The notes beneath the pieces were generated by a model, which worked only from the letters and a program-made list of their open reading frames with translations, was not told the origin of the DNA and made no database searches. A stretch of DNA of 64,000 nt from the NCBI RefSeq assembly GCF_000344805.1, contig NC_020453.1, forward strand, positions 4,249,001 to 4,313,000, given 5' to 3'. The DNA is from Bradyrhizobium oligotrophicum S58 (GTDB taxonomy: Bacteria > Pseudomonadota > Alphaproteobacteria > Rhizobiales > Xanthobacteraceae). Position numbers and translations under genes: made by a program. Shown here piece after piece: positions 1 to 64,000 of this stretch (positions are counted from its first letter, which is position 1; every line of letters begins with the position of its first letter).

Positions 1-179
1 GCGTTGTCATGCGCGAACATCAGCCGCGTCGCCCAGGGCGCGTGCGGCTTGTCGTTGCGCGTGGGATTGGCCATGGCACCGGACAGGCCGCGAATCTGGC
101 AGCGGTTCAGGATGTAGGGAACCCACAACAGCCCGGTCAGAATGACCGTCAGCGTCAGCCAGAACAGTTCGCGCGTCAT
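1..179 (-). CDS. MAPEG family membrane protein (N-terminal part; rest beyond window edge)
   Basis: The reverse strand reads an ATG at 179 followed by 59 codons that run off the left edge. The first helix (about residues 5-22, TLTVILTGLLWVPYIL) and the following NPTRNDKPHAPWATR stretch with RLMFAHDNA match the start of the MAPEG superfamily (small four-helix membrane proteins related to microsomal glutathione transferases). Family assignment rests on pattern recall. Substrate and full length cannot be judged because the C-terminal three quarters lie outside. It is transcribed away from the PHA synthase gene, which lies upstream in the same orientation, with 73 bases between them. Confidence 0.75.
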   Translation of the reverse strand, partial: MTRELFWLTLTVILTGLLWVPYILNRCQIRGLSGAMANPTRNDKPHAPWATRLMFAHDN

Positions 180-252
180 CGAGATCCCCTCAACTGATGT
201 CCGTCCCGTCCCGGCGGGACGGAGCGGTTATAGTCAATCGCGGCAGATCGCG

Positions 253-2058
253 CTACGCACGGACGCGCACATAGGACCCCGGTGCGTCCTCGAGCGGTGG
301 ATAGGCTTCGGTGCCGACGCTGCGTGCGGGAACTTCTTCCGGGTCGAGCTGGCTGAGCCATTCGCGCCAGTCCGGCCACCACGAGCCCTTGTGCTCCTGC
401 GCGCCCTTGATCCAGTCCTTCAGCGCGATGTCCTGGATCTGGTCGTTGGTCCAATATTGATACTTGCCGGCGGAGGGCGGGTTGACGACGCCGGCGATGT
501 GGCCGGAACCCGAGAGCACATACTTCACCGGCCCGCCGAAGAACTGCGAGCCGTACAGCACGGAGTCGGCCGGCGCGATGTGGTCCTCGCGGGTGGCGAG
601 ATTATAGACCGGCACCTTGACCTTGGAGAGATCGAGCAGCGTGTTGTCGAGCACCATGGTGCCCGAGGTCAGCCGGTTCTCCAGGTAGCAGTTGCGCAGA
701 TAGTAGGAATGATTGGCCGCCGACATCCGCGTGGCGTCCGAATTCCAGTGCAGCAGGTCGAATGCCGACGGCGGCTGGCCCTTCAGGTAGTTGTTGACGA
801 CATAGGACCAGATCAGGTCGTTGGAGCGCAGCATGTTGAAGGCCATCGCCATCTTGCTGCCCTCGAGCACGCCCGAGGCCTGCATGTCGCGCTCAAGCGC
901 CGAGATCTGGGTCTCGTCGACGAACACCAGGAGATCGCCGGCATGCGTGAAGTCCACCTGGGCCGCCAGAAAGGTCGCCGAGGTGACGCGCTGGCGGCGC
1001 TTGTCGGCAAGCCAGGCGAGCGTGGTCGCGAGCATGGTGCCGCCGACGCAATAGCCGAGCGTGTGCACTTTCATCTCGCCCGTCACCTTCTCGATGACGT
1101 CCATCGCGGTGAGCGGGCCTTCCTTCATGTAGTCCTCCCAGGTCTTGGCCCCGAGCTTCTTGTCGGGATTGACCCAGGAGATCACGAACACGGTGAGGCC
1201 CTGATCGACGCACCATTTGATGAAGGATTTCTCGGGGCGCAGATCGAGAATGTAGAACTTGTTGATCCACGGCGGCACGATCAGCAGCGGCGTGCGCAGC
1301 ACGTTCTCCGTCGACGGCGCGTACTGGATCAGCTGCATCATGTCGTTCTGGAAGATGACCTTGCCGGGTGTCATCGCCATGTTGACGCCGACCTCGAGAT
1401 TGCCCGGGTCGGACTGGCGGATCTTCAGCGAACCCTTGCCGGCCTCGATGTCCTCCGCCAGCATCTGCATGCCGCGCACCAGATTGTCGCCGCTCGATGC
1501 CAGGGTCTGCCGCAGCACCTCGGGATTGGTCAGCACGAAGTTCGACGGCGCCAGCGCATTGGTGATCTGATTGACGTAGAATTCGGCCTTCTTGCGCGTG
1601 TGCGGGTCGAGGCCTTCGGCATTGTGGACCAGGTCCTGCGCCCATTGCGTCGTCAGCAGATAGGCCTGCATCACGAAATCGAAGAACTGGTTGGATTTCC
1701 ACTCCGGGTCGGCAAAACGCCGGTCGCGTGGTGACGGCGAAATCGCCGGCGGCGCCTCTTCGCCGGCGAGTCGTCGCGACGCCGAGCCCCACAGATCGAG
1801 ATAGCCCTTCGCCATCTTGGTCTGGATGTCGCTGGCGCGATCCTTGTCCGAGAGCCAGTAGTCGGCCACCGCCGTGAACGATTTCACGACCTCGGCAAGC
1901 TCGGCCGGCGGCCGGTCCTGAACCTCGCCGGTCTCGCGTGGCTTCAGGTAGGCAGACAGCGCCTTGCCGCTGCTCTCCATGGCCTTCGCGATGTTCATCG
2001 CGAAAGCTTCCGCGTCGAATGTTTTTTCTGGATTGGCTTTGTTCTGAACGTCAGTCAT
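253..2058 (-). CDS. phaC: class I poly(3-hydroxyalkanoate) synthase
   Basis: This 601-residue protein polymerises (R)-3-hydroxyacyl-CoA into storage polyester granules in the cytoplasm. The lipase-box-like GYCVGG holds the presumed nucleophile Cys337. The other triad members are Asp492 (in ATREDHIAP) and His520 (in SGSGHIAG). An N-terminal PhaC domain (about residues 100-260) precedes the alpha/beta-hydrolase core. The length fits class I enzymes. I chose the ATG at 2058 (MTDVQNKAN); an in-frame GTG at 2097 would add 13 residues but has no better ribosome site. No phaE, phaA or phaB lies nearby, so substrate supply is encoded elsewhere. Upstream, a divergent lipoprotein gene begins about 290 bases away. 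Confidence 0.95.
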
Positions 2059-2350
2059 GGCGATGGTCACACTATCGTGTCGGGAGCGTTTCGTCACCGC
2101 GCGAGATCAATAATCCGCGAGTTTGCAGTTAATTCGATTTCTGCGTGTTGCGTTGCGAAAAAATCTCTCGCTTCGGACACGTTGCACCGGTAGTCGGTCG
2201 AGATTCCTGTTCAACCCTGTAACGTTTCGAGTGACAATTGGTTGTGCTGCGGCAAAATGTGCCGCGTTGCGATTTTGGTTTGGTGGGGGATTGGCGGTTC
2301 GTGCAATCGGCGGGGACTTTGGCGTGACGCCAGTGGGGCAAAGCAGGAGA

Positions 2351-2620
2351 ATGCGGACGCGAGCCGTTGCGGCGGGCGTGGTGCTTTGCACTTGCTTGTC
2401 GCTGTCCGGCTGCTCCAGCCCGATCGCCGACATGCCGTCGCTCGATGCCGAGGCCATCGTGCGGCCCAAGGAGCCGGGCGGCTATCTGCCCGTCAACGAC
2501 GTTCCGCGCGTCCGCGAGACGCCGATCATCTCTCCGGAAGAGCGGGCCAAGATCGAAAAGGAGCTGACGGCCATGCGCGACCGCCAAGCGTCGGCCACGA
2601 CTGGGCTCAAGGATCGCTGA
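2351..2620 (+). CDS. small predicted outer-membrane or periplasmic lipoprotein
   Basis: The 89-residue product has a short basic N-terminus, a hydrophobic segment and the lipobox LSGC with the lipidated Cys at residue 21. The mature part (about 69 residues) has no recognised domain; it contains a Pro-rich stretch (YLPVNDVPRVRETPI) and ends in a short charged helix (PEERAKIEKELTAMRDRQ). I chose the ATG at 2351, just after an AGGAGA purine run, because it puts the signal peptide at the N-terminus; a longer frame opens upstream at 2123 but reads through the promoter region. Bradyrhizobium genomes carry similar short lipoproteins upstream of the aminotransferase gene; this is recall only. Function unknown. 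Confidence 0.75.
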   Translation: MRTRAVAAGVVLCTCLSLSGCSSPIADMPSLDAEAIVRPKEPGGYLPVNDVPRVRETPIISPEERAKIEKELTAMRDRQASATTGLKDR

Positions 2621-2824
2621 CCGGCCGGGCTGGATGACGTAATTTTCTGGCGCGGCGCGGCGTCCATGATAAAACATCGGAATCAACCGCACCCCAGCGT
2701 GTCGTCGCCAGCGCTGCCGCAAGGCTGTGCTAAGTCCATGTTCTAGCAGGGATTTCAGGGTGGCGGCGGCACAGCGCCAGCGATGCTGGCGATACCGCCC
2801 CAGGTTGCCGGAGCCGAGAGACCC

Positions 2825-4045
2825 ATGGAAGATTTCTATCGCATCCGCCGTCTGCCGCCTTACGTGTTCGAGCAGGTCAACCGGGCCAAGGCGGCCGCGC
2901 GGAACGCCGGCGCCGACATCATCGATCTCGGCATGGGCAATCCGGATCTGCCGGCGCCGCCGCACGTGCTGGAGAAGCTCAAGGAAACGCTGGGCAAGCC
3001 ACGCACCGACCGCTACTCGGCGTCGCGCGGCATCGTCGGTCTCCGCCGGGCGCAGGCGGCCTATTACGACCGTCGTTTCGGGGTAAAGCTCAATCCCGAT
3101 ACCCAGATCGTGGCGACGCTCGGCTCTAAGGAGGGCTTTGCCAACGTCGCTCAGGCGATCACCGCGCCGGGCGACGTCATTCTCTGTCCCAATCCGAGCT
3201 ATCCGATTCATGCGTTCGGCTTCCTGATGGCCGGCGGCGTGATCCGGTCGGTGCCGTCGGAGCCGACGCCGCAGTTCTTCGAGGCGGCCGAGCGCGCGAT
3301 CATTCACTCGATTCCGAAGCCGCTGGCGCTGATCGTATGCTATCCCAGCAATCCGACCGCCTATGTCGCGAGCCTCGACTTCTATCGCGATCTGGTCGCA
3401 TTCGCGAAGAAGCACGAGATCCTGATCCTCTCGGACCTCGCGTATGCCGAGGTCTATTTCGACGACAAGAACCCGCCGCCGTCGGTGCTGCAGGTGCCCG
3501 GCGCGATGGACGTCGCGGTCGAGTTCACCTCGATGTCGAAGACCTATTCGATGGCGGGCTGGCGCATGGGTTTTGCCGTCGGCAATGAGCGCATCATTGC
3601 CGCACTTGCGCGCGTGAAGTCGTATCTCGACTATGGCGCGTTCACGCCGGTCCAGGTGGCAGCCACCGCGGCGCTCAACGGCCCCGACGACTGCATCCGC
3701 GAGATGCGCGACGTCTATCGCAAGCGCCGCGATACGCTGGTCGAGTCGTTTGGCCGGGCCGGCTGGGAGATCCCGTCGCCGGAGGCCTCGATGTTCGCCT
3801 GGGCGCCTCTGCCGGAGAAGTTCAAGACCCTCGGCAGCATGCAGTTCGCGACCCTGATGGTCGAGAAGTCCGGTGTCGCGGTGTCGCCGGGTGTCGGCTT
3901 CGGCGAGCATGGCGAAGGCTACGTCCGTATTGCGATGGTCGAGAACGAGCAGCGCATCCGGCAGGCCGCGCGCAACGTTCGCCGCTTCCTTGAAAGCGGC
4001 ATCGAAACGTTGCACAACGTCGTTCCCATCGCCAACCGGCGCTGA
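2825..4045 (+). CDS. PLP-dependent class I/II aminotransferase (LL-DAP/alanine aminotransferase-like)
   Basis: The 406-residue protein is a fold-type I aminotransferase. The Schiff-base lysine is Lys239 in SMSKTYSMAGWRMG. GMGNPDLPAPP near residue 36 and CYPSNPTAY near 172 are the usual substrate and cofactor segments. This branch (AlaC/YfdZ-like) is variously annotated as LL-diaminopimelate, alanine or aspartate aminotransferase; the sequence does not decide the amino donor. The homoserine dehydrogenase gene starts 39 bases downstream on the same strand, so the two probably form one transcript and suggest a role in aspartate-family amino acid metabolism. The ATG at 2825 is preferred; an upstream in-frame ATG at 2783 would add an unconserved 14 residues. 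Confidence 0.88.
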   Translation: MEDFYRIRRLPPYVFEQVNRAKAAARNAGADIIDLGMGNPDLPAPPHVLEKLKETLGKPRTDRYSASRGIVGLRRAQAAYYDRRFGVKLNPDTQIVATLGSKEGFANVAQAITAPGDVILCPNPSYPIHAFGFLMAGGVIRSVPSEPTPQFFEAAERAIIHSIPKPLALIVCYPSNPTAYVASLDFYRDLVAFAKKHEILILSDLAYAEVYFDDKNPPPSVLQVPGAMDVAVEFTSMSKTYSMAGWRMGFAVGNERIIAALARVKSYLDYGAFTPVQVAATAALNGPDDCIREMRDVYRKRRDTLVESFGRAGWEIPSPEASMFAWAPLPEKFKTLGSMQFATLMVEKSGVAVSPGVGFGEHGEGYVRIAMVENEQRIRQAARNVRRFLESGIETLHNVVPIANRR

Positions 4046-4084
4046 GCCCTCCCGCACTTTCCTTTCGACAGGTTCTTTGATTCC

Positions 4085-5404
4085 ATGGTTGCACCCCTGA
4101 GAGTGGGCATCGCGGGCCTCGGCACCGTGGGTGTCGAGGTCGTTCGTCTCATCGAGCGTCAGGGGCGCGTGCTCACCGAGCGGACGGGGCGCCCAGTGAA
4201 GGTCGTGGCCGTGACGGCGCGGTCGAAAGCGAAGAAGCGCGGCATCGATCTCTCGGGGATCACCTGGGCCAAGGACGCGCTGGCGCTGGCCAGCGATCCG
4301 GAGGTCGACTGCCTGGTCGAGCTCATGGGCGGCGCGGGCGATCCCGCGCTGTCGGCGATCGACACCGCGCTGAAGGCTGGCAAGTCGGTGGTGACGGCCA
4401 ACAAGGCACTGATCGCCAAGCATGGCTTGAAGCTCGCCAAGGCGGCCGAGAAGCATGGCGGCGCACTGAATTTCGAGGCGGCCGTCTGCGCAGCCATCCC
4501 GGTGATCAAGACCTTGCGCGAGGGTCTCGCCGGCACCGGTATCAGCCGCGTCTATGGCATCCTCAACGGCACCTGCAACTACATCCTGACCCGGATGGAG
4601 CAGGAGGGGCTGTCGTTCGACGAGTGCCTGAAGGACGCCCAGCGCCTCGGCTATGCCGAAGCCGATCCGTCGTTCGACATCCATGGCCACGACACCGCGC
4701 AGAAGCTCGCGATCCTCGCGAGCCTGGCCTTCGGCACCCAGGTGGCCGAAAAATCCATCTATGTGGAAGGCATCTCTTCGATCGCCCCGGAAGATCTCAA
4801 GGCGGCAGCTGAGCTCGGCTACCGCGTCAAGCTGCTCGGCGTCGCCGTGCGCACCGCAAAGGGCATCGAGCAGCGGGTGCATCCAACGATGGTGCCGAAA
4901 TCCTCGTCGATCGCCCAGGTGATGGGCGTCACCAACGCGGTCACGATCGACGGCGAGGGCATTCCACCGATCACGCTGGTGGGGCCGGGAGCAGGGGGCG
5001 CCGCGACGGCGTCCGCCGTCGTTGCCGACATCGCCGACGTCGCGCGCGGCATCCGTGCGGCACCGTTCGGGCGTCCGGTCGACAAGCTGCGGGCGACCGA
5101 GAAGGCGCCGATGGAGCGGCATGAGGGCGGCTACTACATCCGCCTGATGGCGCGCGACCATGCCGGGACCGCCGCGACCATCGCGACCCGGCTTGCCGAA
5201 CAGAAGATCTCGATCGAATCGATCGTGCAGCGTCATCCAAACGGCAGCGAGCCGCCGAAGACTGCCGGCAAGTCCGCGCCGGTGCCGGTGATCCTGATCA
5301 CCTACGCGACCCACGAGGACGCAGTGCATCGCGCCCTGCAGGCGGTGCAGCGCGACAAGGTCATCAGCGGCAAGCCGCAGGTCATCCGGATCGAGAAGAA
5401 TTAG
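4085..5404 (+). CDS. hom: homoserine dehydrogenase with ACT domain
   Basis: The 439-residue enzyme reduces aspartate semialdehyde to homoserine, the branch point for threonine and methionine. The NAD(P)-binding GIAGLGTVG lies at residues 8-16. The catalytic family signature is visible around NGTCNYILTRM and AEADPSFDIHGHDTAQK. A C-terminal ACT domain (about residues 350-430, starting YYIRLMARDHAG) is expected to bind threonine for feedback inhibition. It is monofunctional, with no aspartokinase part. It follows the aminotransferase gene by 39 bases and precedes glpX by about 200 bases. Confidence 0.95.
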   Translation: MVAPLRVGIAGLGTVGVEVVRLIERQGRVLTERTGRPVKVVAVTARSKAKKRGIDLSGITWAKDALALASDPEVDCLVELMGGAGDPALSAIDTALKAGKSVVTANKALIAKHGLKLAKAAEKHGGALNFEAAVCAAIPVIKTLREGLAGTGISRVYGILNGTCNYILTRMEQEGLSFDECLKDAQRLGYAEADPSFDIHGHDTAQKLAILASLAFGTQVAEKSIYVEGISSIAPEDLKAAAELGYRVKLLGVAVRTAKGIEQRVHPTMVPKSSSIAQVMGVTNAVTIDGEGIPPITLVGPGAGGAATASAVVADIADVARGIRAAPFGRPVDKLRATEKAPMERHEGGYYIRLMARDHAGTAATIATRLAEQKISIESIVQRHPNGSEPPKTAGKSAPVPVILITYATHEDAVHRALQAVQRDKVISGKPQVIRIEKN

Positions 5405-5608
5405 GGCAGGATGCTCAGGGAACCGTTTGTCTCTGCTCAAACAAACGCATGGCGTTTGCCCAAACTTCATGCTCAAACCGGGGGAGTCGACAGGCGGGAA
5501 ACGGCCATCCGGGCCAGCTGTCTGATCGGTGCGCCGTCCGTGCTGGCGACGTTTGAGCGGTAGATTTTGATGGCGGGTGTCCGCCGTGACGTCTTGAGGA
5601 GTTGACCG

Positions 5609-6610
5609 ATGTCGACGCAGATTTCTGTCCCGCAGCAATTGTTGCTCGAGCGCATCCTGACGCTGGAGCTGGTGCGCGTGACCGAGCGTGCGGCGGTGTC
5701 GGCGGCACGGCTGCGCGGCCATGGCCAGGAGAAGCCGGCCGACCAGGCGGCCGTGGACGCGATGCGTCGCGAGCTCAACAAGCTGCCGATCGAAGGCACG
5801 GTGGTGATCGGCGAGGGCGAGCGCGACGAGGCGCCGATGCTGTACATCGGCGAGAAGGTCGGCCTCAACGCCGGCCCGAAGGTCGACATCGCGGTCGATC
5901 CGCTCGAAGGCACCACCCTCTGCGCCAAGAACATGCCGGGCGCGATCGCCACCATGGCGATGGCCGATGGCGGCACGCTGCTGCATGCCCCCGACGTCTA
6001 CATGCAGAAGATCGCAGTCGGCCCGGGCTACGCCAAGGGCGTGGTCGACATCGATGCGACCCCGGCCGACAATGTTCGCCGGCTGGCGAAGGCCAAGGGC
6101 GTCGAGCCCGGCGCGATCACGGTGCTGGTGCTCGACCGCCCGCGCCACGCCGACATCATCCAGGGCGTGCGCTCCACCGGCGCCGCGGTTCGCCTGATCA
6201 CGGATGGCGACGTCGCCGGCGTCATTCACACCGCTACGCCTGAGGACACCGGTGTCGACATGTATATGGGTACCGGCGGCGCGCCGGAAGGCGTGCTGGC
6301 CGCGGTGGCGCTGCGCTGCATTGGCGGTCAGATGCAGTGCCGCCTGATCCTCGACACCGAGGAGAAGCGGGAGCGCGCGGCCAAGATGGGCGTCAACGAT
6401 CCCAAGATGATTTACGGCATCGAGGACATGGCCCGCGGCGACTGCCTGTTCGCGGCCACCGGCGTCACCACCGGCTCGCTGCTCTCCGGCGTCAAGTTCC
6501 GCAAGGACGGCGTCATCGAGACCGAGACCGTCGTGATGCGCTCGGTCACCGGCACCGTGCGCTACATCCGCGCCGAGCATCGCCAGCTCGAGAAATTCCA
6601 CCTCGACTGA
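5609..6610 (+). CDS. glpX: class II fructose-1,6-bisphosphatase
   Basis: The 333-residue GlpX-type enzyme removes the 1-phosphate of fructose 1,6-bisphosphate in gluconeogenesis and, in autotrophs, the Calvin cycle. Metal and phosphate ligands sit in GEGERDEAPM (about residues 68-77) and DPLEGTT (Asp97-Thr103). The length equals the family norm. A ribosome site (TTGAGGAG) precedes the ATG at 5609. A 204-base gap separates it from hom, so it may have its own promoter. The haloacid dehalogenase gene follows after 15 bases and is probably cotranscribed. Confidence 0.95.
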   Translation: MSTQISVPQQLLLERILTLELVRVTERAAVSAARLRGHGQEKPADQAAVDAMRRELNKLPIEGTVVIGEGERDEAPMLYIGEKVGLNAGPKVDIAVDPLEGTTLCAKNMPGAIATMAMADGGTLLHAPDVYMQKIAVGPGYAKGVVDIDATPADNVRRLAKAKGVEPGAITVLVLDRPRHADIIQGVRSTGAAVRLITDGDVAGVIHTATPEDTGVDMYMGTGGAPEGVLAAVALRCIGGQMQCRLILDTEEKRERAAKMGVNDPKMIYGIEDMARGDCLFAATGVTTGSLLSGVKFRKDGVIETETVVMRSVTGTVRYIRAEHRQLEKFHLD

Positions 6611-6625
6611 CGGCGGAATGCTGCC

Positions 6626-7345
6626 ATGTCCGATCTGTCCGCGGTCAAGGCGCTGGTGTTCGACGTGTTCGGCACCGTGGTCGACTGGCGCACGAGTCTC
6701 ATCAACGATTTCACCGCGTGGTCGAAGACCCGCGGCATCCAGGGTGATTGGACCGCGCTGGTCGATGGCTGGCGCGGGCTCTATGTCGGATCGATGGACG
6801 AGGTCCGCAGGCACCCTGAGCGCGGCTACGTCATCCTCGACGTGCTGCACCGGCGCTCGCTGGAGACGCTTGTCGCCCAGCTCGGAATCACCGGCCTGAC
6901 CGAGGCCGATCTCGATCATCTCACCCGCGGCTGGCACCGGCTGCACCCGTGGGCCGACAGTGTCGCCGGGCTGACCCGGCTGAAGTCCAAATACATCATT
7001 GCGCCGCTCTCCAACGGCAATGTCGCGCTGCTCACCAACATGGCGAAGTTCGCCGGTCTCCCGTGGGACCTCGTGCTGTCAGCCGAACTGTTCGCGCACT
7101 ACAAGCCCGATCCCGAGACCTATCTGGGCGCCGCGCGTCTCCTTGGTCTGGCGCCGGGCGAGGTCATGATGGTCGCCGCGCACAACAATGATCTTGAGGC
7201 CGCGCAACGCTACGGCCTGAAGACCGCCTTCGTCGCCCGCCCAACTGAATACGGGCCGCTGCAGAGCCGCGATTTCAACGCGACCGGCGCCTGGGACATC
7301 GTCGCCGACGATTTCGGCGGCATCGCTGATCGCCTGGGCTGCTGA
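6626..7345 (+). CDS. HAD-superfamily (S)-2-haloacid dehalogenase-type hydrolase
   Basis: The 239-residue protein has the HAD motifs in order: the nucleophile Asp13 in FDVFGTVVDW, Ser129-Asn130 in PLSNGN, Lys160 in HYKPDPETY and the acidic motif at Asn187-Asp189 in AAHNNDL. The Val-Phe-Gly-Thr form of motif I and SNGN are typical of type II L-2-haloacid dehalogenases, which hydrolyse short-chain 2-haloacids. Related enzymes also act as housekeeping phosphatases, and the cotranscription with glpX 15 bases upstream does not settle the substrate. A convergent gene ends 10 bases beyond its stop. Confidence 0.88.
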   Translation: MSDLSAVKALVFDVFGTVVDWRTSLINDFTAWSKTRGIQGDWTALVDGWRGLYVGSMDEVRRHPERGYVILDVLHRRSLETLVAQLGITGLTEADLDHLTRGWHRLHPWADSVAGLTRLKSKYIIAPLSNGNVALLTNMAKFAGLPWDLVLSAELFAHYKPDPETYLGAARLLGLAPGEVMMVAAHNNDLEAAQRYGLKTAFVARPTEYGPLQSRDFNATGAWDIVADDFGGIADRLGC

Positions 7346-7355
7346 TCCTCCTGCC

Positions 7356-8447
7356 TCACGCGCCCGACATGATCACGCCGTACCAGCCGAGACCCTTATA
7401 GGTCTCGTAGCCAGGCGTAGCGTGGAAGGCGACCATGCGTCCCGACGCGTCCTGATAGAAACCGCTGTGCTTGCCGTCGAGCCTGAGCGACACCCGCTCG
7501 CTGAGAATCCCCTGGCCGTCGGACGAGGCAATCACGCGCAGATTGGAATCGACCAGCAGCACGCGCGCCTTGTCGCTCTCGCTGACGCGTACGCCCTGGA
7601 CGATCGCGCGCGCCTGCGCCTCCCAGTCGAAATGGATCGCGAGCACGCCGAGCGGCTTGCCATGCGCCTTGCCGTCCTCGCGGACCGAGGCGCAATAGGT
7701 CGCGACCTGGGCGTTGCCGAGCAGCGGCTGGCACTCGACGTCGCCTGCGACGTAGTCGTCGCCGGAGCGAAGGCCGCGCGCCTCGCGAAACCATTTGGTG
7801 TCGGCGACGCTCTGGCCGATCACGTTGAAGCGGTCGGCGCGACCGTTAGCGATCACCTTGCCGCTGGGGTCGCACAGCCATAGATCGAGATACACCGTGT
7901 AGGCCGACAGGATCACCGCGAGCCGTTCGGAGACATGAGCGACGCGTGCGGCATCGGGCGCCGCCGCGCAATCGACCACGGCGGAATCGGTCGCCCACCA
8001 GCGCACGTCGCAGGTCCGCTCATAAAGATTGCGGTCGATCAGCTCGATCGCGTTCAGCGCCAGATCGACCATGCGTTCGCCGCGGGCCCGCTCCGTCATG
8101 CGCTCGATCGAGCTCTTGAGGTTGCCGGTGCGTGTCGTCAGCTGGCCTTCGAGCTCGCGGGCGATGGTCTCGACGAGCTGGCCGACGGCGCGGACCTCCT
8201 GGGCCACCACGGCGAAGCCCGCGCCTTGCGCGCCCACCCGTGAGCTCTCGATCAGCGCATTCAGCGCCAGCATCTTCATCTGGTTGGTGATCTGCTGGAT
8301 CGACTTGGTCTTCTCGCAGGCGATCTGATTGACCTCGCCGGTGAGCCGCGCGATGAGCGCGGAGACGTCGGTTTCGTCCTCCTTGTGAGCCGCTTGTGGC
8401 GCGACCGAGGGCGAGGTCTTGAACTCAGGCGCGATCGGCATCGGCAA
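7356..8447 (-). CDS. soluble chemoreceptor-like protein: short MCP signalling hairpin followed by C-terminal cache-like sensor
   Basis: The 363-residue protein has no signal peptide or membrane segment. Residues about 25-120 match the tip of a methyl-accepting chemotaxis hairpin (QQITNQMKMLALNALIESSRVG, GFAVVAQEVRAVG). The rest (about 125-363) looks like a cache-type sensor, with WLCDPSGKVIANGRAD, DTKWFREAR, GVLAIHFDW and LLVDSNLRVIASS. This order is the reverse of a classical receptor, where the sensor comes first. It is therefore expected to be cytoplasmic, coupling through CheW/CheA or acting as a free sensor. No other chemotaxis gene is nearby. Several Met codons near the start (8447, 8441) make the exact start uncertain by two residues. 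Confidence 0.78.
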   Translation of the reverse strand: MPMPIAPEFKTSPSVAPQAAHKEDETDVSALIARLTGEVNQIACEKTKSIQQITNQMKMLALNALIESSRVGAQGAGFAVVAQEVRAVGQLVETIARELEGQLTTRTGNLKSSIERMTERARGERMVDLALNAIELIDRNLYERTCDVRWWATDSAVVDCAAAPDAARVAHVSERLAVILSAYTVYLDLWLCDPSGKVIANGRADRFNVIGQSVADTKWFREARGLRSGDDYVAGDVECQPLLGNAQVATYCASVREDGKAHGKPLGVLAIHFDWEAQARAIVQGVRVSESDKARVLLVDSNLRVIASSDGQGILSERVSLRLDGKHSGFYQDASGRMVAFHATPGYETYKGLGWYGVIMSGA

Positions 8448-8751
8448 TCAACTCCATGTAGCTGCGCCGCTCCGTGGACCCGGACTGCGCGAAAAAATCA
8501 GGCGTAATATTTGATTGAAATTGTACGAAGTTCGCCTAACGGCTGTTTAATGCACGCCCTTCGACACAGCTGCAATTTTAGGCAACTGCCTGTATAGGTC
8601 ATGAGCTTCCCCCACTTTCCTGTGATTTCCCCGTTGTTCTGACCGGATTCCAGTGGGTTCCGTCGATGGAACCTGCTGGCTGGTCGGAGTTGCTATAGAT
8701 TCGGCGGCGTCCGTTTCGAATCGCTGCGCTGCAAGCGAGGCTCCGCGCGCC
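8448..8751. other. divergent intergenic region between chemoreceptor-like gene and recJ
   Basis: These 304 bases hold the promoters of both flanking genes. There is an AT-rich patch around 8505-8530 (AATATTTGATTGAAATTGTA) that could serve the leftward gene, and TATAGG/TATAGA hexamers near 8593 and 8694 that could serve recJ. I see no matching -35 elements with good spacing, no operator palindrome and no small gene. Confidence 0.4.
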
Positions 8752-10593
8752 ATGGCACCATCCGCCCTTGCACTGCCCCTGAGCGCCCCGCCGGCGTTCC
8801 TCGGCGTGCGGCTTTCGCTGACCAATAAATTGTGGCGCGACCGCCTGGATGCGCGGGGCGCGGCGCGGGCGCTCGCCATCGTGCAGCGCCATCAGCTGCC
8901 GGAGATGCTGGCGCGGGTGCTCGCCGGGCGTGACGTCGGGATCGAGGAGGTCAACGACTTCCTCGACCCCACCATCCGCAAGATGATGCCGGATCCGTTC
9001 ACGGTGACGCAGATGGAGGCGGCCGCCCAGCGCATCGCCGATGCCGCGATGAAGGGCGAGAAGGTCGCGATCTTCGGCGACTACGACGTCGACGGCGCGA
9101 CGTCGGCGGCGCTGCTCGCCTGGCACCTGCGCCATTGCGGGCTCGATCCGCTGATCCACATTCCCGACCGCATCTTCGAAGGCTACGGGCCGAACGTCGA
9201 GGCCATCCGCGCGCTCGCGGCCAAGGGCGCGACTTTGCTCGTCACTGTCGACTGTGGCACCACCAGCCTCGAGCCGCTGGGGGAGGCGCGGCGGCTCGGC
9301 ATGTCCGTGGTCGTGATCGACCACCATCAATGCGGCGAGGAGCTTCCGGAGGTTGACGCGCTGGTGAATCCGAACCGGCCCGACGATCTCTCCGGCCTCG
9401 GCTATCTCGCCGCCGTCGGGCTGACGCTGGTTACGCTGGTCGCGGTCAATCGCGAGCTGCGCGGCCGCGGCTTCTGGAGCAGCACCCGGCCTGAGCCGGA
9501 TCTGCTCTCCATGCTGCATCACGTCGCGCTCGGCACCGTCGCCGACGTCGCGCCGCTGATCGCACTCAACCGCGCCTTCGTCGCCAAGGGCCTGATCGCG
9601 CTGCGCCGGCGCGACCATGTCGGGCACACCGCACTGATGGATGTGGCGCGCCTCAACGGTCCGCCGGAGGCCTGGCATCTCGGCTTCATGCTCGGGCCGC
9701 GCATCAATGCCGGCGGCCGCATCGGCCGCGCCGATCTCGGCGTGCGGCTGCTGCTGGAGAGCGACGTCTCGGAAGCCGCGCGCATCGCGGCCGAGCTCGA
9801 CCGGCTCAACAGCGAGCGCCGCGTGATCGAGCAGCACGCCGAGGCGCAGGCGGAGGCCGAGGCGCTGGCCTCGCTCGGGCTGGAGGACAAGGGCGCCGTC
9901 ATCGTCACCGCGTCGGAAGGCTGGCATCCTGGCGTCGTCGGCCTGGTCGCCTCGCGGCTGAAGGAAAAGTTTGCGCGTCCCGCCTTTGCGATCGCGCTCG
10001 AACCGGGCGGCATCGGCACCGGATCGGGCCGCTCCATCCCCGGCGTCGATCTCGGCAAGGCCGTGCGCCACGCGGTGGAGCAGGGCATCCTGATGAAGGG
10101 CGGCGGGCACGCGATGGCCGCCGGCGTCACCCTGCGCAAAGAGCGGCTGGCGGAGTTTCGCGCCTATCTGGAAAGCGCGCTCGCGGCTGACGTCGCCGAT
10201 GCGCGCCACGTCAACGAGATCCTGATCGACGGCGCCATCAGCGCGCGTGCGGCAACGCCGGAGCTGGTCGCGACGCTCAATCGCGCCGGTCCCTTCGGCA
10301 GCGGCAATCCCGAGCCGATCGTGGCGCTGCCGTCGCATCAATTGGTCTATGCCGACGAGGTCGGGCAGGCGCATCTCAAGCTGCGCTTCAAGTCCGGCGA
10401 CGGCGCCACCGTCAACGCCATCGCGTTCCGCTCCGTCGGCCAGAAGCTCGGCAATGCGCTGGTTCAGCATCGCGGCGACATCCTGCATGTCGCCGGCACC
10501 CTCACCGTCGACCGCTACCAGGGCGTCGAGCGCGTGCAGTTGCGCGTGCTGGATGTGGCCGTGCCGGACCATGGGCCGGCGACGATCAGGTAG
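8752..10593 (+). CDS. recJ: single-stranded-DNA-specific 5'-3' exonuclease RecJ
   Basis: The 613-residue enzyme degrades 5' single strands in recombination and mismatch repair. DHH-superfamily motifs are complete: DYDVDG at 110-115, VDCGTTS around 166, DHH at 190-192 and the DHHA1 signature GGGHA at 450-454, followed by a C-terminal OB-like region. Bacterial RecJ proteins are usually about 560-610 residues, which supports the ATG at 8752. An in-frame GTG 33 codons upstream (8653) would add a non-homologous leader. The gene stands alone; a dispersed repeat begins 16 bases after its stop. Confidence 0.95.
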   Translation: MAPSALALPLSAPPAFLGVRLSLTNKLWRDRLDARGAARALAIVQRHQLPEMLARVLAGRDVGIEEVNDFLDPTIRKMMPDPFTVTQMEAAAQRIADAAMKGEKVAIFGDYDVDGATSAALLAWHLRHCGLDPLIHIPDRIFEGYGPNVEAIRALAAKGATLLVTVDCGTTSLEPLGEARRLGMSVVVIDHHQCGEELPEVDALVNPNRPDDLSGLGYLAAVGLTLVTLVAVNRELRGRGFWSSTRPEPDLLSMLHHVALGTVADVAPLIALNRAFVAKGLIALRRRDHVGHTALMDVARLNGPPEAWHLGFMLGPRINAGGRIGRADLGVRLLLESDVSEAARIAAELDRLNSERRVIEQHAEAQAEAEALASLGLEDKGAVIVTASEGWHPGVVGLVASRLKEKFARPAFAIALEPGGIGTGSGRSIPGVDLGKAVRHAVEQGILMKGGGHAMAAGVTLRKERLAEFRAYLESALAADVADARHVNEILIDGAISARAATPELVATLNRAGPFGSGNPEPIVALPSHQLVYADEVGQAHLKLRFKSGDGATVNAIAFRSVGQKLGNALVQHRGDILHVAGTLTVDRYQGVERVQLRVLDVAVPDHGPATIR

Positions 10594-10609
10594 CAGCCCA
10601 AACACGGAT

Positions 10610-10794
10610 GTCGTCCCGGACAAGCCATGTCGACGCTTCGCGTCGGCATGGCGCCGATCCGGGACCCATATGCCGCAGCAGATGTTGTGAGAACGAGCTG
10701 GTCATTGACGCTTTTGCCTCGCACGGCTCCCTGTGGGTATGGATCCCGGGTCGGCGCCCCACGCGCTGCGCGCGGGGGGCTTGCCCGGGACGAC
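10610..10794. repeat. nested inverted-repeat element downstream of recJ
   Basis: The two ends are near-perfect inverted repeats: GTCGTCCCGGACAAGC at 10610-10625 and its complement with one mismatch at 10779-10794. A second inner pair lies at 10656-10670 (GATCCGGGACCCATA) and about 10738-10752. No protein is encoded. The wording of the termini matches a dispersed intergenic repeat that I recall from many Bradyrhizobium genomes; copy number here cannot be checked. It may act as a transcript 3' structure for recJ. Confidence 0.7.
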
Positions 10795-10876
10795 AGCGGA
10801 ATGTGTGGGACGCATCGCGGCTCGCATGACCGTTCGATCTCGCCGCGCATTCGCGCCCGAGTGATGCATCAACAAA

Positions 10877-11235
10877 GCCCTCATGGATGAAAGAGGGCGC
10901 AGGGAATGCCGGGTGAAGGCCTCACCCATGGCCCGCCTGCAAACAAAAGCAGGCGGCAGTGACCACAGGTAGGCCGATCAACCGGCATTCCCTGCGCGAT
11001 GGTTTTCACGCTTATACGCGATCTCCCCGGTGTCCGGCTTGTTAGCCACCGTCGCCCTCGGGGGTCATCATCCCCCAAGAGCCTGGCGCCAGCATCGGGG
11101 CGCCAGGACCACGCGACTTCACGTCCGCAACTTGCCGTTCGTCCGCGCGCATGAAGCACGCTGCGACAAGATCGCGGCCACCGCATCCCGCCCTCCACGT
11201 TCATGACGATCGCGAAGCGCCCCTCTCATGAGGAC
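10877..11235. repeat. highly structured noncoding element with five consecutive hairpin-forming pairs
   Basis: The stretch contains perfect pairing arms one after another: GCCCTC/GAGGGC (10877-10882, 10893-10898), a 16-base pair GCGCAGGGAATGCCGG (10897-10912) with 10982-10997, an inner 8-base hairpin CCGCCTGC (10933-10940) with 10949-10956, GGGGG/CCCCC (10060-type pair at 11060-11064 and 11072-11076), and a 9-base hairpin CCTGGCGCC (11082-11090) with 11099-11107. It ends with a CCTC/GAGG pair at 11222-11233. I recall closely similar sequence dispersed in Bradyrhizobium and Rhodopseudomonas genomes, often mis-called as short proteins. The strand of any RNA is unknown. Confidence 0.6.
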
Positions 11236-11461
11236 GAGACAAGGATGTTATTTCCGATTTTCGGAAGAAAAGCAAGTGGAATTTTCCGGCCGGTCGGACG
11301 ATTGCCGGCATCCGTCTGATGCTGCGGGTGAAATTGATGATCGTGCGCCGGTGCCCGTTGCGCACCGCGCGAGGCGCGGGGCTCGTGACCTCTGTACGGT
11401 CTGTCCGCCGTCCACTAGGCTCCCGACGTTGCGTTTTTCGACGAGCCGATTGAGAGTGTGC

Positions 11462-12469
11462 ATGCGACGTCTGCCTGTGGTGTTCGGAGCGCTCTTGCTG
11501 GGGTCGTGTTGGGCGCTCGCCGAACCGGGCCGGCATTGGCAGGCGGCAGGGCCGGATGAAAAGCCCTGGTCTGGATCTATCGCCCGCGAGGTGCAGGAGT
11601 TCGCGGTCGAACAGAAGCCGACGGCGATCATGGTCGTCAGGGACGACGACATTGTTGCCTCATTCGGGGATCTTGGCGCGAAGGTCAATGTCCGGTCCGT
11701 CCGCAAGAGTCTGCTGAGCGCGTTGTATGGCATCGCCGTCGAAGACGGCCGGATCAACCTCGACAGCACGCTTGCCGCGCTCGAGATCGACGACGTTCCA
11801 CCGGCCCTTTCGCCGGCCGAGAAGACCGCGACGGTTCTTCAGCTGCTCATGGCACGCTCCGGAGTCTATCATCTCGCGTCCTACGAGACAGGCCTGATGA
11901 AGCAGGGCCGGCCGGCGCGCGAGAGCCATCCACCGGGCAGCTTCTGGTATTACAACAATTGGGACTTCAACGCACTCGGCACGATCTACCGTCAGTCCGT
12001 CGACGACGTGTTTGCGAGCTTCGAGAAGCGGATCGGCCGGCCGGTCGGCATGGAGGATTTCTCGGCAGCAGACGGCGTGTACGTCAAGGAATCCTCCTCG
12101 TCGCATCCGGCCTACGTGTTTCGGATGAGTGCGCGAGACCTGGCGAGGTTTGGTCTGCTGTTCCTGAACGGCGGACGCTGGAACGGAGCGCAACTGATCC
12201 CCGCGCAATGGGTGACGGCATCGACCACCCGCGTTTCGGACGCCGAGCAGCCCGGACGGGGGTACGGCTATCTCTGGTGGACCTTCAGCAGCGCACGATC
12301 GGACATCAGCGGTTTTTTTGCTTCCGGTTACGGCGGACAGCTGATCGTGGTCGTGCCGTCCAAACGCCTGGTCCTGGTCGAACTGGTGGACCTTGCCGTA
12401 AACAAGCAAGGTATTCGCACGCAGCGTTTTCTCGATCTCGTCGACAAAATCAGCGCATCGGTCCCTTGA
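11462..12469 (+). CDS. serine hydrolase of the class C beta-lactamase/DD-peptidase fold, exported
   Basis: The 335-residue protein has an N-terminal signal peptide (about residues 1-20, cleavage near CWALA-EPG). The serine nucleophile motif is SVRK at 79-82, a Tyr-x-Asn motif lies around 163-166 (WYYNNWDF), and the third motif is GYGGQ around residue 295 in place of the usual HxG. These features mark the PBP/beta-lactamase family, which includes esterases and peptidases; lactam hydrolysis is not implied. An in-frame upstream extension from 11228 is rejected because it would bury the signal peptide. The next gene starts within 12 bases of its stop. Confidence 0.85.
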   Translation: MRRLPVVFGALLLGSCWALAEPGRHWQAAGPDEKPWSGSIAREVQEFAVEQKPTAIMVVRDDDIVASFGDLGAKVNVRSVRKSLLSALYGIAVEDGRINLDSTLAALEIDDVPPALSPAEKTATVLQLLMARSGVYHLASYETGLMKQGRPARESHPPGSFWYYNNWDFNALGTIYRQSVDDVFASFEKRIGRPVGMEDFSAADGVYVKESSSSHPAYVFRMSARDLARFGLLFLNGGRWNGAQLIPAQWVTASTTRVSDAEQPGRGYGYLWWTFSSARSDISGFFASGYGGQLIVVVPSKRLVLVELVDLAVNKQGIRTQRFLDLVDKISASVP

Positions 12470-12480
12470 GCAAGACGGCG

Positions 12481-13017
12481 ATGGCCATAGCGATCAACCT
12501 TCGATCCGATCATGCCTCTTCGGGCGAGATCGAGCGGCTGTGGGACCAGGTCGCGGTGTTCGAGGACTCCCCGTCGATGCGCGAGCTGGGCTACCGGCCT
12601 CATGTCACATTCGCGATCTATGATGCGCCCGAGGTCGATGTCGAGACGGCTTGGCGCGTCATGCGCGCGGCCGTTCAAGGCGACGCGGCGCTGCGGATCG
12701 CGTTCAATCGCGTGAGATGGTTCTCGCACCCTCATTGCGTGCTGTGGGCCGAACCTGAGATGAACCCGACGCTGTCCAGATGGCATGCATCGATCTCGGC
12801 AGCGATCGATCCGATGCTTTGCCGCCCTCACTATCGTCCGAGCGCGTGGGTGCCTCACTGCACGCTGGGCACGCGGATCTCGGACGATCGTCGTCAGGAT
12901 GCGATGGCGTTTGCGCGCGCGTTCGTCGGCCGCTTTCACGTCGTGTTCGACGTTATTGATTGTGTCGTGTTTCCGCCCGTGCAGATCGTGGCGGAGCAAA
13001 GGCTGCCCAAGCCCTGA
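12481..13017 (+). CDS. 2H phosphoesterase / 2'-5' RNA ligase-like protein
   Basis: The 178-residue protein has the two HxTx motifs that define the 2H phosphoesterase superfamily: His41-Val-Thr43-Phe and His126-Cys-Thr128-Leu. Members cleave or ligate 2'-5' or cyclic phosphodiesters in RNA and small nucleotides; the true substrate is unknown. I chose the ATG at 12481. A TTG at 12466 overlapping the upstream stop would add five residues. It follows the serine hydrolase gene by 11 bases and is likely cotranscribed. Confidence 0.8.
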   Translation: MAIAINLRSDHASSGEIERLWDQVAVFEDSPSMRELGYRPHVTFAIYDAPEVDVETAWRVMRAAVQGDAALRIAFNRVRWFSHPHCVLWAEPEMNPTLSRWHASISAAIDPMLCRPHYRPSAWVPHCTLGTRISDDRRQDAMAFARAFVGRFHVVFDVIDCVVFPPVQIVAEQRLPKP

Positions 13018-13178
13018 TCATCAGCGCCGCCGCATCAGCGCGCTGAGATCAAAGTCGGGGGCATCTGTTCGACGGCGCCACAGCCGCGCGAAGGGGTGAA
13101 GCTTTGCACGCGCATCGCGCTTGCGGGACGATGCGCTGCCCGGCAAGCTGCCGCAGGGCTGGGGAAGGTTCGCGTGAG

Positions 13179-13592
13179 ATGAAACGTGTTTCGTTAAAGT
13201 GCGTGGTCGTCGGCAGCGTCGTGGATATCCTGTCGACGAACCTCGCCATCTTCCCTGTCACGATCCTCGTCTTCATCTTCTCGGGACCGGCCGCGGCGGA
13301 GCTCGCGGCCTCCGATCCGCGCGCATTGATGGCGAGCAATCTCTTCAAGGCGTTGTCGTTCACGTTCGGCACCCTCAGCTCCGTGTTGGGCGGCTATGTG
13401 TCCGGGCGACTCGCCAAGCACGATCACATCTTGAATGGGGCTCTCTCGTCGATCCTGTGCATGGGGTTTGGCGTCTACGCGCTGCTCAGCGGTCGCGGAA
13501 GCCTCGTGGTGCAATTGGCGCTGTTCGCGTTGACCCCTCTGCTTGGCGCCGTCGGCGGATATCTGAGTGCACGCCGGAGCAAGCCGCAGTGA
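13179..13592 (+). CDS. small integral membrane protein, unknown function
   Basis: The 137-residue product has four likely membrane helices: about residues 8-32 (VVVGSVVDILSTNLAIFPVTILV), 55-76 (FTFGTLSSVLGGYVSGRL), 85-103 and 108-128. The last residues are basic (ARRSKPQ), pointing to a cytoplasmic C-terminus. A Gly-rich GTLSSVLGGYVSG motif is reminiscent of helix packing in small transporters but gives no function. The ATG at 13179 begins MKRVSLK, a natural inside-positive N-terminus. It may belong to the transcript of the two preceding genes, 161 bases upstream. Confidence 0.7.
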   Translation: MKRVSLKCVVVGSVVDILSTNLAIFPVTILVFIFSGPAAAELAASDPRALMASNLFKALSFTFGTLSSVLGGYVSGRLAKHDHILNGALSSILCMGFGVYALLSGRGSLVVQLALFALTPLLGAVGGYLSARRSKPQ

Positions 13593-13647
13593 CGGGCCCT
13601 GCAAGGGCGGCGCGGGAAGCGGCCCGGGCGGCGCGCCAAGATGAAGC

Positions 13648-14049
13648 TCAGCGCCAGGACGGCTTCGGCAGCTGATCCGGATTGAATTTCGGCGTCGACC
13701 GAAGAGCCTGGGGAGGCGCGACGTCGTCGGAGTCAGAGAACAGCAAAAGCGCCTCGAACGGGACGTCGGGAGCTTCCGCGGCATAGCCGGAGCATGTGAC
13801 GGGCGTGCCTCGGCAGCAGCCTTCCAGGCTGAGCGTCAGCTCGTCGGGGCCGAACAGCGATGGCTGTCCCGGGGCGTGACGTTTCGTCTTGATGATGGCG
13901 GTAAACCGATCGCCATGCGCTTCGTAGCTGCCGGCATAGCTCAGCACGGTATCGCCGCCGCAGACCTTGCCGCCCACCAGCTCGACGATACCGGTTCCCT
14001 GGCCCTTGGGGGTCCTGAACCAGGCGGAATAGGTGCCTTCCTTCATCAT
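13648..14049 (-). CDS. GrlR-like regulatory protein
   Basis: The 133-residue protein begins MMKEGTYSAWFRTPKGQG and continues with GIVELVGGKVCGGD and a SYEAHGDRFTAIIKTKRH stretch. That beta-rich pattern (compact lipocalin-like barrel) is what I associate with the GrlR family, whose founding member represses the locus of enterocyte effacement in pathogenic E. coli. In rhizobia such proteins occur without that system. I see no type III secretion gene here, so only the fold is suggested. Two adjacent ATG codons (14049, 14046) are possible; an upstream ATG at 14082 is less likely. Residues beyond about 95 are unmatched. Confidence 0.6.
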   Translation of the reverse strand: MMKEGTYSAWFRTPKGQGTGIVELVGGKVCGGDTVLSYAGSYEAHGDRFTAIIKTKRHAPGQPSLFGPDELTLSLEGCCRGTPVTCSGYAAEAPDVPFEALLLFSDSDDVAPPQALRSTPKFNPDQLPKPSWR

Positions 14050-14217
14050 CTGCCGTAGATCCCGTCGTTGGGTCGCGCGCATCGTTGTGCGACGCAAATT
14101 AAAGGAAGGTGAAAGCCACCATCCGAATCGGCACGGAACTCGGAAATTGTTCGTATGCAAACGATGAAGCGGGGGCTTCGGGCCGCTAGACTGGCTGCGG
14201 GCAGCGGTCGTCTCGGA

Positions 14218-15552
14218 TCACTCAGCCTGATCGGGCGGAACCGCGCTGAGCCAGCCGTGCTCGACCCAATCGGCGGCCTCGCGTGCCCATCGGGTGACGG
14301 ACGCGTCGTCGAGTGCGGCGTCGAACAGGTTCCAGCGATAGGCGTCGAACGCGTCGACGAAGGTGCAGCCCCACAGGTGCGGTCGCGTGCTTGCGATGGA
14401 GGCCTCGACCGGACCGCTCGAGGATCGCCAAGGCGGAATCGGAATGCCGCGCAGATGATCGGATGAGAGGTCCTGCTTGTAGAGTTGGGCAAGGCTTTCG
14501 AGCAGGTCGGCGCAGGCTGCCGCGTGATCGTAGCCGCCCGTCACATGCCCGAGCCAACGTGGCGCCAGCGCATCGATCGTGGGCGGCCCCTCCAGCGTCT
14601 GCACCAACGGCGAACTGATCCGACCGGCGGTGAAATGACAAAGGCCGTGGCAGGCGGCGGCGATCGCGATCATGAGGTGCGTCTGCAGGCGACTGTCGAA
14701 CAGAATTTCGCGATCAGCTCGTCCGATCCATCCCGGACTCGTCTTGCGACCCATGACGTCCTGCCGTGTTGCGCGCAGGCTGTCCCAGTCGATGGCTGCG
14801 TTGACGTAGCTCGCGAGCTTCAACGTCGAGGGATCATCGACCAGGAGATTGGGCTGCCCGCGGATCCGGCTGTAGCGGTGCTCGAACAGCGGCAGGACGT
14901 CCGCGGCGCGTGCGCCCGCCTTGAGAGCCTCGCTGATCAGACACTCCTGGATGAGCGTCTCGAACGTGTAGAAGAACGCGATCGTGGTATCGACTATGAA
15001 GGCGGGAGAGTGATCGTCTCCTTCGCACCACGTCTGGCCGACGATGGCAAACGGGGTCAGCGCGTAGAGCGCTCGGTAATTGCGTCCGGGAATGCGTCCG
15101 TGCGGCAGACGTGCTAGGCCGGCGAGGATCGCCGCCAACCGGTTCGGATCACCGTTCCAGTGGCCGGCATGGCGGATCCACAGATCGGCACGATCCCGAC
15201 GCGGCGGCGGGCCGAAACGCAGGCCGCTATAGCGGAACGGCAACTGCAGCGCGCAGCGAACGTGCCAATCGAAGTCGCCATCGGACATGCCGGCCATGGC
15301 GACCTTTTCCTCACTGTTGCGGCCGGGAGTCAGGCCGAGCGGCCAGCGCGCCGCCTCGTAGATCGCAACCTGCCGATCGAAGCGGAAATATTCAACGGGA
15401 TCGACGAATTCCGACGACAGCCAGACCCGCACATTGTCATCGAACCGCGGCAGCGACGCATGCGGATGAGCCGGGCCGGGGGCTGCCGGGCCATCGGAAC
15501 GATGTCGCGCCACGATCCGGACGTCGAACCGCTGATCGGATGATGAGGACAT
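14218..15552 (-). CDS. hypothetical protein, 444 residues, unrecognised
   Basis: I do not recognise this protein. Codon choice (GC-rich third positions) and a clean ATG at 15552 support a real gene. No signal peptide or long membrane helix is obvious. A hydrophobic stretch around residues 190-215 (AFIVDTTIAFFYTFETLIQECL) and a His/Cys cluster near 325 (AAACHGLCHF) stand out. The N-terminal 30 residues look disordered. It lies in an accessory-looking stretch (11.4-15.6 kb) beside the GrlR-like gene, transcribed in the same direction 168 bases upstream of it, so they may be related in function. Confidence 0.6.
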   Translation of the reverse strand: MSSSSDQRFDVRIVARHRSDGPAAPGPAHPHASLPRFDDNVRVWLSSEFVDPVEYFRFDRQVAIYEAARWPLGLTPGRNSEEKVAMAGMSDGDFDWHVRCALQLPFRYSGLRFGPPPRRDRADLWIRHAGHWNGDPNRLAAILAGLARLPHGRIPGRNYRALYALTPFAIVGQTWCEGDDHSPAFIVDTTIAFFYTFETLIQECLISEALKAGARAADVLPLFEHRYSRIRGQPNLLVDDPSTLKLASYVNAAIDWDSLRATRQDVMGRKTSPGWIGRADREILFDSRLQTHLMIAIAAACHGLCHFTAGRISSPLVQTLEGPPTIDALAPRWLGHVTGGYDHAAACADLLESLAQLYKQDLSSDHLRGIPIPPWRSSSGPVEASIASTRPHLWGCTFVDAFDAYRWNLFDAALDDASVTRWAREAADWVEHGWLSAVPPDQAE

Positions 15553-15742
15553 CGGCCGCTGCCTGATTTGAAGAGAGACGGCGCCAGCCTATCAGAATCG
15601 GGCAATGGATCTGAGTCGGGACCGCCACGTGAACGCGGCTGGCCATCGCCGTGGTAAACGATGTGCCTTCCGAGAAAGTTTGTCTGACGGGACCCAGCGA
15701 GCGTGATACGAACGAAACCAGATGCTTTTGAGAGATCAAGTC

Positions 15743-16558
15743 ATGCCGTCCGAAGCCCGCTCGCCGCGTCTTGCCGTTCTGATCGATGCCGACAATGCCT
15801 CGGCCAAGATCGTGGACGGGCTGTTCGAGGAGATCGCCAAGATCGGCGAGGCCAGCGTGCGCCGGATCTATGGCGACTTCTCCAGCCCGCGCTCCAAGCC
15901 CTGGGCCGACACCTTGGCCAGGCACGCGATCGTGCCGCAGCAGCAGTTCGCCTACACGACCGGCAAGAACGCCTCAGACATCACGCTGGTGATCGACGCG
16001 ATGGACCTGCTGCACAGCGGCCGCTTCGACGGCTTCTGCCTGGTGTCGTCCGACAGCGATTTCACGCGGCTTGCGGCGCGCATCCGCGAGCAGGGCATCG
16101 ACGTGTTCGGCTTCGGCGAGCAGAAGACGCCGGAGAGCTTCCGACAGGCCTGCCGCAGGTTCATCTACACGGAGAATTTGCGCAACGATGCTGCAAGCAA
16201 GGATGCGGGTAGCGCAGCGGCGCCGAAGCCGCTGCTGCCGGTCACCGCGGCGACGCCGATGATCAAGAAGGTCATCACCCAGATGGAGAGCGAGGACGGC
16301 TGGGTCGCGCTCGGCGAGGTCGGGAAGCAGCTCTCCAACCTGGTGTCCGACTTCGACCCGCGGACCTATGGCTGCCGCAAGCTGAGCGATCTCGTGCGCA
16401 AGACCGGCGGCTTCGAGATCGAGGAGCAGTCCAAGGGCGGCGGCTCGGTGCGTATCCGCGTCAAGGCGGCGAGCCCGCCGCAGCCCAAGGCGACGGTCCC
16501 GCAGCCAAGAGCGAGGACGCCGAGGTCTGGACAGCGCGAGGCGGCAATCAAGGCGTAG
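15743..16558 (+). CDS. NYN-domain (PIN-like) ribonuclease with C-terminal OST-HTH/LOTUS domain
   Basis: The 271-residue protein starts with an NYN fold: acidic residues Asp15 and Asp17 (AVLIDADN), Asp in ASDITLVIDAMDLL and SSDSDFTRLAARIREQG form the expected metal site. After a linker, about residues 175-250 form an OST-HTH/LOTUS domain (MIKKVITQMESEDGWVALGEVG, TYGCRKLSDLVRKTGGFEI), an RNA-binding module. The tail is Pro/Arg-rich. NYN-LOTUS proteins are thought to act on RNA; the target is unknown. The ATG at 15743 is preferred over 15722 because the conserved part begins near residue 9. Confidence 0.88.
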   Translation: MPSEARSPRLAVLIDADNASAKIVDGLFEEIAKIGEASVRRIYGDFSSPRSKPWADTLARHAIVPQQQFAYTTGKNASDITLVIDAMDLLHSGRFDGFCLVSSDSDFTRLAARIREQGIDVFGFGEQKTPESFRQACRRFIYTENLRNDAASKDAGSAAAPKPLLPVTAATPMIKKVITQMESEDGWVALGEVGKQLSNLVSDFDPRTYGCRKLSDLVRKTGGFEIEEQSKGGGSVRIRVKAASPPQPKATVPQPRARTPRSGQREAAIKA

Positions 16559-16577
16559 TTCAGCCTGCTCGTCGAGA

Positions 16578-16735
16578 GTAGGGTGGGCAAAAAGCGGCCG
16601 CCGAAGGCGGCAGCGTGCCCACCGTTGGGTGGCATGCGCGGCGGCGAGATGGTGGGCACGGCGCCAGCGCGATCTGTCGTTGGGAGAGAGCAGTGCTGCG
16701 CCTTTGCCCATCCTCCCTTTCTTTGCCACAACGCA
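16578..16735. repeat. GTGGGCA-rich dispersed-type intergenic repeat
   Basis: Short inverted and direct copies of GTGGGCA/TGCCCAC occur at 16583-16589, 16616-16622 and about 16651-16657, with GCCCATCC near 16705. The pattern GTGGGCAAA...GCCGTGCCCAC is one I recall as a common intergenic repeat in Bradyrhizobium. No gene is visible. It separates the NYN-domain gene from the convergent transglycosylase gene and could fold into terminator-like structures. Confidence 0.5.
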
Positions 16736-16783
16736 AGTCAGGCGATAGGAACGCGCGCTGTTTCGGCGCGACGACTGCGCTGC

Positions 16784-18025
16784 TCAGCCGCCCTGCCGCA
16801 GCTTCGCCAGCACCTTCAGCCCGCCATAGCCGTCAGCCGGCGCAATACCGGCTTTGGCCTGGAAGTCGCGGATCGCCTTCATGGTGTCGTTGCCGACGCG
16901 GCCGTCGGTGCCGCCGGTGTCGAAGCCGGCGGCGGTCAGGCGCTTCTGCATCTCCTGCACCTCGGCGAGCGTCAGCGCGCGTTCCGAGCCGGGGAAGGGT
17001 TGCAGGAAGGGCGGTGCGCCCAGGATGCGATCGCCGAGATGGCAGATCGCGAGCGCGTAGCTCATCGCCGGATTGTAGGACTTCACCGAGTAGAAATTTG
17101 GTCCGAGCAGGAAGGCGGGGCCGCCCTCGACCGGGATCCACAGCTGCGCTGAAGCGCTCGGCTGCGGGAACGGCTCGCCGTCGGCGCGGGTGATTCCGGC
17201 CGCTTGCCAGGTGGCATAGCTACGGCTGCCTGACATGTTGCCGGGCGCGCGCACCTCGTAGCCCCAATGCTCGCCGCGGTGATATTTGCCGCGGTTGACG
17301 AGATAGCGCGCGGTCGAGCCGAGCGCGTCGTCGGGCCGCCCGAACGGGTTGATCTTGCCGTCGCCGTCATAGTCGAAGCCGACATTGAGCCAGACTTCGG
17401 GCATCCATTGCGTGTGACCCATGGCCCCGGCCCAGGAGCCGCGCATCTCCTCCGGCGTGCTCCAGCCGCGGTCGACGATTTTCAGCGCGTTGGTGAGCTC
17501 GGTCTCCCAATAGGCCTTGCGGCGCGGCTCGTTCCAGGCGAGCGCGGCGAGTGCGGGAAACACCGGGCGCATGTGGTTCTGCTGCACCAAGGGATCGCCG
17601 AACGCGGACTCGACACCCCACAGTGCCAGCAAGGTGCCGCGCTCGACGCCAAAATCCTTCTCGATGCGCGCGAACAGCGCCTCGTTCTGCTTCAGCGCGA
17701 TCTTGCCGTTGATGACGCGCCAGTCGGAGACGCGGCGGTTGACGTATTGCCAGAGCTGTTCCTTGAACTCCGGCTGGTTGCGCATTTCCTTGAACACGGT
17801 CATGTCCGGCTCGAGCCGCGCCATGACCCGGGTCCAGGTCGACTGCGAGATGCCCTTGGCGAGCGCGCGGGCACGAAAGCCGTCGCGCCAGGCCTCGAAC
17901 TCGGCCGGCGCAGCCATTGCCGGGAGGGCAGGGACGAGCAGCGCGGCGGTGCCGAGGCCGGAGCGGAGCAGGGCGCGGCGGGTCAGGGAAGCGGGCTGTG
18001 AATCGGGCTGTGTCATGGCGGCCAT
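16784..18025 (-). CDS. lytic murein transglycosylase (MltB/SLT_2 type) with peptidoglycan-binding domain
   Basis: The 413-residue exported enzyme cleaves peptidoglycan glycan strands. A signal with twin arginines (TRRALLRSG, residues 15-23) and AMA-AP cleavage site precedes an SLT_2 catalytic domain. The catalytic Glu139 lies in WGVESAFGDP, with GAMGHTQWMP and DYDGDGKINPF further on. Residues about 350-410 form a PG_binding_1 domain (MQKRLTAAGFDTGGTDGRVG). The start may be 18025 or the ATG three codons later at 18016; GGGTAG just before favours 18025. Confidence 0.93.
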   Translation of the reverse strand: MAAMTQPDSQPASLTRRALLRSGLGTAALLVPALPAMAAPAEFEAWRDGFRARALAKGISQSTWTRVMARLEPDMTVFKEMRNQPEFKEQLWQYVNRRVSDWRVINGKIALKQNEALFARIEKDFGVERGTLLALWGVESAFGDPLVQQNHMRPVFPALAALAWNEPRRKAYWETELTNALKIVDRGWSTPEEMRGSWAGAMGHTQWMPEVWLNVGFDYDGDGKINPFGRPDDALGSTARYLVNRGKYHRGEHWGYEVRAPGNMSGSRSYATWQAAGITRADGEPFPQPSASAQLWIPVEGGPAFLLGPNFYSVKSYNPAMSYALAICHLGDRILGAPPFLQPFPGSERALTLAEVQEMQKRLTAAGFDTGGTDGRVGNDTMKAIRDFQAKAGIAPADGYGGLKVLAKLRQGG

Positions 18026-18064
18026 TCTACCCGCTGCGGGGAGGGAACGGCAAAGCGGGAACTT

Positions 18065-18604
18065 TCACGCCTGATGGAGCTCGGCGGCGATCCGGGCGAG
18101 CCAGCGGCGGATGGTTGCGAGGTCCCGCCTGCTCAGGCCGCCGGTCAGCCGCCGCTCCAGCGCGGTGGCCTGGCGCCGCGCCTTGACGAGCAAAGCGAGG
18201 CCGTGGCGGGTCAGGTCCCACTGTAGCACCCGGCCATGCACGGGATGCGGCGTCCTGCGGATCGCACCGTCGCGCTCCAGATTGCCGATGATGACGTTGA
18301 CGGTCTGCGGCGTCAGCAGGGCGACGCGGGCGAGGTCGGCACCGGACAGTCCCGGATAGGCCTTCAGCATCGTCAACACCACGAATTGCGGATGGGTCAG
18401 TCCGGTCGAGGTGAGCGCGCGGTCCAGCGACAGCCGCGCCGCGGCCTGCGCCTGGCGCAGCAGGTAGGCAAGGTAGCCGTCCTCGCCGCGCTTGCCCTCG
18501 CCCGGAGATGGTGGGCGGATCGGCCGCGCCGGTGGCTTTAACTTGCGCGGGGTGCGCGACGTCGTCGGCGCTCGCGAGGTCGTCAATGCCTTCGGCTTGC
18601 GCAT
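18065..18604 (-). CDS. MarR family transcriptional regulator
   Basis: The 179-residue protein has a basic, Pro-rich tail of about 40 residues and then a MarR winged helix: ARLSLDRALTSTGLTHPQFVVLTML, LSGADLARVALLTPQTVNVIIGNLERDGAIRR and the wing HPVHGRVLQWDLTRHG. MarR proteins repress and respond to small aromatic or oxidative signals. It is divergent from the AhpD-like gene across 53 bases that contain a 16-base palindrome, so it most likely controls both genes. I chose the ATG at 18604; a longer frame reaching 18670 would overlap the divergent gene. Confidence 0.9.
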   Translation of the reverse strand: MRKPKALTTSRAPTTSRTPRKLKPPARPIRPPSPGEGKRGEDGYLAYLLRQAQAAARLSLDRALTSTGLTHPQFVVLTMLKAYPGLSGADLARVALLTPQTVNVIIGNLERDGAIRRTPHPVHGRVLQWDLTRHGLALLVKARRQATALERRLTGGLSRRDLATIRRWLARIAAELHQA

Positions 18605-18606
18605 GA

Positions 18607-18622
18607 TATCAGAGCTCTGATA
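18607..18622. promoter_or_regulatory. 16-bp perfect palindrome, candidate MarR operator
   Basis: TATCAGAGCTCTGATA is a perfect palindrome immediately upstream of the MarR start codon. A further half-like TATGATA follows at 18635-18641, where TATGAT could be the -10 of the AhpD-like gene. MarR dimers typically bind such palindromes in their own divergent promoters. Confidence 0.6.
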
Positions 18623-18657
18623 AGTTGACAGACATATGATAACACGAGAGACGCCAC

Positions 18658-19128
18658 ATGTCACATGCACGCAGCGAGTACAAGGACTTCAGGAGCCTGG
18701 CGCCGGAGCTCTATGACGCCATTCTTGCCGTCAGCCAGCAGGCAGCCAAGGCCGGGCTCGACAAGCAGCTGCTCGAGCTGATCAAGATCCGCGCGTCGCA
18801 GATCAACGGCTGTGCGTTCTGCGTGCAGCATCACGTGCTGCTGGCCGAGAAGCTCGGCGTCTCCGCCGACAAGATCAATCTCGTCGTGGCGTGGCGCGAG
18901 GCGCCGCAATTCTCGCCACGCGAGCGTGCGGCGCTGGCGTTCACCGAGGCGCTGACCACGCTGCAGGGGGGCGTCGACGACGAAGTCTATGCCGAGGCCC
19001 GGGCTGAATTCTCGGAGACGGAGCTGGTGTTCCTGACGTCGGCGGTCGGCGTGATCAATCTCTGGAATCGCTACGGCGTGGCCTTCCGCTGGACGCCGCC
19101 CGAGCGGCCGGCGCGCACAGCGCCTTGA
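18658..19128 (+). CDS. AhpD-like / carboxymuconolactone decarboxylase family protein
   Basis: The 156-residue all-helical protein has the CxxC redox motif of AhpD-like peroxidase partners: Cys52-Ala-Phe-Cys55 with His59 (GCAFCVQHHVLLAEKLG). Such proteins act as alkylhydroperoxidases or oxidoreductase partners. The preceding residues LELIKIRASQIN fit the family. Its promoter is shared with the divergent MarR gene, implying induction by an oxidant or small molecule. The ATG at 18658 is the only reasonable start. Confidence 0.92.
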   Translation: MSHARSEYKDFRSLAPELYDAILAVSQQAAKAGLDKQLLELIKIRASQINGCAFCVQHHVLLAEKLGVSADKINLVVAWREAPQFSPRERAALAFTEALTTLQGGVDDEVYAEARAEFSETELVFLTSAVGVINLWNRYGVAFRWTPPERPARTAP

Positions 19129-19135
19129 GCTGCGG

Positions 19136-19161
19136 GGAACCGCAGCCGTGCCGAGCGGGTT
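19136..19161 (+). promoter_or_regulatory. EcfG-like promoter variant GGAAC-N17-GGTT
   Basis: GGAAC at 19136-19140 and GGTT at 19158-19161 are 17 bases apart. The alphaproteobacterial general-stress sigma factor EcfG recognises GGAAC-N16/17-CGTT; this copy has G for C at the first -10 position. The start codon of the 60-residue ORF is 27 bases downstream. Confidence 0.4.
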
Positions 19162-19187
19162 ATGCGTTAAAAGCAGAGGAGGCGCGC

Positions 19188-19370
19188 ATGACCGGGACGA
19201 ACGAACCGCTCAAGCCGGAGGATTTCCCGCTGGAGGCCGACAAGGAGCGCGTGCAACGCCAGGACGGCAAGCCGATCGCAACGACGAAGAACGAAGCGAT
19301 GGCGCACGAGATTGCCGAGCGCCTCAATGCCGAGGAGCACCGGCGCGAAGAGGACAAGTGGTCGGCGTGA
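19188..19370 (+). CDS. small charged hypothetical protein (60 residues)
   Basis: The product is highly charged, with about a third Lys/Glu/Asp/Arg, no Cys and no hydrophobic helix. The middle part (TKNEAMAHEIAERLNAEEHRREEDKW) is a likely amphipathic helix. A strong ribosome site AGAGGAGG lies about nine bases before the ATG at 19188. An EcfG-like promoter precedes it, so it may be a general-stress protein. I recall similar short proteins conserved in Bradyrhizobiaceae, without known function. Confidence 0.7.
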   Translation: MTGTNEPLKPEDFPLEADKERVQRQDGKPIATTKNEAMAHEIAERLNAEEHRREEDKWSA

Positions 19371-19664
19371 CTCTTTCCCCGTGACGAACCGGGGTGAGCG
19401 TGCTGACATCAAGTGTGCGTGCTCGAATTCGTCCACACGGATCGCCAGGTTCGTTTCTTTGAGTTCGATTTGAACCAAGATAGTGCATCTTGCGCGGTGC
19501 ACCTCGCCCCGCTTGCGGGGGCGCGAGCGAAGCTCGTCGTGCCCCCGTAAGAACGGGAGGCGAGGGAGCGCACCTTCGATGCCGGGCCATCTCTTGTCTC
19601 TCTGAGAGCTGCGGGAGACAGATGGCGGCTGCAATCAGCTCGAACTAATCAGCACGTCCCACGC
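19371..19664. other. intergenic stretch with a G/C-rich hairpin, possible dispersed repeat
   Basis: About 294 bases without a convincing gene. Around 19499-19585 lies CACCTCGCCCCGCTTGCGGGG with the hairpin CCCCGC/GCGGGG (19507-19512, 19515-19520), followed by a pyrimidine/purine-rich tract. This wording resembles another repeat I remember from Bradyrhizobium. It could act as a two-way transcript end for the convergent genes on either side. Confidence 0.35.
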
Positions 19665-19928
19665 TCAGAACGGATTGGCCGGCTGCGCGCGCTTGGGGCC
19701 TTCCGGCTTTGGCTCGACCGCAAGGCTGGGGTCGGTCGGCATCACGCGTGCCCCGGCGGCGCGGGCGACCTGGCCTGTGGTCGAGCGGCGCGCCTGTTCG
19801 GCGGATTTGATCTCGGGCGGATGCCAGCGGTCGCGCACCAGCATGGTGAGCGCACCGACGCATATGAGCGCGATCGCCGCTGACACCAGCGCCAGTCCGG
19901 TCCTGCGATGAGGCGTGCCTGTCGTCAT
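19665..19928 (-). CDS. small single-pass membrane protein (87 residues)
   Basis: A basic N-terminus (MTTGTPHRR) is followed by one hydrophobic helix (about residues 10-30, GLALVSAAIALICVGALTMLV) and a basic, Pro-rich tail ending in PANPF. The topology is N-in with a periplasmic tail. The ribosome site GGAGG lies eight bases before the ATG at 19928. An EcfG-like promoter variant is 23 bases upstream. It lies 75 bases downstream of the M23 peptidase gene on the same strand and could also be read through from it. Function unknown. Confidence 0.65.
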   Translation of the reverse strand: MTTGTPHRRTGLALVSAAIALICVGALTMLVRDRWHPPEIKSAEQARRSTTGQVARAAGARVMPTDPSLAVEPKPEGPKRAQPANPF

Positions 19929-19951
19929 CCGCGATCCTCCCTCCGACATCT

Positions 19952-19977
19952 AACCCGCAGCCTTGAGGGTCGGTTCC
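19952..19977 (-). promoter_or_regulatory. EcfG-like promoter variant (minus strand) GGAAC-N17-GGTT
   Basis: On the minus strand GGAAC (complement of 19973-19977) and GGTT (complement of 19952-19955) are 17 bases apart. The start codon of the 87-residue membrane protein lies 23 bases further. It is the same one-base variant as at 19136. Confidence 0.35.
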
Positions 19978-20002
19978 AGCAGGTCCGGCGGCCGCGCGGT
20001 GG

Positions 20003-21634
20003 TCAGTTGCGATCGCGCCCGGCGGCGGCGTCGGCGGCAGGCCCAAGCGGCGAGGATCCCTGCGGCGGCGTTCCGATGGTCCCGGTGGTCGCCGGGGGCG
20101 GCGTTGCCGCCATCTCAGAGCCGATCTCGCGGCCGCGGCCCCCGATCAGCCGCTCGTAAGCCGCGATCAGCGTCATATAGGGATTGACCCAGATCCAGCC
20201 GTCGCGCGTGAACAGCTGGACGTCGAAATGCAGATGGCGCGTGGTGCCGTTGGGATGGTCGAGATAGTTCGAAACCACGCCGATCGGCTCGCCCTCGCGA
20301 AGGCTGCGGCCGTTGAGCAGGCCGTCGGCATCCATCGCCGCGGGATTCATGTGCATGTAGCGGAAGCGGATGTGCTCGGTGCCGCTGTTGACCTGCACGG
20401 TGACGGCCTGTTGTTTGGTCGAGCGGATCACGACGCCGTCGCGCACCGCGAGCACCCGCTGCCGCCACGGGTCGCAGCCCTCGGTGCCGTCACGGCGCAC
20501 CGGACAGGCGCCGGGCCTGAGATCCTGGCCCTGATGGCCGAAGCCGCTGGCGCACTGGCCGACATTGAAGTCACGTGCCTCGCAGAAATTGTCGCGCCAG
20601 GGATACTGGCTCCACGGCTGATCGAGCTTGTCGCTCGCGCGCCTGCGGCCGAACGATTGCGAGTGCACATAGGCCGGCGCGTCGAGCGGATAGCGGATCT
20701 GCGAATAGGCGGTGCGATCGGCGCGGCCGCTCTGGCCGCGCGCGCCTGAGTTGGCGACGATGTCACCGACCGGGCGATAGGTGAAGTCGGCGTCGAACGT
20801 CGGCGGCCGCTCAGCGGCGGTCGGGGCGATCTCAGGCGGGGTTCGCGACGGCAGGCCGCCGCCGATGCGCAGCGCTCGCAGAAAGCGCTCGGCGATCGGA
20901 TAGGCCTCGCGGCAGGCGAGCCGGCGCGGCCGCGGCGCACTGTCGAGGCACTGGATCGAGACCACATAGGGCACGCCGAACCGCGTGAAGGCGTAGCGGA
21001 CATAGCCCTCGCGGATGAAGCGGCGCAGATCGGGGTATTGCGCAGCGAGCGCCTTGACGGCGTCGCCCTTGCCATCAGCGGGATCGGCGACATCGTAGGT
21101 GACGAGCGATCCGGTGATCTGGATCTCGACCGGCTTGGCGAAGATGCGCGACGGCAGGCCGGAGGTCACGTCCGGCGCAAGCGAGAACACGGCGTCGTAG
21201 CCAGATGGGCCGGCGTCGAACAGGTCGGTCTGGAAGTCGGCCTGATAGCGCGGCAGGTCACGCGGCTCGATGGGGCCTTTGCGGCGCGCGACGAGATAGG
21301 TGGTGGTGTCGAACGGCAGCAAAACGGGGACCGGACTGCGTCCGATCCCCGTGAAGATGGCAGAGGTCACGCCGTTGAGCTGGACCAGCGCGGGTCTTCG
21401 TCGCGCATCGTCGGCTGGAATGCTGCGCCGGCGCGCTGACAGGGCGAAGTCGGCGGCGACCTCGGGCGCCGCGTTGAGCTCGGAGCGGAGCTGGTCCAGC
21501 GCCGCACGCCAATCGGCCCGGTTGACGGTGACGGCGGGCATCGCAAACCCATCCGCCGCGCGCCCCGTCGACGACGCGGCCAGCGTGATGATCGCCGCCA
21601 GGGCGGCGATGATGATGGTGACCCTTGCCCCCAA
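20003..21634 (-). CDS. exported M23 family (LytM-like) metallopeptidase
   Basis: The 543-residue protein has a signal peptide (about residues 1-26, ending TGRA-ADG), a long unassigned region and a C-terminal M23 domain. The zinc site pattern is visible: HQGQD (His-x3-Asp) and HLHFD near residue 460, with a CPVRRDGTEGCDPWRQRVLAVRDG stretch between. M23 enzymes cut peptide cross-links of the wall or, when degenerate, activate amidases. The only start that keeps the signal peptide is TTG at 21634, with a purine-rich GGGGGAG directly before it. It follows efp by 51 bases in the same direction. Confidence 0.85.
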   Translation of the reverse strand: MGARVTIIIAALAAIITLAASSTGRAADGFAMPAVTVNRADWRAALDQLRSELNAAPEVAADFALSARRRSIPADDARRRPALVQLNGVTSAIFTGIGRSPVPVLLPFDTTTYLVARRKGPIEPRDLPRYQADFQTDLFDAGPSGYDAVFSLAPDVTSGLPSRIFAKPVEIQITGSLVTYDVADPADGKGDAVKALAAQYPDLRRFIREGYVRYAFTRFGVPYVVSIQCLDSAPRPRRLACREAYPIAERFLRALRIGGGLPSRTPPEIAPTAAERPPTFDADFTYRPVGDIVANSGARGQSGRADRTAYSQIRYPLDAPAYVHSQSFGRRRASDKLDQPWSQYPWRDNFCEARDFNVGQCASGFGHQGQDLRPGACPVRRDGTEGCDPWRQRVLAVRDGVVIRSTKQQAVTVQVNSGTEHIRFRYMHMNPAAMDADGLLNGRSLREGEPIGVVSNYLDHPNGTTRHLHFDVQLFTRDGWIWVNPYMTLIAAYERLIGGRGREIGSEMAATPPPATTGTIGTPPQGSSPLGPAADAAAGRDRN

Positions 21635-21685
21635 CTCCCCCGCGCCCCCCGGCGTCAGATCATGCCGCTGCCCCGCCCATCAGCT

Positions 21686-22252
21686 TCAGTCCTTGGCGCG
21701 CTCGCAGTAGGAGCCGTCCTCGGTCATGACGACGATGCGGGTGCCGACCGTGATGTGCGCCGGCACGCCGGTCCGGACACCATTGGAGAGCACCGCCGGC
21801 TTGTACGACGACGACGCGGTCTGGCCCTTGGTGACCGGCTCGGTCTCGACCACTTCGAGCGTGACGCGCTGCGGCAGCGTGATCGACACCGGCACCACGT
21901 CGTGCATCGACAGCTTGACGGTCATATTTTCCTGGAGATAGGCCGCCTGATTGCCGACCACGTCCTTCGGCACCTGGACCTGGTCGTAGCTCTCCGGGTT
22001 CATGAAGTGGAAGCCGTCGGCATCCTCGTACAGGAAGGTGAAGTTGCGCTCTTCGATCGTCGCCTTCTCGACCTGGTCGGTGGTCTTGTAGCGCTCCGAG
22101 ATCTTCACGCCGTCGCTGATTCGGCGCATCTCGATCTGGCTGACGGGCGTGCCCTTGCCGGGATGGATGTTCTCGGCGGTCACGACGACATAGAGCTTTC
22201 CATCTTGCTCAATGACGTTACCCTTGCGAATAGAGCTGGCGATGACTTTCAA
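21686..22252 (-). CDS. efp: translation elongation factor P, TTG start
   Basis: The 188-residue EF-P relieves ribosome stalling at polyproline. The N-terminal KOW-like domain contains the modification loop [10 protein letters not shown]; the lysine to be beta-lysylated is Lys33 by this numbering. Two OB domains follow, with the usual C-terminal signature [15 protein letters not shown]. No ATG or GTG lies at the conserved N-terminus: the codon before [10 protein letters not shown] is TTG at 22252, with AGGA about nine bases upstream, so TTG is the probable start. The genes for its modifying enzymes, epmA and epmB, run divergently from 138 bases upstream. Confidence 0.95.
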
Positions 22253-22390
22253 AGCTGTTTTCCTGACACTGAAAGGGGGGCGCCGGACTGGGCCGGGGCG
22301 CCGCGCGACGCGGAATGCGGTTTCGGGCGGCAACATACTGATTTTGTCCGGGGTTGCCAGTCTTTTGCGGCCCGGGCAGGGGACCCTCTG

Positions 22391-23443
22391 ATGTCCCGGG
22401 AGCCTGCGCCCTCGCCCTGGTGGTCGCCGCAGCGGCACGCCGATCTCAGGCCGTTCCTGAAGGCGCGGGCGGCCATCGTCCGTGCCTTGCGGGCCTGGTT
22501 CGAGGAGCAGGGCTTCACCGAGGTCGAAACCGGCATCCTGCAGCTGTCGCCGGGCAACGAGACCCACCTGCACGCGCCGCGGACGGAGCTGACCGACGCT
22601 GAGGGAACCCGGCATCGACGGTATCTAAGAACCTCTCCTGAATTCGCCTGCAAGAAGCTCCTGGCCGCCGGCGAGCGCCGCATCTTCGAATTCGCCCGGG
22701 TTTTCCGAGACCGCGAGCGCGGCGATCTGCACCTGCCGGAATTCACGATGCTGGAATGGTACCGGGCTGAGGCGCCCTATGACGCGATCATGGCCGATAC
22801 GGTGGTGGTGATCGCCCATGCCGCGCAGGCGACCGGAATCCGGCAGTTCGGCTTCCGCGGCCGGACCGCCGATCCCTTCGCCGAGCCCGAGCTGCTGACC
22901 GTCGCCGCCGCCTTCGAGCGCCATGCCGGCATCGACCTGCTGGCGACCATTCGCGACAAGACGGGAGACCGCGACGGGCTGGCGGCCGTGGCCCACGGCA
23001 AGGTCAGGATCAGCGACGACGACACCTGGTCGGACCTGTTCAGCAAGCTCTTGGTCGAGCATGTCGAGCCGAAGCTCGGCAACGGGCGGGTGACCGTGCT
23101 GTATGAATATCCGGCGCCGGAAGCGGCGCTGGCGCGGGCCAAGGCCGGCGAGCCACGGGTGGCCGAACGGTTCGAGGTCTATGCCTGCGGCGTCGAGCTC
23201 GCCAACGGCTTCGGCGAGCTCACCGATGCCGCCGAGCAGCGCCGCCGCTTCGAGGACGAGATGGCGGAGAAGCAGCGGCGCTATGGCGAGCGCTACCCGC
23301 TCGACGAGGATTTCCTCGCCGCTGTGGCCGCGATGCCGCAGGCGAGCGGCGTGGCGCTCGGTTTCGACCGGCTGGTGATGCTGGCCGCCGGTGCCGTCAG
23401 GATCGATCAGGTGGTGTGGACGCCGCCGGCAGGTGAGCGATGA
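22391..23443 (+). CDS. epmA: elongation factor P--(R)-beta-lysine ligase
   Basis: The 350-residue protein is a class II lysyl-tRNA synthetase paralogue without the anticodon-binding domain (GenX/PoxA). It attaches (R)-beta-lysine to EF-P. Visible class II motifs are motif 2 [25 protein letters not shown] and motif 3 [24 protein letters not shown], typical of lysine recognition, is present. The ATG at 22391 is chosen; the frame is open far upstream but only across the efp gene. It overlaps epmB by four bases (ATGA), so the two are translationally coupled. Confidence 0.95.
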
Positions 23444-24534
23444 ACAGGATCGAACGTCCCACGACGCTGCGAAGCGCCGCGGATCTGGTCGCACAAGGCC
23501 TCGCTGAGCCAAGCGAGCAGGCGGCACTCGAGCGCGTGGCGCAGCGCTATGCGGTCGCGGTGACGACCCACCTCGCCGACCTGATCGATACGAACGATCC
23601 CGACGATCCGATCGCGCGGCAATTCGTGCCCAGCCCGGACGAGCTGAAGGCAGCGCCCGGCGAGCGTGGCGATCCCATCGGCGATGACGCGCATGCACCA
23701 GTGCCGGGCATCGTGCACCGCTATCCCGATCGCGTGCTGCTCAAGCTCGTCCACGTCTGCGCCGTGTATTGCCGCTTCTGCTTCCGCCGCGAGATGGTGG
23801 GGCCGGGCAAGGACAACGCGCTGTCGGAGGAGGCTTATCGCGCGGCGCTCGCCTATATCCGAGGGCATGGCGAGATCTGGGAGGTGATCCTCACCGGTGG
23901 CGATCCGCTGATGCTGTCGCCGCGGCGGCTGAAGGAGGTCATGGCCGATCTCGCCGCCATCGATCACGTCAAGATCATCCGCCTCCACACGCGGCTGCCG
24001 GTCGCCGATCCCCACCGCATCACGCCGGCGCTGGTCGATGCGCTCAAGGTGCAGGGCGCGGCGACCTGGGTCGCGCTGCACGCCAATCATCCGCGCGAGC
24101 TCAGCGCAGAGGTGCGCACCGCCTGCGCGCGGCTGGTCGATGCCGGCATTCCCATGGTCAGCCAGTCGGTGCTGCTGCGCGGGGTCAACGACGATGCGGC
24201 GACCTTGGAAGCGCTGATGCGCGCCTTCGTCGAAACCCGCATCAAGCCGTATTATTTGCACCATGGCGACCTCGCGCCGGGCACCGCGCATCTGCGCACC
24301 AGCCTGGCGCACGGCCAGGAGCTGGTTCGATCGCTGCGCGGCCGCGTCTCCGGCCTGTGCCAGCCCGATTACGTGCTCGACATTCCCGGCGGCTACGGCA
24401 AGGCGCCAGTGGGTCCGCAATACCTCACTGCCAATGAATCTGTTGAGCAGGATCATGCCTCGGGTGCGCAAACGCGCTATCGTGTGATTGACTATTGCGG
24501 CGAGGTGCACCTCTATCCGCCCCCAGGCGAATGA
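23440..24534 (+). CDS. epmB: EF-P beta-lysylation radical SAM enzyme (lysine 2,3-aminomutase family)
   Basis: The 364-residue radical SAM enzyme makes (R)-beta-lysine for EF-P. The iron-sulfur motif CxxxCxxC is Cys107, Cys111 and Cys114 in HVCAVYCRFCFRRE. A GGDPL motif for SAM binding follows near residue 150. PLP-binding and zinc-related C-terminal parts of the larger clostridial aminomutases are reduced, as in EpmB. Overlap with epmA and the divergent efp gene make the EF-P role far more likely than lysine catabolism. Confidence 0.93.
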   Translation: MNRIERPTTLRSAADLVAQGLAEPSEQAALERVAQRYAVAVTTHLADLIDTNDPDDPIARQFVPSPDELKAAPGERGDPIGDDAHAPVPGIVHRYPDRVLLKLVHVCAVYCRFCFRREMVGPGKDNALSEEAYRAALAYIRGHGEIWEVILTGGDPLMLSPRRLKEVMADLAAIDHVKIIRLHTRLPVADPHRITPALVDALKVQGAATWVALHANHPRELSAEVRTACARLVDAGIPMVSQSVLLRGVNDDAATLEALMRAFVETRIKPYYLHHGDLAPGTAHLRTSLAHGQELVRSLRGRVSGLCQPDYVLDIPGGYGKAPVGPQYLTANESVEQDHASGAQTRYRVIDYCGEVHLYPPPGE

Positions 24535-24570
24535 CGTGTCTCGCTGATTCCGCTGACACGGAGGAGCAAC

Positions 24571-24828
24571 ATGAAGAAATTTGCGATCGCAATGGGGCTC
24601 CTGATGCTCGTGGCCGATGGCGCTGCGCTGGCGCAGAGCGGCAGCTCGTCCTCCAGCAGCGCGGGATCGAAGGGCGGCATGTCCTCACAGGCGCCGGTCG
24701 GCCACCGCCAGGTGCGCCCGAGCGACCTGCCGAAGGCCGAGCAGGCCGAAGATAGTTCGATGAGCGGCGCCAGCAAGGAAGACCGCGAGCTCGACCGCAA
24801 GATCAAGAGCATCTGCCGCGGCTGCTGA
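24571..24828 (+). CDS. small secreted Ser-rich protein (85 residues)
   Basis: A classical signal peptide (MKKFAIAMGLLMLVADGAALA, cut after residue 21) is followed by a Ser/Gly-rich run and a charged C-terminal helix (KEDRELDRKIKSICRGC) with two Cys near the end. No domain is recognised. A GGAGC ribosome site lies six bases before the ATG at 24571. It begins 36 bases after epmB and could be cotranscribed. Confidence 0.7.
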   Translation: MKKFAIAMGLLMLVADGAALAQSGSSSSSSAGSKGGMSSQAPVGHRQVRPSDLPKAEQAEDSSMSGASKEDRELDRKIKSICRGC

Positions 24829-25379
24829 GCAAGGACGGGTTTAGCCGGTCCGAGGCTCGCGTTCTGTTCGCAAGCTCTGCTGGCTGACGTTACGTCCAGA
24901 GCCTCCAGAACGCCGGCGTCCGTCAGGCTATGGGGACAAAGGGCACGACCGCAGCGTCGGGCAATCGCTTCGTCTCCTGCTCGCGGCACGGCTGCGGGCG
25001 TGCGCGCCGAACCGCACGCACGGACACCGCCATAGCTCCCTAAAACGTGACCCAGTCGCAACAGGCTGGTTGATTGGGATCAACGGGCGGGGCGCATTCA
25101 GGGCCTACCCGATGCACACGAGCCAGCGCCGGAAACGGATCTGATCTGGCAGCAAGCGCGGTGCGATCATGGCCTTCATTCCCTTTCGTTCTCGAAGCCT
25201 TCCGAACCGGTGAGAAGCCGTTGGCCATTCCGGCGTCGAGACGCGGCTGTCGATAGCGACGATTACAAGACGGCCCATCGCGACGCGCCGGTCGCGCTCG
25301 CTCCGGTGCCTGGATTTCGTCAGGCAACTGGCCGCAGCCCCAGTCCGAACATCAAAACCCAACGTGAACAGAGCGTAAC
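24829..25379. other. 551-base gap with an orphan FNR/FixK2 box
   Basis: I find no convincing gene. A perfect TTGAT-N4-ATCAA palindrome lies at 25070-25083. A 36-codon leftward frame with AGGGAG before its ATG (start 25033, ending near 24923) is possible but its codon use is not persuasive. The rest looks unstructured. The segment may contain a long leader for the downstream aldehyde dehydrogenase. Confidence 0.4.
25070..25083. promoter_or_regulatory. FNR/FixK2-type box TTGATTGGGATCAA
   Basis: The site matches the FixK2 consensus TTG[A/C]-N6-[T/G]CAA exactly and is a full FNR palindrome. It is 297 bases before the aldehyde dehydrogenase start. Its target transcript is unclear: at the usual -41.5 spacing a rightward start would fall near 25118, a leftward one near 25035. 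Confidence 0.55.
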
Positions 25380-26771
25380 ATGTCATATGCAACGACTTAT
25401 CCCTACACCGGCGAGGTCCTGGCGACCTTTCCCAGCGCGACCGATGCCGAGGTCGTCGCGGCCATCGATGCGGCGCATGCGGCCTTCCAGTCGTGGCGCG
25501 AGACCTCCTTCGCCGCGCGCGGCGCGATTCTGCAAAAGGCGGCAGACCTCCTGCGCGCCGACGTCGAGGGCTATGCAAAGCTCCTGACCCTTGAAATGGG
25601 CAAGCTGTTCACGGAGGCCAAGGCGGAGGTCGAGCTATCAGCCAAGATCTTCGAATATTACGTCCATCATGCAGAACGGCTGCTGCAGCCGCAAACACTG
25701 GAGGTGGCCGACCCGGCGGAAGGCGCGGCCATGATCGTGCACGATCCTCTCGGCATCATCCTCGCCATCGAGCCCTGGAATTTCCCCTACTACCAGATCG
25801 CCCGGATCATCGCTCCGCAGCTCTCCGCCGGCAACACCGTGCTTCTGAAACATGCCTCCAACGTGCCGCAGAGCGCCGCCGTGTTCGAGAAGCTCATGCG
25901 CGACGCCGGTCTGCCCAAGGGCGCCTTCACCAATCTCTATGCCACGCGCGCGCAGGTGGAGATGATCATCAGGGATCCCCGCGTTCACGGCGTGGCGCTC
26001 ACGGGCTCCGAGGATGCAGGCGCAATCGTCGCATCCCAGGCGGGGATGGCGCTCAAGAAGTCGACGATGGAGCTCGGCGGCGCCGACGCCTTCGTCGTGC
26101 TGGCGGATGCCGACATGGAAAAGACCGTCAACTGGGCCGTGTTCGGCCGTCACTGGAATGGCGGGCAGGTCTGCGTGTCGTCCAAGCGCATGATCGTGGT
26201 CGATGCGGTCTATGATCAGTTCCTCGATCGCTATCGCGAGGGCGTGGCCGGCCTCGTTGCCGGCGATCCCTTCGATCCCAAGACGACGCTCGCCCCGCTA
26301 TCCTCGCAGGGCGCCGCAGACGAGATCAGGGACAAGGTCCGCCGAGCCGTTGCCAATGGCGCCAAGGCCGAGCAGGTAGGCCCTCCGGTGCCGAACCACG
26401 GGGCCTTCGTGCAGCCGACCATCCTCACCGACATCGGCGAAGACAATCCGGCCCGTTACTGGGAATTCTTCGGTCCCATTTCCATGCTGTTCAGGGCCAA
26501 GGACGAGGCCGACGCGGTCCGCATCGCCAACGACTCGCCGTTCGGCCTTGGCGGTTCGGTCTTCACCACCGACGTCGCGCATGGAGTGGAGGTGGCGAAG
26601 AAGATCTCGACCGGCATGGTGTTCGTCAATCACCCGACCAAGGTCGAGGCCGACCTTCCCTTCGGCGGCGTTCGTCGCTCCGGCTATGGCCGGGAGCTGC
26701 TGGGCCTGGGATTGAAGGAGTTCGTCAACCACAAGCTCATCGACGTCGTCGATATCGACGCGCACTTCTGA
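25380..26771 (+). CDS. NAD(P)-dependent aldehyde dehydrogenase, succinate-semialdehyde dehydrogenase-like
   Basis: The 463-residue enzyme belongs to the ALDH superfamily. Catalytic residues are visible: Asn134 in PWNFPYYQ, Glu231 in ELGGADAFVV and the nucleophile Cys265 in NGGQVCVSSKR. TGS at 208-210 binds cofactor. The short form without an N-terminal extension and the overall wording resemble the Sad/GabD2-type succinate-semialdehyde dehydrogenases, but the substrate cannot be fixed from sequence alone. It is convergent with aroG, with a long hairpin between them. Confidence 0.88.
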   Translation: MSYATTYPYTGEVLATFPSATDAEVVAAIDAAHAAFQSWRETSFAARGAILQKAADLLRADVEGYAKLLTLEMGKLFTEAKAEVELSAKIFEYYVHHAERLLQPQTLEVADPAEGAAMIVHDPLGIILAIEPWNFPYYQIARIIAPQLSAGNTVLLKHASNVPQSAAVFEKLMRDAGLPKGAFTNLYATRAQVEMIIRDPRVHGVALTGSEDAGAIVASQAGMALKKSTMELGGADAFVVLADADMEKTVNWAVFGRHWNGGQVCVSSKRMIVVDAVYDQFLDRYREGVAGLVAGDPFDPKTTLAPLSSQGAADEIRDKVRRAVANGAKAEQVGPPVPNHGAFVQPTILTDIGEDNPARYWEFFGPISMLFRAKDEADAVRIANDSPFGLGGSVFTTDVAHGVEVAKKISTGMVFVNHPTKVEADLPFGGVRRSGYGRELLGLGLKEFVNHKLIDVVDIDAHF

Positions 26772-26793
26772 GGCGTTGCAACGTCGTTCAAGT

Positions 26794-26819
26794 GAGCGGC
26801 GCGCATGGGCGCGCCGCTC
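26794..26819. terminator. 11-bp perfect hairpin between convergent genes
   Basis: GAGCGGCGCGC (26794-26804) pairs perfectly with 26809-26819 across a four-base ATGG loop. It lies between the stops of the aldehyde dehydrogenase gene and aroG. There is no U-run on either side, so termination may be weak or factor-assisted, but the symmetry suits a two-way transcript end. Confidence 0.5.
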
Positions 26820-26833
26820 TACGGGGACGAGCG

Positions 26834-27919
<1,086 letters not shown>

Positions 27920-27956
27920 GGCGGGCTCCTGCGTGTCTTGATGTGCACCTGCCGGC

Positions 27957-27985
27957 AATAAAAAAGCCGCCAGGTCTGGCGGCTT
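27957..27985 (-). terminator. attenuator terminator of aroG
   Basis: On the minus strand AAGCCGCCA (27985-27977) pairs with TGGCGGCTT (27972-27964) across a GACC loop and is followed by TTTTTATT. This is a strong intrinsic terminator 38 bases before the aroG start, so transcription ends here unless the alternative structure forms. Its 5' arm (GCCGCCAG, 27983-27976) can instead pair with the leader segment GCTGGCGGC at 28040-28032. Confidence 0.85.
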
Positions 27986-28009
27986 GTTCGGATAGCTTGC
28001 TTCAATGTG

Positions 28010-28090
28010 TCAGATTGAGCGCGATCCTCCCGCCGCCAGCGAGCTGTCGTAGGTAAAGTACCAATAATAGCTGGTGGCGGCGTTGATCAT
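28010..28090 (-). CDS. aroG attenuator leader peptide (26 residues, aromatic-rich)
   Basis: A 27-codon frame on the minus strand starts with ATG at 28090 and stops with TGA at 28010. Residues 8-14 are Tyr-Tyr-Trp-Tyr-Phe-Thr-Tyr, that is six of seven aromatic and covering all three end products of the pathway. Codon block 4-7 encodes segment 1 (GCCGCCACCAGC, 28081-28070) and codons 17-20 encode segment 2 (28040-28032). Segment 2 can pair with segment 1 or with the 5' arm of the terminator. Ribosome stalling at the aromatic codons would mask segment 1 and free segment 2 to block the terminator. No Shine-Dalgarno is visible; the promoter position suggests leaderless translation. Confidence 0.85.
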   Translation of the reverse strand: MINAATSYYWYFTYDSSLAAGGSRSI

Positions 28091-28096
28091 GGAAGC

Positions 28097-28125
28097 TCTA
28101 TAGCGGCCGCGCGGCCGCTTGTCAT
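28097..28125 (-). promoter_or_regulatory. aroG leader promoter with palindromic spacer
   Basis: On the minus strand ATGACA (28125-28120) and TATAGA (28102-28097) are 17 bases apart, a good sigma70 promoter. Initiation would be expected near 28090, the A of the leader ATG. The spacer is almost entirely the perfect 18-base palindrome AGCGGCCGCGCGGCCGCT (28102-28119). The -35 lies inside another hairpin (CTTGTCAT at 28118-28125 with 28133-28140) that may also end the upstream HdeD transcript. Confidence 0.7.
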
Positions 28126-28150
28126 CCCGAAAATGACAAGCTCCGCGGCG

Positions 28151-28738
28151 TCAGGCATTCCGCGCCGCCAGCGCCATGCCGATCATGGACATGCCGCCGA
28201 ACAGCAGGTTGATGCCGACCAGGAGGCCAATCGCCCACATCGCCGTGCCCGGGAGCCCGGAAATGATGATGCCGGCGATCGCGATGTCGACGACGCCCGA
28301 GATCGCCAGCCACGACCAGCGTCCCGACAATTCGCGCCGGTGCTCCAGCGCGTACATGATGGTGGCGACACCCTCGGCGAGGAAATAGACGCCGATCACG
28401 ATGGTCAGGGTCACCGTGCCCTGGATCGGCTGCGCCACCAGGATGAAGCCGGCAATGATCGCGAGCACGGCCGACAGCAGCGACCACCAGAAGCCGGGCA
28501 TGCCGCGCGCCCAGAAGGTGAACGCGAGCCCGGCGATGCCCGAGATCAGGAACATCCAGCCGAGGAAGATGGTCACCGCGAGACTCGCAAGAGGCGTCAG
28601 GATCATCGCGAGCAGGCCGAGGACCGCGAGCAGGATGCCCTCGATCAAAAAGGCCTTCCAATGCGCGCGGACCGCCGCGCCCATTTCGGACTTGATGCGC
28701 TCGAGCTCGGGGGGGATCGTATCCTGAGGAAGGGTCAT
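28151..28738 (-). CDS. HdeD family membrane protein
   Basis: The 195-residue protein has about six hydrophobic helices arranged in pairs (DUF308/HdeD repeat), for example AFLIEGILLAVLGLLAMIL, AVTIFLGWMFLISGIAGLAF and TIVIGVYFLAEGVATIMYAL. HdeD is linked to acid resistance at high cell density in E. coli; in rhizobia its role is not established. The conserved GVYFLAEG is typical. It is upstream of aroG in the same direction but separated by the aroG promoter and attenuator. Confidence 0.9.
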   Translation of the reverse strand: MTLPQDTIPPELERIKSEMGAAVRAHWKAFLIEGILLAVLGLLAMILTPLASLAVTIFLGWMFLISGIAGLAFTFWARGMPGFWWSLLSAVLAIIAGFILVAQPIQGTVTLTIVIGVYFLAEGVATIMYALEHRRELSGRWSWLAISGVVDIAIAGIIISGLPGTAMWAIGLLVGINLLFGGMSMIGMALAARNA

Positions 28739-28929
28739 GGCGTCACTCCGGCAAGGTCACACGCTGCAAGGTCACACGCTGAATGCTGCGCTGCTTGCCC
28801 ACGCACATGGTGAGGCAACGCAGTCCGGACAAGCGTGCAACGCGCGTTTCGTTGCATTTGCCGAGATTGCCCTCGGTCGCAGGCCTCGGTGCTTTCGCGA
28901 GAAAGCCTCCTGCGCAGCAAGCGAGGCCC

Positions 28930-30420
28930 TCATACGGAGAACGTGATCGTCGGTCCGGGCGCGCTGATGCTTCGGATCGTCAGATCGGATGCTGTGCCGT
29001 CCCACCAGTTGCTGTTCGGCCTGGTCGTCGACGAGAAGACGCCGCCTTCGCCGTAGAGGTCGCCGGGGTCGCCGTCATTGACACCCATTTCGAGGTCAGC
29101 GGAGCCGTCAGCCTGGATCAGCGAGCATTCGTAATGGGAGGCGGGTGTCATCGCTTCGTTACTGTTGTTGCCGGCCTCGTCGACCTTCCAGATCGCGAGC
29201 CCGACGCTGGGCAGGCTCGCGTCGCGACCGGAGCGTTCGCGGTTTTCCAGGATGAAATATTGGGTTCTGTTGCGGCGAAACAGGCCGAACTCGTTCTTGC
29301 CCGCCGGCAACTGGCAGCTTCCCCCGGCCGCGAGCGGCGTCACCTTGGAGGACCAGCCCGCCGCATGTTTGAGATAGGCTCCGACCTGGGTCGGGTTCTT
29401 GGGGTCGACATTGGCGCCCGCACACATCAGGCAGTATGAGCCGACGCCGCGCGATTCATTGCCGTAGTCGTAGAGGTCGGGAAAATCGCAGATCATGTGG
29501 CCGTTCTCGTGACAGAACGTGCCGAGCGTCAGCTCGGAGGACATGTCGGTGATCTGGTAGTCGTTGGCGAACTTGCCGGGCGCAAGCTGAATGGGGGCCT
29601 GCAGGTGGAACGAATGCGGCCATAATCCCTGTGACCAATTGTTGACCCGCGTTCCCGCATAAAAGACGTTGATCGCATAGATGAACTTCTGATCGTCTGC
29701 CGAGAGGCGGCTGAAGTCGAAGCCGTTGTTCATGTGATGCGCCAGCGCTTCGAGGATGAGCTCGCGTGCACGCATCGGGTACTGGACGCTTTCGTCGGTG
29801 TAGTATGTCCGCGGCTTGCTGGCCTTGAACCAGGGCGCAACGATGTTGGTGTAGGTGAGCTTGCCGTCGGACACGTCGAAGAAATAGTCGCGGACCGACC
29901 CGTTGTTGCCGAAACCCCGATAGCCCTGCTGATTGCAGAAGTTGTCGACTCCGCTCTGGGGGATGACGGCCTGCTCGTCGTCGAACTCGACGAGCAGGCA
30001 GAGGCCGACGAAGGTCCCGACCGTCTGCCGTTGTGGCGGAGCCGGCGTGGCGCCATTGACGGCGTCCGCCAGCATGCGCAGGCGATGTTGGTCGCGGCGG
30101 ACCTGCCAACGCGATGGCGAGCGCGGAAGCCCCGGCGATACGTAGGCGCTGATCTGGTTGGGGGCGGGCGGCTTGAGACGCGGCTGAATTCCTGCCGAAA
30201 GGGGATTCATCGCGTCGGCGACGATTCCGCTCGGCGCAGGATGCTGCGTCACGTCCCTGCGGGCATATTCGAAATAGCCGGACGCCGGATTTCGCACGAC
30301 GGTAAAACCGCTGGACGTGGTGAACGTCGCCTGGTGCTGATTGCCCGTGCCGTAGACCTTGAGCTTGGTGCCGTCAGGCTGCGTGAAGATGAATTCGCGA
30401 TTTGCGAATGGCATCGACAT
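28930..30420 (-). CDS. M6 (immune inhibitor A-like) metalloprotease domain protein
   Basis: The 496-residue protein has the M6 zinc-binding motif His304-Glu305-Asn-Gly-His308 followed by DFPDLYD (312-318), the family signature. The region from about 135 to 410 is the protease; the C-terminal 80 residues look beta-rich (ECSLIQADGSADLEMGVNDGDPGD). The N-terminus (FANREFIFTQPDGTKLKVYGTG) resembles the propeptide start of related proteins. No signal peptide is visible, so export, if any, is non-classical. Start could be 30420 or 30414. It is divergent from a coiled-coil protein gene 145 bases away. Confidence 0.85.
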   Translation of the reverse strand: MSMPFANREFIFTQPDGTKLKVYGTGNQHQATFTTSSGFTVVRNPASGYFEYARRDVTQHPAPSGIVADAMNPLSAGIQPRLKPPAPNQISAYVSPGLPRSPSRWQVRRDQHRLRMLADAVNGATPAPPQRQTVGTFVGLCLLVEFDDEQAVIPQSGVDNFCNQQGYRGFGNNGSVRDYFFDVSDGKLTYTNIVAPWFKASKPRTYYTDESVQYPMRARELILEALAHHMNNGFDFSRLSADDQKFIYAINVFYAGTRVNNWSQGLWPHSFHLQAPIQLAPGKFANDYQITDMSSELTLGTFCHENGHMICDFPDLYDYGNESRGVGSYCLMCAGANVDPKNPTQVGAYLKHAAGWSSKVTPLAAGGSCQLPAGKNEFGLFRRNRTQYFILENRERSGRDASLPSVGLAIWKVDEAGNNSNEAMTPASHYECSLIQADGSADLEMGVNDGDPGDLYGEGGVFSSTTRPNSNWWDGTASDLTIRSISAPGPTITFSV

Positions 30421-30565
30421 TGCGGTCCTCCCAGATGCATTGCGGCGCTGGGCAAATCCATCACAGACTTTCCCTGATTACAACTGATAGTTGATTTTGC
30501 CGCATGCGGGCGGCACTATCCAGGCGCGTGAGAGACGCCGCGTACGCGTCAGGGAGGGGCCGGGG

Positions 30566-31879
30566 ATGAGCGCAGATGCAGCAGATCCAACTGCCGAACT
30601 GAAACAAAAGACCACTCAGGCGACCGCCGAGGCGGAGTTTGCAAAAGCGGAAACCGAGCGCCTCAAGGCGGAGAAGGCGCTGGCCGACGCAAGGAAGGCC
30701 GTCGACCCGATCATCGAGGCAAGCAAGGCCGAGAAGGAGCGCCTTGAAGGTCAGAAGGCTGCGGTGGATGCGAAGAAGGCCCTGTTGGACAGCACCAAGA
30801 GCGCTGACCAGGCCGCGGCGCAGGCTGCGATCGGCACTGTCGCCGCCAGCGGCATCGCTGGAGACCTGACTCTCAAGCCCGATGCCGGCAAGGGCGAGGC
30901 CACGCTGCTGGCCGCGCGCGCGATCTGCAAGGCTGCCGCGGCCGTGGCCGCGGAAATCAACGACAAGGCGGCCGGGAAGTGCATCGTCATCCGGCAGGGC
31001 TTCGAGCAGTTCGTCAATTATCGTCAGTTCGTCCTGCAACGGACATTGCTCGAGCGCGTCTTTGCGGCTGCGAACAGGGAAGCGGCGCGGCTGCAGGCCG
31101 ATGCCGATCGTGCCGTCGGCCAGACCAGACCGGCCGGCGCCGACGCCTTACCGGCGGCTGCCCCGATCCTGACGACCGCAGGTGTCGCGCTGGATGCCTT
31201 GGCCAAGCTCGGCAGCTACCTTTTGAGCAACGTCGAAGTTGGAACGATCGCGCTGTCGCCGGACGGCGATCAGCTGGTTGCAGCCGTCACTGAGGAGTTG
31301 CTGAAGAAGAACCTCGATGTCGTGCTCCCCAATCGCCGCCTTCCATCGACGGACGAACTCGGGGCGACGCTGAAAGTCGTGGAGGATCTTGTTGCACAGG
31401 CAGGTACGGCAGCGGATCGGCTCGCCGATACTGCGAAGACGACGGCTGACGCCGCCGCCAAGGAGTCTGACGATACCAGGAAGAAGGCCTTGCAGGCCGC
31501 AGCCAAGACCTATGAGGATGCTGCCGCAGTGCTGCGCAAGGCGATCACGAAGGCCGAGGAGTTCATCGCGTCGCTCGGCACGGCCGATGCGAAGGGTATC
31601 GTGCTGCTGAGCAAGATCGTGCAGGAAAAAGCGCAGTACGATCTGCTGTTGCAGAAGGATACATTGGTCTTGTCGCTCGACGTCCGCGCCAGCGTCGGAA
31701 GCTACTACACCCGGAAGAATCTCTGGAATTTCTTGAGTTCGTCGATCCCGTTCTTCGTCATGGGAGGCACGGTGATCACTTTCGATCTCAGCGATACGGC
31801 AGGCAAGGTGGTGGCGGCGGGTCTGGTTCCGGTCCACAGCGGTTTCGTCTCGGTCGACAGGGTCGGCGGCTACGTCTGA
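30566..31879 (+). CDS. Ala/Lys-rich coiled-coil protein, unknown function
   Basis: The 437-residue protein opens with a long heptad-like helix (about residues 8-85, rich in Ala, Lys and Glu), has a second helical block with many Asp/Ala/Lys around 280-345, and ends in a compact, beta-looking C-terminus (VLSLDVRASVGSYYTRKN, VITFDLSDTAGKVVAAGLVPV). No signal peptide or membrane helix is evident. A strong ribosome site GGGAGGGG precedes the ATG at 30566. I recognise no family. Its position opposite an M6 protease, and before a PrsW protease, suggests a shared accessory function. Confidence 0.7.
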   Translation: MSADAADPTAELKQKTTQATAEAEFAKAETERLKAEKALADARKAVDPIIEASKAEKERLEGQKAAVDAKKALLDSTKSADQAAAQAAIGTVAASGIAGDLTLKPDAGKGEATLLAARAICKAAAAVAAEINDKAAGKCIVIRQGFEQFVNYRQFVLQRTLLERVFAAANREAARLQADADRAVGQTRPAGADALPAAAPILTTAGVALDALAKLGSYLLSNVEVGTIALSPDGDQLVAAVTEELLKKNLDVVLPNRRLPSTDELGATLKVVEDLVAQAGTAADRLADTAKTTADAAAKESDDTRKKALQAAAKTYEDAAAVLRKAITKAEEFIASLGTADAKGIVLLSKIVQEKAQYDLLLQKDTLVLSLDVRASVGSYYTRKNLWNFLSSSIPFFVMGGTVITFDLSDTAGKVVAAGLVPVHSGFVSVDRVGGYV

Positions 31880-31934
31880 TCCTCCGAGCACCGGGCAGTC
31901 ACGGGGCGCGTCGACGTCCGGCGGCCATCCCAGC

Positions 31935-32963
31935 CTACGCCGTCGTCCGCATCCGGTTGCGGCCGAAAACGTAGATCGTCGTCGTGACGATCAACAGCGC
32001 GGTTCCGAGCAGGATGGCCGTAAGTCCCAGGGGGACCAGGACCCCGGCCACGTTGCGGTCGGGGTTGAGCAGCCAGTGCCGGACCGAGGTGAGGACGAAG
32101 CCGAGCCCGATGAAGCCGGCGGCGCCGCCGAGCAGCAGCAGCGCCCACATCCTGCGCAGCTGGCTCAGGCGGATGCGCGCGACCTCGGTGCGCGGCGCGT
32201 GGTGGTGGGCGACTTTCCGCACCAGGCGCACGGCAAGGCCGATCGAGGAAAACCCGATCAGCACGCTGGCCCCGCCGAGCCAAAGCCGCGCGGTCGGGTC
32301 GAGAGTGGAAGCGCGCTGCAGCATCAGCAGCGGATAATCGAACGCGGCATGCAGCACGACCGGCGCCGCCAGCACGAGCGCCCAGCTCGACATCCGTGCC
32401 CAGTCGCGATTGTGGCGGTTGGCGCCGAGCGCCGTTCCAGCACGGGCGATCGCGAGATAGGCGCCGGCGATGATCCCGAGCGCGCCGTGGAACGGCACCG
32501 TGAGCACGCTGCGCAGCACCGCCAGCGAGCGCCACATCTCGGCGTGCTGGACGAGATAAGCGAGGTTTTCGTAAGCCGCGAAGCCGAGCCCGACCGCCGC
32601 GCCATAGAACACCGTGTCCATGGCATTGCCGAGCTGCCGGCGCCGCGACGAGATCGCGGCGATGACGGCGATCTTGGCGATTTCTTCCGGCAGGGCGACG
32701 CTGAAGACGGCCCTCGCCAGCTGCGCCGCCCACGGATTTTCCAGCTGCAGCCCGACATGGTGGAACGGCGCCCTGACGATGCCGAGCAGCAGCACGCTGG
32801 CCGCTCCGAGCAGGAAGGCCGTCCAGATCTTCAGCGGCGGACCGGAATTGTCACCGGCTGCGACCACGAGCCAAAGGATGAGGAGCGCGGGCGCGATCGC
32901 GGCAGTGCCGATGACGGTCGGAATGGCTTCGAGCAGGTTCATTTGTGATGGCAGATAAGCCAT
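31935..32963 (-). CDS. PrsW family intramembrane metalloprotease
   Basis: The 342-residue protein has about eight to nine membrane helices and the PrsW motifs in order: PEEIAKIAV (EExxK) in one helix, GLGFAAYENLAYL (FxxxE), VPFHGALG and VLHAAFDYP (HxxxD). These residues form the predicted intramembrane zinc site. In Bacillus, PrsW cleaves an anti-sigma factor; in alphaproteobacteria the substrates are unknown. GGAG before the ATG at 32963 supports that start; 32942 is an alternative. It is convergent with the coiled-coil gene (55-base gap). Confidence 0.88.
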   Translation of the reverse strand: MAYLPSQMNLLEAIPTVIGTAAIAPALLILWLVVAAGDNSGPPLKIWTAFLLGAASVLLLGIVRAPFHHVGLQLENPWAAQLARAVFSVALPEEIAKIAVIAAISSRRRQLGNAMDTVFYGAAVGLGFAAYENLAYLVQHAEMWRSLAVLRSVLTVPFHGALGIIAGAYLAIARAGTALGANRHNRDWARMSSWALVLAAPVVLHAAFDYPLLMLQRASTLDPTARLWLGGASVLIGFSSIGLAVRLVRKVAHHHAPRTEVARIRLSQLRRMWALLLLGGAAGFIGLGFVLTSVRHWLLNPDRNVAGVLVPLGLTAILLGTALLIVTTTIYVFGRNRMRTTA

Positions 32964-33125
32964 GTTCTCCGATCATCCAATGCCGCAGGCGGCCGCGTTC
33001 TCCGCCCGTCGCGCATGCGGTGGATTTGACATCGGTCCATGGCCCGATAGCAAGATCGACGTGCGGGACGTGGCCGCCCGCCGCAACGGCCGTCAAGCCG
33101 TAGTCTCGCTCTACAGCCGGTAGGT

Positions 33126-33368
33126 TCAGCGGGTCCTGGTGGTTCTCGACCTGGTGCCGTCGCCGTCACGGACCTGCGAGTCCGGGCGGGGCTCGGCCGG
33201 CGTCGTCCAAGTGTCGGTTCGGGATGGTGTCGGCGCCTGGGCCGTCGTCGGCGTCTCCACGCAGCTCAATCGCGGCGTAGGATCGGCAACGCGCCGGCAT
33301 TCCAGCCCTTCGGCGAAGGCCGCCTGGCTGACTGCGCACGCAACGACGACAAGCAGAACAACTTTCAT
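33126..33368 (-). CDS. small periplasmic protein (80 residues), Thr/Pro/Arg-rich
   Basis: A signal peptide ([19 protein letters not shown], cut before EGLECR) precedes a short mature part with two Cys (LECRRV and LSCVET), which could form one disulfide, and a disordered Thr/Pro/Arg-rich tail. No family is recognised. The ATG at 33368 is chosen because it places the signal peptide first. It is divergent from hemA. Confidence 0.65.
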
Positions 33369-33660
33369 GGTGCCCCTCGGTGGCGGGCTCAGGCGCCCGT
33401 GATGCTGGCCTCGACTCGATCTCGTCGAATGGCGCTGCCCTGCCATGTTTCGCCCCGAAAGTGCGCAATTGTTTGGCCAATCTCGCCGTCATTCAAAATT
33501 TCTGGCCAAAACGAACGTGCAGCCATGCCCGTATACCCGCCATGCGGGATATTGCTGCGAGTGCACGGGCGGAGACGTGCGGTCCACACGGCAGATCTGA
33601 CCTGGATGGCCGTTCTCGCCATGGCGAGGGCCGCGTCGACAGCCATCGCTCCCTGCGCAG

Positions 33661-33674
33661 TTGCTCTGGATCAA
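33661..33674 (+). promoter_or_regulatory. FixK2/FNR-type box before hemA
   Basis: TTGCTCTGGATCAA fits TTG[A/C]-N6-[T/G]CAA. It lies 106 bases before the hemA start; with the usual -41.5 placement transcription would begin near 33709, giving a leader of about 70 bases. In Bradyrhizobium japonicum hemA is known to be activated under low oxygen through the FixLJ-FixK cascade, so the site is plausible. The rest of 33369-33779 shows no gene. Confidence 0.7.
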
Positions 33675-33779
33675 CGTATGGCTCGCCGAAGTGGGGTTTG
33701 GTCCAATCGCGAGAGAGCCTCCAAGGGCTCGCCGGAACCCTGGCTTAACGCCGCCGGGCAGGGGAAGGACGATCAGGTG

Positions 33780-35009
33780 ATGAACTACGACAGCTATTTC
33801 GACCGCGCGCTCGACCAGTTGCACCAGGAACGCCGCTACCGCGTGTTCGCCGATCTCGAGCGGCTCGCCGGCCGGTTCCCGCGCGCGATCTGGCATTCGC
33901 CTGATGGTCCGAAGGACGTCGTGATCTGGTGCTCCAACGACTATCTCGGCATGGGCCAGCATCCGAAGGTGATCGGCGCCATGGTCGACGTGGCGGCACG
34001 CATGGGCACCGGCGCCGGCGGCACCCGCAACATCGCCGGCACCAACCACCCGCTGATCGAGCTCGAGCGCGAGCTCGCCGATCTCCACGGCAAGCAGGCG
34101 GCCCTGGTGTTCACCTCGGGCTATGTCTCCAACGAGACCGGCATCTCGACCATTGCCAAGCTGCTGCCGAACTGCCTGTTGCTGTCGGATGCGCTGAACC
34201 ACAATTCCATGATCGAGGGCGTCCGCAAGGCCGGCACCGAAAAGCAGGTCTGGCGCCACAACGACCTCGATCATCTCGAACAGCTGCTGCGCGCGGCCGA
34301 TCCGGACCGTCCGAAGCTGATCGTGTGCGAGAGCCTGTACTCGATGGACGGCGACGTCGCGCCCTTGCATCGCATCTGCGATCTCGCCGAGCGTTATGGT
34401 GCGCTGACCTATGTCGATGAGGTCCACGCCGTCGGCATGTACGGCCCGCGCGGCGGCGGCATCGCCGAGCGCGACGGCGTGATGGCCCGCATCGACATCC
34501 TCGAGGGCACGCTCGCGAAAGCCTTCGGCTGCCTCGGCGGCTACATCGCCGCGAATGCCAATCTGATCGACGCTGTCAGGTCCTACGCACCAGGCTTCAT
34601 CTTCACCACGGCATTGCCGCCGCCGGTGTGCGCCGCCGCGACCGCAGCGATCCGCCACCTCAAGACCTCGCAATGGGAACGCGACCGCCACCAGGACCGC
34701 GCCGCGCGGCTGAAGGCGGTGCTGAACGCCTCCGGCCTGCCGGTGATGCCCTCCGACACCCATATCGTGCCGGTCCATGTCGGCGATGCCGAGAAGTGCA
34801 AGGCGGCCTCCGACCTGCTGCTGGCCGAGCACGGTATCTACATCCAGCCGATCAACTACCCAACCGTGCCGCGCGGCCTCGAGCGGCTGCGGATCACGCC
34901 GTCGCCGTACCATGATGACGGCCTGATCGATGCGCTGGCCGAGGCGCTGGTGGACGTCTGGGACCGGCTCGGCCTGTCCCGCGCGCCGCAGGCGCTGGCG
35001 GCGGAGTAG
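33780..35009 (+). CDS. hemA: 5-aminolevulinate synthase
   Basis: The 409-residue PLP enzyme joins glycine and succinyl-CoA to 5-aminolevulinate, the first step of heme (and, where present, bacteriochlorophyll) synthesis by the C4 route. The Schiff-base lysine is Lys247 in [14 protein letters not shown]. Other family marks are [35 protein letters not shown] and the cofactor-binding YVDEVHAVG. Length matches rhizobial HemA exactly. The ATG at 33780 follows GGGGAAGG. A FixK2-type box lies upstream, and a hemerythrin gene with its own box follows. Confidence 0.97.
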
Positions 35010-35052
35010 GGCCTCCGCGCGTCCCGCTGACCTGTCAGTTGGCCCTGTCAGT

Positions 35053-35066
35053 TTGATCTGCCGCAA
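35053..35066 (+). promoter_or_regulatory. FixK2/FNR-type box before the hemerythrin gene
   Basis: TTGATCTGCCGCAA fits TTG[A/C]-N6-[T/G]CAA. It lies 91 bases before the hemerythrin start and 44 bases after hemA; expected initiation is near 35101. One half-site is a full TTGAT, the other is CGCAA. Confidence 0.6.
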
Positions 35067-35156
35067 TGCCGCCCGCGGCGGCGCGGGCGTAGTCTCTTGT
35101 CATGAGGGAATTTGCCGGTTCGGCAGCACCCGGCCCGGCGCACAGGCGAGGCGGCC

Positions 35157-35729
35157 ATGGCAAAGATCATCGAAGCGCTGTTGCAGGAGCACCAGAACCT
35201 CGAAAAGCTCCTTTCGGTGCTCGAACACGAGCTGGAGCTGTTCGATCACAATCGGCGGCCCGACTACGAGATTCTGCAGAGCATCATCGCCTATTTCGAG
35301 GACTATCCGCAGCGCTGTCATCATCCCAAGGAAGAGATGATCTTCGGCAAGCTGCGCGAGCGTGATCCCGCGGCAGCGGCGGCCTACGGCGATGTCGACG
35401 ACGAGCACGAGACCGAGGCACAGCGGCTGCGCGGCTTTGCCGAGGCCGTCAACGCGGTATTGTCGGACCAGGAGATCCTGCGGGAAAGCTTCCACGCCGC
35501 CGTGCATCAGTTCATCGACAGCCAGCGCGAGCATCTGCGCAAGGAGGAGACACTGCTGTTTCCGGCAGCGTTGCGCACCCTGCACGCGGAGGACTGGGGT
35601 GATATCGACGCCCGCATGTCCGACCGGAAGGATCCGCTGTTCGACGGCGACGTCGCCGAGAAATTCCACAATCTGGAGCGCTCCATCCTGCGCTGGGAGC
35701 AGGAGGCCGAACAGGCGCGCGCCGGCTGA
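35157..35729 (+). CDS. hemerythrin-domain protein
   Basis: The 190-residue protein is a four-helix hemerythrin-like di-iron protein. Candidate iron ligands are the His of LLQEHQNLEKLL, HHPKEE (about residues 61-66), DDEHETE (about 84-90) and FHAAVHQFIDSQREHLRKEETLLFP. Such proteins bind oxygen or nitric oxide or sense redox state in the cytoplasm. The ATG at 35157 (MAKIIEALLQEH) is preferred over 35112. The FixK2-type box upstream suggests induction at low oxygen together with hemA. Confidence 0.9.
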   Translation: MAKIIEALLQEHQNLEKLLSVLEHELELFDHNRRPDYEILQSIIAYFEDYPQRCHHPKEEMIFGKLRERDPAAAAAYGDVDDEHETEAQRLRGFAEAVNAVLSDQEILRESFHAAVHQFIDSQREHLRKEETLLFPAALRTLHAEDWGDIDARMSDRKDPLFDGDVAEKFHNLERSILRWEQEAEQARAG

Positions 35730-35811
35730 TGTCAGTTTGTCCCAATTGCGCCCCATGGCCAAAAGACTATAGTTCCAGCCGGGGCGCAGGCACTCTTTGA
35801 CGGAGTTGGCT

Positions 35812-36027
35812 ATGATCGCTTTGACCAAAGGGTTCGTGCCGGTCCGAGATTCGCTGACCGCGAGCACGGTTGATGCGGCCGCCGCGCCGGCGCAGATCCC
35901 GATGTCGCAGCAGAACGTGCTTGGCGGCCACGGCTACGACATGCATCCGCAGGAGTTCGTACGCCTCTCGGGCTGTCAGGAGCTCAAGCTCCGGCGCGAG
36001 AAGAAGCGCGCCCTGCTGCTGAGCTGA
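35812..36027 (+). CDS. small hypothetical protein (71 residues)
   Basis: The product has an N-terminal half rich in Ala/Thr/Val and a C-terminal half GGHGYDMHPQEFVRLSGCQELKLRREKKR with a basic tail. A ribosome site ACGGAG lies seven bases before the ATG at 35812; a TTG at 35797 is in frame but less likely. It is not a membrane protein. I recall similar short proteins in Bradyrhizobium but no function. Confidence 0.6.
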   Translation: MIALTKGFVPVRDSLTASTVDAAAAPAQIPMSQQNVLGGHGYDMHPQEFVRLSGCQELKLRREKKRALLLS

Positions 36028-36133
36028 TCGCGACGCTGCCGCTCGATGGTTGCAAGACGTTGGCTCGATGAACGCGGCCCCGCACGCATGAAATCGTGCA
36101 GTTCGTGATCGTGGTCACTACGGTCCTTGCATT

Positions 36134-36149
36134 TTAACGTATCATTAAC
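36134..36149 (+). promoter_or_regulatory. full CtrA-type box TTAA-N7-TTAAC
   Basis: TTAACGTATCATTAAC matches the CtrA consensus TTAA-N7-TTAAC exactly. CtrA is the cell-cycle master regulator of alphaproteobacteria. No protein gene follows in either direction within reach: the next gene on the right is read leftward and ends at 36318. The AT-rich site stands out from its GC-rich surroundings. Confidence 0.65.
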
Positions 36150-36164
36150 CAGGTCGCGCGACCC

Positions 36165-36254
36165 TTGGGGCTCCCAGGAATGCGACGGAACCGGACGGCC
36201 GGAGCCGGCAGTCGCGACAAAGGGCCGGCGGCGTAACGCCCGTCGGCCTTTTTT
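36165..36254 (+). ncRNA. candidate small RNA between a CtrA box and an intrinsic terminator
   Basis: Transcription driven from the CtrA box would start roughly at 36165-36185 and meet the terminator at 36223-36254, giving an RNA of about 70-90 bases. The segment also holds an 18-codon frame from 36179 (ATG right after CCAGGA, stop in the terminator loop). The start is a guess from typical CtrA promoter geometry. No known RNA family is recognised. Confidence 0.35.
36223..36254 (+). terminator. intrinsic terminator with no upstream annotated gene
   Basis: GGCCGGCGG (36223-36231) pairs with CCGTCGGCC (36240-36248), one G-U pair, followed by TTTTTT (36249-36254). It lies 196 bases after the stop of the 71-residue ORF, so it either ends that transcript or belongs to the candidate small RNA. 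Confidence 0.75.
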
Positions 36255-36317
36255 GTCGGCAGACGTTACCGGCGTCCTGCATCACTGCGATGAACGCGCG
36301 ACCGAGCTACACGCGCC

Positions 36318-37070
36318 TCAGTTACGCCGGGCGAGCGAGCGCAGAAAACCCTGATATTCCTCGTTCAATTCCATATCGACGGCAGGCGCGAGCTTCAGCA
36401 GGACGTTGGCGATGAACGCCTGGTCGTTGCGCGGCTCTTCCAGCACCTCGCGCAGCACCGGCAAATTGTCCTCGATGTGATGCAGGAAGGCGACGCCTTT
36501 CTCGGCGGTCTCTGTCCAGCGCGCCCGCGTCCACTTGGCCAGCGGAAACATGATCTCATGGACGAAGTTGGATTTGCGCGCCTTCTCGAAAAAGCGGAGA
36601 CCCGCGCTCCAATATTCCTTGGCGCGCAGGGGAGGGGGCGGCAGATCGCCTGTGAGCATCTTCTTGCCGGCCTGGCCGACGAAATCGTCGAGCGTGGTCG
36701 GCGCATCGATCGCGGCGCGGAAATGCCACAGCGCAAACGAGCCGGGAAAATCCTTGCCCATGCTGTCGAGCAGCGCGGTCTCGACCTTGTCGACCGCAGC
36801 CTTGTCGCCCTTCAGCGCCGCCGTCATGGCGAAGGCCGACAGCGCGTCGTTGCCGACCTCGTGGACGCCGCCATTGCGCAGCTGCGCCGCCGACAGAGCC
36901 GGCGTCTTGCCGTCGGCCGGCACGACGGCTTCGCCTGCACGCTGCGCCTTGATGAAGGCCGTGATCTCGAGCCATCCCATCAGGTTGGCGACGAAGGCGT
37001 CGGGATCGACATGCACGATTGCGAGATTGAGCGGCTCCTTGCGCGTCCTCAGCTCCGTCATGTCGGTCAT
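36318..37070 (-). CDS. hypothetical protein, 250 residues, helical
   Basis: I do not recognise this protein. It looks soluble and largely alpha-helical, without signal peptide. Notable stretches are LAIVHVDPDAFVANLMGWLEITAFI near the N-terminus, GVHEVGNDALSAFAM, FALWHFRAAIDAPTTLDDFVG and a C-terminal helix MELNEEYQGFLRSLARRN. His, Glu and Asp residues are scattered rather than arranged in a known metal motif. It is divergent from a Rieske ferredoxin gene across 202 bases, which may mean a redox partnership. Start could be the ATG at 37070 or 37061. Confidence 0.65.
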   Translation of the reverse strand: MTDMTELRTRKEPLNLAIVHVDPDAFVANLMGWLEITAFIKAQRAGEAVVPADGKTPALSAAQLRNGGVHEVGNDALSAFAMTAALKGDKAAVDKVETALLDSMGKDFPGSFALWHFRAAIDAPTTLDDFVGQAGKKMLTGDLPPPPLRAKEYWSAGLRFFEKARKSNFVHEIMFPLAKWTRARWTETAEKGVAFLHHIEDNLPVLREVLEEPRNDQAFIANVLLKLAPAVDMELNEEYQGFLRSLARRN

Positions 37071-37272
37071 GTCGCACTCCGTCTCACAAGCCCGCCAGCG
37101 CGCCGCTCGTTCTGTCGCTTTTGCGACAGCCCGACACGCTCAACGCGATCTCTGCAGCTGAGGCAGCAAGAAGGGTGCCATCGTCGTCGCGGGCCTGCGG
37201 CTCATTCGGCAACCGGAACGAGTCTTGCTCGTGGCTTCGTTACCGTCGCATCGAGCGAAGAAGGGCCCACGC

Positions 37273-37605
37273 ATGTTCACCCGCGTCTGCAAGCTCGACA
37301 CCATCGACGAAGGCGGCATGCGCCTGGTCATCGCCGACGCCCAGCTGATCATCCTCGCCTGGCCCGACGATGGTGGGCTCAAGGCGTTCCAGGGGCTCTG
37401 CCCGCACACGTCCGCGCCGATGGAGGAGGCCGGCTTCGACGGCCGCGTGCTCAGCTGCCCCGTGCACAACTGGACCTGGGACGCGCTGACCGGCATTCCC
37501 GTCCACCCGCCGGAAAGCGCGCTGGCCGAGTATCCGGTGAAGGTCGAGGGCGGGGTGGTCTACGTCGACACCGACGGGATTTCGCCGCTGTTTGCGGCGC
37601 GTTGA
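37273..37605 (+). CDS. Rieske-type [2Fe-2S] ferredoxin
   Basis: The 110-residue protein has one Rieske domain with ligands Cys43-Pro-His45 and Cys62-Pro-Val-His65 (C-x-H-x16-C-x2-H). It resembles the soluble electron carriers of diiron monooxygenases (TmoC-like) and ring-hydroxylating dioxygenases, but no oxygenase or reductase gene is nearby. The ATG at 37273 is chosen; an in-frame ATG at 37225 would add 16 residues. A GGAAC/CGTT pair upstream has an 18-base gap, one more than the EcfG norm. Confidence 0.9.
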   Translation: MFTRVCKLDTIDEGGMRLVIADAQLIILAWPDDGGLKAFQGLCPHTSAPMEEAGFDGRVLSCPVHNWTWDALTGIPVHPPESALAEYPVKVEGGVVYVDTDGISPLFAAR

Positions 37606-37820
37606 GCATGGCCGGGTGAGACCGGTAAACACGTCCACGGGCGGCTTGCCCGGGCGGGCAAACGCATCTATACGTTCGGCGCGCGCGGCACGGAATCATC
37701 CCGGTGGTTCAGCCGACCTCGCAGATGTCAGCTTTAACAAGCTGATTTGCTGAAGGTTTCGCCAAAAACGTGCAAGCGGCGATGGTGTTAGGGCGTCGGC
37801 CCGGTGTCATCGTGCGTATT

Positions 37821-37895
37821 GCTCCCTTCGTCTATCGGTTAGGACGCCACCCTTTCACGGTGGAGAGAGCGGTTCGATTCCGCTAGGGAGCGCCA
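37821..37895 (+). tRNA. tRNA-Glu (anticodon TTC)
   Basis: The acceptor arms GCTCCCT (37821-37827) and AGGGAGC (37885-37891) pair fully. The anticodon loop CTTTCAC places TTC at 37854-37856, closed by CCACC/GGTGG. The T-loop GGTTCGATTCC is standard, and the 3' CCA is encoded (37893-37895) after discriminator G37892. Confidence 0.97.
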
Positions 37896-38040
37896 CATGC
37901 TTCACCGGTTTCTCAGCACCCTCGACTGACGTCTCACCTCCGGAGCAATCCACTGTTCCGGATGTGTTCATGCGGCTGTCTGGTCCGATCAACCGTCCAT
38001 TAGGGTCCTTGCCGTACTGCAACGGGCGAGCAGGAGCAGG

Positions 38041-38301
38041 ATGATGGCCGCGCCCAAGAAGCGGGAAACCCGTAAATCGATGAAACAGCCGGCGTGGATC
38101 ACGCTGGAGGGCGGGTTCGCCGTGCGCCATTGCCTGGTGCAGGACATCTCCACGGCCGGCGCCAAGCTGACGCTGCAGGACGCGGCCGCGCTGCCCGCCA
38201 CGATCCGCCTCGCCTTTGCCCGCGATGCGCGGACCGGGCGCCTCTGTCAGGTGGTCTGGCGCCGCGGCGCCTCGGTCGGCGTCAAGTTCATCGGCAAGTA
38301 G
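38041..38301 (+). CDS. PilZ-domain protein (86 residues)
   Basis: A small stand-alone PilZ fold: the second c-di-GMP motif DISTAGAKL (D/NxSxxG) is clear at about residues 35-43. The first, RxxxR, is weak here: RETRKSMKQPAW offers Arg residues but not the exact spacing before the beta-barrel. Thus c-di-GMP binding is likely but not certain. The C-terminus CQVVWRRGASVGVKFI is typical of the family. ATG codons at 38041 and 38044 are both possible. Confidence 0.85.
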   Translation: MMAAPKKRETRKSMKQPAWITLEGGFAVRHCLVQDISTAGAKLTLQDAAALPATIRLAFARDARTGRLCQVVWRRGASVGVKFIGK

Positions 38302-38345
38302 CGCGCGGCCGTCGCATTCCTGCGACCGACGCGCTAACAAGCGGC

Positions 38346-38600
38346 ATGTCGAGATCCTTCATCCTGGGCACGATCGCGTGGCTGGCGCTCGGAAGCGTCG
38401 CCTTCGCCGGCTCGCCGGGGTCATCACTTCTGGCGCCGAAAGCCCCCGCAACCGATCGAGCCGCGCCGCCTCCAAGGGCCGTCAAGATCAATCCCTGCGC
38501 GTCCTACGGCCCCAACTTTGCGCGTGTCGAAGGGACCGATACCTGCGTCAAGATCGGCGGGGCCGTGCGCGTCGAGACGGGCACCTCAGCCGGCCGCTAG
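38346..38600 (+). CDS. small exported protein resembling the N-terminus of an alphaproteobacterial porin
   Basis: The 84-residue product has a signal peptide (residues 1-21, cut before GSPGSS), a Pro/Ala linker and then PCASYGPNFARVEGTDTCVKIGG followed by AVRVETG. The Cys-x-x-Tyr-Gly and GTDTC(V/I)KIGG wording is what begins the mature barrel of rhizobial Porin_2 proteins, yet the frame ends about 12 residues later. It is either a decayed porin start or a small protein that keeps only this two-Cys motif. A 44-base gap follows the PilZ gene. Confidence 0.65.
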   Translation: MSRSFILGTIAWLALGSVAFAGSPGSSLLAPKAPATDRAAPPPRAVKINPCASYGPNFARVEGTDTCVKIGGAVRVETGTSAGR

Positions 38601-38609
38601 GCGCGGGGC

Positions 38610-39251
38610 TCATGACAGCGGCGGCGCGACGTGGCGGATGAAGGCGGGCCGCTGCGCAATCCGTCGATACCAGCCGAGCAGGTTGGGCAGCTCCGGCTTG
38701 ACGACGCCTTCGACACCGAACCAGCGCCGCGCATAGGCGCCGAGCGCGATGTCCGCGAGCGTGAATCGTTCGGCCTCGACATAAAGGCGGGCCGCCAAAT
38801 GCGCGTCCAGGATCCGCCACATCGCCGCGGCGTCATCGGCAGCCTTCTGCAGTGCAATCATGTCGCGTTGCTCCGGTGGCGTCCGAACGAGGCCCCAGAA
38901 CAGGGGACGCTCGATCGGCTGCACCGTCGACAGTGTCCAGTCGAGCCAACGCTCGACTGCGGCGCGGTGACGCGGCATCGCTGGATACAGCGGCGTCTCG
39001 CCGCCATGAGCGAGGCACAGATAGCGCATGATGGCGTTGCTCTCCCACAGCACGAAATCACCATCGACCAGCGTCGGAATGCGGCCATTGGGATTCATGG
39101 CGAGATAGTCGGCCTCGCCGTTGCGGCCGAACTGCATGCCGGCGTCGATGCGCGCGAACGCGACGTCGAGCTCGGCAAGACACCACAGCACCTTCTGCAC
39201 GTTCACTGAATTGGGGCGACCCCAGATCGTCAGCCTGTCGTTGGCGGGCAC
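38610..39251 (-). CDS. glutathione S-transferase family protein
   Basis: The 213-residue protein has an N-terminal thioredoxin-like domain (LTIWGRPNSVNVQKVLWCLAEL, NPNGRIPTL, LWESNAIMRYL) that binds glutathione, and a C-terminal helical domain (ERFTLADIALGAYARRWF). The GTG at 39251 is preferred: GAGCAGGAG lies at good distance before it, and an ATG 16 codons upstream at 39299 sits inside a terminator hairpin. Substrate is unknown. Confidence 0.88.
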   Translation of the reverse strand: MPANDRLTIWGRPNSVNVQKVLWCLAELDVAFARIDAGMQFGRNGEADYLAMNPNGRIPTLVDGDFVLWESNAIMRYLCLAHGGETPLYPAMPRHRAAVERWLDWTLSTVQPIERPLFWGLVRTPPEQRDMIALQKAADDAAAMWRILDAHLAARLYVEAERFTLADIALGAYARRWFGVEGVVKPELPNLLGWYRRIAQRPAFIRHVAPPLS

Positions 39252-39296
39252 GGTTGCTCCTGCTCTCTGCGTCGCTGATTGATAGCGCAATTCACG

Positions 39297-39328
39297 CAAA
39301 AAGCCCCGCTTGCGGGCGGGGCTTTTCG
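39297..39328 (-). terminator. intrinsic terminator after the 26-residue membrane protein gene
   Basis: AAGCCCCGC (39301-39309) pairs with GCGGGGCTT (39316-39324). On the minus strand the stem is followed by TTTTTGCG, so it ends the leftward transcript from the small membrane protein gene (stop at 39352). The plus-strand side has only TTTT. Confidence 0.8.
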
Positions 39329-39351
39329 GTTGAACGTGTCGTTCGCGGCGA

Positions 39352-39432
39352 TCAGCGGCCGAAGAACAGCCACAGCAGAATGATCACGGGGATCGGCACG
39401 CCCAACAACCACAGTAGAATTCCTCGACCCAT
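39352..39432 (-). CDS. 26-residue single-helix membrane protein
   Basis: A 27-codon frame on the minus strand (ATG 39432, TGA 39352) encodes a basic start (MGRG) and one hydrophobic helix with Leu/Trp/Ile/Val and two Pro, ending FFGR. A perfect ribosome site GAGGAGG lies seven bases before the ATG. An exact EcfG promoter lies 42 bases upstream and a strong terminator follows, so the unit is complete. I recall near-identical short peptides (MGRG-LLWLLG-P type) widespread in alphaproteobacteria, usually unannotated. Confidence 0.8.
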   Translation of the reverse strand: MGRGILLWLLGVPIPVIILLWLFFGR

Positions 39433-39474
39433 CTCGGCCTCCTCGTATGCTCTCGATTCGTCAATCGCAGCGAC

Positions 39475-39499
39475 AACGCGAGGGGGGCCTCGATGTTCC
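39475..39499 (-). promoter_or_regulatory. EcfG promoter GGAAC-N16-CGTT (minus strand)
   Basis: The complement of 39495-39499 is GGAAC and the complement of 39475-39478 is CGTT, exactly 16 bases apart. This matches the general-stress sigma factor consensus in rhizobia. It points at the 26-residue membrane protein, with a leader of about 35 bases. Confidence 0.75.
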
Positions 39500-39526
39500 G
39501 GCAGGATTCGCGAACGAAGTCGCGGC

Positions 39527-39979
39527 TCACCAATGCCCGGTGTTCGGCATCGACAGCCAGGGTTCGGCAGGCGCCTTCGGCTCGCCCTTCTGCAGCAGCT
39601 CGATCGAGTGCAGGTCGGGGGAGCGAACGAACGCCATGTTGCCGTCGCGCGGCGGCCGGTTGATGGTGATGCCGAGCTTCATCAGGCGATCGCAGGTGGC
39701 GTAGATGTCGTCGACCTCATAGGCGAGGTGGCCGAAGAAGCGGTCCTCGCCATAGGTCTCCTCGTCCCAATTGTAGGTGAGCTCGACCAGCGGGGCGCCG
39801 CGCGACGGCGGCTGGCTCTTCAGCAGGTGTTCATCTTCGGGTGCGCAAAGAAACAAGAGGGTAAAGCGCCCCTTGTCGTTGTCGATCCGGCGCACCTCCT
39901 TGAGGCCGAGCGCATCGGAATAGAATTTCAGCGCAGCGTCGAGATTGCGCACGCGCAGCATGGTGTGGAGATAACGCAT
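39527..39979 (-). CDS. gloA: lactoylglutathione lyase (glyoxalase I), VOC superfamily
   Basis: The 150-residue protein starts MRYLHTMLRVRNLDAALKFYSDALGL, the classic glyoxalase I opening, with metal-ligand candidates His5, Glu near LVELTYNWD, His in GHLAYEVDDIY and Glu in HSIELLQKGE. It converts the methylglyoxal-glutathione hemithioacetal to S-lactoylglutathione. Length and order fit a bacterial nickel/zinc GloA. The stop lies 28 bases beyond the upstream edge of the EcfG promoter of the adjacent small gene. Confidence 0.92.
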   Translation of the reverse strand: MRYLHTMLRVRNLDAALKFYSDALGLKEVRRIDNDKGRFTLLFLCAPEDEHLLKSQPPSRGAPLVELTYNWDEETYGEDRFFGHLAYEVDDIYATCDRLMKLGITINRPPRDGNMAFVRSPDLHSIELLQKGEPKAPAEPWLSMPNTGHW

Positions 39980-40568
39980 CGTTTCTGTTCTCCCTGAACT
40001 TGAAGCGGATGTTCAACGGCCGCTTGTGGGCGTCGATCCATAGCAGCAAATCATTCTCCGGCGCATCAGGGCTTCACCATGCGCCAGTCTCGCCTCGCGA
40101 GGAATTGTCGTCGTCGGGCCAAGCTCCCGATCGCCTGCAGGAGGTTTCCCGGGCCCGCCAGATGCCCGCGAATCCCTATTTTGGCAGTGATTCGCGATGC
40201 CCTCGCGTGGGCGCGATGCGGCCGCATCAGTCATTTTCAGCGGATTTCGGCTGTCATGTGCGGCCAAAATCACGCATGAAAGTCGAAAATGCCTTGAAAT
40301 ATAGGGGAAAATGAATCACGTGATCGCTTCGACGTGCATCGCAGCTTGACTTCTCCGTGCTCCGTTGGAATTTTGGCGCCGCTGTGGGTGCTTCGGGGCC
40401 CCTTGAAATGCAGGAGAATCCCGAAAAAACGCGGGGTGATATACCACCAGACGACTCAAGTCACGGCTGTGCAATGCAGCCAGAAAGCCCCGACCCGTCT
40501 GCGCAGCAATGCGCTGATAGCCGCGCAGTCGTCTCGTCATTCATCCGTACCAATCCTAAGGAGATACG
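39980..40568. other. 589-base intergenic region upstream of the HU gene
   Basis: No gene is convincing. TTGACT at 40346-40351 could be a -35 element with AATTTT 17 bases on, but the -10 is poor. The segment 40240-40320 is unusually AT-rich for this genome. A long HU leader would result if transcription starts near 40380. Confidence 0.35.
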
Positions 40569-40871
40569 ATGGCTACCCAACTTTCCAAGTCGCAACTGAT
40601 CGAGAAGATTTCGACCACGACCGAGCTGTCCAAGCGTGACGTCAAGAACGTCATGGAGACGCTCACCGACGTCGGCCACAAGGAGCTGAAGAAGAACGGC
40701 GTGTTCCTGGTGCCGGGCTTCGCGAAGTTCGTCGTCGTCAAGAAGCCGGCCGTCAAGGCGCGCAAGGGCACCAACCCCTTCACCGGCGAAGAGATGATGT
40801 TCAAGGCCAAGCCGGCCCGCAAGATCGTGCGCGCTCGCCCGGTCAAGGCTGCCAAGGACGCGGTCGCCTGA
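40569..40871 (+). CDS. HU family DNA-binding protein
   Basis: The 100-residue nucleoid protein has the HU/IHF fold: N-terminal helices (SKSQLIEKISTTTELSKRDVKNVMETL), the beta-saddle FLVPGFAKFVVVKKPAVKARKGTNPFTGEEM with the DNA-intercalating Pro in TNPFTGE, and the C-terminal helix. A lysine/alanine-rich tail (ARPVKAAKDAVA) extends it slightly. AAGGAG lies seven bases before the ATG. A strong terminator follows, so it is monocistronic. Confidence 0.93.
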   Translation: MATQLSKSQLIEKISTTTELSKRDVKNVMETLTDVGHKELKKNGVFLVPGFAKFVVVKKPAVKARKGTNPFTGEEMMFKAKPARKIVRARPVKAAKDAVA

Positions 40872-40902
40872 TCAGACGCTCAGCGTCGCTGATCGCGATT
40901 GG

Positions 40903-40928
40903 AGGCCCCCTGAAAAGGGGGCCTTTTT
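40903..40928 (+). terminator. intrinsic terminator of the HU gene
   Basis: AGGCCCCCT (40903-40911) pairs perfectly with AGGGGGCCT (40916-40924) around a GAAA loop, followed by TTTTT. It is 32 bases past the HU stop. Confidence 0.92.
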
Positions 40929-41327
40929 CTTGGGTGTTCTCTGCGGTGGTTCTCCCGCACCGGCTCATGACGGCGGCCCGCTGGAGCGAATCTGCAACGC
41001 ATGGCGAACCGGCGCTGAACGACAGCAGCGCCAGCGCGACGGAATATCTTCGTCGCGTGGCGCTACCCTCGAAGACTGGGCCCTGAAATCCCCAGTACTG
41101 ATGTGTCTTGGCGAGCCGCCGGAAGGTTCAATGGGATTTTGCGAGGATTCGTCGCCCCTGTGCACGCGGGCGTTCCTCGGCAAAGGACCTCTATTCCGCT
41201 GCGATTGCGCCTTCGATCAGAAGCGCAGTTGCTGGCTGGGATGGCCTTGGGCCAGTCCTGCGGATAAGCAGGCGCGTTTTGCGCAGCAAGCCATTGTTCG
41301 TGTGATCTGAAGTCCAATGGCCCGGAC
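40929..41327. other. 399-base stretch without a recognised gene
   Basis: Between the HU terminator and the 11-bp repeat cluster I find no frame with convincing codon use, ribosome site or recognisable product, on either strand. A self-complementary-looking GCGACGGAATATCTTCGTCGC occurs around 41035-41056 (arms GCGACG and CGTCGC). Confidence 0.4.
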
Positions 41328-41371
41328 TGTGGATAGGCCGAGGATAGCCTGAGGATAACCTGTGGAAGCGG
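41328..41371. repeat. four tandem 11-bp DnaA-box-like repeats
   Basis: TGTGGATAGGC, CGAGGATAGCC, TGAGGATAACC and TGTGGAAGCGG follow each other at exactly 11-base steps (41328, 41339, 41350, 41361). The first differs from the inverse DnaA box TGTGGATAA by one base, the third by one base. The step is close to one helical turn, so bound proteins would line up on one face. Confidence 0.6.
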
Positions 41372-41404
41372 TCCGTCTGGCGGCTTGAAGGCCGGACCTC
41401 GCTC

Positions 41405-41542
41405 TCACACGTGATCGGTCCCATCACCGCAGCAGGCCTCCGGCGCAGTGCCGGCGGGCGCGGGTCCATGGTGACGGGAGGCGATCACGACGAAGCCGCC
41501 ATAGCCGATGATGTTGAACAGAAGTTCCAGCCAGGATGCCAT
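41405..41542 (-). CDS. 45-residue small membrane protein
   Basis: A 46-codon frame on the minus strand (ATG 41542, TGA 41405) encodes an N-terminal hydrophobic helix (about residues 3-21, WLELLFNIIGYGGFVVIA) and a polar tail with two adjacent Cys. GAGGTGG lies eight bases before the ATG. An exact EcfG promoter lies 24 bases upstream. Codon third positions are GC-rich as in the surrounding genes. I know no function; it is probably a general-stress membrane peptide. Confidence 0.7.
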   Translation of the reverse strand: MASWLELLFNIIGYGGFVVIASRHHGPAPAGTAPEACCGDGTDHV

Positions 41543-41565
41543 TGTCGATCCACCTCACGCTCTCG

Positions 41566-41590
41566 AACGTCCGACCGTCTCCTCTGTTCC
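41566..41590 (-). promoter_or_regulatory. EcfG promoter GGAAC-N16-CGTT (minus strand)
   Basis: The complement of 41586-41590 is GGAAC and the complement of 41566-41569 is CGTT, 16 bases apart. Initiation is expected near 41559, about 17 bases before the start codon of the 45-residue protein, which leaves just enough room for its ribosome site. Confidence 0.75.
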
Positions 41591-41672
41591 CGCACTCCAC
41601 TGCGGTGCCCAGGCTGAAACCAATGTGCGGGGGTCTGCGTTGTTTGGACGCATGCGAATTGGAGGTTCAATC

Positions 41673-41957
41673 ATGAGAAAGACATTGGCCGTTCTGGCGA
41701 CCGCGGGCGCCGTCGCCGCGACTGCTCTGGCAGCACCGGCGCCAGCACAGGCGCGCGGCATCGGTCCTGGTCTCGCATTCGGCCTCGCCGCCGGAGCATT
41801 GACCGCGGGCGCGATCGCAGCGTCGCATCCGTATTATTATGGTCCGGGCTACGGCTACTATGACTACGGCCCACGCTATGCCTATGGGCCGGGCCCGTAC
41901 GCCTATTATGGCGGGCCGTACTATCATCGCTACCATCACTGGCGTCACCACTGGTAG
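41673..41957 (+). CDS. secreted Gly/Tyr-rich protein (94 residues)
   Basis: A signal peptide (about residues 1-29, ending PAPAQA-RG) is followed by an Ala/Gly hydrophobic part (IGPGLAFGLAAGALTAGAIAA) and a low-complexity tail of Gly, Tyr, Pro and His ending HRYHHWRHHW. The His-rich end could bind metal. Such proteins are common in rhizobial envelopes and of unknown role. TTGGAGG lies eight bases before the ATG at 41673, and an intrinsic terminator follows. Confidence 0.75.
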   Translation: MRKTLAVLATAGAVAATALAAPAPAQARGIGPGLAFGLAAGALTAGAIAASHPYYYGPGYGYYDYGPRYAYGPGPYAYYGGPYYHRYHHWRHHW

Positions 41958-41980
41958 GCACCAGTCGATCGAAGAAGAAG

Positions 41981-42010
41981 AGCCCGGACGGCATCGCCTC
42001 CGGGCTTTTC
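41981..42010 (+). terminator. intrinsic terminator after the Gly/Tyr-rich gene
   Basis: AGCCCGGA (41981-41988) pairs with TCCGGGCT (41999-42006), followed by TTTTC. It is 24 bases past the stop. Confidence 0.8.
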
Positions 42011-42028
42011 TTTCGGCCGCGCGCAGGG

Positions 42029-42193
42029 TTACTCCGCAGCCTCGCCGCGGTGCGCCTTCCTCCAGGCCTGGCTCGCATAGTCCTCACGCTCCTGCGCGAA
42101 CCTCTCTTGTGTCGACTTGAATCGGGCAATCCTTGCCGCGATGTCGGCGCGCTCCTTGGCGCGCCGGTCGTCTTGCGCCTCGTTCTGTCCCAC
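42029..42193 (-). CDS. small charged hypothetical protein (54 residues), GTG start
   Basis: The product is highly charged and helical (DDRRAKERADIAARIARFKSTQERF, QEREDY). GTG at 42193 is chosen because AGAGGA lies five bases before it and the conserved-looking part begins there; an ATG at 42247 would add 18 unconserved residues. I recall similar short proteins in Bradyrhizobium starting with a Gln-Asn-Glu motif. Function unknown. Confidence 0.6.
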   Translation of the reverse strand: MGQNEAQDDRRAKERADIAARIARFKSTQERFAQEREDYASQAWRKAHRGEAAE

Positions 42194-42553
42194 GGATCCT
42201 CTGCTCCGGTTGGTGTCCGGCGAGTCGTGCCATGAGACGCGTGACAAACTTCCTGGCGAATCGCTGGCGTGATGTGTCCGCGCGAATGAGGCGTGATTGC
42301 GGAAGTCTCGCCTGAGCAGACGCGGGGCGCGGGCTTAGCTGGGGAGAGCGGGCGAACGGGAGGGCGCACGCCATCTCGCGGTAGAAACCCACGGTCGAGA
42401 CTCGCATCGCTTGCGGTCCGGCGCCGACGGTTCCGCGGTGTGGGGTGGCTCAACGACGCGGGCGCGGGTCGGCTCGACGCCGGGCTGGGTTCTCGCGAAC
42501 ATGCTATGAAGGGAGTCAATGATGCGACGTGTCGTGTCTTGGAGTCGCCGCCG
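42194..42553. other. 360-base gap before the sirtuin gene
   Basis: No gene is supported. The sirtuin reading frame is open back to 42293, but that part lacks family similarity and a ribosome site. A GAAGGGAG purine run occurs at about 42506-42513 with ATG at 42522, in a different frame from the sirtuin. Confidence 0.35.
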
Positions 42554-43315
42554 ATGATTGCAGCCGATCTGCAGGATGGCGTGAACCGCCTGGGTGACAT
42601 GATCGCCGCCGCGCGCGTGATCGTGCCGTTCACGGGCGCGGGCATCTCGACGGAGGCTGGCATTCCGGATTTCCGTTCGCCCGGTGGGCTGTGGACCCGC
42701 AACCGGCCGATCCATTTCGAGGAATTCGTCGCCAGCCAGGACGCACGCGATGAGGCCTGGCGTCGGCGCTTCGCGATGCAGGAGACGTTTGCCGCGGCGC
42801 GGCCCGGCCGCGGTCACCGCGCGCTTGCCTCACTCTATCGCGCCGGCAAGATCCCGGCCGTGATCACGCAGAACATCGACAATCTGCATCAGGAGTCCGG
42901 CTTTGCCGCGGATCACGTCATCGAGTTGCACGGCAACACCACCTATGCGCGCTGCATCGGGTGTGGCCAACGCTACGAACTTGGCTGGGTGCAGGAGCGC
43001 TTTGCAGCCGATGGTGCTGCGCCGGATTGTCCGGCTTGCGCCGAGCCGGTGAAGACGGCGACCGTGTCTTTCGGTCAGGCGATGCCCGAGAATGAAATGC
43101 AACGCGCCACCGAGCTTGCGCAGCATTGCGATCTTTTCATCGCGATCGGCTCATCGCTGGTTGTATGGCCGGCGGCGGGCTTTCCATTGATGGCAAGGCA
43201 GGCGGGTGCACGTCTCGTCATCATCAACCGGGAACCGACGGATCAGGACGACGTTGCCGACCTTGTCGTCCACCAAGACATCGGTGAAGTACTCGGACCA
43301 TTCGTCCGTAATTGA
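42554..43315 (+). CDS. Sir2 family NAD-dependent protein deacylase
   Basis: The 253-residue sirtuin removes acyl groups from lysines using NAD. Motifs: GAGISTEAGIPDFRSP at 28-43, QNID at 106-109, catalytic His126 in ELHGN, and a zinc site Cys134, Cys137, Cys159, Cys162. It lacks the Tyr-x2-Arg pocket that marks desuccinylases (SIRT5/CobB type), as far as I can see, so deacetylation is the default guess. The ATG at 42554 (MIAADLQDGV) suits family length. Confidence 0.92.
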   Translation: MIAADLQDGVNRLGDMIAAARVIVPFTGAGISTEAGIPDFRSPGGLWTRNRPIHFEEFVASQDARDEAWRRRFAMQETFAAARPGRGHRALASLYRAGKIPAVITQNIDNLHQESGFAADHVIELHGNTTYARCIGCGQRYELGWVQERFAADGAAPDCPACAEPVKTATVSFGQAMPENEMQRATELAQHCDLFIAIGSSLVVWPAAGFPLMARQAGARLVIINREPTDQDDVADLVVHQDIGEVLGPFVRN

Positions 43316-43515
43316 ACGGAAATTGATGCATTTTTGTCGGCAAGTCTGTTCATATGCCTCACTGAATCCGATTTTTGTCTATGCGCGGCACGAGGGAATG
43401 TTATCTTTGATTCGAGAGATTCGCGTGACTCGTCGTGAGTATAGGTGATGAGGACGTGCATAAGGACGCCGTTGCAGGGGTGGCGGCTCACAATTCATCT
43501 GTGAGGTCCGGGGTT

Positions 43516-44169
43516 ATGGGGTCGGACGGATTTGAGTCCAAGAAGCTTGGAGTACCGGTTGCTGGTGTAGCTACACCAAACCGGCTCGGGGCAGAATATC
43601 AGAGCGGCGTCGCGCGCGACTCGGCGATGGATGCGCTTGCAGGTCTCGGCGAAAACCTCGTCGAAATTGGCGGCGTCATCAAATGGTTCGATGCATCGAA
43701 GGGTTACGGCTTCATCGTTCCCGACAATGGCTGGCCGGACATTCTGCTGCACGTCACCGTGCTCAGGCGCGACGGCTACCAGACCGCGTATGAAGGTGCT
43801 CGGCTGGTGGTCGAGTGCGTCCAGCGCGCCAAGGGCTATCAGGCTTTCCGCATCGTCTCGATGGACGAGTCGACGGCGATCCATCCGGCGCAGATGCTGC
43901 CGCCGCGCACCCATGTGACGGTGACACCGACCAGCGGGCTGGAGCGGGCACAGGTCAAGTGGTTCAACCGGCTGCGCGGCTTCGGCTTCGTGACCTGTGG
44001 GGAAGGCAGCCCGGACATCTTCGTGCACATGGAGACCCTGCGCCGGTTCGGCATGACCGAGCTGCGTCCCGGCCAATGGGTGCTGGTCCGCTACGGGCCG
44101 GGCTCCAAGGGCATGATGGCGGCGGAAATCCACCCCGAGACGGGCTCGCCGGCACTGTCCTCGCACTGA
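43516..44169 (+). CDS. double cold-shock-domain protein
   Basis: The 217-residue protein has two cold-shock domains. The first (about 51-115) has RNP1 KGYGFIV and RNP2 DILLHVTVL; the second (about 143-208) has RGFGFVT and DIFVHMETL. They bind single-stranded nucleic acid. Such tandem CSD proteins are typical of Rhizobiales. The N-terminal 45 residues look disordered. I chose the ATG at 43516; a GTG at 43435 would add 27 residues, and the true start is uncertain. Confidence 0.88.
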   Translation: MGSDGFESKKLGVPVAGVATPNRLGAEYQSGVARDSAMDALAGLGENLVEIGGVIKWFDASKGYGFIVPDNGWPDILLHVTVLRRDGYQTAYEGARLVVECVQRAKGYQAFRIVSMDESTAIHPAQMLPPRTHVTVTPTSGLERAQVKWFNRLRGFGFVTCGEGSPDIFVHMETLRRFGMTELRPGQWVLVRYGPGSKGMMAAEIHPETGSPALSSH

Positions 44170-44334
44170 GCGGACGCTTTCTGCGATCCACGGCATTTGA
44201 CGGCCTCGGGGGCGTTTCCGGGGCCGTTTTCATTCGGGCTTTGGTCTCTCACCCGGCCCGGTTCGCGGTCTTGCTGCGAAGGCCGCGACCGTGTAGTGAC
44301 GGGGCCTCCAGGACATCAGTCCTTTTGAAGATAT

Positions 44335-44411
44335 CGGGGTATAGCGCAGCCTGGTAGCGCGGCAGTTTTGGGTACTGCAGGTCGTTGGTTCGAATCCAGC
44401 TGCCCCGACCA
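44335..44411 (+). tRNA. tRNA-Pro (anticodon TGG)
   Basis: Acceptor arms CGGGGTA (44335-44341) and TGCCCCG (44401-44407) pair with one T-G pair. The anticodon stem GCAGT/ACTGC closes loop TTTGGGT with TGG at 44369-44371. GGTTCGAATCC is the T-loop; CCA is encoded at 44409-44411 after discriminator A. Confidence 0.97.
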
Positions 44412-44570
44412 TTTTCCCCCGCAGCGGGATGCCTTGCTCGCGCGCGGTCAGCAACCGGCACGACCTCCGCTCTCACGCTCACCCTGACACTCACGACGAT
44501 AGCGAAAAGGACTGCGCCAGAAGCGGCGGCCGTCGCGCGGCACGCGCAAATCGCCAGTCGAGGCCCGGCA
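44412..44570. other. short gap between tRNA-Pro and the ABC operon terminator
   Basis: No gene is visible. Reverse-strand frames across the tRNA are typical artefacts of antisense tRNA reading. Confidence 0.5.
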
Positions 44571-44619
44571 CAAAAAAGTTCGGATGCTCCCGCAGCGGCA
44601 AAACCCGGGAGCATCCGAA
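44571..44619 (-). terminator. strong intrinsic terminator of the leftward ABC exporter operon
   Basis: TTCGGATGCTCCCG (44579-44592) and its perfect complement (44606-44619) form a 14-base stem. On the minus strand the stem is followed by CTTTTTTG. It lies 137 bases past the stop of the ATPase gene and ends that operon. Confidence 0.88.
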
Positions 44620-44755
44620 GTGGTGCGGGTGAATCCGGGGAAGGAACATCCGCCAGTCCTCACATCACCGGAATCCAAATCTCGCGTCTTTGCGCTAAAT
44701 CAAATCAACCGCTTTGTGGCTTGCCCCGGCCGGACCGCGAATGTGGCGACAACTC

Positions 44756-45448
44756 TCAGTGCGCCAGTTCGTCCTGCGCCAGCCGGCCGTCGATGATGTG
44801 GACGCGGCGTTGCATCTGAGCAGCGAGGTTGAGGTCGTGCGTGACCGCGACCACGGTCTTGCCGCGTAGCGTGACGAGATCGCGCAGGATGCCGAACACC
44901 TGCGCCGTCGCGGCGGTGTCGAGGCTGCCGGTCGGCTCGTCGGCGAGGATGACGGGCGGGTCGTTGGCGAGCGCGCGTGCGACGGCCACGCGCTGGCGCT
45001 GGCCGCCCGACAATTTGTCCGGCGTCTTGCGCAGATGGTCGGCGAGCCCGAGCGAAGCCAGCAGCTCTTCGGCGCGCTGTGTGATCGCGCGCGGCGACAG
45101 CCGACCCAGCGCGCGCATCGGCAGCGCCACGTTCTCGATGATCGAGAATTCCGGCAGAAGGAAATGAAACTGGAAGACGAAGCCGAGCCGCGACAGCCGC
45201 ACCTCGGCGCGCTCGTCTTCGCTCATGACCGTGGTCGAGCGCCCGTCGATCAGCACGTCGCCCTCGCTCGGCAGATCGAGCAGGCCCAGCAGATAGAGCA
45301 GGGACGACTTGCCTGAGCCGGACGGGCCGGTGATGGCGATGAACTCGCGCGCATGGATCGCAAGATCGATGTCCGCGACCAGCGTCACCGGCACCTCGCC
45401 CGGCAAGACCTTCGTCACCTTGCGCGCCTCGATCAGCGGCGGGCTCAC
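44756..45448 (-). CDS. ABC transporter ATP-binding protein (MacB/LolD type)
   Basis: The 230-residue ATPase has Walker A GPSGSGKS at 41-48, the signature LSGGQ at 146-150, Walker B with Asp170-Glu171 (VILADEPTGSLD) and the switch His in VAVTHD. The LolD/MacB group energises mechanotransmission-type exporters. The gene is last of three; its start overlaps the permease gene by four bases, so the complex is adaptor-permease-ATPase. Confidence 0.93.
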   Translation of the reverse strand: MSPPLIEARKVTKVLPGEVPVTLVADIDLAIHAREFIAITGPSGSGKSSLLYLLGLLDLPSEGDVLIDGRSTTVMSEDERAEVRLSRLGFVFQFHFLLPEFSIIENVALPMRALGRLSPRAITQRAEELLASLGLADHLRKTPDKLSGGQRQRVAVARALANDPPVILADEPTGSLDTAATAQVFGILRDLVTLRGKTVVAVTHDLNLAAQMQRRVHIIDGRLAQDELAH

Positions 45449-46680
45449 GTCGCGCCCCGGATGATGTCGACGGGATGCAGCCGCGCGGCGGCGCGGGCCG
45501 GAAAGTAGCCGGCGACGCCGCTCGAGATCAGTGCGACAGCGCCGGCGAGCAGATAATGCTTGAGCGCATACAGTACCGGCAGATGATTGTAGTCGGAGAA
45601 CGGCGTCTTGAACTCGAGCGAGGCGAGCCCGCGGGTCAGGAGATAGCCGAGCACCCAGCCCAGGGCGGCGCCGGTCAGGCCGATGAACAGCGCCTCGATG
45701 ATGAAGATGGCGCGGACCGTGCGGTCGCGGAAGCCGAGCGATTTGAGGATCGCGATGTCGCGGGTCTTCTCATGGGTGATGGTCGAGATGATGTTGTAGG
45801 TGCCGAAGCTCGCGACCAGCAGGATGGCGCCGACGATGGTGTACATCAGCACGTTGCGCAGCGTGATCGCCGACAAGAGGTCCTCCTGCGCCTCCTGCCA
45901 GGAGATCGCCTTGTAGCCGGTCTGCTCACCGATCCGCTCGCTGATCAGCCGCGCCTGCATCGGATCGTTGGTGCGGACACGGATCTCGTTGATGATGCCG
46001 GTCTGGCGCTCGAGGATCTGCGCGGTCCGCAGCAGCACGTAGCCGGTGGTCTCGTCGGTGCCGCGGAAGCCGGAATGGAAGGTGCCGGCGACTGTGGCGT
46101 TCATGCTCATGCCCTGGGCCGAGGCGAGCGTGATGTTGGAGTTCACCCGGGCGCCGATCTTGGCCGCGAGCCGGTCGCCGAGCAGGATCGCGTGCGAGGA
46201 GCGATAGAGCGAATTGAGCGTGCCCTGCCGCATGTGGCTTGCCAGCGTCGAGACCTGGCCCTCTGTGCGCGGGTCGATGCCGATGATCGCGACCGTCAGG
46301 TTGCGGCCTGCGAAGCGCAGTACGGCCTTGGATTGCACCGACGCCGTCAGCGCGCCCGGGATCCAGGCCTGCAGCGAGGCGATCGTCGCCATCGGGTTCT
46401 TGATGCCCGGGCGGCGGATGTTCGGGGTCAATCCGTGGAATTCCGCCGCGCCGTAGACTTGATCCGCCGGTTGCCGGCTCGGCTGGCGCAACTCGTCGGT
46501 GATCGAGATGTGCGGCAGCGCGTCGACGAGGGTGCGGATGAAGTCATCCTGGGACCCCTCCATCATCGCCGCCATCATCACCGAGAACGCCACCCCGGTC
46601 ATGACGCCGGCGATCGCAACCAGCGTCTGGCGGGCGCGATGGCGCACATGGGTCCAGGCGATGGTCAGGACGAGGCTCAT
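45445..46680 (-). CDS. ABC transporter permease (FtsX/MacB type)
   Basis: The 411-residue permease has the typical layout: one N-terminal helix (TLVAIAGVMTGVAFSVMMAAM), a large periplasmic MacB-PCD domain (about 45-275) and three C-terminal helices (TIVGAILLVASFGTYNIIST, IEALFIGLTGAALGWVLGYLL, LAGAVALISSGVAGYFPARAAA). The FPARAAARLHPVDIIRG ending is a family hallmark. It overlaps both neighbours by four bases. Substrate may be a lipid, lipoprotein or small molecule. Confidence 0.93.
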   Translation of the reverse strand: MSLVLTIAWTHVRHRARQTLVAIAGVMTGVAFSVMMAAMMEGSQDDFIRTLVDALPHISITDELRQPSRQPADQVYGAAEFHGLTPNIRRPGIKNPMATIASLQAWIPGALTASVQSKAVLRFAGRNLTVAIIGIDPRTEGQVSTLASHMRQGTLNSLYRSSHAILLGDRLAAKIGARVNSNITLASAQGMSMNATVAGTFHSGFRGTDETTGYVLLRTAQILERQTGIINEIRVRTNDPMQARLISERIGEQTGYKAISWQEAQEDLLSAITLRNVLMYTIVGAILLVASFGTYNIISTITHEKTRDIAILKSLGFRDRTVRAIFIIEALFIGLTGAALGWVLGYLLTRGLASLEFKTPFSDYNHLPVLYALKHYLLAGAVALISSGVAGYFPARAAARLHPVDIIRGAT

Positions 46681-47762
46681 GGCGGCGACGTCTCAGGCTC
46701 GACCATGCGGATCCGCTCGCCGTCTTTGATGTCGGCGGTCGCGGGGGCTGCGACCAGTTCGCCCTCTCGCGCGCCGTCGAGGACCTCGACCGCCGCGGAG
46801 CCGCGGATGCCGATCCGCACTGCACGCCGATGCACCCGGCCGTCCTCGATCACCATCAGGCTGTTGCCGACGACGGCATTGGCGGGGACGAGCACGGCGT
46901 CGATCTTCTCTCGGCTGACGATGTTGGCCTCGACACTCATGCCGACGCGCAGCGGCGTGTCGTCGGGCAGGCCGATCCGCACGCGAAACGTCTTGGCGAC
47001 GGGATCGCCCGCCGGTGTGATCTGCTTGACCGTGCCGGGCAGGGCCTGGTTGCCGAACGCGTCGGCGCGCAGCAGCGCCTTCTGGCCGACCTGGACGCGC
47101 GGAATGTCCTCCTCGTTGACGTCGGCCACGACCCACAGCGGCTTCTCCAGGCCGACGCGGTAGAGAATGGTGCCGGGGTCGACCATATCGCCGACCTCGC
47201 CGTCCTCCTTGAGCACGACGCCGTCCATCGGCGCGACCAGCTTGAAGTAGTCGAGGCGCTGGGTCTGTGCCGCGATCTGGGCGCGGATGCGGGCAAGGTC
47301 ACTCTCGGAGCGCTGATAGGCCTGCGAAGTCGCCGCGCCGCGCGCCAGCAGCTGCGTCTGCCGCTCGAATTCGTGGCGCTGGAAGTCCTCTTGCGCGCGC
47401 AGATCGTTCAAGGTGGCCAGCGCCTCCTTGTCGTCGAGCCGCGCCAGCACGTCGCCGGCCTTGACCGGCTTGCCCTCGCAGCGGCAGCGCTCGACGATGC
47501 GGCCGCGCACCAGCGGCGTGCTGCGCGACCATGTCTCCGGCTCGACCGCGCCGGTCGCATAGACGATTTCGGCGGCCGTGCCGCGGGTGATGCGGGCGGT
47601 CGAGATCAGCGGTCCCCGCTGCCACCATGCGGCAAGCCCCGCCAGCGCGCCGAACACCAGGACGATCGAGAGCAGGCCGGACCATGGAAAACGACGCCGG
47701 CCGCGATCGACGGCCGGCGTGGCAGCATTGGCGTTGGATTGATCCGGCGTCAGCATGTCCAT
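46677..47762 (-). CDS. periplasmic adaptor (HlyD/MacA type) of the ABC exporter
   Basis: The 361-residue membrane-fusion protein has one N-terminal helix (about residues 27-47), a biotinyl-lipoyl-like hairpin domain (GRIVERCRCEGKPVKAGDVLARLDD), a coiled-coil hairpin (about 110-165) and beta-barrel parts (VAPMDGVVLKEDGEVGDMVDPG). A CRC motif within the lipoyl domain (ERCRCEG) is unusual. It is the first gene of the three-gene operon. No outer-membrane TolC gene is adjacent. Confidence 0.9.
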   Translation of the reverse strand: MDMLTPDQSNANAATPAVDRGRRRFPWSGLLSIVLVFGALAGLAAWWQRGPLISTARITRGTAAEIVYATGAVEPETWSRSTPLVRGRIVERCRCEGKPVKAGDVLARLDDKEALATLNDLRAQEDFQRHEFERQTQLLARGAATSQAYQRSESDLARIRAQIAAQTQRLDYFKLVAPMDGVVLKEDGEVGDMVDPGTILYRVGLEKPLWVVADVNEEDIPRVQVGQKALLRADAFGNQALPGTVKQITPAGDPVAKTFRVRIGLPDDTPLRVGMSVEANIVSREKIDAVLVPANAVVGNSLMVIEDGRVHRRAVRIGIRGSAAVEVLDGAREGELVAAPATADIKDGERIRMVEPETSPP

Positions 47763-47798
47763 GGTCGAACGGACCCTGCGACGGGAGAACGGCTACAC

Positions 47799-48203
47799 TT
47801 AGCCCGCAGTGCCCGTCGCCACGCGGGGTGGCGGCATCTTGAAGTGCTGCTTGGCATAGGCGACGATCTGGCGATCGGTCGGGTGATCGGCGGCCTCGAC
47901 GGCGACGATGCGCTTTCCGATCGCAGGATGCTTCTCATGCAGGTGCTTGGCAAGCTCCGTCTTGGCGCTGGCCGGGCCGATGATCAGGATCTCGCCGGCA
48001 TCCTCGAGCGCGTGCGTGACCTCCTCGAAAAAGTGCTTGTCGGGCGCCGCATGGCCGCTGCCGATCTCGTTGGCCTTGTGATGCAGATGCTTGGTCTGCA
48101 GATGCGGATGCAGCGTCAGCTCGTCGGCACCGGTCAGGCCGATATGGAACACTTTGGCCTCGCTGTGATCGAGCCACACGACGGCGTGGAAATGGGTCGG
48201 CAT
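47799..48203 (-). CDS. eRF1-domain-like 'translational machinery' protein
   Basis: The 134-residue protein starts MPTHFHAVVWLDHSEAKVFHIG and contains EILIIGPASAKTELAKHLHEKHP and IVAVEAADHPTDRQIVAYAKQHF. This order is what I know from a small family often named translational machinery protein, related to the C-terminal domain of eRF1/Pelota (the GPG-less ribosome-associated fold). It is rich in His. A role at the ribosome is inference. It lies upstream of the ABC operon in the same direction, 36 bases before the adaptor's in-frame end region. Confidence 0.75.
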   Translation of the reverse strand: MPTHFHAVVWLDHSEAKVFHIGLTGADELTLHPHLQTKHLHHKANEIGSGHAAPDKHFFEEVTHALEDAGEILIIGPASAKTELAKHLHEKHPAIGKRIVAVEAADHPTDRQIVAYAKQHFKMPPPRVATGTAG

Positions 48204-48352
48204 GATCTGGTCCTTGTCAGCAAATCGCCGCTTGTCGCGGCCTTGCGCGTTCGCCAGGGAACGCGCGCCACGGAAGGCGGCATCCTTTGTGATGCAAACC
48301 TTAGCGAGCCCCGATCGAGGCGAGCTTGATGCAGGTCAACCGACGCGCAGGC

Positions 48353-49522
48353 TCACGCCGCGCTCGTTGAGGCGCGAGCCTCCTTCGGCGCAGGGGGCTT
48401 CGGCAGCGGCTTGTCCTGTCGCTTCGACCAGGAGATGTAATAGGCCACGGTCGTCATGATCGCGATGCCGGCCGAGCTGACCAGGATCTGCGCCAGCAGC
48501 GAGCCCGAGCTCAGCATCAGGGTGAAGTGCCCGATGAACGACAGGAACACGCCGACGCAGAACACCGCCAGCGACTGCTGGCCGCAGACCACGAGAGGAT
48601 CGAAGCCCTTCCATTCCAGCCCCGGCCATTCCTTCGGCACGAACCGGATGACCAGGATCACGATCACCACGAAATGCAGGAAGCGGTACGGCGCGAGATT
48701 CGTCTTGTCGTTGGGGTTGAAGGCCGAATAGAGCCAGTGCGGAAACAGCGATTCGAGCTCCGGAAAGCGGCCGGCCATCGTCATCACCAATGCGAGCACC
48801 ATGTAGGCGATGCAGAAATAGAGTGTGGCCGGAGCCATGATGATGCCCATCGAGCGGCGGGCGCCGCCGAGCGCGCACCACGAGCCGAACACGAACAGCA
48901 CCTGCCAGCAGTAGGGATTGAAGTACCAGGTGCCCGCCGGATAGGCGGCGAAATTCCAGCCCATCTGACGGGCGAGGAGCCAGAGCACGATCGAGGCGAT
49001 CATCGTCAGGTCCGGCTGGCGCAGCATCATCCACAGCACCGGCGGGAAGAAGCCCATCAGCACGATGTAGAGCGGCAGCACGTCCAGATTGACCGGCTTG
49101 AACTTCAGGATCAGTCCCTGGGCCAGGGTATCGCTGGCATGATCGACGAGGCCGGCGACGTTGAACTCGTCGATGATCTCGGACACCCCGAACCGGGTCG
49201 CCAGATAGCTGATGGCGACGATATAGATGACGAACAGCACGATGTGGGCGACGTAGAGCTGCCACACCCGCTTGAACAGCCGGGTGGCGCCGACGATGAA
49301 GCCGCGATCGATCATCATGCGCGCATAGACGAACGAGGCGGTGTAGCCCGAAATGAACACGAACAGGTCGGCGGCGTCGCTGAAGCCGTAATTCCGGGTG
49401 GTGATCCAGTTCACGACGTTGTCGGGGATATGGTCGAGAAAGATCGCCCAGTTGGCGATTCCGCGAAACAGGTCGAGCCGAAGGTCGCGCCCCTTCTCGG
49501 GCAGCGTGGCATTGATTTTCAT
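48353..49522 (-). CDS. opgC: OpgC membrane protein (osmoregulated periplasmic glucan modification)
   Basis: The 389-residue protein has about ten membrane helices and the OpgC opening RDLRLDLFRGIANWAIFLDHIPDNVVNWIT, where the Arg-Asp-His set resembles acyltransferase-3 enzymes. OpgC adds succinyl or similar groups to periplasmic glucans. Other marks are DLFVFISGYTASFVYARMMI and the Pro/Lys-rich cytoplasmic tail. I chose the ATG at 49522 (MKINATLPEKGRD); an upstream ATG at 49600 adds a non-homologous 26 residues. No other glucan gene is nearby. Confidence 0.88.
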   Translation of the reverse strand: MKINATLPEKGRDLRLDLFRGIANWAIFLDHIPDNVVNWITTRNYGFSDAADLFVFISGYTASFVYARMMIDRGFIVGATRLFKRVWQLYVAHIVLFVIYIVAISYLATRFGVSEIIDEFNVAGLVDHASDTLAQGLILKFKPVNLDVLPLYIVLMGFFPPVLWMMLRQPDLTMIASIVLWLLARQMGWNFAAYPAGTWYFNPYCWQVLFVFGSWCALGGARRSMGIIMAPATLYFCIAYMVLALVMTMAGRFPELESLFPHWLYSAFNPNDKTNLAPYRFLHFVVIVILVIRFVPKEWPGLEWKGFDPLVVCGQQSLAVFCVGVFLSFIGHFTLMLSSGSLLAQILVSSAGIAIMTTVAYYISWSKRQDKPLPKPPAPKEARASTSAA

Positions 49523-49746
49523 GGCTGCTTCAACGCACTGTTTTGAATGGAAAACGTTCGGGGAGCAGAAGGCGCCGCGACAGTCGACCGAGATTGTCAC
49601 GGGACGGCAGAATGACTATACGGGGCACGATAGACGGTCACGTCCAGGATGGGAATCACCGTTCCGTGCTGTCGCTTGGCTGTAACCCATCCTGGCGGTT
49701 TCCGCCAAACGCATGACGACCGCTGTTTCGAGGGGCTCTTCCAGCC

Positions 49747-50052
49747 ATGACCGCACGCATTTTCAAGCCGGCCAAGAACGCGATGCAATCGGGCAAGGCC
49801 AAGACCCGGGACTGGCAGCTGGACTATGAGCCGGAGCAACCCCGCGCGGTCGAGCCGCTGATGGGCTGGACGTCCTCCTCGGACATGAAGCAGCAGCTCA
49901 CCTTGCGCTTCGACACCAAGGAAGAGGCGGTCGCCTATTGCGAGCGCAAGGGCATTCCGTACCAGGTGATCGAGCCGAAGGAGCCGGTGAAGCGGCAGAT
50001 CGCCTACGCCGACAACTTCTCGTTCCGCCGCGGCGAGCCTTGGACGCACTGA
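49747..50052 (+). CDS. NDUFS4-like accessory subunit of NADH dehydrogenase (ETC complex I subunit family)
   Basis: The 101-residue protein begins MTARIFKPAKNAMQSGKAKT and has WQLDYEPEQPR, PLMGWTSSSDMKQQLTLRF, EEAVAYCERKGIPYQVIEP and KSYADNF-like AYADNFSFRR, the standard run of the alphaproteobacterial/mitochondrial 18-kDa subunit. It stabilises the N-module of complex I. It stands outside the nuo operon, as usual. The last three codons lie in a tandem repeat. Confidence 0.93.
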   Translation: MTARIFKPAKNAMQSGKAKTRDWQLDYEPEQPRAVEPLMGWTSSSDMKQQLTLRFDTKEEAVAYCERKGIPYQVIEPKEPVKRQIAYADNFSFRRGEPWTH

Positions 50053-50096
50053 TCTGGACGCACTGATCTGGACGTACTGACCCGGACGCACTGACA
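50041..50096. repeat. four tandem 14-bp repeats at the end of the NDUFS4-like gene
   Basis: TGGACGCACTGATC occurs twice (50041-50054, 50055-50068) and then with small changes (TGGACGTACTGACC at 50069, CGGACGCACTGACA at 50083). The first copy encodes the C-terminal Trp-Thr-His and the stop codon. The array looks like slippage or a decaying minisatellite. Confidence 0.8.
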
Positions 50097-50116
50097 GGGC
50101 GGCTGCGGCCGCCGTT

Positions 50117-50605
50117 CTAGCCCGCTCCACGCGGGCCGCCGGGAATCGGCAGCGGTGCATCCTTGGACAGGCCGAGCACCGGGAAGCTCCTGATGGCGCG
50201 GACGCCCGGCAGGGCGGCGAACTGCCGGAGCTGCCGGCTCATGCCCTCGACCCCGGTCGAGACGCATTTCAGCAGGAAGTCCGCATCTCCCGACAGCCGC
50301 CAGCATTGCTGGACCCAGGGCAGCGGCATGATGGCGGCTTCGAACGCCTCCAGCGCTGTCTGGTTCTGGCTCTCTAGCTGGATCGAAACGAACGAAACCA
50401 CTTCATAGCCCAGGGCCCGTTCCTCGATCGTTGCGCGGATCGACTTGATCACACCGCTGCTGCGCAGCGCCCGCACGCGGCGCAGGCAGTTCGGATGCGA
50501 GATCCCCACCCGGTCGGCGAGCTCGTTGATGCGGATCCGGCCGTCGGCCTGGAGCTCTGCCAGGATGCGGTGGTCGATCTCGTCCAGCGCGGGGCTGCCA
50601 GCCAT
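50117..50605 (-). CDS. Lrp/AsnC family transcriptional regulator
   Basis: The 162-residue protein has an N-terminal helix-turn-helix (LDEIDHRILAELQADGRIRINELADRVGISHPNCLRRV) and a C-terminal RAM/AsnC effector domain (IQLESQNQTALEAFEA, GDADFLLKCVS). It probably responds to an amino acid. The gene lies 14 bases downstream of the TetR gene in the same direction and may be cotranscribed with it, facing the leucine-catabolism operon. Confidence 0.92.
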   Translation of the reverse strand: MAGSPALDEIDHRILAELQADGRIRINELADRVGISHPNCLRRVRALRSSGVIKSIRATIEERALGYEVVSFVSIQLESQNQTALEAFEAAIMPLPWVQQCWRLSGDADFLLKCVSTGVEGMSRQLRQFAALPGVRAIRSFPVLGLSKDAPLPIPGGPRGAG

Positions 50606-50619
50606 TGGTTCGGGCCCAA

Positions 50620-51264
50620 TCAGCCGGAGTGAGGGGCAGCCCGGTCGCCGCCGGCCTGCGCAGCCTCAGCATTGCGCGGCATGACGCCGGAAAGGACAAG
50701 CTTTTCGTGCGCGGCGATGATCGCATCCTTGGTCAGCCGGCCGCCCGGACGATACCAGCTGCACAACCCGGTCAGCAGCGCGATGATGGCAAAGGTCGCG
50801 ACCTGGACGTCGTCGACGTCGAACACGCCTTGCGCCACGCCGTCGCTCAGGATGTCCGCCAGCCGGCGTTCATAGCTGCCGCGGAGCGCGACCACCGCTT
50901 CATAGTTGCGGGGATCGAGGCTGCGCAGCTCCGAATTGGCGATGAAGACCTCGCGTTTCCGGGTCATGTGATAGCTGACGTGGAAGGCGACGAACGCCCG
51001 CAGCCTTTCGACCGGACCCTGCCTGTCGCGCAGCGCCAGTTCGAGCTCGCGCAGGAGGTCGTTGATGTGGTCCTGGATCAGCTCCGCCAGCAGCTCCTGC
51101 TTGGTGCTGATGTGGTTGTAGAGCGAGCCGGGCTGGATGCCGACCTCCGCGGCGAGCTGGCGCAGGCTCATCGCCTCATAGCCGTGCTGGAAGATCAGCC
51201 GCAGGCCGGCCTTGCGGATCGCCTCCATCGTCGTCGGACCATGGGATCCGATCGTGCGCGCCAT
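50620..51264 (-). CDS. TetR family transcriptional regulator (candidate repressor of the adjacent carboxylase operon)
   Basis: The 214-residue protein has a TetR DNA-binding domain (about 10-56: TTMEAIRKAGLRLIFQHGYEAMSLRQLAAEVGIQPGSLYNHI) and a helical ligand domain. GAGGATGAA precedes the ATG at 51264; a longer frame to 51354 is rejected. It is divergent from the acyl-CoA carboxylase/HMG-CoA lyase operon across 326 bases. TetR proteins named LiuQ control leucine catabolism in some proteobacteria, so this is a reasonable but unproven role. Confidence 0.9.
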   Translation of the reverse strand: MARTIGSHGPTTMEAIRKAGLRLIFQHGYEAMSLRQLAAEVGIQPGSLYNHISTKQELLAELIQDHINDLLRELELALRDRQGPVERLRAFVAFHVSYHMTRKREVFIANSELRSLDPRNYEAVVALRGSYERRLADILSDGVAQGVFDVDDVQVATFAIIALLTGLCSWYRPGGRLTKDAIIAAHEKLVLSGVMPRNAEAAQAGGDRAAPHSG

Positions 51265-51408
51265 TTCATCCTCACTGGACCGCCCGAGGGTGTCGAGCCG
51301 GCGAATCCGGCCCGATGGTGTCTGTTGTGGGTATGAACCCCGCTGTCGTCTCAACCATCTGCGGCCAGATCATCACTCTACAACAATCCGCTTGAGAATA
51401 GAATTTAA

Positions 51409-51424
51409 AAACGTATGATCGTTT
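51409..51424. promoter_or_regulatory. AAACG-N6-CGTTT inverted repeat, candidate TetR operator
   Basis: AAACGTATGATCGTTT lies between the TetR gene and the carboxylase operon, in the only AT-rich patch of the gap (51395-51427). Arms of five bases with a six-base spacer suit a TetR dimer. It is 167 bases before the carboxylase start. Confidence 0.5.
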
Positions 51425-51590
51425 AATTCGAGAGCGGCGGACGGCCATCAAAGGTCGCCGGGGCGGGCAGGGAGGACAGCATGCCGGCAAAGATGGTACA
51501 CCCGCCCTCGCAGCGGCCCAGACGGCCGCGCGCGGTCTGACGCGTGCTCCCTCGGCTTCCCCCTCCAGCCCCGCAACGAAGACGCCGGTC

Positions 51591-53198
51591 ATGACGCTTC
51601 ACTCCACGATCGATCCATCGTCCTCCGATTTCGCCCGTAATGCCGACGCCATGCGCGCGCTGGTCGCCGACCTCAGGACAAGGCTGGGGCAGGTCGCCGA
51701 GGGTGGCGGCGAAGCCTCGCGCAAGCGGCATTTGTCGCGCGGCAAGATGCTGGCGCGGCAGCGCGTCGACCTGCTGCTCGACCCCGGAACGGCGTTCCTG
51801 GAGCTGTCCCCGCTGGCCGCGCACGGGCTCTATGGCGGCGATGTCCATTCGGCCAGCATCGTCACCGGCATCGGCCGCATCGCGGGGCGCGAATGCGTCG
51901 TCGTCGCCAATGACGCGACCATCAAGGGCGGCACGTATTACCCGATGACGGTGAAGAAGCACCTGCGCGCCCAGGACATCGCGCGGCAGAACAATCTGCC
52001 CTGTGTCTACATGGTCGACTCCGGCGGGGCGTTCCTGCCGCTGCAGGACGAGATCTTCCCCGACGAGCGGCATTTCGGCCGCATCTTCTACAACCAGGCG
52101 CAGATGTCGGCGCAGGGCATCCCGCAGATCGCGATCGTGATGGGCTCGTGCACGGCCGGCGGCGCCTATGTGCCGGCGATGTCGGACGAGAGCATCATCG
52201 TGCGCAATCAGGGCACCATCTTTCTCGGAGGACCGCCGCTGGTGAAGGCCGCGACCGGGGAGGTCGTCAGCGCCGAGGAGCTCGGTGGCGCCGACGTGCA
52301 TTCGCGGCAATCTGGCGTGACCGATCACTACGCACAGAACGATGCGCACGCGATCGGAATCGCGCGCCGCATCGTCGGCACCCTGAAGCCTCCGGGCGCG
52401 CGCACCGTGCTCAACATGCGCGAGGTCCGCGCGCCGCGCTATGCGGCCGAGGAGATCTACGGCGTGGTGCCCGCCGACGGCCGCAAGCCATTCGACGTCC
52501 GCGACATCATCGCCCGCGTGGTCGACGGCTCGGAGTTCGACGAGTTCAAGAAGCTCTACGGCCAGACGCTGGTGTGCGGCTTCGCGCATGTCTGGGGCCA
52601 TCCGGTCGGCATCATCGCCAACAACGGGATCCTGTTCAGCGAGAGCTCGCTGAAGGGCGCGCACTTCATCGAGCTGTGCTGCCAGCGCAACATTCCGCTG
52701 GTGTTCCTGCAGAACATCACCGGCTTCATGGTCGGCAAGAAATACGAGGCCGGCGGCATCGCGCGTGACGGCGCCAAGCTCGTGACGGCGGTTGCCACCG
52801 CCGCGGTGCCGAAATTCACGGTCGTGATCGGCGGCTCCTATGGCGCCGGCAATTACGGCATGTGCGGTCGCGCCTATGCGCCGCGCTTCCTGTGGATGTG
52901 GCCGAATGCGCGCATCTCGGTGATGGGGGGCGAGCAGGCGGCGATGGTGCTGAGCCAGGTCCGCCGCGACGGCATCGAAGCCAAGGGCGAGAGCTGGCCC
53001 ACGGAAGAGGAAGAGAAATTCCGTGAGCCCATTCGTGCGCAGTACGAGGCGCAGGGCAATCCGTATTACGCGACGGCGCGGCTGTGGGACGACGGCGTGA
53101 TTGATCCCGCCGATACCCGCCTCGTGCTCGGGCTCGGATTATCAGCCGCCGCCAATGCCCCGGTCGAGCCGACCAAGTTCGGCCTGTTCAGGATGTGA
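51591..53198 (+). CDS. liuB: methylcrotonyl-CoA carboxylase-type carboxyltransferase (beta) subunit
   Basis: The 535-residue subunit transfers carboxyl from biotin to the acyl-CoA, here most likely 3-methylcrotonyl-CoA of leucine breakdown. Family marks: [78 protein letters not shown] [14 protein letters not shown], and [14 protein letters not shown]. Length fits MCC beta (about 535) better than propionyl-CoA carboxylase beta (about 510). The biotin carboxylase gene follows after two bases, and HMG-CoA lyase after that. Confidence 0.92.
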
Positions 53199-53200
53199 TC

Positions 53201-55207
53201 ATGGCTCGTCCCGGATTGTATCGTCGTTTCCGCAAGCTCCTGATCGCCAATCGCGGCGAGATTGCCGTGCGCGTGATCCGCACGGCGCGCGCCATGGGAT
53301 TGAAGACCGTCGCGGTCTATTCCGAGGCGGACCGCAACGCGCTGCATGTCGCGCTCGCCGACGAGGCGGTGCTGCTCGGCCCCGCCCGCGCTCGCGATTC
53401 CTACCTCAACATCGAGCGGCTGATCGAGGCCGCGAGGCAGACAGGCGCCGAGGCGATTCATCCCGGCTATGGCTTCCTGTCCGAGAGCGCCGAATTCGCG
53501 CAGGCCTGTCTCGATGCAGGGCTGGTCTTCGTCGGACCCACAGCGGCGATGATCACCGCGATGGGGTCGAAGTCCGGCTCCAAATTCCTGATGGAGCAGG
53601 CGGGCGTGCCGCTGGTGCCCGGCTATCACGGCGAGGCGCAGGACGAAGCGACGCTCGCCGATGAAGCCGCGCGGATCGGCTTTCCCGTTCTGATCAAGGC
53701 CTCTGCCGGCGGTGGCGGCCGCGGCATGCGCGTGGTCAACGCAGCCGGCGACCTCACTGATGCCGTCACCAGTGCCAAGCGCGAGGCCAAGGCCGCGTTC
53801 GGCGACGACCGCGTGCTGATCGAGAAGTTCGTCCAGAACCCGCGCCACATCGAGGTGCAGATCGTCGGCGACAGCCACGGCAATCTGGTGTCGCTGTTCG
53901 AACGCGAATGCACCCTGCAGCGCCGGCACCAGAAGGTGATCGAGGAGGCGCCGTCGCCGACGCTCACGCCGGCGCAGCGCGAGACGGTGTGCGCGGCGGC
54001 GCGGCGCGCGGCCGGCGCCGTCAACTATGTCGGCGCGGGCACCATCGAATTCGTCTCCGACGGCCGCGATGTGTTCTTCATCGAGATGAACACACGCCTG
54101 CAGGTCGAGCATCCCGTCACCGAGCTGATCACAGGTGTTGACCTCGTCGAATGGCAGCTGCGCGTCGCGTTCGGCGAAGAGTTGCCGCTGAAGCAGGACC
54201 AGATCCGGCTCAATGGCCACGCCATCGAGGCCCGCGTCTATGCGGAAAATCCGGCGAAGAACTTCATGCCGTCGGTCGGAACCGTCAAGACCTGGCGGCT
54301 TCCTGCTGAAGCCGGCGGCCTGCGCATCGATGCCGGCTATCGCGAGGGCGATGCCGTCTCGCCCTATTACGACGCGATGCTCGCCAAGATGATTGCCTGG
54401 GCGCCGACGCGCGACGTCGCGATCGAGCGGCTCAACCGCAGCCTGGAGGACACGGACGTTCGTGGCATCGTCAGCAACATCCCGTTCCTGTCGGCGCTGC
54501 TGACGCATCCGGATGTCGCGGCGAACGCGATCGATACCGGCTTCATCGAACGCCATCTATCGCAACTGACGCAGTCAGGCGCAGCGGCAGGCGATGTCGA
54601 GCTGTGCGCAGCGGTCGCGGCCATACTCATCGACGAGCAGAAGGCGGCCGCGAAGGAGCAGGGATCGCCGTGGCGTGCCTCCGGCTGGATGCCGGTAGGC
54701 TTGCGCCAGCGCGTGTTCTCGCTCCGGCACGGCGCTGGAGCCGAGCCGCAGACCGTCACGCTGGCCTATGGTCCGGGCGTGCAGACCCTGTCTGTCGATG
54801 GTCGTGAGATGTCGTTCTCGATCGCGCTAACAGATGACGGCGGCTTCGACCTTGTGCGCGACGGTGTCAAATCCCATGTGGTGGCCGTCATCGAGGGCCA
54901 CGAATTGTACCTTCGGACCCGCAACGGCCGGTTCGATCTGCACTGGATCGATCCGTTCGGCGGTGACGACGAGGAGCAGGCCGGCGAGGACAAGATCGTG
55001 GCGCCTTTGCCGGGAACCGTGGTGGCGCTGCTCGCGCAGGAGGGCGCCGTCCTGGAGAAGGGCGCGGCGATCCTGACGCTCGAAGTCATGAAGATGGAGC
55101 AGACCCTGCGGGCGCCGTTCGCTGGCCGGCTCAAGGCGATCAAGTGCAAGGTTGGCGACATCGTGCAGGAAGGCGTCGAATTGGCAGAGGTCGAACCCTC
55201 TGCCTGA
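53201..55207 (+). CDS. liuD: methylcrotonyl-CoA carboxylase-type biotin carboxylase/BCCP (alpha) subunit
   Basis: The 668-residue subunit carboxylates its own biotin. Order: biotin carboxylase domain (FRKLLIANRGEIAVRVIRTARAMG; ATP-grasp KASAGGGGRGMR; ECTLQRRHQKVIEEAPS; FIEMNTRLQVEHPVTE), a BT-like region and a C-terminal biotinyl domain. The biotin lysine is Lys631 in EVMKMEQ; most enzymes have EAMKM, so Val replaces Ala. Start is ATG 53201 or the GTG at 53195 that overlaps the upstream stop. Confidence 0.93.
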   Translation: MARPGLYRRFRKLLIANRGEIAVRVIRTARAMGLKTVAVYSEADRNALHVALADEAVLLGPARARDSYLNIERLIEAARQTGAEAIHPGYGFLSESAEFAQACLDAGLVFVGPTAAMITAMGSKSGSKFLMEQAGVPLVPGYHGEAQDEATLADEAARIGFPVLIKASAGGGGRGMRVVNAAGDLTDAVTSAKREAKAAFGDDRVLIEKFVQNPRHIEVQIVGDSHGNLVSLFERECTLQRRHQKVIEEAPSPTLTPAQRETVCAAARRAAGAVNYVGAGTIEFVSDGRDVFFIEMNTRLQVEHPVTELITGVDLVEWQLRVAFGEELPLKQDQIRLNGHAIEARVYAENPAKNFMPSVGTVKTWRLPAEAGGLRIDAGYREGDAVSPYYDAMLAKMIAWAPTRDVAIERLNRSLEDTDVRGIVSNIPFLSALLTHPDVAANAIDTGFIERHLSQLTQSGAAAGDVELCAAVAAILIDEQKAAAKEQGSPWRASGWMPVGLRQRVFSLRHGAGAEPQTVTLAYGPGVQTLSVDGREMSFSIALTDDGGFDLVRDGVKSHVVAVIEGHELYLRTRNGRFDLHWIDPFGGDDEEQAGEDKIVAPLPGTVVALLAQEGAVLEKGAAILTLEVMKMEQTLRAPFAGRLKAIKCKVGDIVQEGVELAEVEPSA

Positions 55208-55229
55208 TCCTCGAACCAAAGAGGTCAGC

Positions 55230-56144
55230 ATGAGCGAGAGCGTGCGCATCATCGAAATGGGCCCGCGCGACGGCCTGCAGAATGAGAAGACGCTGGTCAG
55301 CGTCGCCGATCGCATCGCCTTCGTCCGCGCATTGGTCGACGCCGGCCTGACCACGGTCGAGGTCGGCGCGTTCGTCTCGCCCAAGGCGATCCCGCAGATG
55401 GTGGGATCGGACGAGGTGATGCGCAGCGTCGCCGCGCTGCCCGGCGAATTCCATGTGCTGGTGCCCAACGTGAAGGGCTATGAGGCCGCACACGCCGCGG
55501 GCGCCAAGGTGATCTCGGTGTTCACCGCGGCCTCGGAGAGCTTCTCCCGCGCCAACATCAATTGCTCGATCGGCGAGTCGCTGGAGCGCTTCAAGCCGGT
55601 GATCGCCCATGCCAAGACCGACGGCATCAAGGTGCGCGGCTATGTTTCCTGCGCGTTGGGTTGCCCCTATGAAGGTGAGATCAAGCCGCAGGCGGTGGCC
55701 GACGTCGCGAAGGCGTTGTGGGACCTCGGCTGCTACGAGGTCTCGCTCGGCGACACGATTGGCGTCGGCACGCCGCTCAAGGCCAGGCAGATGCTGCGCG
55801 CGGTCGGCGGCGACGTGCCCGTCGCGCGTCTTGCCATGCATTTCCACGACACCTACGGCCAGGCACTGGCCAATCTCTACGCCGGCATGGAGGAGGGCGT
55901 CCGTGTCATCGACGCAGCCGCCGGCGGCCTCGGCGGCTGTCCGTTCGCGCCGGGCGCGACCGGCAATGTCGCAACGGAGGACGTCGTCTATATGCTCGAG
56001 GGAATGGGCGTCCGGACCGGCGTCGATATGGCGAAACTGCTGGCCGCCACCAACGAGATGAGCCGGCTGCTCGGCCGCCCGCCGGTCAGCCGTGTCGCCG
56101 CGGCGCTGAATGCAAGGGGCAGGCGAGTAGCGAATGGCGAGTAG
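55230..56144 (+). CDS. liuE: hydroxymethylglutaryl-CoA lyase
   Basis: The 304-residue TIM-barrel enzyme splits HMG-CoA to acetoacetate and acetyl-CoA, the last step of leucine breakdown. Marks: EMGPRDGLQNEK near residue 9, SCALGCPYEG, SLGDTIGVGTP, the metal-site MHFHDTYGQ, and the catalytic Cys in GGLGGCPFAPGATGN. GAGG precedes the ATG at 55230. The last seven residues (RRVANGE) and the stop are encoded by a repeated 14-base motif, so the natural C-terminus probably ended slightly earlier. Confidence 0.94.
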   Translation: MSESVRIIEMGPRDGLQNEKTLVSVADRIAFVRALVDAGLTTVEVGAFVSPKAIPQMVGSDEVMRSVAALPGEFHVLVPNVKGYEAAHAAGAKVISVFTAASESFSRANINCSIGESLERFKPVIAHAKTDGIKVRGYVSCALGCPYEGEIKPQAVADVAKALWDLGCYEVSLGDTIGVGTPLKARQMLRAVGGDVPVARLAMHFHDTYGQALANLYAGMEEGVRVIDAAAGGLGGCPFAPGATGNVATEDVVYMLEGMGVRTGVDMAKLLAATNEMSRLLGRPPVSRVAAALNARGRRVANGE

Positions 56145-56200
56145 CGAATGGGGCTGAGCCCTTCGCCGATCGCTATTCGCTACTCTCTATTCGCCATTTT
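56124..56200. repeat. direct and inverted repeats between the lyase and TRAP permease genes
   Basis: GCGAGTAGCGAATG occurs twice in tandem (56124-56137, 56138-56151). The inverted form ATTCGCTACTC lies at 56175-56185, with another ATTCGCCATT at 56190. The arms can fold over the convergent gene ends. The lyase stop codon (56142-56144) lies inside the second copy. I recall such GAGTAGCGAATAG-type arrays in Bradyrhizobium intergenic DNA. Confidence 0.8.
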
Positions 56201-57558
56201 CAGCGGCTGAGATCCGGCCCCATCACCAGATCCGGCAACCCGGTCGAGATCTGCGGCACGAAGCAGAGCAGCAGCACGGCGGCCATCATCAGCAGCACGA
56301 ACGGCAGGGTGCCCCAGATCACCTCGCGCAGCGGGATGTCGGGCGCGACGTTCCTGATGACAAAGATGTTGAGACCCACCGGCGGGTGAATCAGCCCCAT
56401 CTCCATGACAATCGTCATCACCACGCCGAACCAGATGATGTCGAAATTCGCGGCACGCAGCGGCGGCAGGATGATCGGCGCCGTCATCAGGATGATCGAG
56501 ACCGGCGGCAGGAAGAAGCCGAGCACGATCACCATCAGCAGGATCGCGAACAGCAGTTCCCAGCGCGGCAGGTGCATCGCCACGATGGACTCCGCCACCG
56601 ACTGCGAGATGTGCAGGTAGCTCATCACGTAGGAGTACAGCAGCGACATGCCGATGATCAGCATCAGCATGGTCGATTCGCGCAGCGTCGCCTTCATGAT
56701 CGGCGCCAGATCGGCCGGGCTCCAGACGCGGTAGATGATCGCGATCAGCACCAGCGCGAGAATGCCGCCGAGACCGGCGGTTTCCGATGGCGTGGCGAGG
56801 CCGCCATACAGCGCGACCATGACGCCGGTCAGCAGCAGCACGAACGGGATCACGCGTGGCAGCACGGAGAAGCGCTGCGCCATCGTGAAATCGTCCTTGG
56901 TCAGGATGTCCGACCAGGTGCCCTCCTTCTCATAGACGGCTTTCGCGCGCGCATATTCCTGCCGGAAGCGCACCACCGAATAGACGCCGAACAAGGTCAC
57001 CAGCAGCAGCCCAGGACCGATGCCCGCGAGAAACAACCGTCCCAGCGACTTCTCCGCCGCGATCGCGAACAGGATCATCGTGATCGATGGCGGCAGCAGG
57101 ATGCCGAGCGTTCCGCCGGCGGCGATGATGCCGGCCGCGAAGCCGCCGGAATAGCCGCGCTTGCGCATCTCGGGAATGCCGGCCGAGCCGATCGCCGAGC
57201 AGGTCGCGGGTGATGATCCGGCCATCGCCGCGAACAGCGCGCAGGCGAACACGTTGGCCACGCCGAGACCGCCGGGAACGCGATGCAGCCAGGCATGCAG
57301 CGCGGAGTAGAGATCCTGTCCGGCGCGGGACCGGCCGATCGCGGCGCCCTTGAGGATGAACAGAGGAATCGACAGCAGCGTGATCGACGCCATCTCCTCA
57401 TAGACGTTCTGTGTGACCGTATCGAGCGATGCGGCCGGCATGTAGATCGCCATGAAAACCACGGCAACGGCGCCGAGCGCGAAGGCGATCGGCATGCCCG
57501 CGAACATCGCAAACAGAGTCGCCAGCCCGTAGGAGAGCCCAATTCCGAAGACGCTCAT
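56200..57558 (-). CDS. dctM: TRAP transporter large permease (DctM)
   Basis: The 452-residue protein has about twelve membrane helices and DctM family stretches: FAMFAGMPIAFALGAVAVVFM, ATCSAIGSAGIPEMRKRGYS, GGTLGILLPPSITMILF, FFLPPVSIILMTAPIILPP and HPPVGLNIFVIRNVAP. It moves the substrate with the small permease, driven by sodium or protons. The ATG at 57558 overlaps the DctQ gene by four bases. Confidence 0.94.
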   Translation of the reverse strand: MSVFGIGLSYGLATLFAMFAGMPIAFALGAVAVVFMAIYMPAASLDTVTQNVYEEMASITLLSIPLFILKGAAIGRSRAGQDLYSALHAWLHRVPGGLGVANVFACALFAAMAGSSPATCSAIGSAGIPEMRKRGYSGGFAAGIIAAGGTLGILLPPSITMILFAIAAEKSLGRLFLAGIGPGLLLVTLFGVYSVVRFRQEYARAKAVYEKEGTWSDILTKDDFTMAQRFSVLPRVIPFVLLLTGVMVALYGGLATPSETAGLGGILALVLIAIIYRVWSPADLAPIMKATLRESTMLMLIIGMSLLYSYVMSYLHISQSVAESIVAMHLPRWELLFAILLMVIVLGFFLPPVSIILMTAPIILPPLRAANFDIIWFGVVMTIVMEMGLIHPPVGLNIFVIRNVAPDIPLREVIWGTLPFVLLMMAAVLLLCFVPQISTGLPDLVMGPDLSR

Positions 57559-58103
57559 CGCCGCGCTCCGGTCAGCGGCGCAATGATCTGCAGCAGCATC
57601 TGGATGCAGAGCAGGGTCATGCCCGCGGCCATCAGGCCATAGGGGATCGCAAGCGGCGGCGACCACATCGAATTGGAGACCTGGCCGTCTTCCCAGGCCT
57701 CGTGCGTGAGGGTCCAGGACTTCCAGGTGAAGAACGCACAGAACAAAAAGCTCGCGACGTCGACCAGCCAGAGCCGGATCCGGTTCGCCAGCGGCGACAG
57801 CAGGCCGACGAAGGCCTCGATGCTGACATGGCCGCGGTGCTCCTGCACGTAGGACGCGGTCATGAAGGTCGCGCCGACCAGCAGGAACACGGCCGCTTCG
57901 TCCTGCCAATAATTGGCGGCCTTGAACAGCGCGCGACCCGCCACGCTGTAGCTCAGGATGACGCAAGCCGCGATCAGCGCAATCGCGGCCAGCACGACGA
58001 TGATGCTGTTGAGCAGCGAAACCACCCGCTGAAGCGGCGCCAGCGGTCCGCTGGCGCCGCTGGTCGGCGTGGCCTCGCTATCGGAGACGGGCGCGTGCAT
58101 CAA
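57555..58103 (-). CDS. dctQ: TRAP transporter small permease (DctQ)
   Basis: The 182-residue protein has four helices: IIVVLAAIALIAACVILSYSV, DEAAVFLLVGATFMTASYV, LWLVDVASFLFCAFFTWKSW and IPYGLMAAGMTLLCIQMLLQ. The HRGHVSIEAF motif after helix 2 is the DctQ signature. Its start (58103 or 58100) directly abuts the stop of the binding-protein gene. Confidence 0.92.
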   Translation of the reverse strand: MMHAPVSDSEATPTSGASGPLAPLQRVVSLLNSIIVVLAAIALIAACVILSYSVAGRALFKAANYWQDEAAVFLLVGATFMTASYVQEHRGHVSIEAFVGLLSPLANRIRLWLVDVASFLFCAFFTWKSWTLTHEAWEDGQVSNSMWSPPLAIPYGLMAAGMTLLCIQMLLQIIAPLTGARR

Positions 58104-59126
58104 TCAGGCCGCGACGTCGGAAGCGAGCTTAAGCAGCTTGGCAGCAGTCGCGGTCTTGGCGCCATAGTCCTTCCAGGCGGTGTCGCGGGCGATGTCGCGC
58201 CACTTGTTGACGATCTCGGCGTCGAGCTCGGAGACCTTCGCGCCGGCCTTCTCGTAGACCTTGGCGACCTCGATGTCGTCATCCTGCGCGCCCTTGCGTC
58301 CGAACGCCTCCAGCTCGGCGCCGACCGCAAGGATGATGTCCTGCTGGTTCTTCGGCAGCTTGTCGAAGGTGGCCTTCGACATCATCAGCGGCTCGAGCAT
58401 GAACCAGTAGGAGGCCTTGGCGCCGGAGGTCAGCGCCTTCGACACTTCCTCCAGGCGGAACGAGATCAGGCTGGTCGAGGAGGTGATGCCGGCATCGCAG
58501 GCGCCGGTCTGCATCGCGGTGTAGATTTCGTTCGAGGGAACCGAGAGCACAGAGGCCCCCGCGGTCTGCAGCACCATGTCCATCTCGCGCGAGCCGCCAC
58601 GGACCTTCATGCCCTTGGCGTCGTCCGGGGTGACCAGCGGACGCGACCGGCTGGCGACGCCGCCCGCCTGCCAGACCCAGGACAGCAGAATGATGCCCTT
58701 GTCGGCGAGGAAGTCGGTCAGCGCCTTGCCGACCGGCTCGTTCTTCCAGCGCATGCCCTGGTCGTAGGTCGTGACCAGCCCTGGCATCAGCGCAATGTTG
58801 GTCTCCGGAACCTCGCCGCCGGCATAAGGCATCGGATAGAGGCTGATGTCGAGCGCGCCCTTCCGCATGGCCGAGAACTGCGCGACGGTCTTGATCAGCG
58901 ACGAGTTCGGATAGATCTCGGCCGCGATCTCGCCGCCCGAACGTTTCGACACCTCTTCAGCGAAGACCCGGCAGAGCCGGTCGCGGAAGTCGCCCTTGTC
59001 GATGGTGCCTCCGGGAAACTGGTGGGAGATCTTCAGCGTGGTTGCGGCGTGCGCCGTTCCGGTTCCAAAACGCAGAATGGCGGGCGCAGCAAGCGCGGAC
59101 GCAATGAGGTGGCGGCGTGAGAGCAT
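58104..59126 (-). CDS. dctP: TRAP transporter periplasmic substrate-binding protein (DctP)
   Basis: The 340-residue protein has a twin-arginine-type signal (MLSRRHLIASALAAPAIL, Arg4-Arg5) cut near AHA-ATT, then the DctP fold with TLKISHQFPGG, MKVRGGSREMDMVLQTAGASVLSVPSNEIYTAMQTGACDAG and SKASYWFML-like ASYWFMLEPLMMSK. An Arg in the conserved VRG position binds carboxylates in this family, so the ligand is likely an organic acid. AGGGGAAA precedes the ATG at 59126. Order P-Q-M forms one operon. Confidence 0.92.
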   Translation of the reverse strand: MLSRRHLIASALAAPAILRFGTGTAHAATTLKISHQFPGGTIDKGDFRDRLCRVFAEEVSKRSGGEIAAEIYPNSSLIKTVAQFSAMRKGALDISLYPMPYAGGEVPETNIALMPGLVTTYDQGMRWKNEPVGKALTDFLADKGIILLSWVWQAGGVASRSRPLVTPDDAKGMKVRGGSREMDMVLQTAGASVLSVPSNEIYTAMQTGACDAGITSSTSLISFRLEEVSKALTSGAKASYWFMLEPLMMSKATFDKLPKNQQDIILAVGAELEAFGRKGAQDDDIEVAKVYEKAGAKVSELDAEIVNKWRDIARDTAWKDYGAKTATAAKLLKLASDVAA

Positions 59127-59487
59127 GAGATTTCCCCTGGACAACTTCTGATTGGGTTCCCGATCCGGTTCGTGGCGTGCTTATACTAGCCGGTCTGCTG
59201 GAATGACCTCTAGCCGAACAATACAGTTCGTTCGAGGTCAAATGCATGGGAAGCGACATATTGCTGCGGCGCAAATGTCAGCCTGTGGATCCCTTGCGTA
59301 GGTTGTACTAGCATTCGCTTGCCGGGCAAAATTGTGTCGCCCTCGCAGAACGCAGCGCGTTCGCGTCAAATTTGATCGATCGAAAGATTTTCGTCCGCTG
59401 CCGTAACAACCGCCGTTATCGCAACGTCAACACGGAAGAGCGGCGCATTGACCGCCGTCCAACCCCGTCCTCGAAGGAGCGATCATC
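59127..59487. other. 361-base region upstream of the TRAP operon
   Basis: It holds the TRAP promoter on one side and that of the MXKDX gene on the other. A short self-complementary TTGATCGATCGAAAG lies near 59370 and is not a FixK2 box. AT content rises at 59210-59300. I see no gene. Confidence 0.35.
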
Positions 59488-59727
59488 ATGACCAATCGTA
59501 GCCGTCTCATCCTCAGCATCTCCGCCGCTGCTCTCGCCTTCAACGTGGCCGTCGCGCCGGTTGCCTTCGCGGAAGACAAGATGGGTAAGGACGATGCGAT
59601 GAAGAAAGGCGCCATGTCCCACGACGGCATGAAGAAGGACACGATGGCGAAGGACGGCATGAAGAAGGACGATGCCATGTCCAAGGACGGGATGAAGAAG
59701 GACGACGGCATGATGAAGAAGAACTAA
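59488..59727 (+). CDS. MXKDX-repeat secreted protein
   Basis: The 79-residue product has a signal peptide (residues 1-28, cut before EDKMG) followed by about ten copies of a Met-Lys-Lys-Asp-Gly/Ala-type pentapeptide. This is the MXKDX pentapeptide repeat family, small, highly charged and periplasmic, of unknown function. GAAGGAG lies 11 bases before the ATG at 59488. Met-rich repeats suggest copper binding, which is inference. Confidence 0.88.
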   Translation: MTNRSRLILSISAAALAFNVAVAPVAFAEDKMGKDDAMKKGAMSHDGMKKDTMAKDGMKKDDAMSKDGMKKDDGMMKKN

Positions 59728-59871
59728 GCCGTCTTCCTTGTTTCTTTGTGCGATGGGACCAGCGCGAGCGATCATCGCGTCAATCCCATCGCCTCGCAAT
59801 ATCGCCATCCCATGCGACATCGTTGCGATGCCGCTCGTGACGACGCGCAAGTCTCAGTGCGGCGGTGCTGC

Positions 59872-60225
59872 TTACTTCTTCTTTCCGCGCGCCTTGCGCG
59901 CGGCATAGCGCGCGTCGCGCTTCGCCTTCTGCTCGGCTTCCATGTCGGCCAGGCGGGCGGCATGTTCTTCCGCCTCGCGTGCGAGCCGCGCAGCCTCGGC
60001 CGCCTTCGCCTCTTCATCGAGTCGCTTCTGCTCGGCCTTGGCGGCTTCGCGCTCCAATCGCTGCTGCTCGCGGCGGGCAGCGGCGGCTTCGCGCTCCTGC
60101 CGTCGCTTCGCGACCTCGGGATCGTCCGGTCCCGGCTGCGATTTGAATTTCTGCACGATGCTCTGGCGGGCCTGCTGTGCGGCCTTCTGCCGATCGGCAA
60201 ATCCGGGTTCCTTGAATCCTCTCAT
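59872..60225 (-). CDS. DUF6481-like charged helical protein (117 residues)
   Basis: The product begins MRGFKEPGFADRQKAAQQAR and is a single long helix of alternating Arg/Lys/Glu/Ala with a tail ARKARGKKK. The opening matches a short conserved alphaproteobacterial family I know as DUF6481. It may bind nucleic acid or ribosomes through its basic end; this is a guess. The start at 60225 is the only good ATG. Confidence 0.8.
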   Translation of the reverse strand: MRGFKEPGFADRQKAAQQARQSIVQKFKSQPGPDDPEVAKRRQEREAAAARREQQRLEREAAKAEQKRLDEEAKAAEAARLAREAEEHAARLADMEAEQKAKRDARYAARKARGKKK

Positions 60226-60551
60226 GGAGACGTCGTCACTTCGCTATCTGGGGTGTTCGGTCAGGGTGTGGTTCGGTCAGGCTATATGCGCTCCGCCAGC
60301 AATGCTTCCACGGTATCGTGAACACGAGCGAAGGCCGACGCGAGGCTGTGTGTATAGGATCGCATGCGTCGATGACAAATGCTTTATCGCCACTCCTCCC
60401 CATCCGACGCAGCCGACGCTTGCATGGCGTGCGCCGATCGTTATGTAAGCACCCCCGTCATGCTGACGAAGGTCGGCCGGCTGTGAATTGCTTCACACCT
60501 CACGGGCACTGGCGCACCGCTCGGGTGCGACGTCCAATGGAGTTTACCGGC
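60226..60551. other. 326-base gap, no gene seen
   Basis: I find no convincing gene, repeat or regulatory site between the DUF6481-like gene and the small membrane protein gene. The right frame is open from 60318 but lacks codon support before 60537. Confidence 0.35.
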
Positions 60552-60803
60552 ATGACCTCTGTGTTTCAGGGGCGCAAGCGCATGGCGCTCGTCCTCGCGC
60601 TTGTTGGTCTCGTGGTCAGCGCCTGCGTCATGAGCGCAGTCCTTGCCCGTTCTACCCCCGTTCCGGCCGGTGTGCTGGGGGCGGAATGGGAGTGCGGGCA
60701 GCTGTTCTGGGTCACGAGCTGCACGCGGATCGAACCCGTCACGCCGGCATCGCGCCACCACCAGGAGCCGCACGGCGAGGCGGCCGGTCTGCGGCCTGCC
60801 TAG
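60552..60803 (+). CDS. small membrane-anchored or secreted protein (83 residues)
   Basis: A basic start (MTSVFQGRKR) is followed by one hydrophobic helix (MALVLALVGLVVSACVMSAVLA) and a short polar part containing two Cys (WECGQLFWVTSCTRIEP) spaced to form a disulfide. A possible lipobox (VSAC) is present but the following residues are hydrophobic. TGGAG lies nine bases before the ATG at 60552; ATG 60537 is an alternative. The next small gene starts 12 bases after its stop. Confidence 0.6.
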   Translation: MTSVFQGRKRMALVLALVGLVVSACVMSAVLARSTPVPAGVLGAEWECGQLFWVTSCTRIEPVTPASRHHQEPHGEAAGLRPA

Positions 60804-60815
60804 GCGCGACACGGC

Positions 60816-60992
60816 ATGGGCGGCAAGGACGAAGGCGGCGGACGGGGAGGCGCGATCGCGGCGCTGGTGTTCGCAGCCATCATGGTCGGCTTCGGCCTGT
60901 GGCTAGCCCACAGCCTGACAGCGGCGAGCAAGATGCAGGATTGCCTGATGTCGGGCCGCACCAACTGCAACGTCATTGCACCTGAGCGCTGA
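60816..60992 (+). CDS. 58-residue single-pass membrane protein
   Basis: The frame runs from ATG 60816 to TGA 60992. A Gly-rich basic start (MGGKDEGGGRGG) precedes one helix (about residues 13-33, AIAALVFAAIMVGFGLWLAH) and a periplasmic tail with two Cys (MQDCLMSGRTNCNVI). The DCLxSGRxNC motif is one I recall in other short Bradyrhizobium membrane proteins. It follows another two-Cys membrane protein by 12 bases, so the pair may work together. No strong ribosome site is visible, consistent with coupling. Confidence 0.65.
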   Translation: MGGKDEGGGRGGAIAALVFAAIMVGFGLWLAHSLTAASKMQDCLMSGRTNCNVIAPER

Positions 60993-61258
60993 CGGCGGCG
61001 TCGTCGAAGGCCGTATCGCCAGCCGCATCTAGCCGCCTCGGTTTGATCCAGGTGGCGGCGAATCAGCGGGCTTTTGGGGTATGCTGAACGCGACGAATGG
61101 ACTTGGCCGCAAAATTGTCACCATTTTACCGGTTTGTCGCGGTGGGGTGTGGCCGAAATGTTCGGCGCACCATCCAGCCAGAGAAGAGAATCGGCAGACC
61201 ACTGCGCTGGTCAGGCCAGCAGCATTGCAGATGGCAGGCGAGCGAGGGGTAGGCAGAC

Positions 61259-62155
61259 ATGACGTTGTTTCACCAAACCAGATCGTGGCTGCCGGCGTTG
61301 GCTCTCCTGGCCGGGGTCGCGCTGCCTGTCGCGGGACAGGCACAGGGACCGGGACCTGATCAGGCCGGCCCGGGGCATCCGCCGCAAAATCGTCCGCCGG
61401 GTGTCGTCCGTCAGCCACAGGCTGCGGGCGGACACCCTGGTGGTCCGCCCCAGGCGGCACAGGCCCCGCGGCAAGGCCCCATGCAGGGGCAGGCGGGACC
61501 GGGGCCAGCGCCACGCGTCGCGATGCCGCCCCAGGGGCATCCGCCAGCACCGGTGGCCCAGCAGGGACGGCCACCCGGGCCAGGCTATGGCAGAGGCCCC
61601 GCACCCGGCCCGGCCGCGGTGGGACGGGCCCCGGACATGCGCTATGCGCGCGGCGCGATCGCGACCCGCGACTATGGCGGACAGCATTATCGTGGTCGCG
61701 TCGGCTGGGAAGGCGGCCGCTGGCGCCACGAGGTTCATAACGGCCGGCCGGGCTGGTGGTGGGACGTCGGCGGGGTCTGGTATTATTATCCTGAGCAGAT
61801 GGAAGGCCCGCCGACCTACGTCTCCGAGGACTATGCCGACGACGTGGTCTACGCACCGGCGACGGTCTACGAAGCGGCGCCTCCGCCGGTGGCCTATGAA
61901 CCGGCCCCGCCGCCGTCCGATCCGGATCCCGGTGCGAGCGCGCTCGGTGGTGCGATTATCGGTGGCGTTCTCGGCGGCATCCTGACGGGCAAGGCCGGCG
62001 GCGCGGCCGCCGGGGCCGTGATCGGTGGCGCCACGGGAGCGATCGCAGGCGCAACGGCTGCGTCGCGGCCGGGCTATTATCTGTCGCAAGGCAATTGCTA
62101 TTATCGCTATCCGTCGGGCGAGTACGTCGCCGTCGACCCGCGCTCCTGCTACTGA
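61259..62155 (+). CDS. exported Pro/Gly/Gln-rich protein with a glycine-zipper segment
   Basis: The 298-residue protein has a signal peptide (cut near residue 28, GQA-QGP), a disordered Pro/Gly/Gln-rich region (about 30-125), a compact Trp/Tyr-rich middle (YGGQHYRGRVGWEGGRWRHEVHNGRPGWWW) and a C-terminal glycine zipper (about 225-270, GGAIIGGVLGGILTGKAGG) that could insert in the outer membrane. It ends with a two-Cys tail. GGGGTAGG precedes the ATG at 61259. Function unknown. Confidence 0.8.
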   Translation: MTLFHQTRSWLPALALLAGVALPVAGQAQGPGPDQAGPGHPPQNRPPGVVRQPQAAGGHPGGPPQAAQAPRQGPMQGQAGPGPAPRVAMPPQGHPPAPVAQQGRPPGPGYGRGPAPGPAAVGRAPDMRYARGAIATRDYGGQHYRGRVGWEGGRWRHEVHNGRPGWWWDVGGVWYYYPEQMEGPPTYVSEDYADDVVYAPATVYEAAPPPVAYEPAPPPSDPDPGASALGGAIIGGVLGGILTGKAGGAAAGAVIGGATGAIAGATAASRPGYYLSQGNCYYRYPSGEYVAVDPRSCY

Positions 62156-62356
62156 GCTCAGCCCGCGGGGCCGGGGCGCAGCGCAAATCGTGTCCCCAGC
62201 ACCTGCGCATGATACCGCAGCGTCGGGGATCAACAGGCACCTCTTGCCGCTCAGGCGAGATCCGGCCCCGGACTCCGCAAAGCTCCGGGGCAGGACTCGG
62301 AACGAATCCTGATACGCTCTGCTTCATTGCTCGTCCGAGGTGGGAGTTCCTGAGCC

Positions 62357-62743
62357 ATGACCAAGGCGTCCAAGCTGGTTGCCGCCAAGGGCGGAAAGGT
62401 TCTCCTGGTCCGGCGCCGCATCGACGGCCGCTGGATGTTTCCGGGCGGCCGTAAACAGGCACGGGAAACCGCAAAGGACTGTCTCAAGCGCGAGATCAGG
62501 GAGGAACTTCCGAAGCTCAAGCTCGGCCGTTTGCGGCTGTGGAAGGAAGTCACGGCCAAGAACAAGCGGTCGGGACGCAAGATGAGCGACGCGATCTTCA
62601 TCGCCAAGCATGCCAAGGGACGGCTGGAGATCGGCGACAAGAAGGAGATCGATCGCGCGGTCTGGCAGAAACCCTACGGGCTCAGCCTGACGCCGACGTC
62701 GCGCTACATCCGCGACCAATTGTTTCCACGCAAGGCGGACTAG
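62357..62743 (+). CDS. Nudix hydrolase
   Basis: The 128-residue protein has the Nudix box G-x5-E-x7-REIREEL in GRKQARETAKDCLKREIREEL, where the Glu residues bind magnesium. The preceding KVLLVRRRIDGRWMFPGG is the usual first strand and loop. Diphosphate substrate unknown; related proteins include diadenosine and polyphosphate hydrolases. The ATG at 62357 is chosen; GAG just before is weak. Confidence 0.88.
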   Translation: MTKASKLVAAKGGKVLLVRRRIDGRWMFPGGRKQARETAKDCLKREIREELPKLKLGRLRLWKEVTAKNKRSGRKMSDAIFIAKHAKGRLEIGDKKEIDRAVWQKPYGLSLTPTSRYIRDQLFPRKAD

Positions 62744-62759
62744 ACTACCGGTAAACTTG

Positions 62760-62784
62760 GGAACATCTCGCAGGGTGGCGCGTT
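62760..62784 (+). promoter_or_regulatory. EcfG promoter GGAAC-N16-CGTT
   Basis: GGAAC at 62760-62764 and CGTT at 62781-62784 are exactly 16 bases apart. Initiation would fall close to 62791, one or two bases before the ATG at 62793, so the mRNA would be nearly leaderless. Confidence 0.75.
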
Positions 62785-62792
62785 ATCTCGTC

Positions 62793-62987
62793 ATGACTTA
62801 CGAGAGCACAGCCAAGCCGCCGCGCATTCTGACGCCCGAAGAGCGTCGAGCGCGCGACGCAACGCGCAAGGTCGAAGCAGATCAGGCCATGCGCGAACAT
62901 CAAGAGGCTCAGCGGGCCTTCTATGCCAATCGTGAGAGGCTCCGGGCCGAACGTTTGGCCCGCGAAGCGGCGGACAAAGGCGATTGA
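62793..62987 (+). CDS. small charged hypothetical protein (64 residues), probably EcfG-controlled
   Basis: The product is hydrophilic and helical (TPEERRARDATRKVEADQAMREHQEAQRAF). ATG 62793 is favoured because an exact EcfG promoter ends nine bases before it; a start at 62757 would lie upstream of that promoter. No ribosome site is needed if the message is leaderless. I recall similar short proteins in Bradyrhizobiaceae; function unknown. Confidence 0.65.
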   Translation: MTYESTAKPPRILTPEERRARDATRKVEADQAMREHQEAQRAFYANRERLRAERLAREAADKGD

Positions 62988-63009
62988 ACCCGGCAGGGTT
63001 CAATCCTAG

Positions 63010-63432
63010 TCAACCCTTGGGGCGCGTCCGGAACGCGTCGGCCATGCGCAAGAACGCCCGATCAAGCAATTCGTACATGTCGCCCGTGATGTCGCAATCG
63101 AACATCGCGCGGCGCATGCACGTCATCCATTCGTCGCGCTCTGCGTCGCCGATTGGATAGGGCCTGTGCGCCGACATGATGCAGCGATGCTCCGCGCGCT
63201 CGAAATAGAGCGGCGGCCCGCCGAGCCAGCCGCTGAGATACTCGAACAACAATTGCCTGATCGGACCGAGGTCGGCATCGTGCATGGCGCGGATTCGACT
63301 GGCGTCCGGCTCCTGGTCCATGATCGCGTAGAAGCGATCGGTGAGGCGTCGCACGCCGGCCTCGCCACCGATGAGTTGGTAGGGCGTGGCCTCGATCACG
63401 ACGTCTTCGCTGGCTGGATTGGCTGCCGTCAT
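63010..63432 (-). CDS. group II truncated hemoglobin
   Basis: The 140-residue globin has the trHb pattern: YQLIGGEAGVRRLTDRFYAIM, the proximal His in RAEHRCIMSAHRPYPIGDAERDEWMTCM with Trp at the G8-like position, which favours group II. It binds oxygen or nitric oxide in the cytoplasm. The ATG at 63432 is chosen; a FixK2-type box lies 55 bases upstream, so it is probably induced at low oxygen. The long open frame upstream to 63693 is not coding. Confidence 0.9.
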   Translation of the reverse strand: MTAANPASEDVVIEATPYQLIGGEAGVRRLTDRFYAIMDQEPDASRIRAMHDADLGPIRQLLFEYLSGWLGGPPLYFERAEHRCIMSAHRPYPIGDAERDEWMTCMRRAMFDCDITGDMYELLDRAFLRMADAFRTRPKG

Positions 63433-63487
63433 CGCATCTCGTTTCCGTTCGTCGCCGCCAACCAATAGGCCACGGCCGCATATCGCC

Positions 63488-63501
63488 TTGATCTGAATCA
63501 A
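63488..63501 (-). promoter_or_regulatory. FixK2/FNR box before the globin gene
   Basis: TTGATCTGAATCAA is a full TTGAT-N4-ATCAA palindrome. With the normal -41.5 placement the leftward transcript would begin near 63453, about 20 bases before the globin ATG. The fit of site, spacing and gene product is very good. Confidence 0.8.
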
Positions 63502-63571
63502 AGGCGAAATGACGTTCGTCGCCGCGCGGCGTGACCGCGCCGGCGTCGCTGCAGGAGAAGAGACGAATGCG

Positions 63572-63985
63572 CTAGCGGATGCTGGCCTTGACGAGGCGCT
63601 GCCGGTCGGTGTCGGCTGCGATCTGGCGCAGCGTCTGGCGCAGCAGCGCCAGATCGACCGGCTTGGAGAAGGGCGGGTAGACGTTGAGGCCAAGGATCTT
63701 GCCGGCCCGCACCGTGACGTCGCGGGTCTGGTCGTCGGAGCCGCTGATGATCAGCACCGGAACGCGGGACTTCAAGTCCGCCAGCAGCTGCAGCACCTCC
63801 GTGCCAGAGCGCTCGCCGAGATTCAGGTCGAGCGTGATGCACTCGAAGTTGCGCCGGCGCAGCACGTTCATGGCGCCGTCCACCGAGTTCACGCCGGTCG
63901 TCGCAAAGCCCGCCTGCACGGCGATCTTGCGCAGGATCGACAGATGAACATCGGCATCTTCGATCACGAGAAGTTCGTTCAGCAT
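63572..63985 (-). CDS. single-domain response regulator
   Basis: The 137-residue protein is a receiver domain only: Glu9-Asp10, phosphoacceptor Asp53 in TLDLNLGERSG, Ser81-like residue in LIISGSD and Lys108 in PPFSKPVD. No output domain follows, so it acts by protein contact, as CheY-like or phosphorelay regulators do. The partner kinase is not in the window. The start at 63985 is 15 bases from the right edge. Confidence 0.9.
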   Translation of the reverse strand: MLNELLVIEDADVHLSILRKIAVQAGFATTGVNSVDGAMNVLRRRNFECITLDLNLGERSGTEVLQLLADLKSRVPVLIISGSDDQTRDVTVRAGKILGLNVYPPFSKPVDLALLRQTLRQIAADTDRQRLVKASIR

Positions 63986-64000
63986 GGTCCCCGCGCGGCT

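Follow-up and report, generated by a model that had tools for sequence, protein, structure and literature searches.

A predicted ribosome-mediated attenuator with aromatic control codons upstream of the type I DAHP synthase gene in Bradyrhizobium oligotrophicum S58 and other Alphaproteobacteria

The type I DAHP synthase gene aroG is preceded by a short open reading frame (ORF) rich in aromatic codons and by an intrinsic terminator in the 64,000-nucleotide stretch of Bradyrhizobium oligotrophicum S58 DNA analysed here (the window). This leader is very probably a ribosome-mediated transcription attenuator of aroG. The reading is based on the leader itself, its codons, the terminator, the conservation of these elements among relatives, and the spacing of the promoter. 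A second copy of the attenuator occurs elsewhere in the same genome, before a gene for a DUF1127-like protein.

On the minus strand the locus reads ATGACA, 16 nt, CTATAG, 7 nt, the leader ATG at 28090, the terminator, AGGAG, and the GTG start codon of aroG at 27919. An earlier note on this DNA described a 26-codon minus-strand leader with Tyr-Tyr-Trp-Tyr-Phe-Thr-Tyr (YYWYFTY) at residues 8-14, and both the sequence and the ORF list confirm it. The leader is the sole ORF with at least five aromatic residues in eight among the 609 ATG-initiated ORFs of 8-60 aa in the window. Segments 3 and 4 had been claimed to form an intrinsic terminator 38 nt before aroG; the terminator scan finds this hairpin, the distance from 27957 to the GTG at 27919 is 38 nt, and the gene product matches TIGR00034. 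It is the only type I DAHP synthase detected in the 8.26-Mb genome. The genome also encodes a type II DAHP synthase, for which a scripted search of the 420 nt upstream found no aromatic leader and inspection by eye saw no T-run. The elements of the window locus, from the promoter to the gene, are as follows.

28120..28125, minus strand: -35 hexamer ATGACA, 16 nt from the -10 hexamer (sequence)
28098..28103, minus strand: -10 hexamer CTATAG, 7 nt from the leader ATG (sequence)
28010..28090, minus strand: leader ORF, 26 aa, MINAATSYYWYFTYDSSLAAGGSRSI, ATG at 28090, TGA stop at 28010 (sequence and ORF list)
28070..28081, minus strand: segment 1, protector and partner of segment 2 (fold; class-wide conservation weak)
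28049..28069, minus strand: control codons 8-14, TAT TAT TGG TAC TTT ACC TAC (within the permissive window of the stall scan)
28032..28040, minus strand: segment 2, GCTGGCGGC (fold, pairing across relatives)
28024..28027, minus strand: likely inner helix of the antiterminator, 5' strand GGAU (folds, fitted alignment, re-deal test)
27999..28020, minus strand: apical hairpin with the stop codon (28012-28010) in its loop (folds, fitted alignment)
27990..27993, minus strand: likely inner helix of the antiterminator, 3' strand AUCC (folds, fitted alignment, re-deal test)
27976..27983, minus strand: segment 3, GCCGCCAG (fold, pairing across relatives)
27964..27972, minus strand: segment 4 (terminator scan, pairing across relatives)
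27960..27985, minus strand: intrinsic terminator, hairpin 27985-27964 of 9 pairs with a loop of 4, plus T-run (terminator scan)
27926..27930, minus strand: Shine-Dalgarno sequence AGGAG of the DAHP synthase gene (sequence)
26834..27919, minus strand: aroG, type I DAHP synthase, GTG start, 361 aa (TIGR00034 aroFGH; PF00793)

A second ORF that runs over the terminator (TTG start, 28005-27913) was judged by eye to be a chance occurrence. The adjacent genes encode a lysine-2,3-aminomutase-like protein (23440-24534, plus strand; TIGR03822) and an M6 metalloprotease-domain protein (28930-30420, minus strand; TIGR03296), and no link of either to the attenuator was seen.

Searches for type I DAHP synthases gave matches in 93 of 98 genus genomes, in 16 of 149 of a family sample (seven of the genus, one a weak false match), in 42 of 297 of an order sample (three with weak false matches only), and in 16 of 385 of a class sample (two of the genus, two weak matches). 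The 148 distinct true type I loci were all fetched and inspected; weak matches to other proteins (L045, L151, L152, G461, G365, G442 and the second G495 match) were omitted, and a spurious antisense row, L008 (+), is retained in the count of A3. Leader and terminator are present at 147 of the 148 loci, and the remaining one, L139, is cut by the contig end before its leader, leaving 147 readable leaders; these loci are related, and the counts are not independent. Conservation of the aromatic codons, proposed earlier as a check, is borne out, with Tyr and Phe codons in 147 of 147 leaders and Trp codons in 140 of 147. The leader peptides are 23-28 aa long at these 147 loci, and every one except L145, which has two aromatic residues, carries at least four within eight. 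In L145 (MNAARTLSARFYPRSIAGGIRGA) and L143 the aromatic codons are few or rearranged next to an intact terminator; these are perhaps attenuators losing or shifting their signal.

A covariance model (R1), made from 29 leaders and applied with an E cutoff of 1e-5 to the 297 genomes of the order sample, recovered all 39 genomes in which the protein search had found a true type I enzyme, together with three of one other family, and it also matches the duplicate in the genome of the window. Within the genus the element occurs in 139 of 146 genomes; the seven without it include all five in which the search for the type I enzyme had drawn a blank, the remaining two lying outside that search. An 18-base core of the element yielded 96 stretches in named genomes, and a type I DAHP synthase follows in 75 of the 80 listed, in genera that include Devosia, Caulobacter, Kaistia, Inquilinus, Novosphingobium, Sphingobium and Rubellimicrobium. 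The five core matches without a DAHP synthase (L172, L176, L177, L180, L203) resemble chance or coding matches. Because the pattern fixes the core, this set was kept out of the codon statistics. Outside the class, four of 16 fetched type I loci (L257, L258, L259, L260) have an aromatic leader, for example MNAAATRFYWYYFPKPLAEEGLRSP, with a GC stem and a T-run. The other 12 lack such a stem under a test that demands GC-rich stems and that AT-rich ones could escape, and two of these 12 carry an aromatic-rich short ORF. The aromatic leaders outside the class may reflect transfer or an older origin.

Tyr-rich leaders such as MIKTAATFVYFYYVTSIPAAA, with a similar terminator, are what R1 matched in the three genomes of the other family (L327, L328 and L329, in genomes G355, G488 and G471 of one family of the order). 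The ORF that follows the L327 leader encodes a tyrosyl-tRNA synthetase (TIGR00234, HMM), the other two look alike by eye, and the element is likely to be a tyrS attenuator.

The promoter-like boxes are placed with little freedom. The -35 and -10 boxes lie 16 nt apart in 135 of 147 loci, and the end of the -10 box lies 7-10 nt from the leader ATG in 146. An SD-like tetramer precedes the leader in 4 of 147 loci, as against 138 of 147 for the DAHP synthase gene. Because the -10 box is so close to the ATG and SD-like tetramers are rare before it, the leader mRNA is very probably leaderless, a point that the earlier note does not raise. This arrangement also bears on whether the hairpin might simply end an upstream unit, with the small ORF present by chance. 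A same-strand ORF upstream does end at 28151, but the unit has conserved promoter-like boxes of its own and recurs before type I DAHP synthase genes in many families, and this explanation is extremely improbable. An inverted repeat, CTTGTCAT..ATGACAAG, overlaps the -35 box of the window and was considered as a repressor operator; the candidate was rejected on finding no repeat in the closest relative (L002). An SD-like GGAGG also occurs within the leader, where a pausing site is an idea only.

The RNA of the full leader folds into the pairs of segments 1:2 and 3:4 with -51.2 kcal/mol, a z of -4.8, and none of 200 shuffled sequences reached so low an energy; with segments 1 and 4 removed, segment 3 pairs with segment 2. 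The three pairings put forward in the earlier note can thus all form in the window. How far they are kept was assessed in 38 divergent leaders less than 90% identical to one another. The terminator anchor is present at 148 of 148 loci, with a stem of 7-11 pairs in 147; among the 38 leaders, 98.1% of its cells are paired and its covariation score is 0.132, as against at most 0.098 in slid versions. For 2:3 the evidence is weaker. Its cells are paired in 85.3% of cases against at most 63.9% when slid, but there are 3 doubly changed cells, in three pairs, a number equalled by 69 of 500 shuffles, and a version slid by -3 has a covariation score of 0.071 where 2:3 itself has 0.067. With so few double changes and a slid version that scores as high, the support for 2:3 is kept pairing more than covariation. 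The pairs at its two ends are open in 12 and 25 of the 38 leaders, and codon-shuffled leaders pair with segment 3 about equally well in many distant loci, at most 5 of 200 shuffles being as good in 12 of the 38. In L043 (CUGGCAG/CUGCCAG) a C-to-U change in segment 3 is matched by a G-to-A change in segment 2 and leaves a G-U pair in the terminator. The proposed covariation of the stems therefore held for the terminator, whereas 2:3 is kept with little covariation. Segments 1 and 2 are paired in 70.7% of cells, compared with no more than 60.4% in slid versions, and 66 of 500 shuffles reach 70.7%; 1:2 is strong in the genus of the window but weak across the class. The "complete four-segment" attenuator described earlier is, on this account, a feature of the lineage.

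The spacer between segments 2 and 3, for which the earlier note gives no structure, likely contributes an inner helix to the antiterminator, again on weaker evidence. GGAU/AUCC in the window is replaced by GGGG/UCCC, GGGU/ACCC or GGCU/AGCC in other loci, and double changes are found at 4 of 4 pairs in 53 matches aligned to the covariance model, an alignment that leans towards the structure. The same structure-fitted alignment contains 94 doubly changed cells over the whole structure, terminator included, as against 39 in shuffled and at most 31 in slid versions. When the spacer ends of the 38 loci were re-dealt, an alignment-free test in which relatedness still counts, 22 of 2000 re-deals were as good, and the median rank of a locus's own partner was 13.5 of 38. 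The spacer fold itself is barely better than shuffles (mean z -0.70; 1 of 38 below -2).

These elements overlap a part of the peptide that is itself conserved. Residues beyond the aromatic cluster recur as SYPxPLAEVGVRSI-like tails across orders, as might be expected if the product were an arrest peptide or acted in trans and its sequence mattered more than its aromatic codons; the S. meliloti peptide peTrpL acts in trans according to excerpts of PMC7298713. The tail differs between families, however, and its codons fall on segment 2, the inner helix and the apical hairpin, elements that keep their pairing and some covariation, so that RNA structure could account for its conservation. RNA structure is the likelier cause, and a peptide-based mechanism is improbable beside the attenuator reading.

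The positions from which a ribosome could act were modelled in a stall scan with a 30-nt ribosome footprint, RNA up to segment 3, and equilibrium pairing. Over the 147 loci, segment 3 is sequestered to a mean of 0.76 when the ribosome stands at the aromatic codons and to 0.37 when it has passed the last of them. In 103 loci the antiterminator window ends 0-2 codons after the final aromatic codon, and in the other 44 it ends elsewhere. A ribosome that has not yet reached the aromatic codons gives a mean sequestration of 0.79, RNA free of ribosomes 0.63, and a ribosome at the stop codon 0.51; at the window locus, pairing of 1:2 brings the no-ribosome value down to 0.24. The scan marks only the downstream edge of the permissive region, because segment 3 is taken equally well before the aromatic codons and often without any ribosome. 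Since it is also often taken with a ribosome at the stop codon, rich-medium termination would call for translation and kinetic effects outside the model. By the same model, an untranslated leader would permit read-through in many relatives, unlike the super-attenuation of E. coli trp (excerpts of PMC1183508).

We infer that the leader is translated and that stalling within it controls read-through in response to all three amino acids. Transcription would start at or beside the leader ATG, and a ribosome would load on the leaderless mRNA. Under a shortage of charged tRNA for Tyr, Phe or Trp, this ribosome would stall in codons 8-14 and leave segment 2 free; a stall at the first control codon would cover segment 1 as well. 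The free segment 2 would pair with segment 3, aided by the intervening inner helix and hairpin, segment 4 would be left with no partner, and RNA polymerase would continue into aroG. With ample Tyr, Phe and Trp, the ribosome would clear the last aromatic codon and cover segment 2, with 1:2 possible after its release; segments 3 and 4 would then pair and transcription would end.

For Phe, codon choice in the leaders departs from that of the genes. Of the 330 Phe codons in the leaders 282 are UUU, compared with 12 of 422 in 78 DAHP synthase genes, and Tyr is written UAU in 47% of cases in all 147 leaders and in genes alike. For the 38 divergent leaders the corresponding values are 73 of 100 versus 9 of 177 for UUU, and 66 of 100 versus 77 of 151 for UAU, a mild excess. 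A codon count around Trp, for which the script had selected W, was left unused as evidence that Trp is retained. Attenuators of leu operons use rare Leu codons (excerpts of PMC1183508), and by analogy UUU may be a slowly read codon for an amino acid that the leader senses; alternatively, the bias may come from a constraint on the RNA sequence.

The earlier note took the leader for one switch that reads all three end products. This is supported for Tyr and Phe, whose codons are in all leaders, and is less complete for Trp, which is lost from 7 of 147. The attenuator might then sense Phe and Tyr only, perhaps mainly Phe, with Trp as a passenger or minor input. It is Phe, more than Tyr, that is written with a codon avoided by the genes, and the Phe-Tyr-Phe leader aroR of Corynebacterium glutamicum responds to Phe and not to Tyr in excerpts of PMC11802643. 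Against this narrower sensing, which we regard as rather doubtful, Trp is retained in the 140 other leaders, and in seven leaders inspected the Trp and Tyr codons of the cluster share the stall window of Phe, the final Tyr being an exception in L106 and L140. The proposed mechanism retains sensing of all three.

Attenuation of a DAHP synthase gene has a precedent. In C. glutamicum, aroF is attenuated through the aroR leader with its Phe-Tyr-Phe (Neshat et al. 2014 as cited in PMC11802643; presented as a prediction in PMC4046766; both in excerpt). Like the element of the window, aroR is an aromatic-codon leader upstream of a DAHP synthase gene, and Phe starvation raises read-through there; it differs in its Phe-Tyr-Phe motif, in belonging to another phylum, and in that the excerpts name no Trp, the two systems being compared by description. 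The earlier statement that a Phe/Tyr/Trp leader on a DAHP synthase gene is unusual is qualified by this precedent. A motif upstream of aroF in Acholeplasma, uORFC-13-1, has been proposed as an attenuator (excerpts of PMC8632094). It too is a candidate upstream-ORF (uORF) attenuator before a DAHP synthase gene, but it has a U-run that encodes at least one Phe.

Ribosome-mediated attenuation is also described for Alphaproteobacteria in the trp attenuator (trpL, peTrpL) of S. meliloti and B. japonicum, and the S. meliloti trpL mRNA is leaderless, as predicted for the aroG leader. That system has Trp codons, a peptide of 14-15 aa, and trpE(G) as its target (excerpts of PMC7298713 and PMC10117765); the aroG leader, in contrast, has Tyr, Phe and Trp codons, 23-28 residues, a DAHP synthase gene as its target, and a likely inner helix in its antiterminator. 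Among Rfam families, Phe_leader (RF01859, pheL-pheA) and Trp_leader (RF00513) bear a weak likeness to the 3' half of the element with the terminator. The scores place it outside both (22.5 bits versus a gathering score of 55, and 17.5 versus 41), and at the window locus every family stays below its gathering score. Among the papers listed in the literature searches, none describes the alphaproteobacterial aroG element in its title, the opening of its abstract or the excerpts, although older comparative studies may contain an earlier prediction; aroG is absent from the main text of the B. japonicum start-site paper and of the Caulobacter genome-architecture paper. The alphaproteobacterial aroG element is real and conserved, and its duplicate is the more novel part.

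The second copy in the genome of the window lies at G000:C1:4462320-4462455 (-) and matches R1 with 111.2 bits (E 8.9e-30); in the fetched locus L274 it spans 7456-7320. A pattern for its start gave 14 matches, of which four (G053, G1133, G039, G1223) are unrelated, look like chance or coding sequence and were left out, so that the duplicate is present in 10 of 265 genus genomes, that of the window and nine relatives. The duplicate loci are listed on one line.

L274, L303, L304, L306-L307, L310-L312, L316-L319: duplicate of the attenuator; the DUF1127-like gene behind it has an AroG-like start

All ten duplicates have promoter-like boxes, a leader and a terminator, and the ORF that follows, about 113-118 aa long, has a start that resembles that of AroG (MPSTTDD or near; in G1108, VPRKTDDLRIDDVKQLRPPD versus VLSTTDDLRIKEIKELSPPD). 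The protein of the window's genome, the sole one scanned against Pfam, has a C-terminal DUF1127 domain (PF06568, E 5.9e-10), which the others resemble by eye; the two scanned against NCBIfam had no match. In a tree with 32 aroG leaders the ten duplicates form one clade (support 0.996).

Tyr is gone from the core of all duplicate leaders. Nine of them share the core HRFGR[WFI]THR, and that of G1108 is RRFWHFTHR. Codon 12 was excluded from the selection count because F, W and I vary there; over codons 7-11 and 13-15 the nine have four variable columns, all of them synonymous against a random expectation of 25%, and adding G1108 gives three synonymous and three nonsynonymous columns. For the duplicates, the stall scan mostly places the end of the permissive window at about codons 11-13, so that His7, Arg8, Phe9 and Arg11 would count and His14 and Arg15 hardly. 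Modelled in this way, the duplicate would be no clean sensor of one amino acid, and a general translation sensor is as likely. One history, which we hold tentatively and a little short of probable, is that the whole aroG module (promoter, leader, terminator and first codons) was copied once before a DUF1127 gene and that its Tyr/Phe/Trp control codons were rewritten to a conserved His-Arg-Phe-Gly-Arg-x-Thr-His-Arg while the RNA frame was kept, a natural change of specificity to His/Arg supply or general translation speed. A DUF1127 gene of S. meliloti is under uORF-dependent attenuation, and that system shares with the duplicate, known from its sequence, a uORF ahead of a DUF1127 gene, which is translated in S. 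meliloti. The S. meliloti uORF has a Shine-Dalgarno sequence and no intrinsic terminator, with Rho suggested in its place (excerpts of PMC12218461), whereas the duplicate is a copy of the aroG attenuator and has an intrinsic terminator.

A leader of the kind described here was found at type I DAHP synthase genes from several alphaproteobacterial orders, and none was seen at the type II enzyme of the window's genome. If one leader reads three end products, it would be a simple RNA "any-of-three" gate on the entry enzyme of the aromatic pathway. The duplicate, if functional, would amount to a natural experiment on the way an attenuator can change the signal that it senses.
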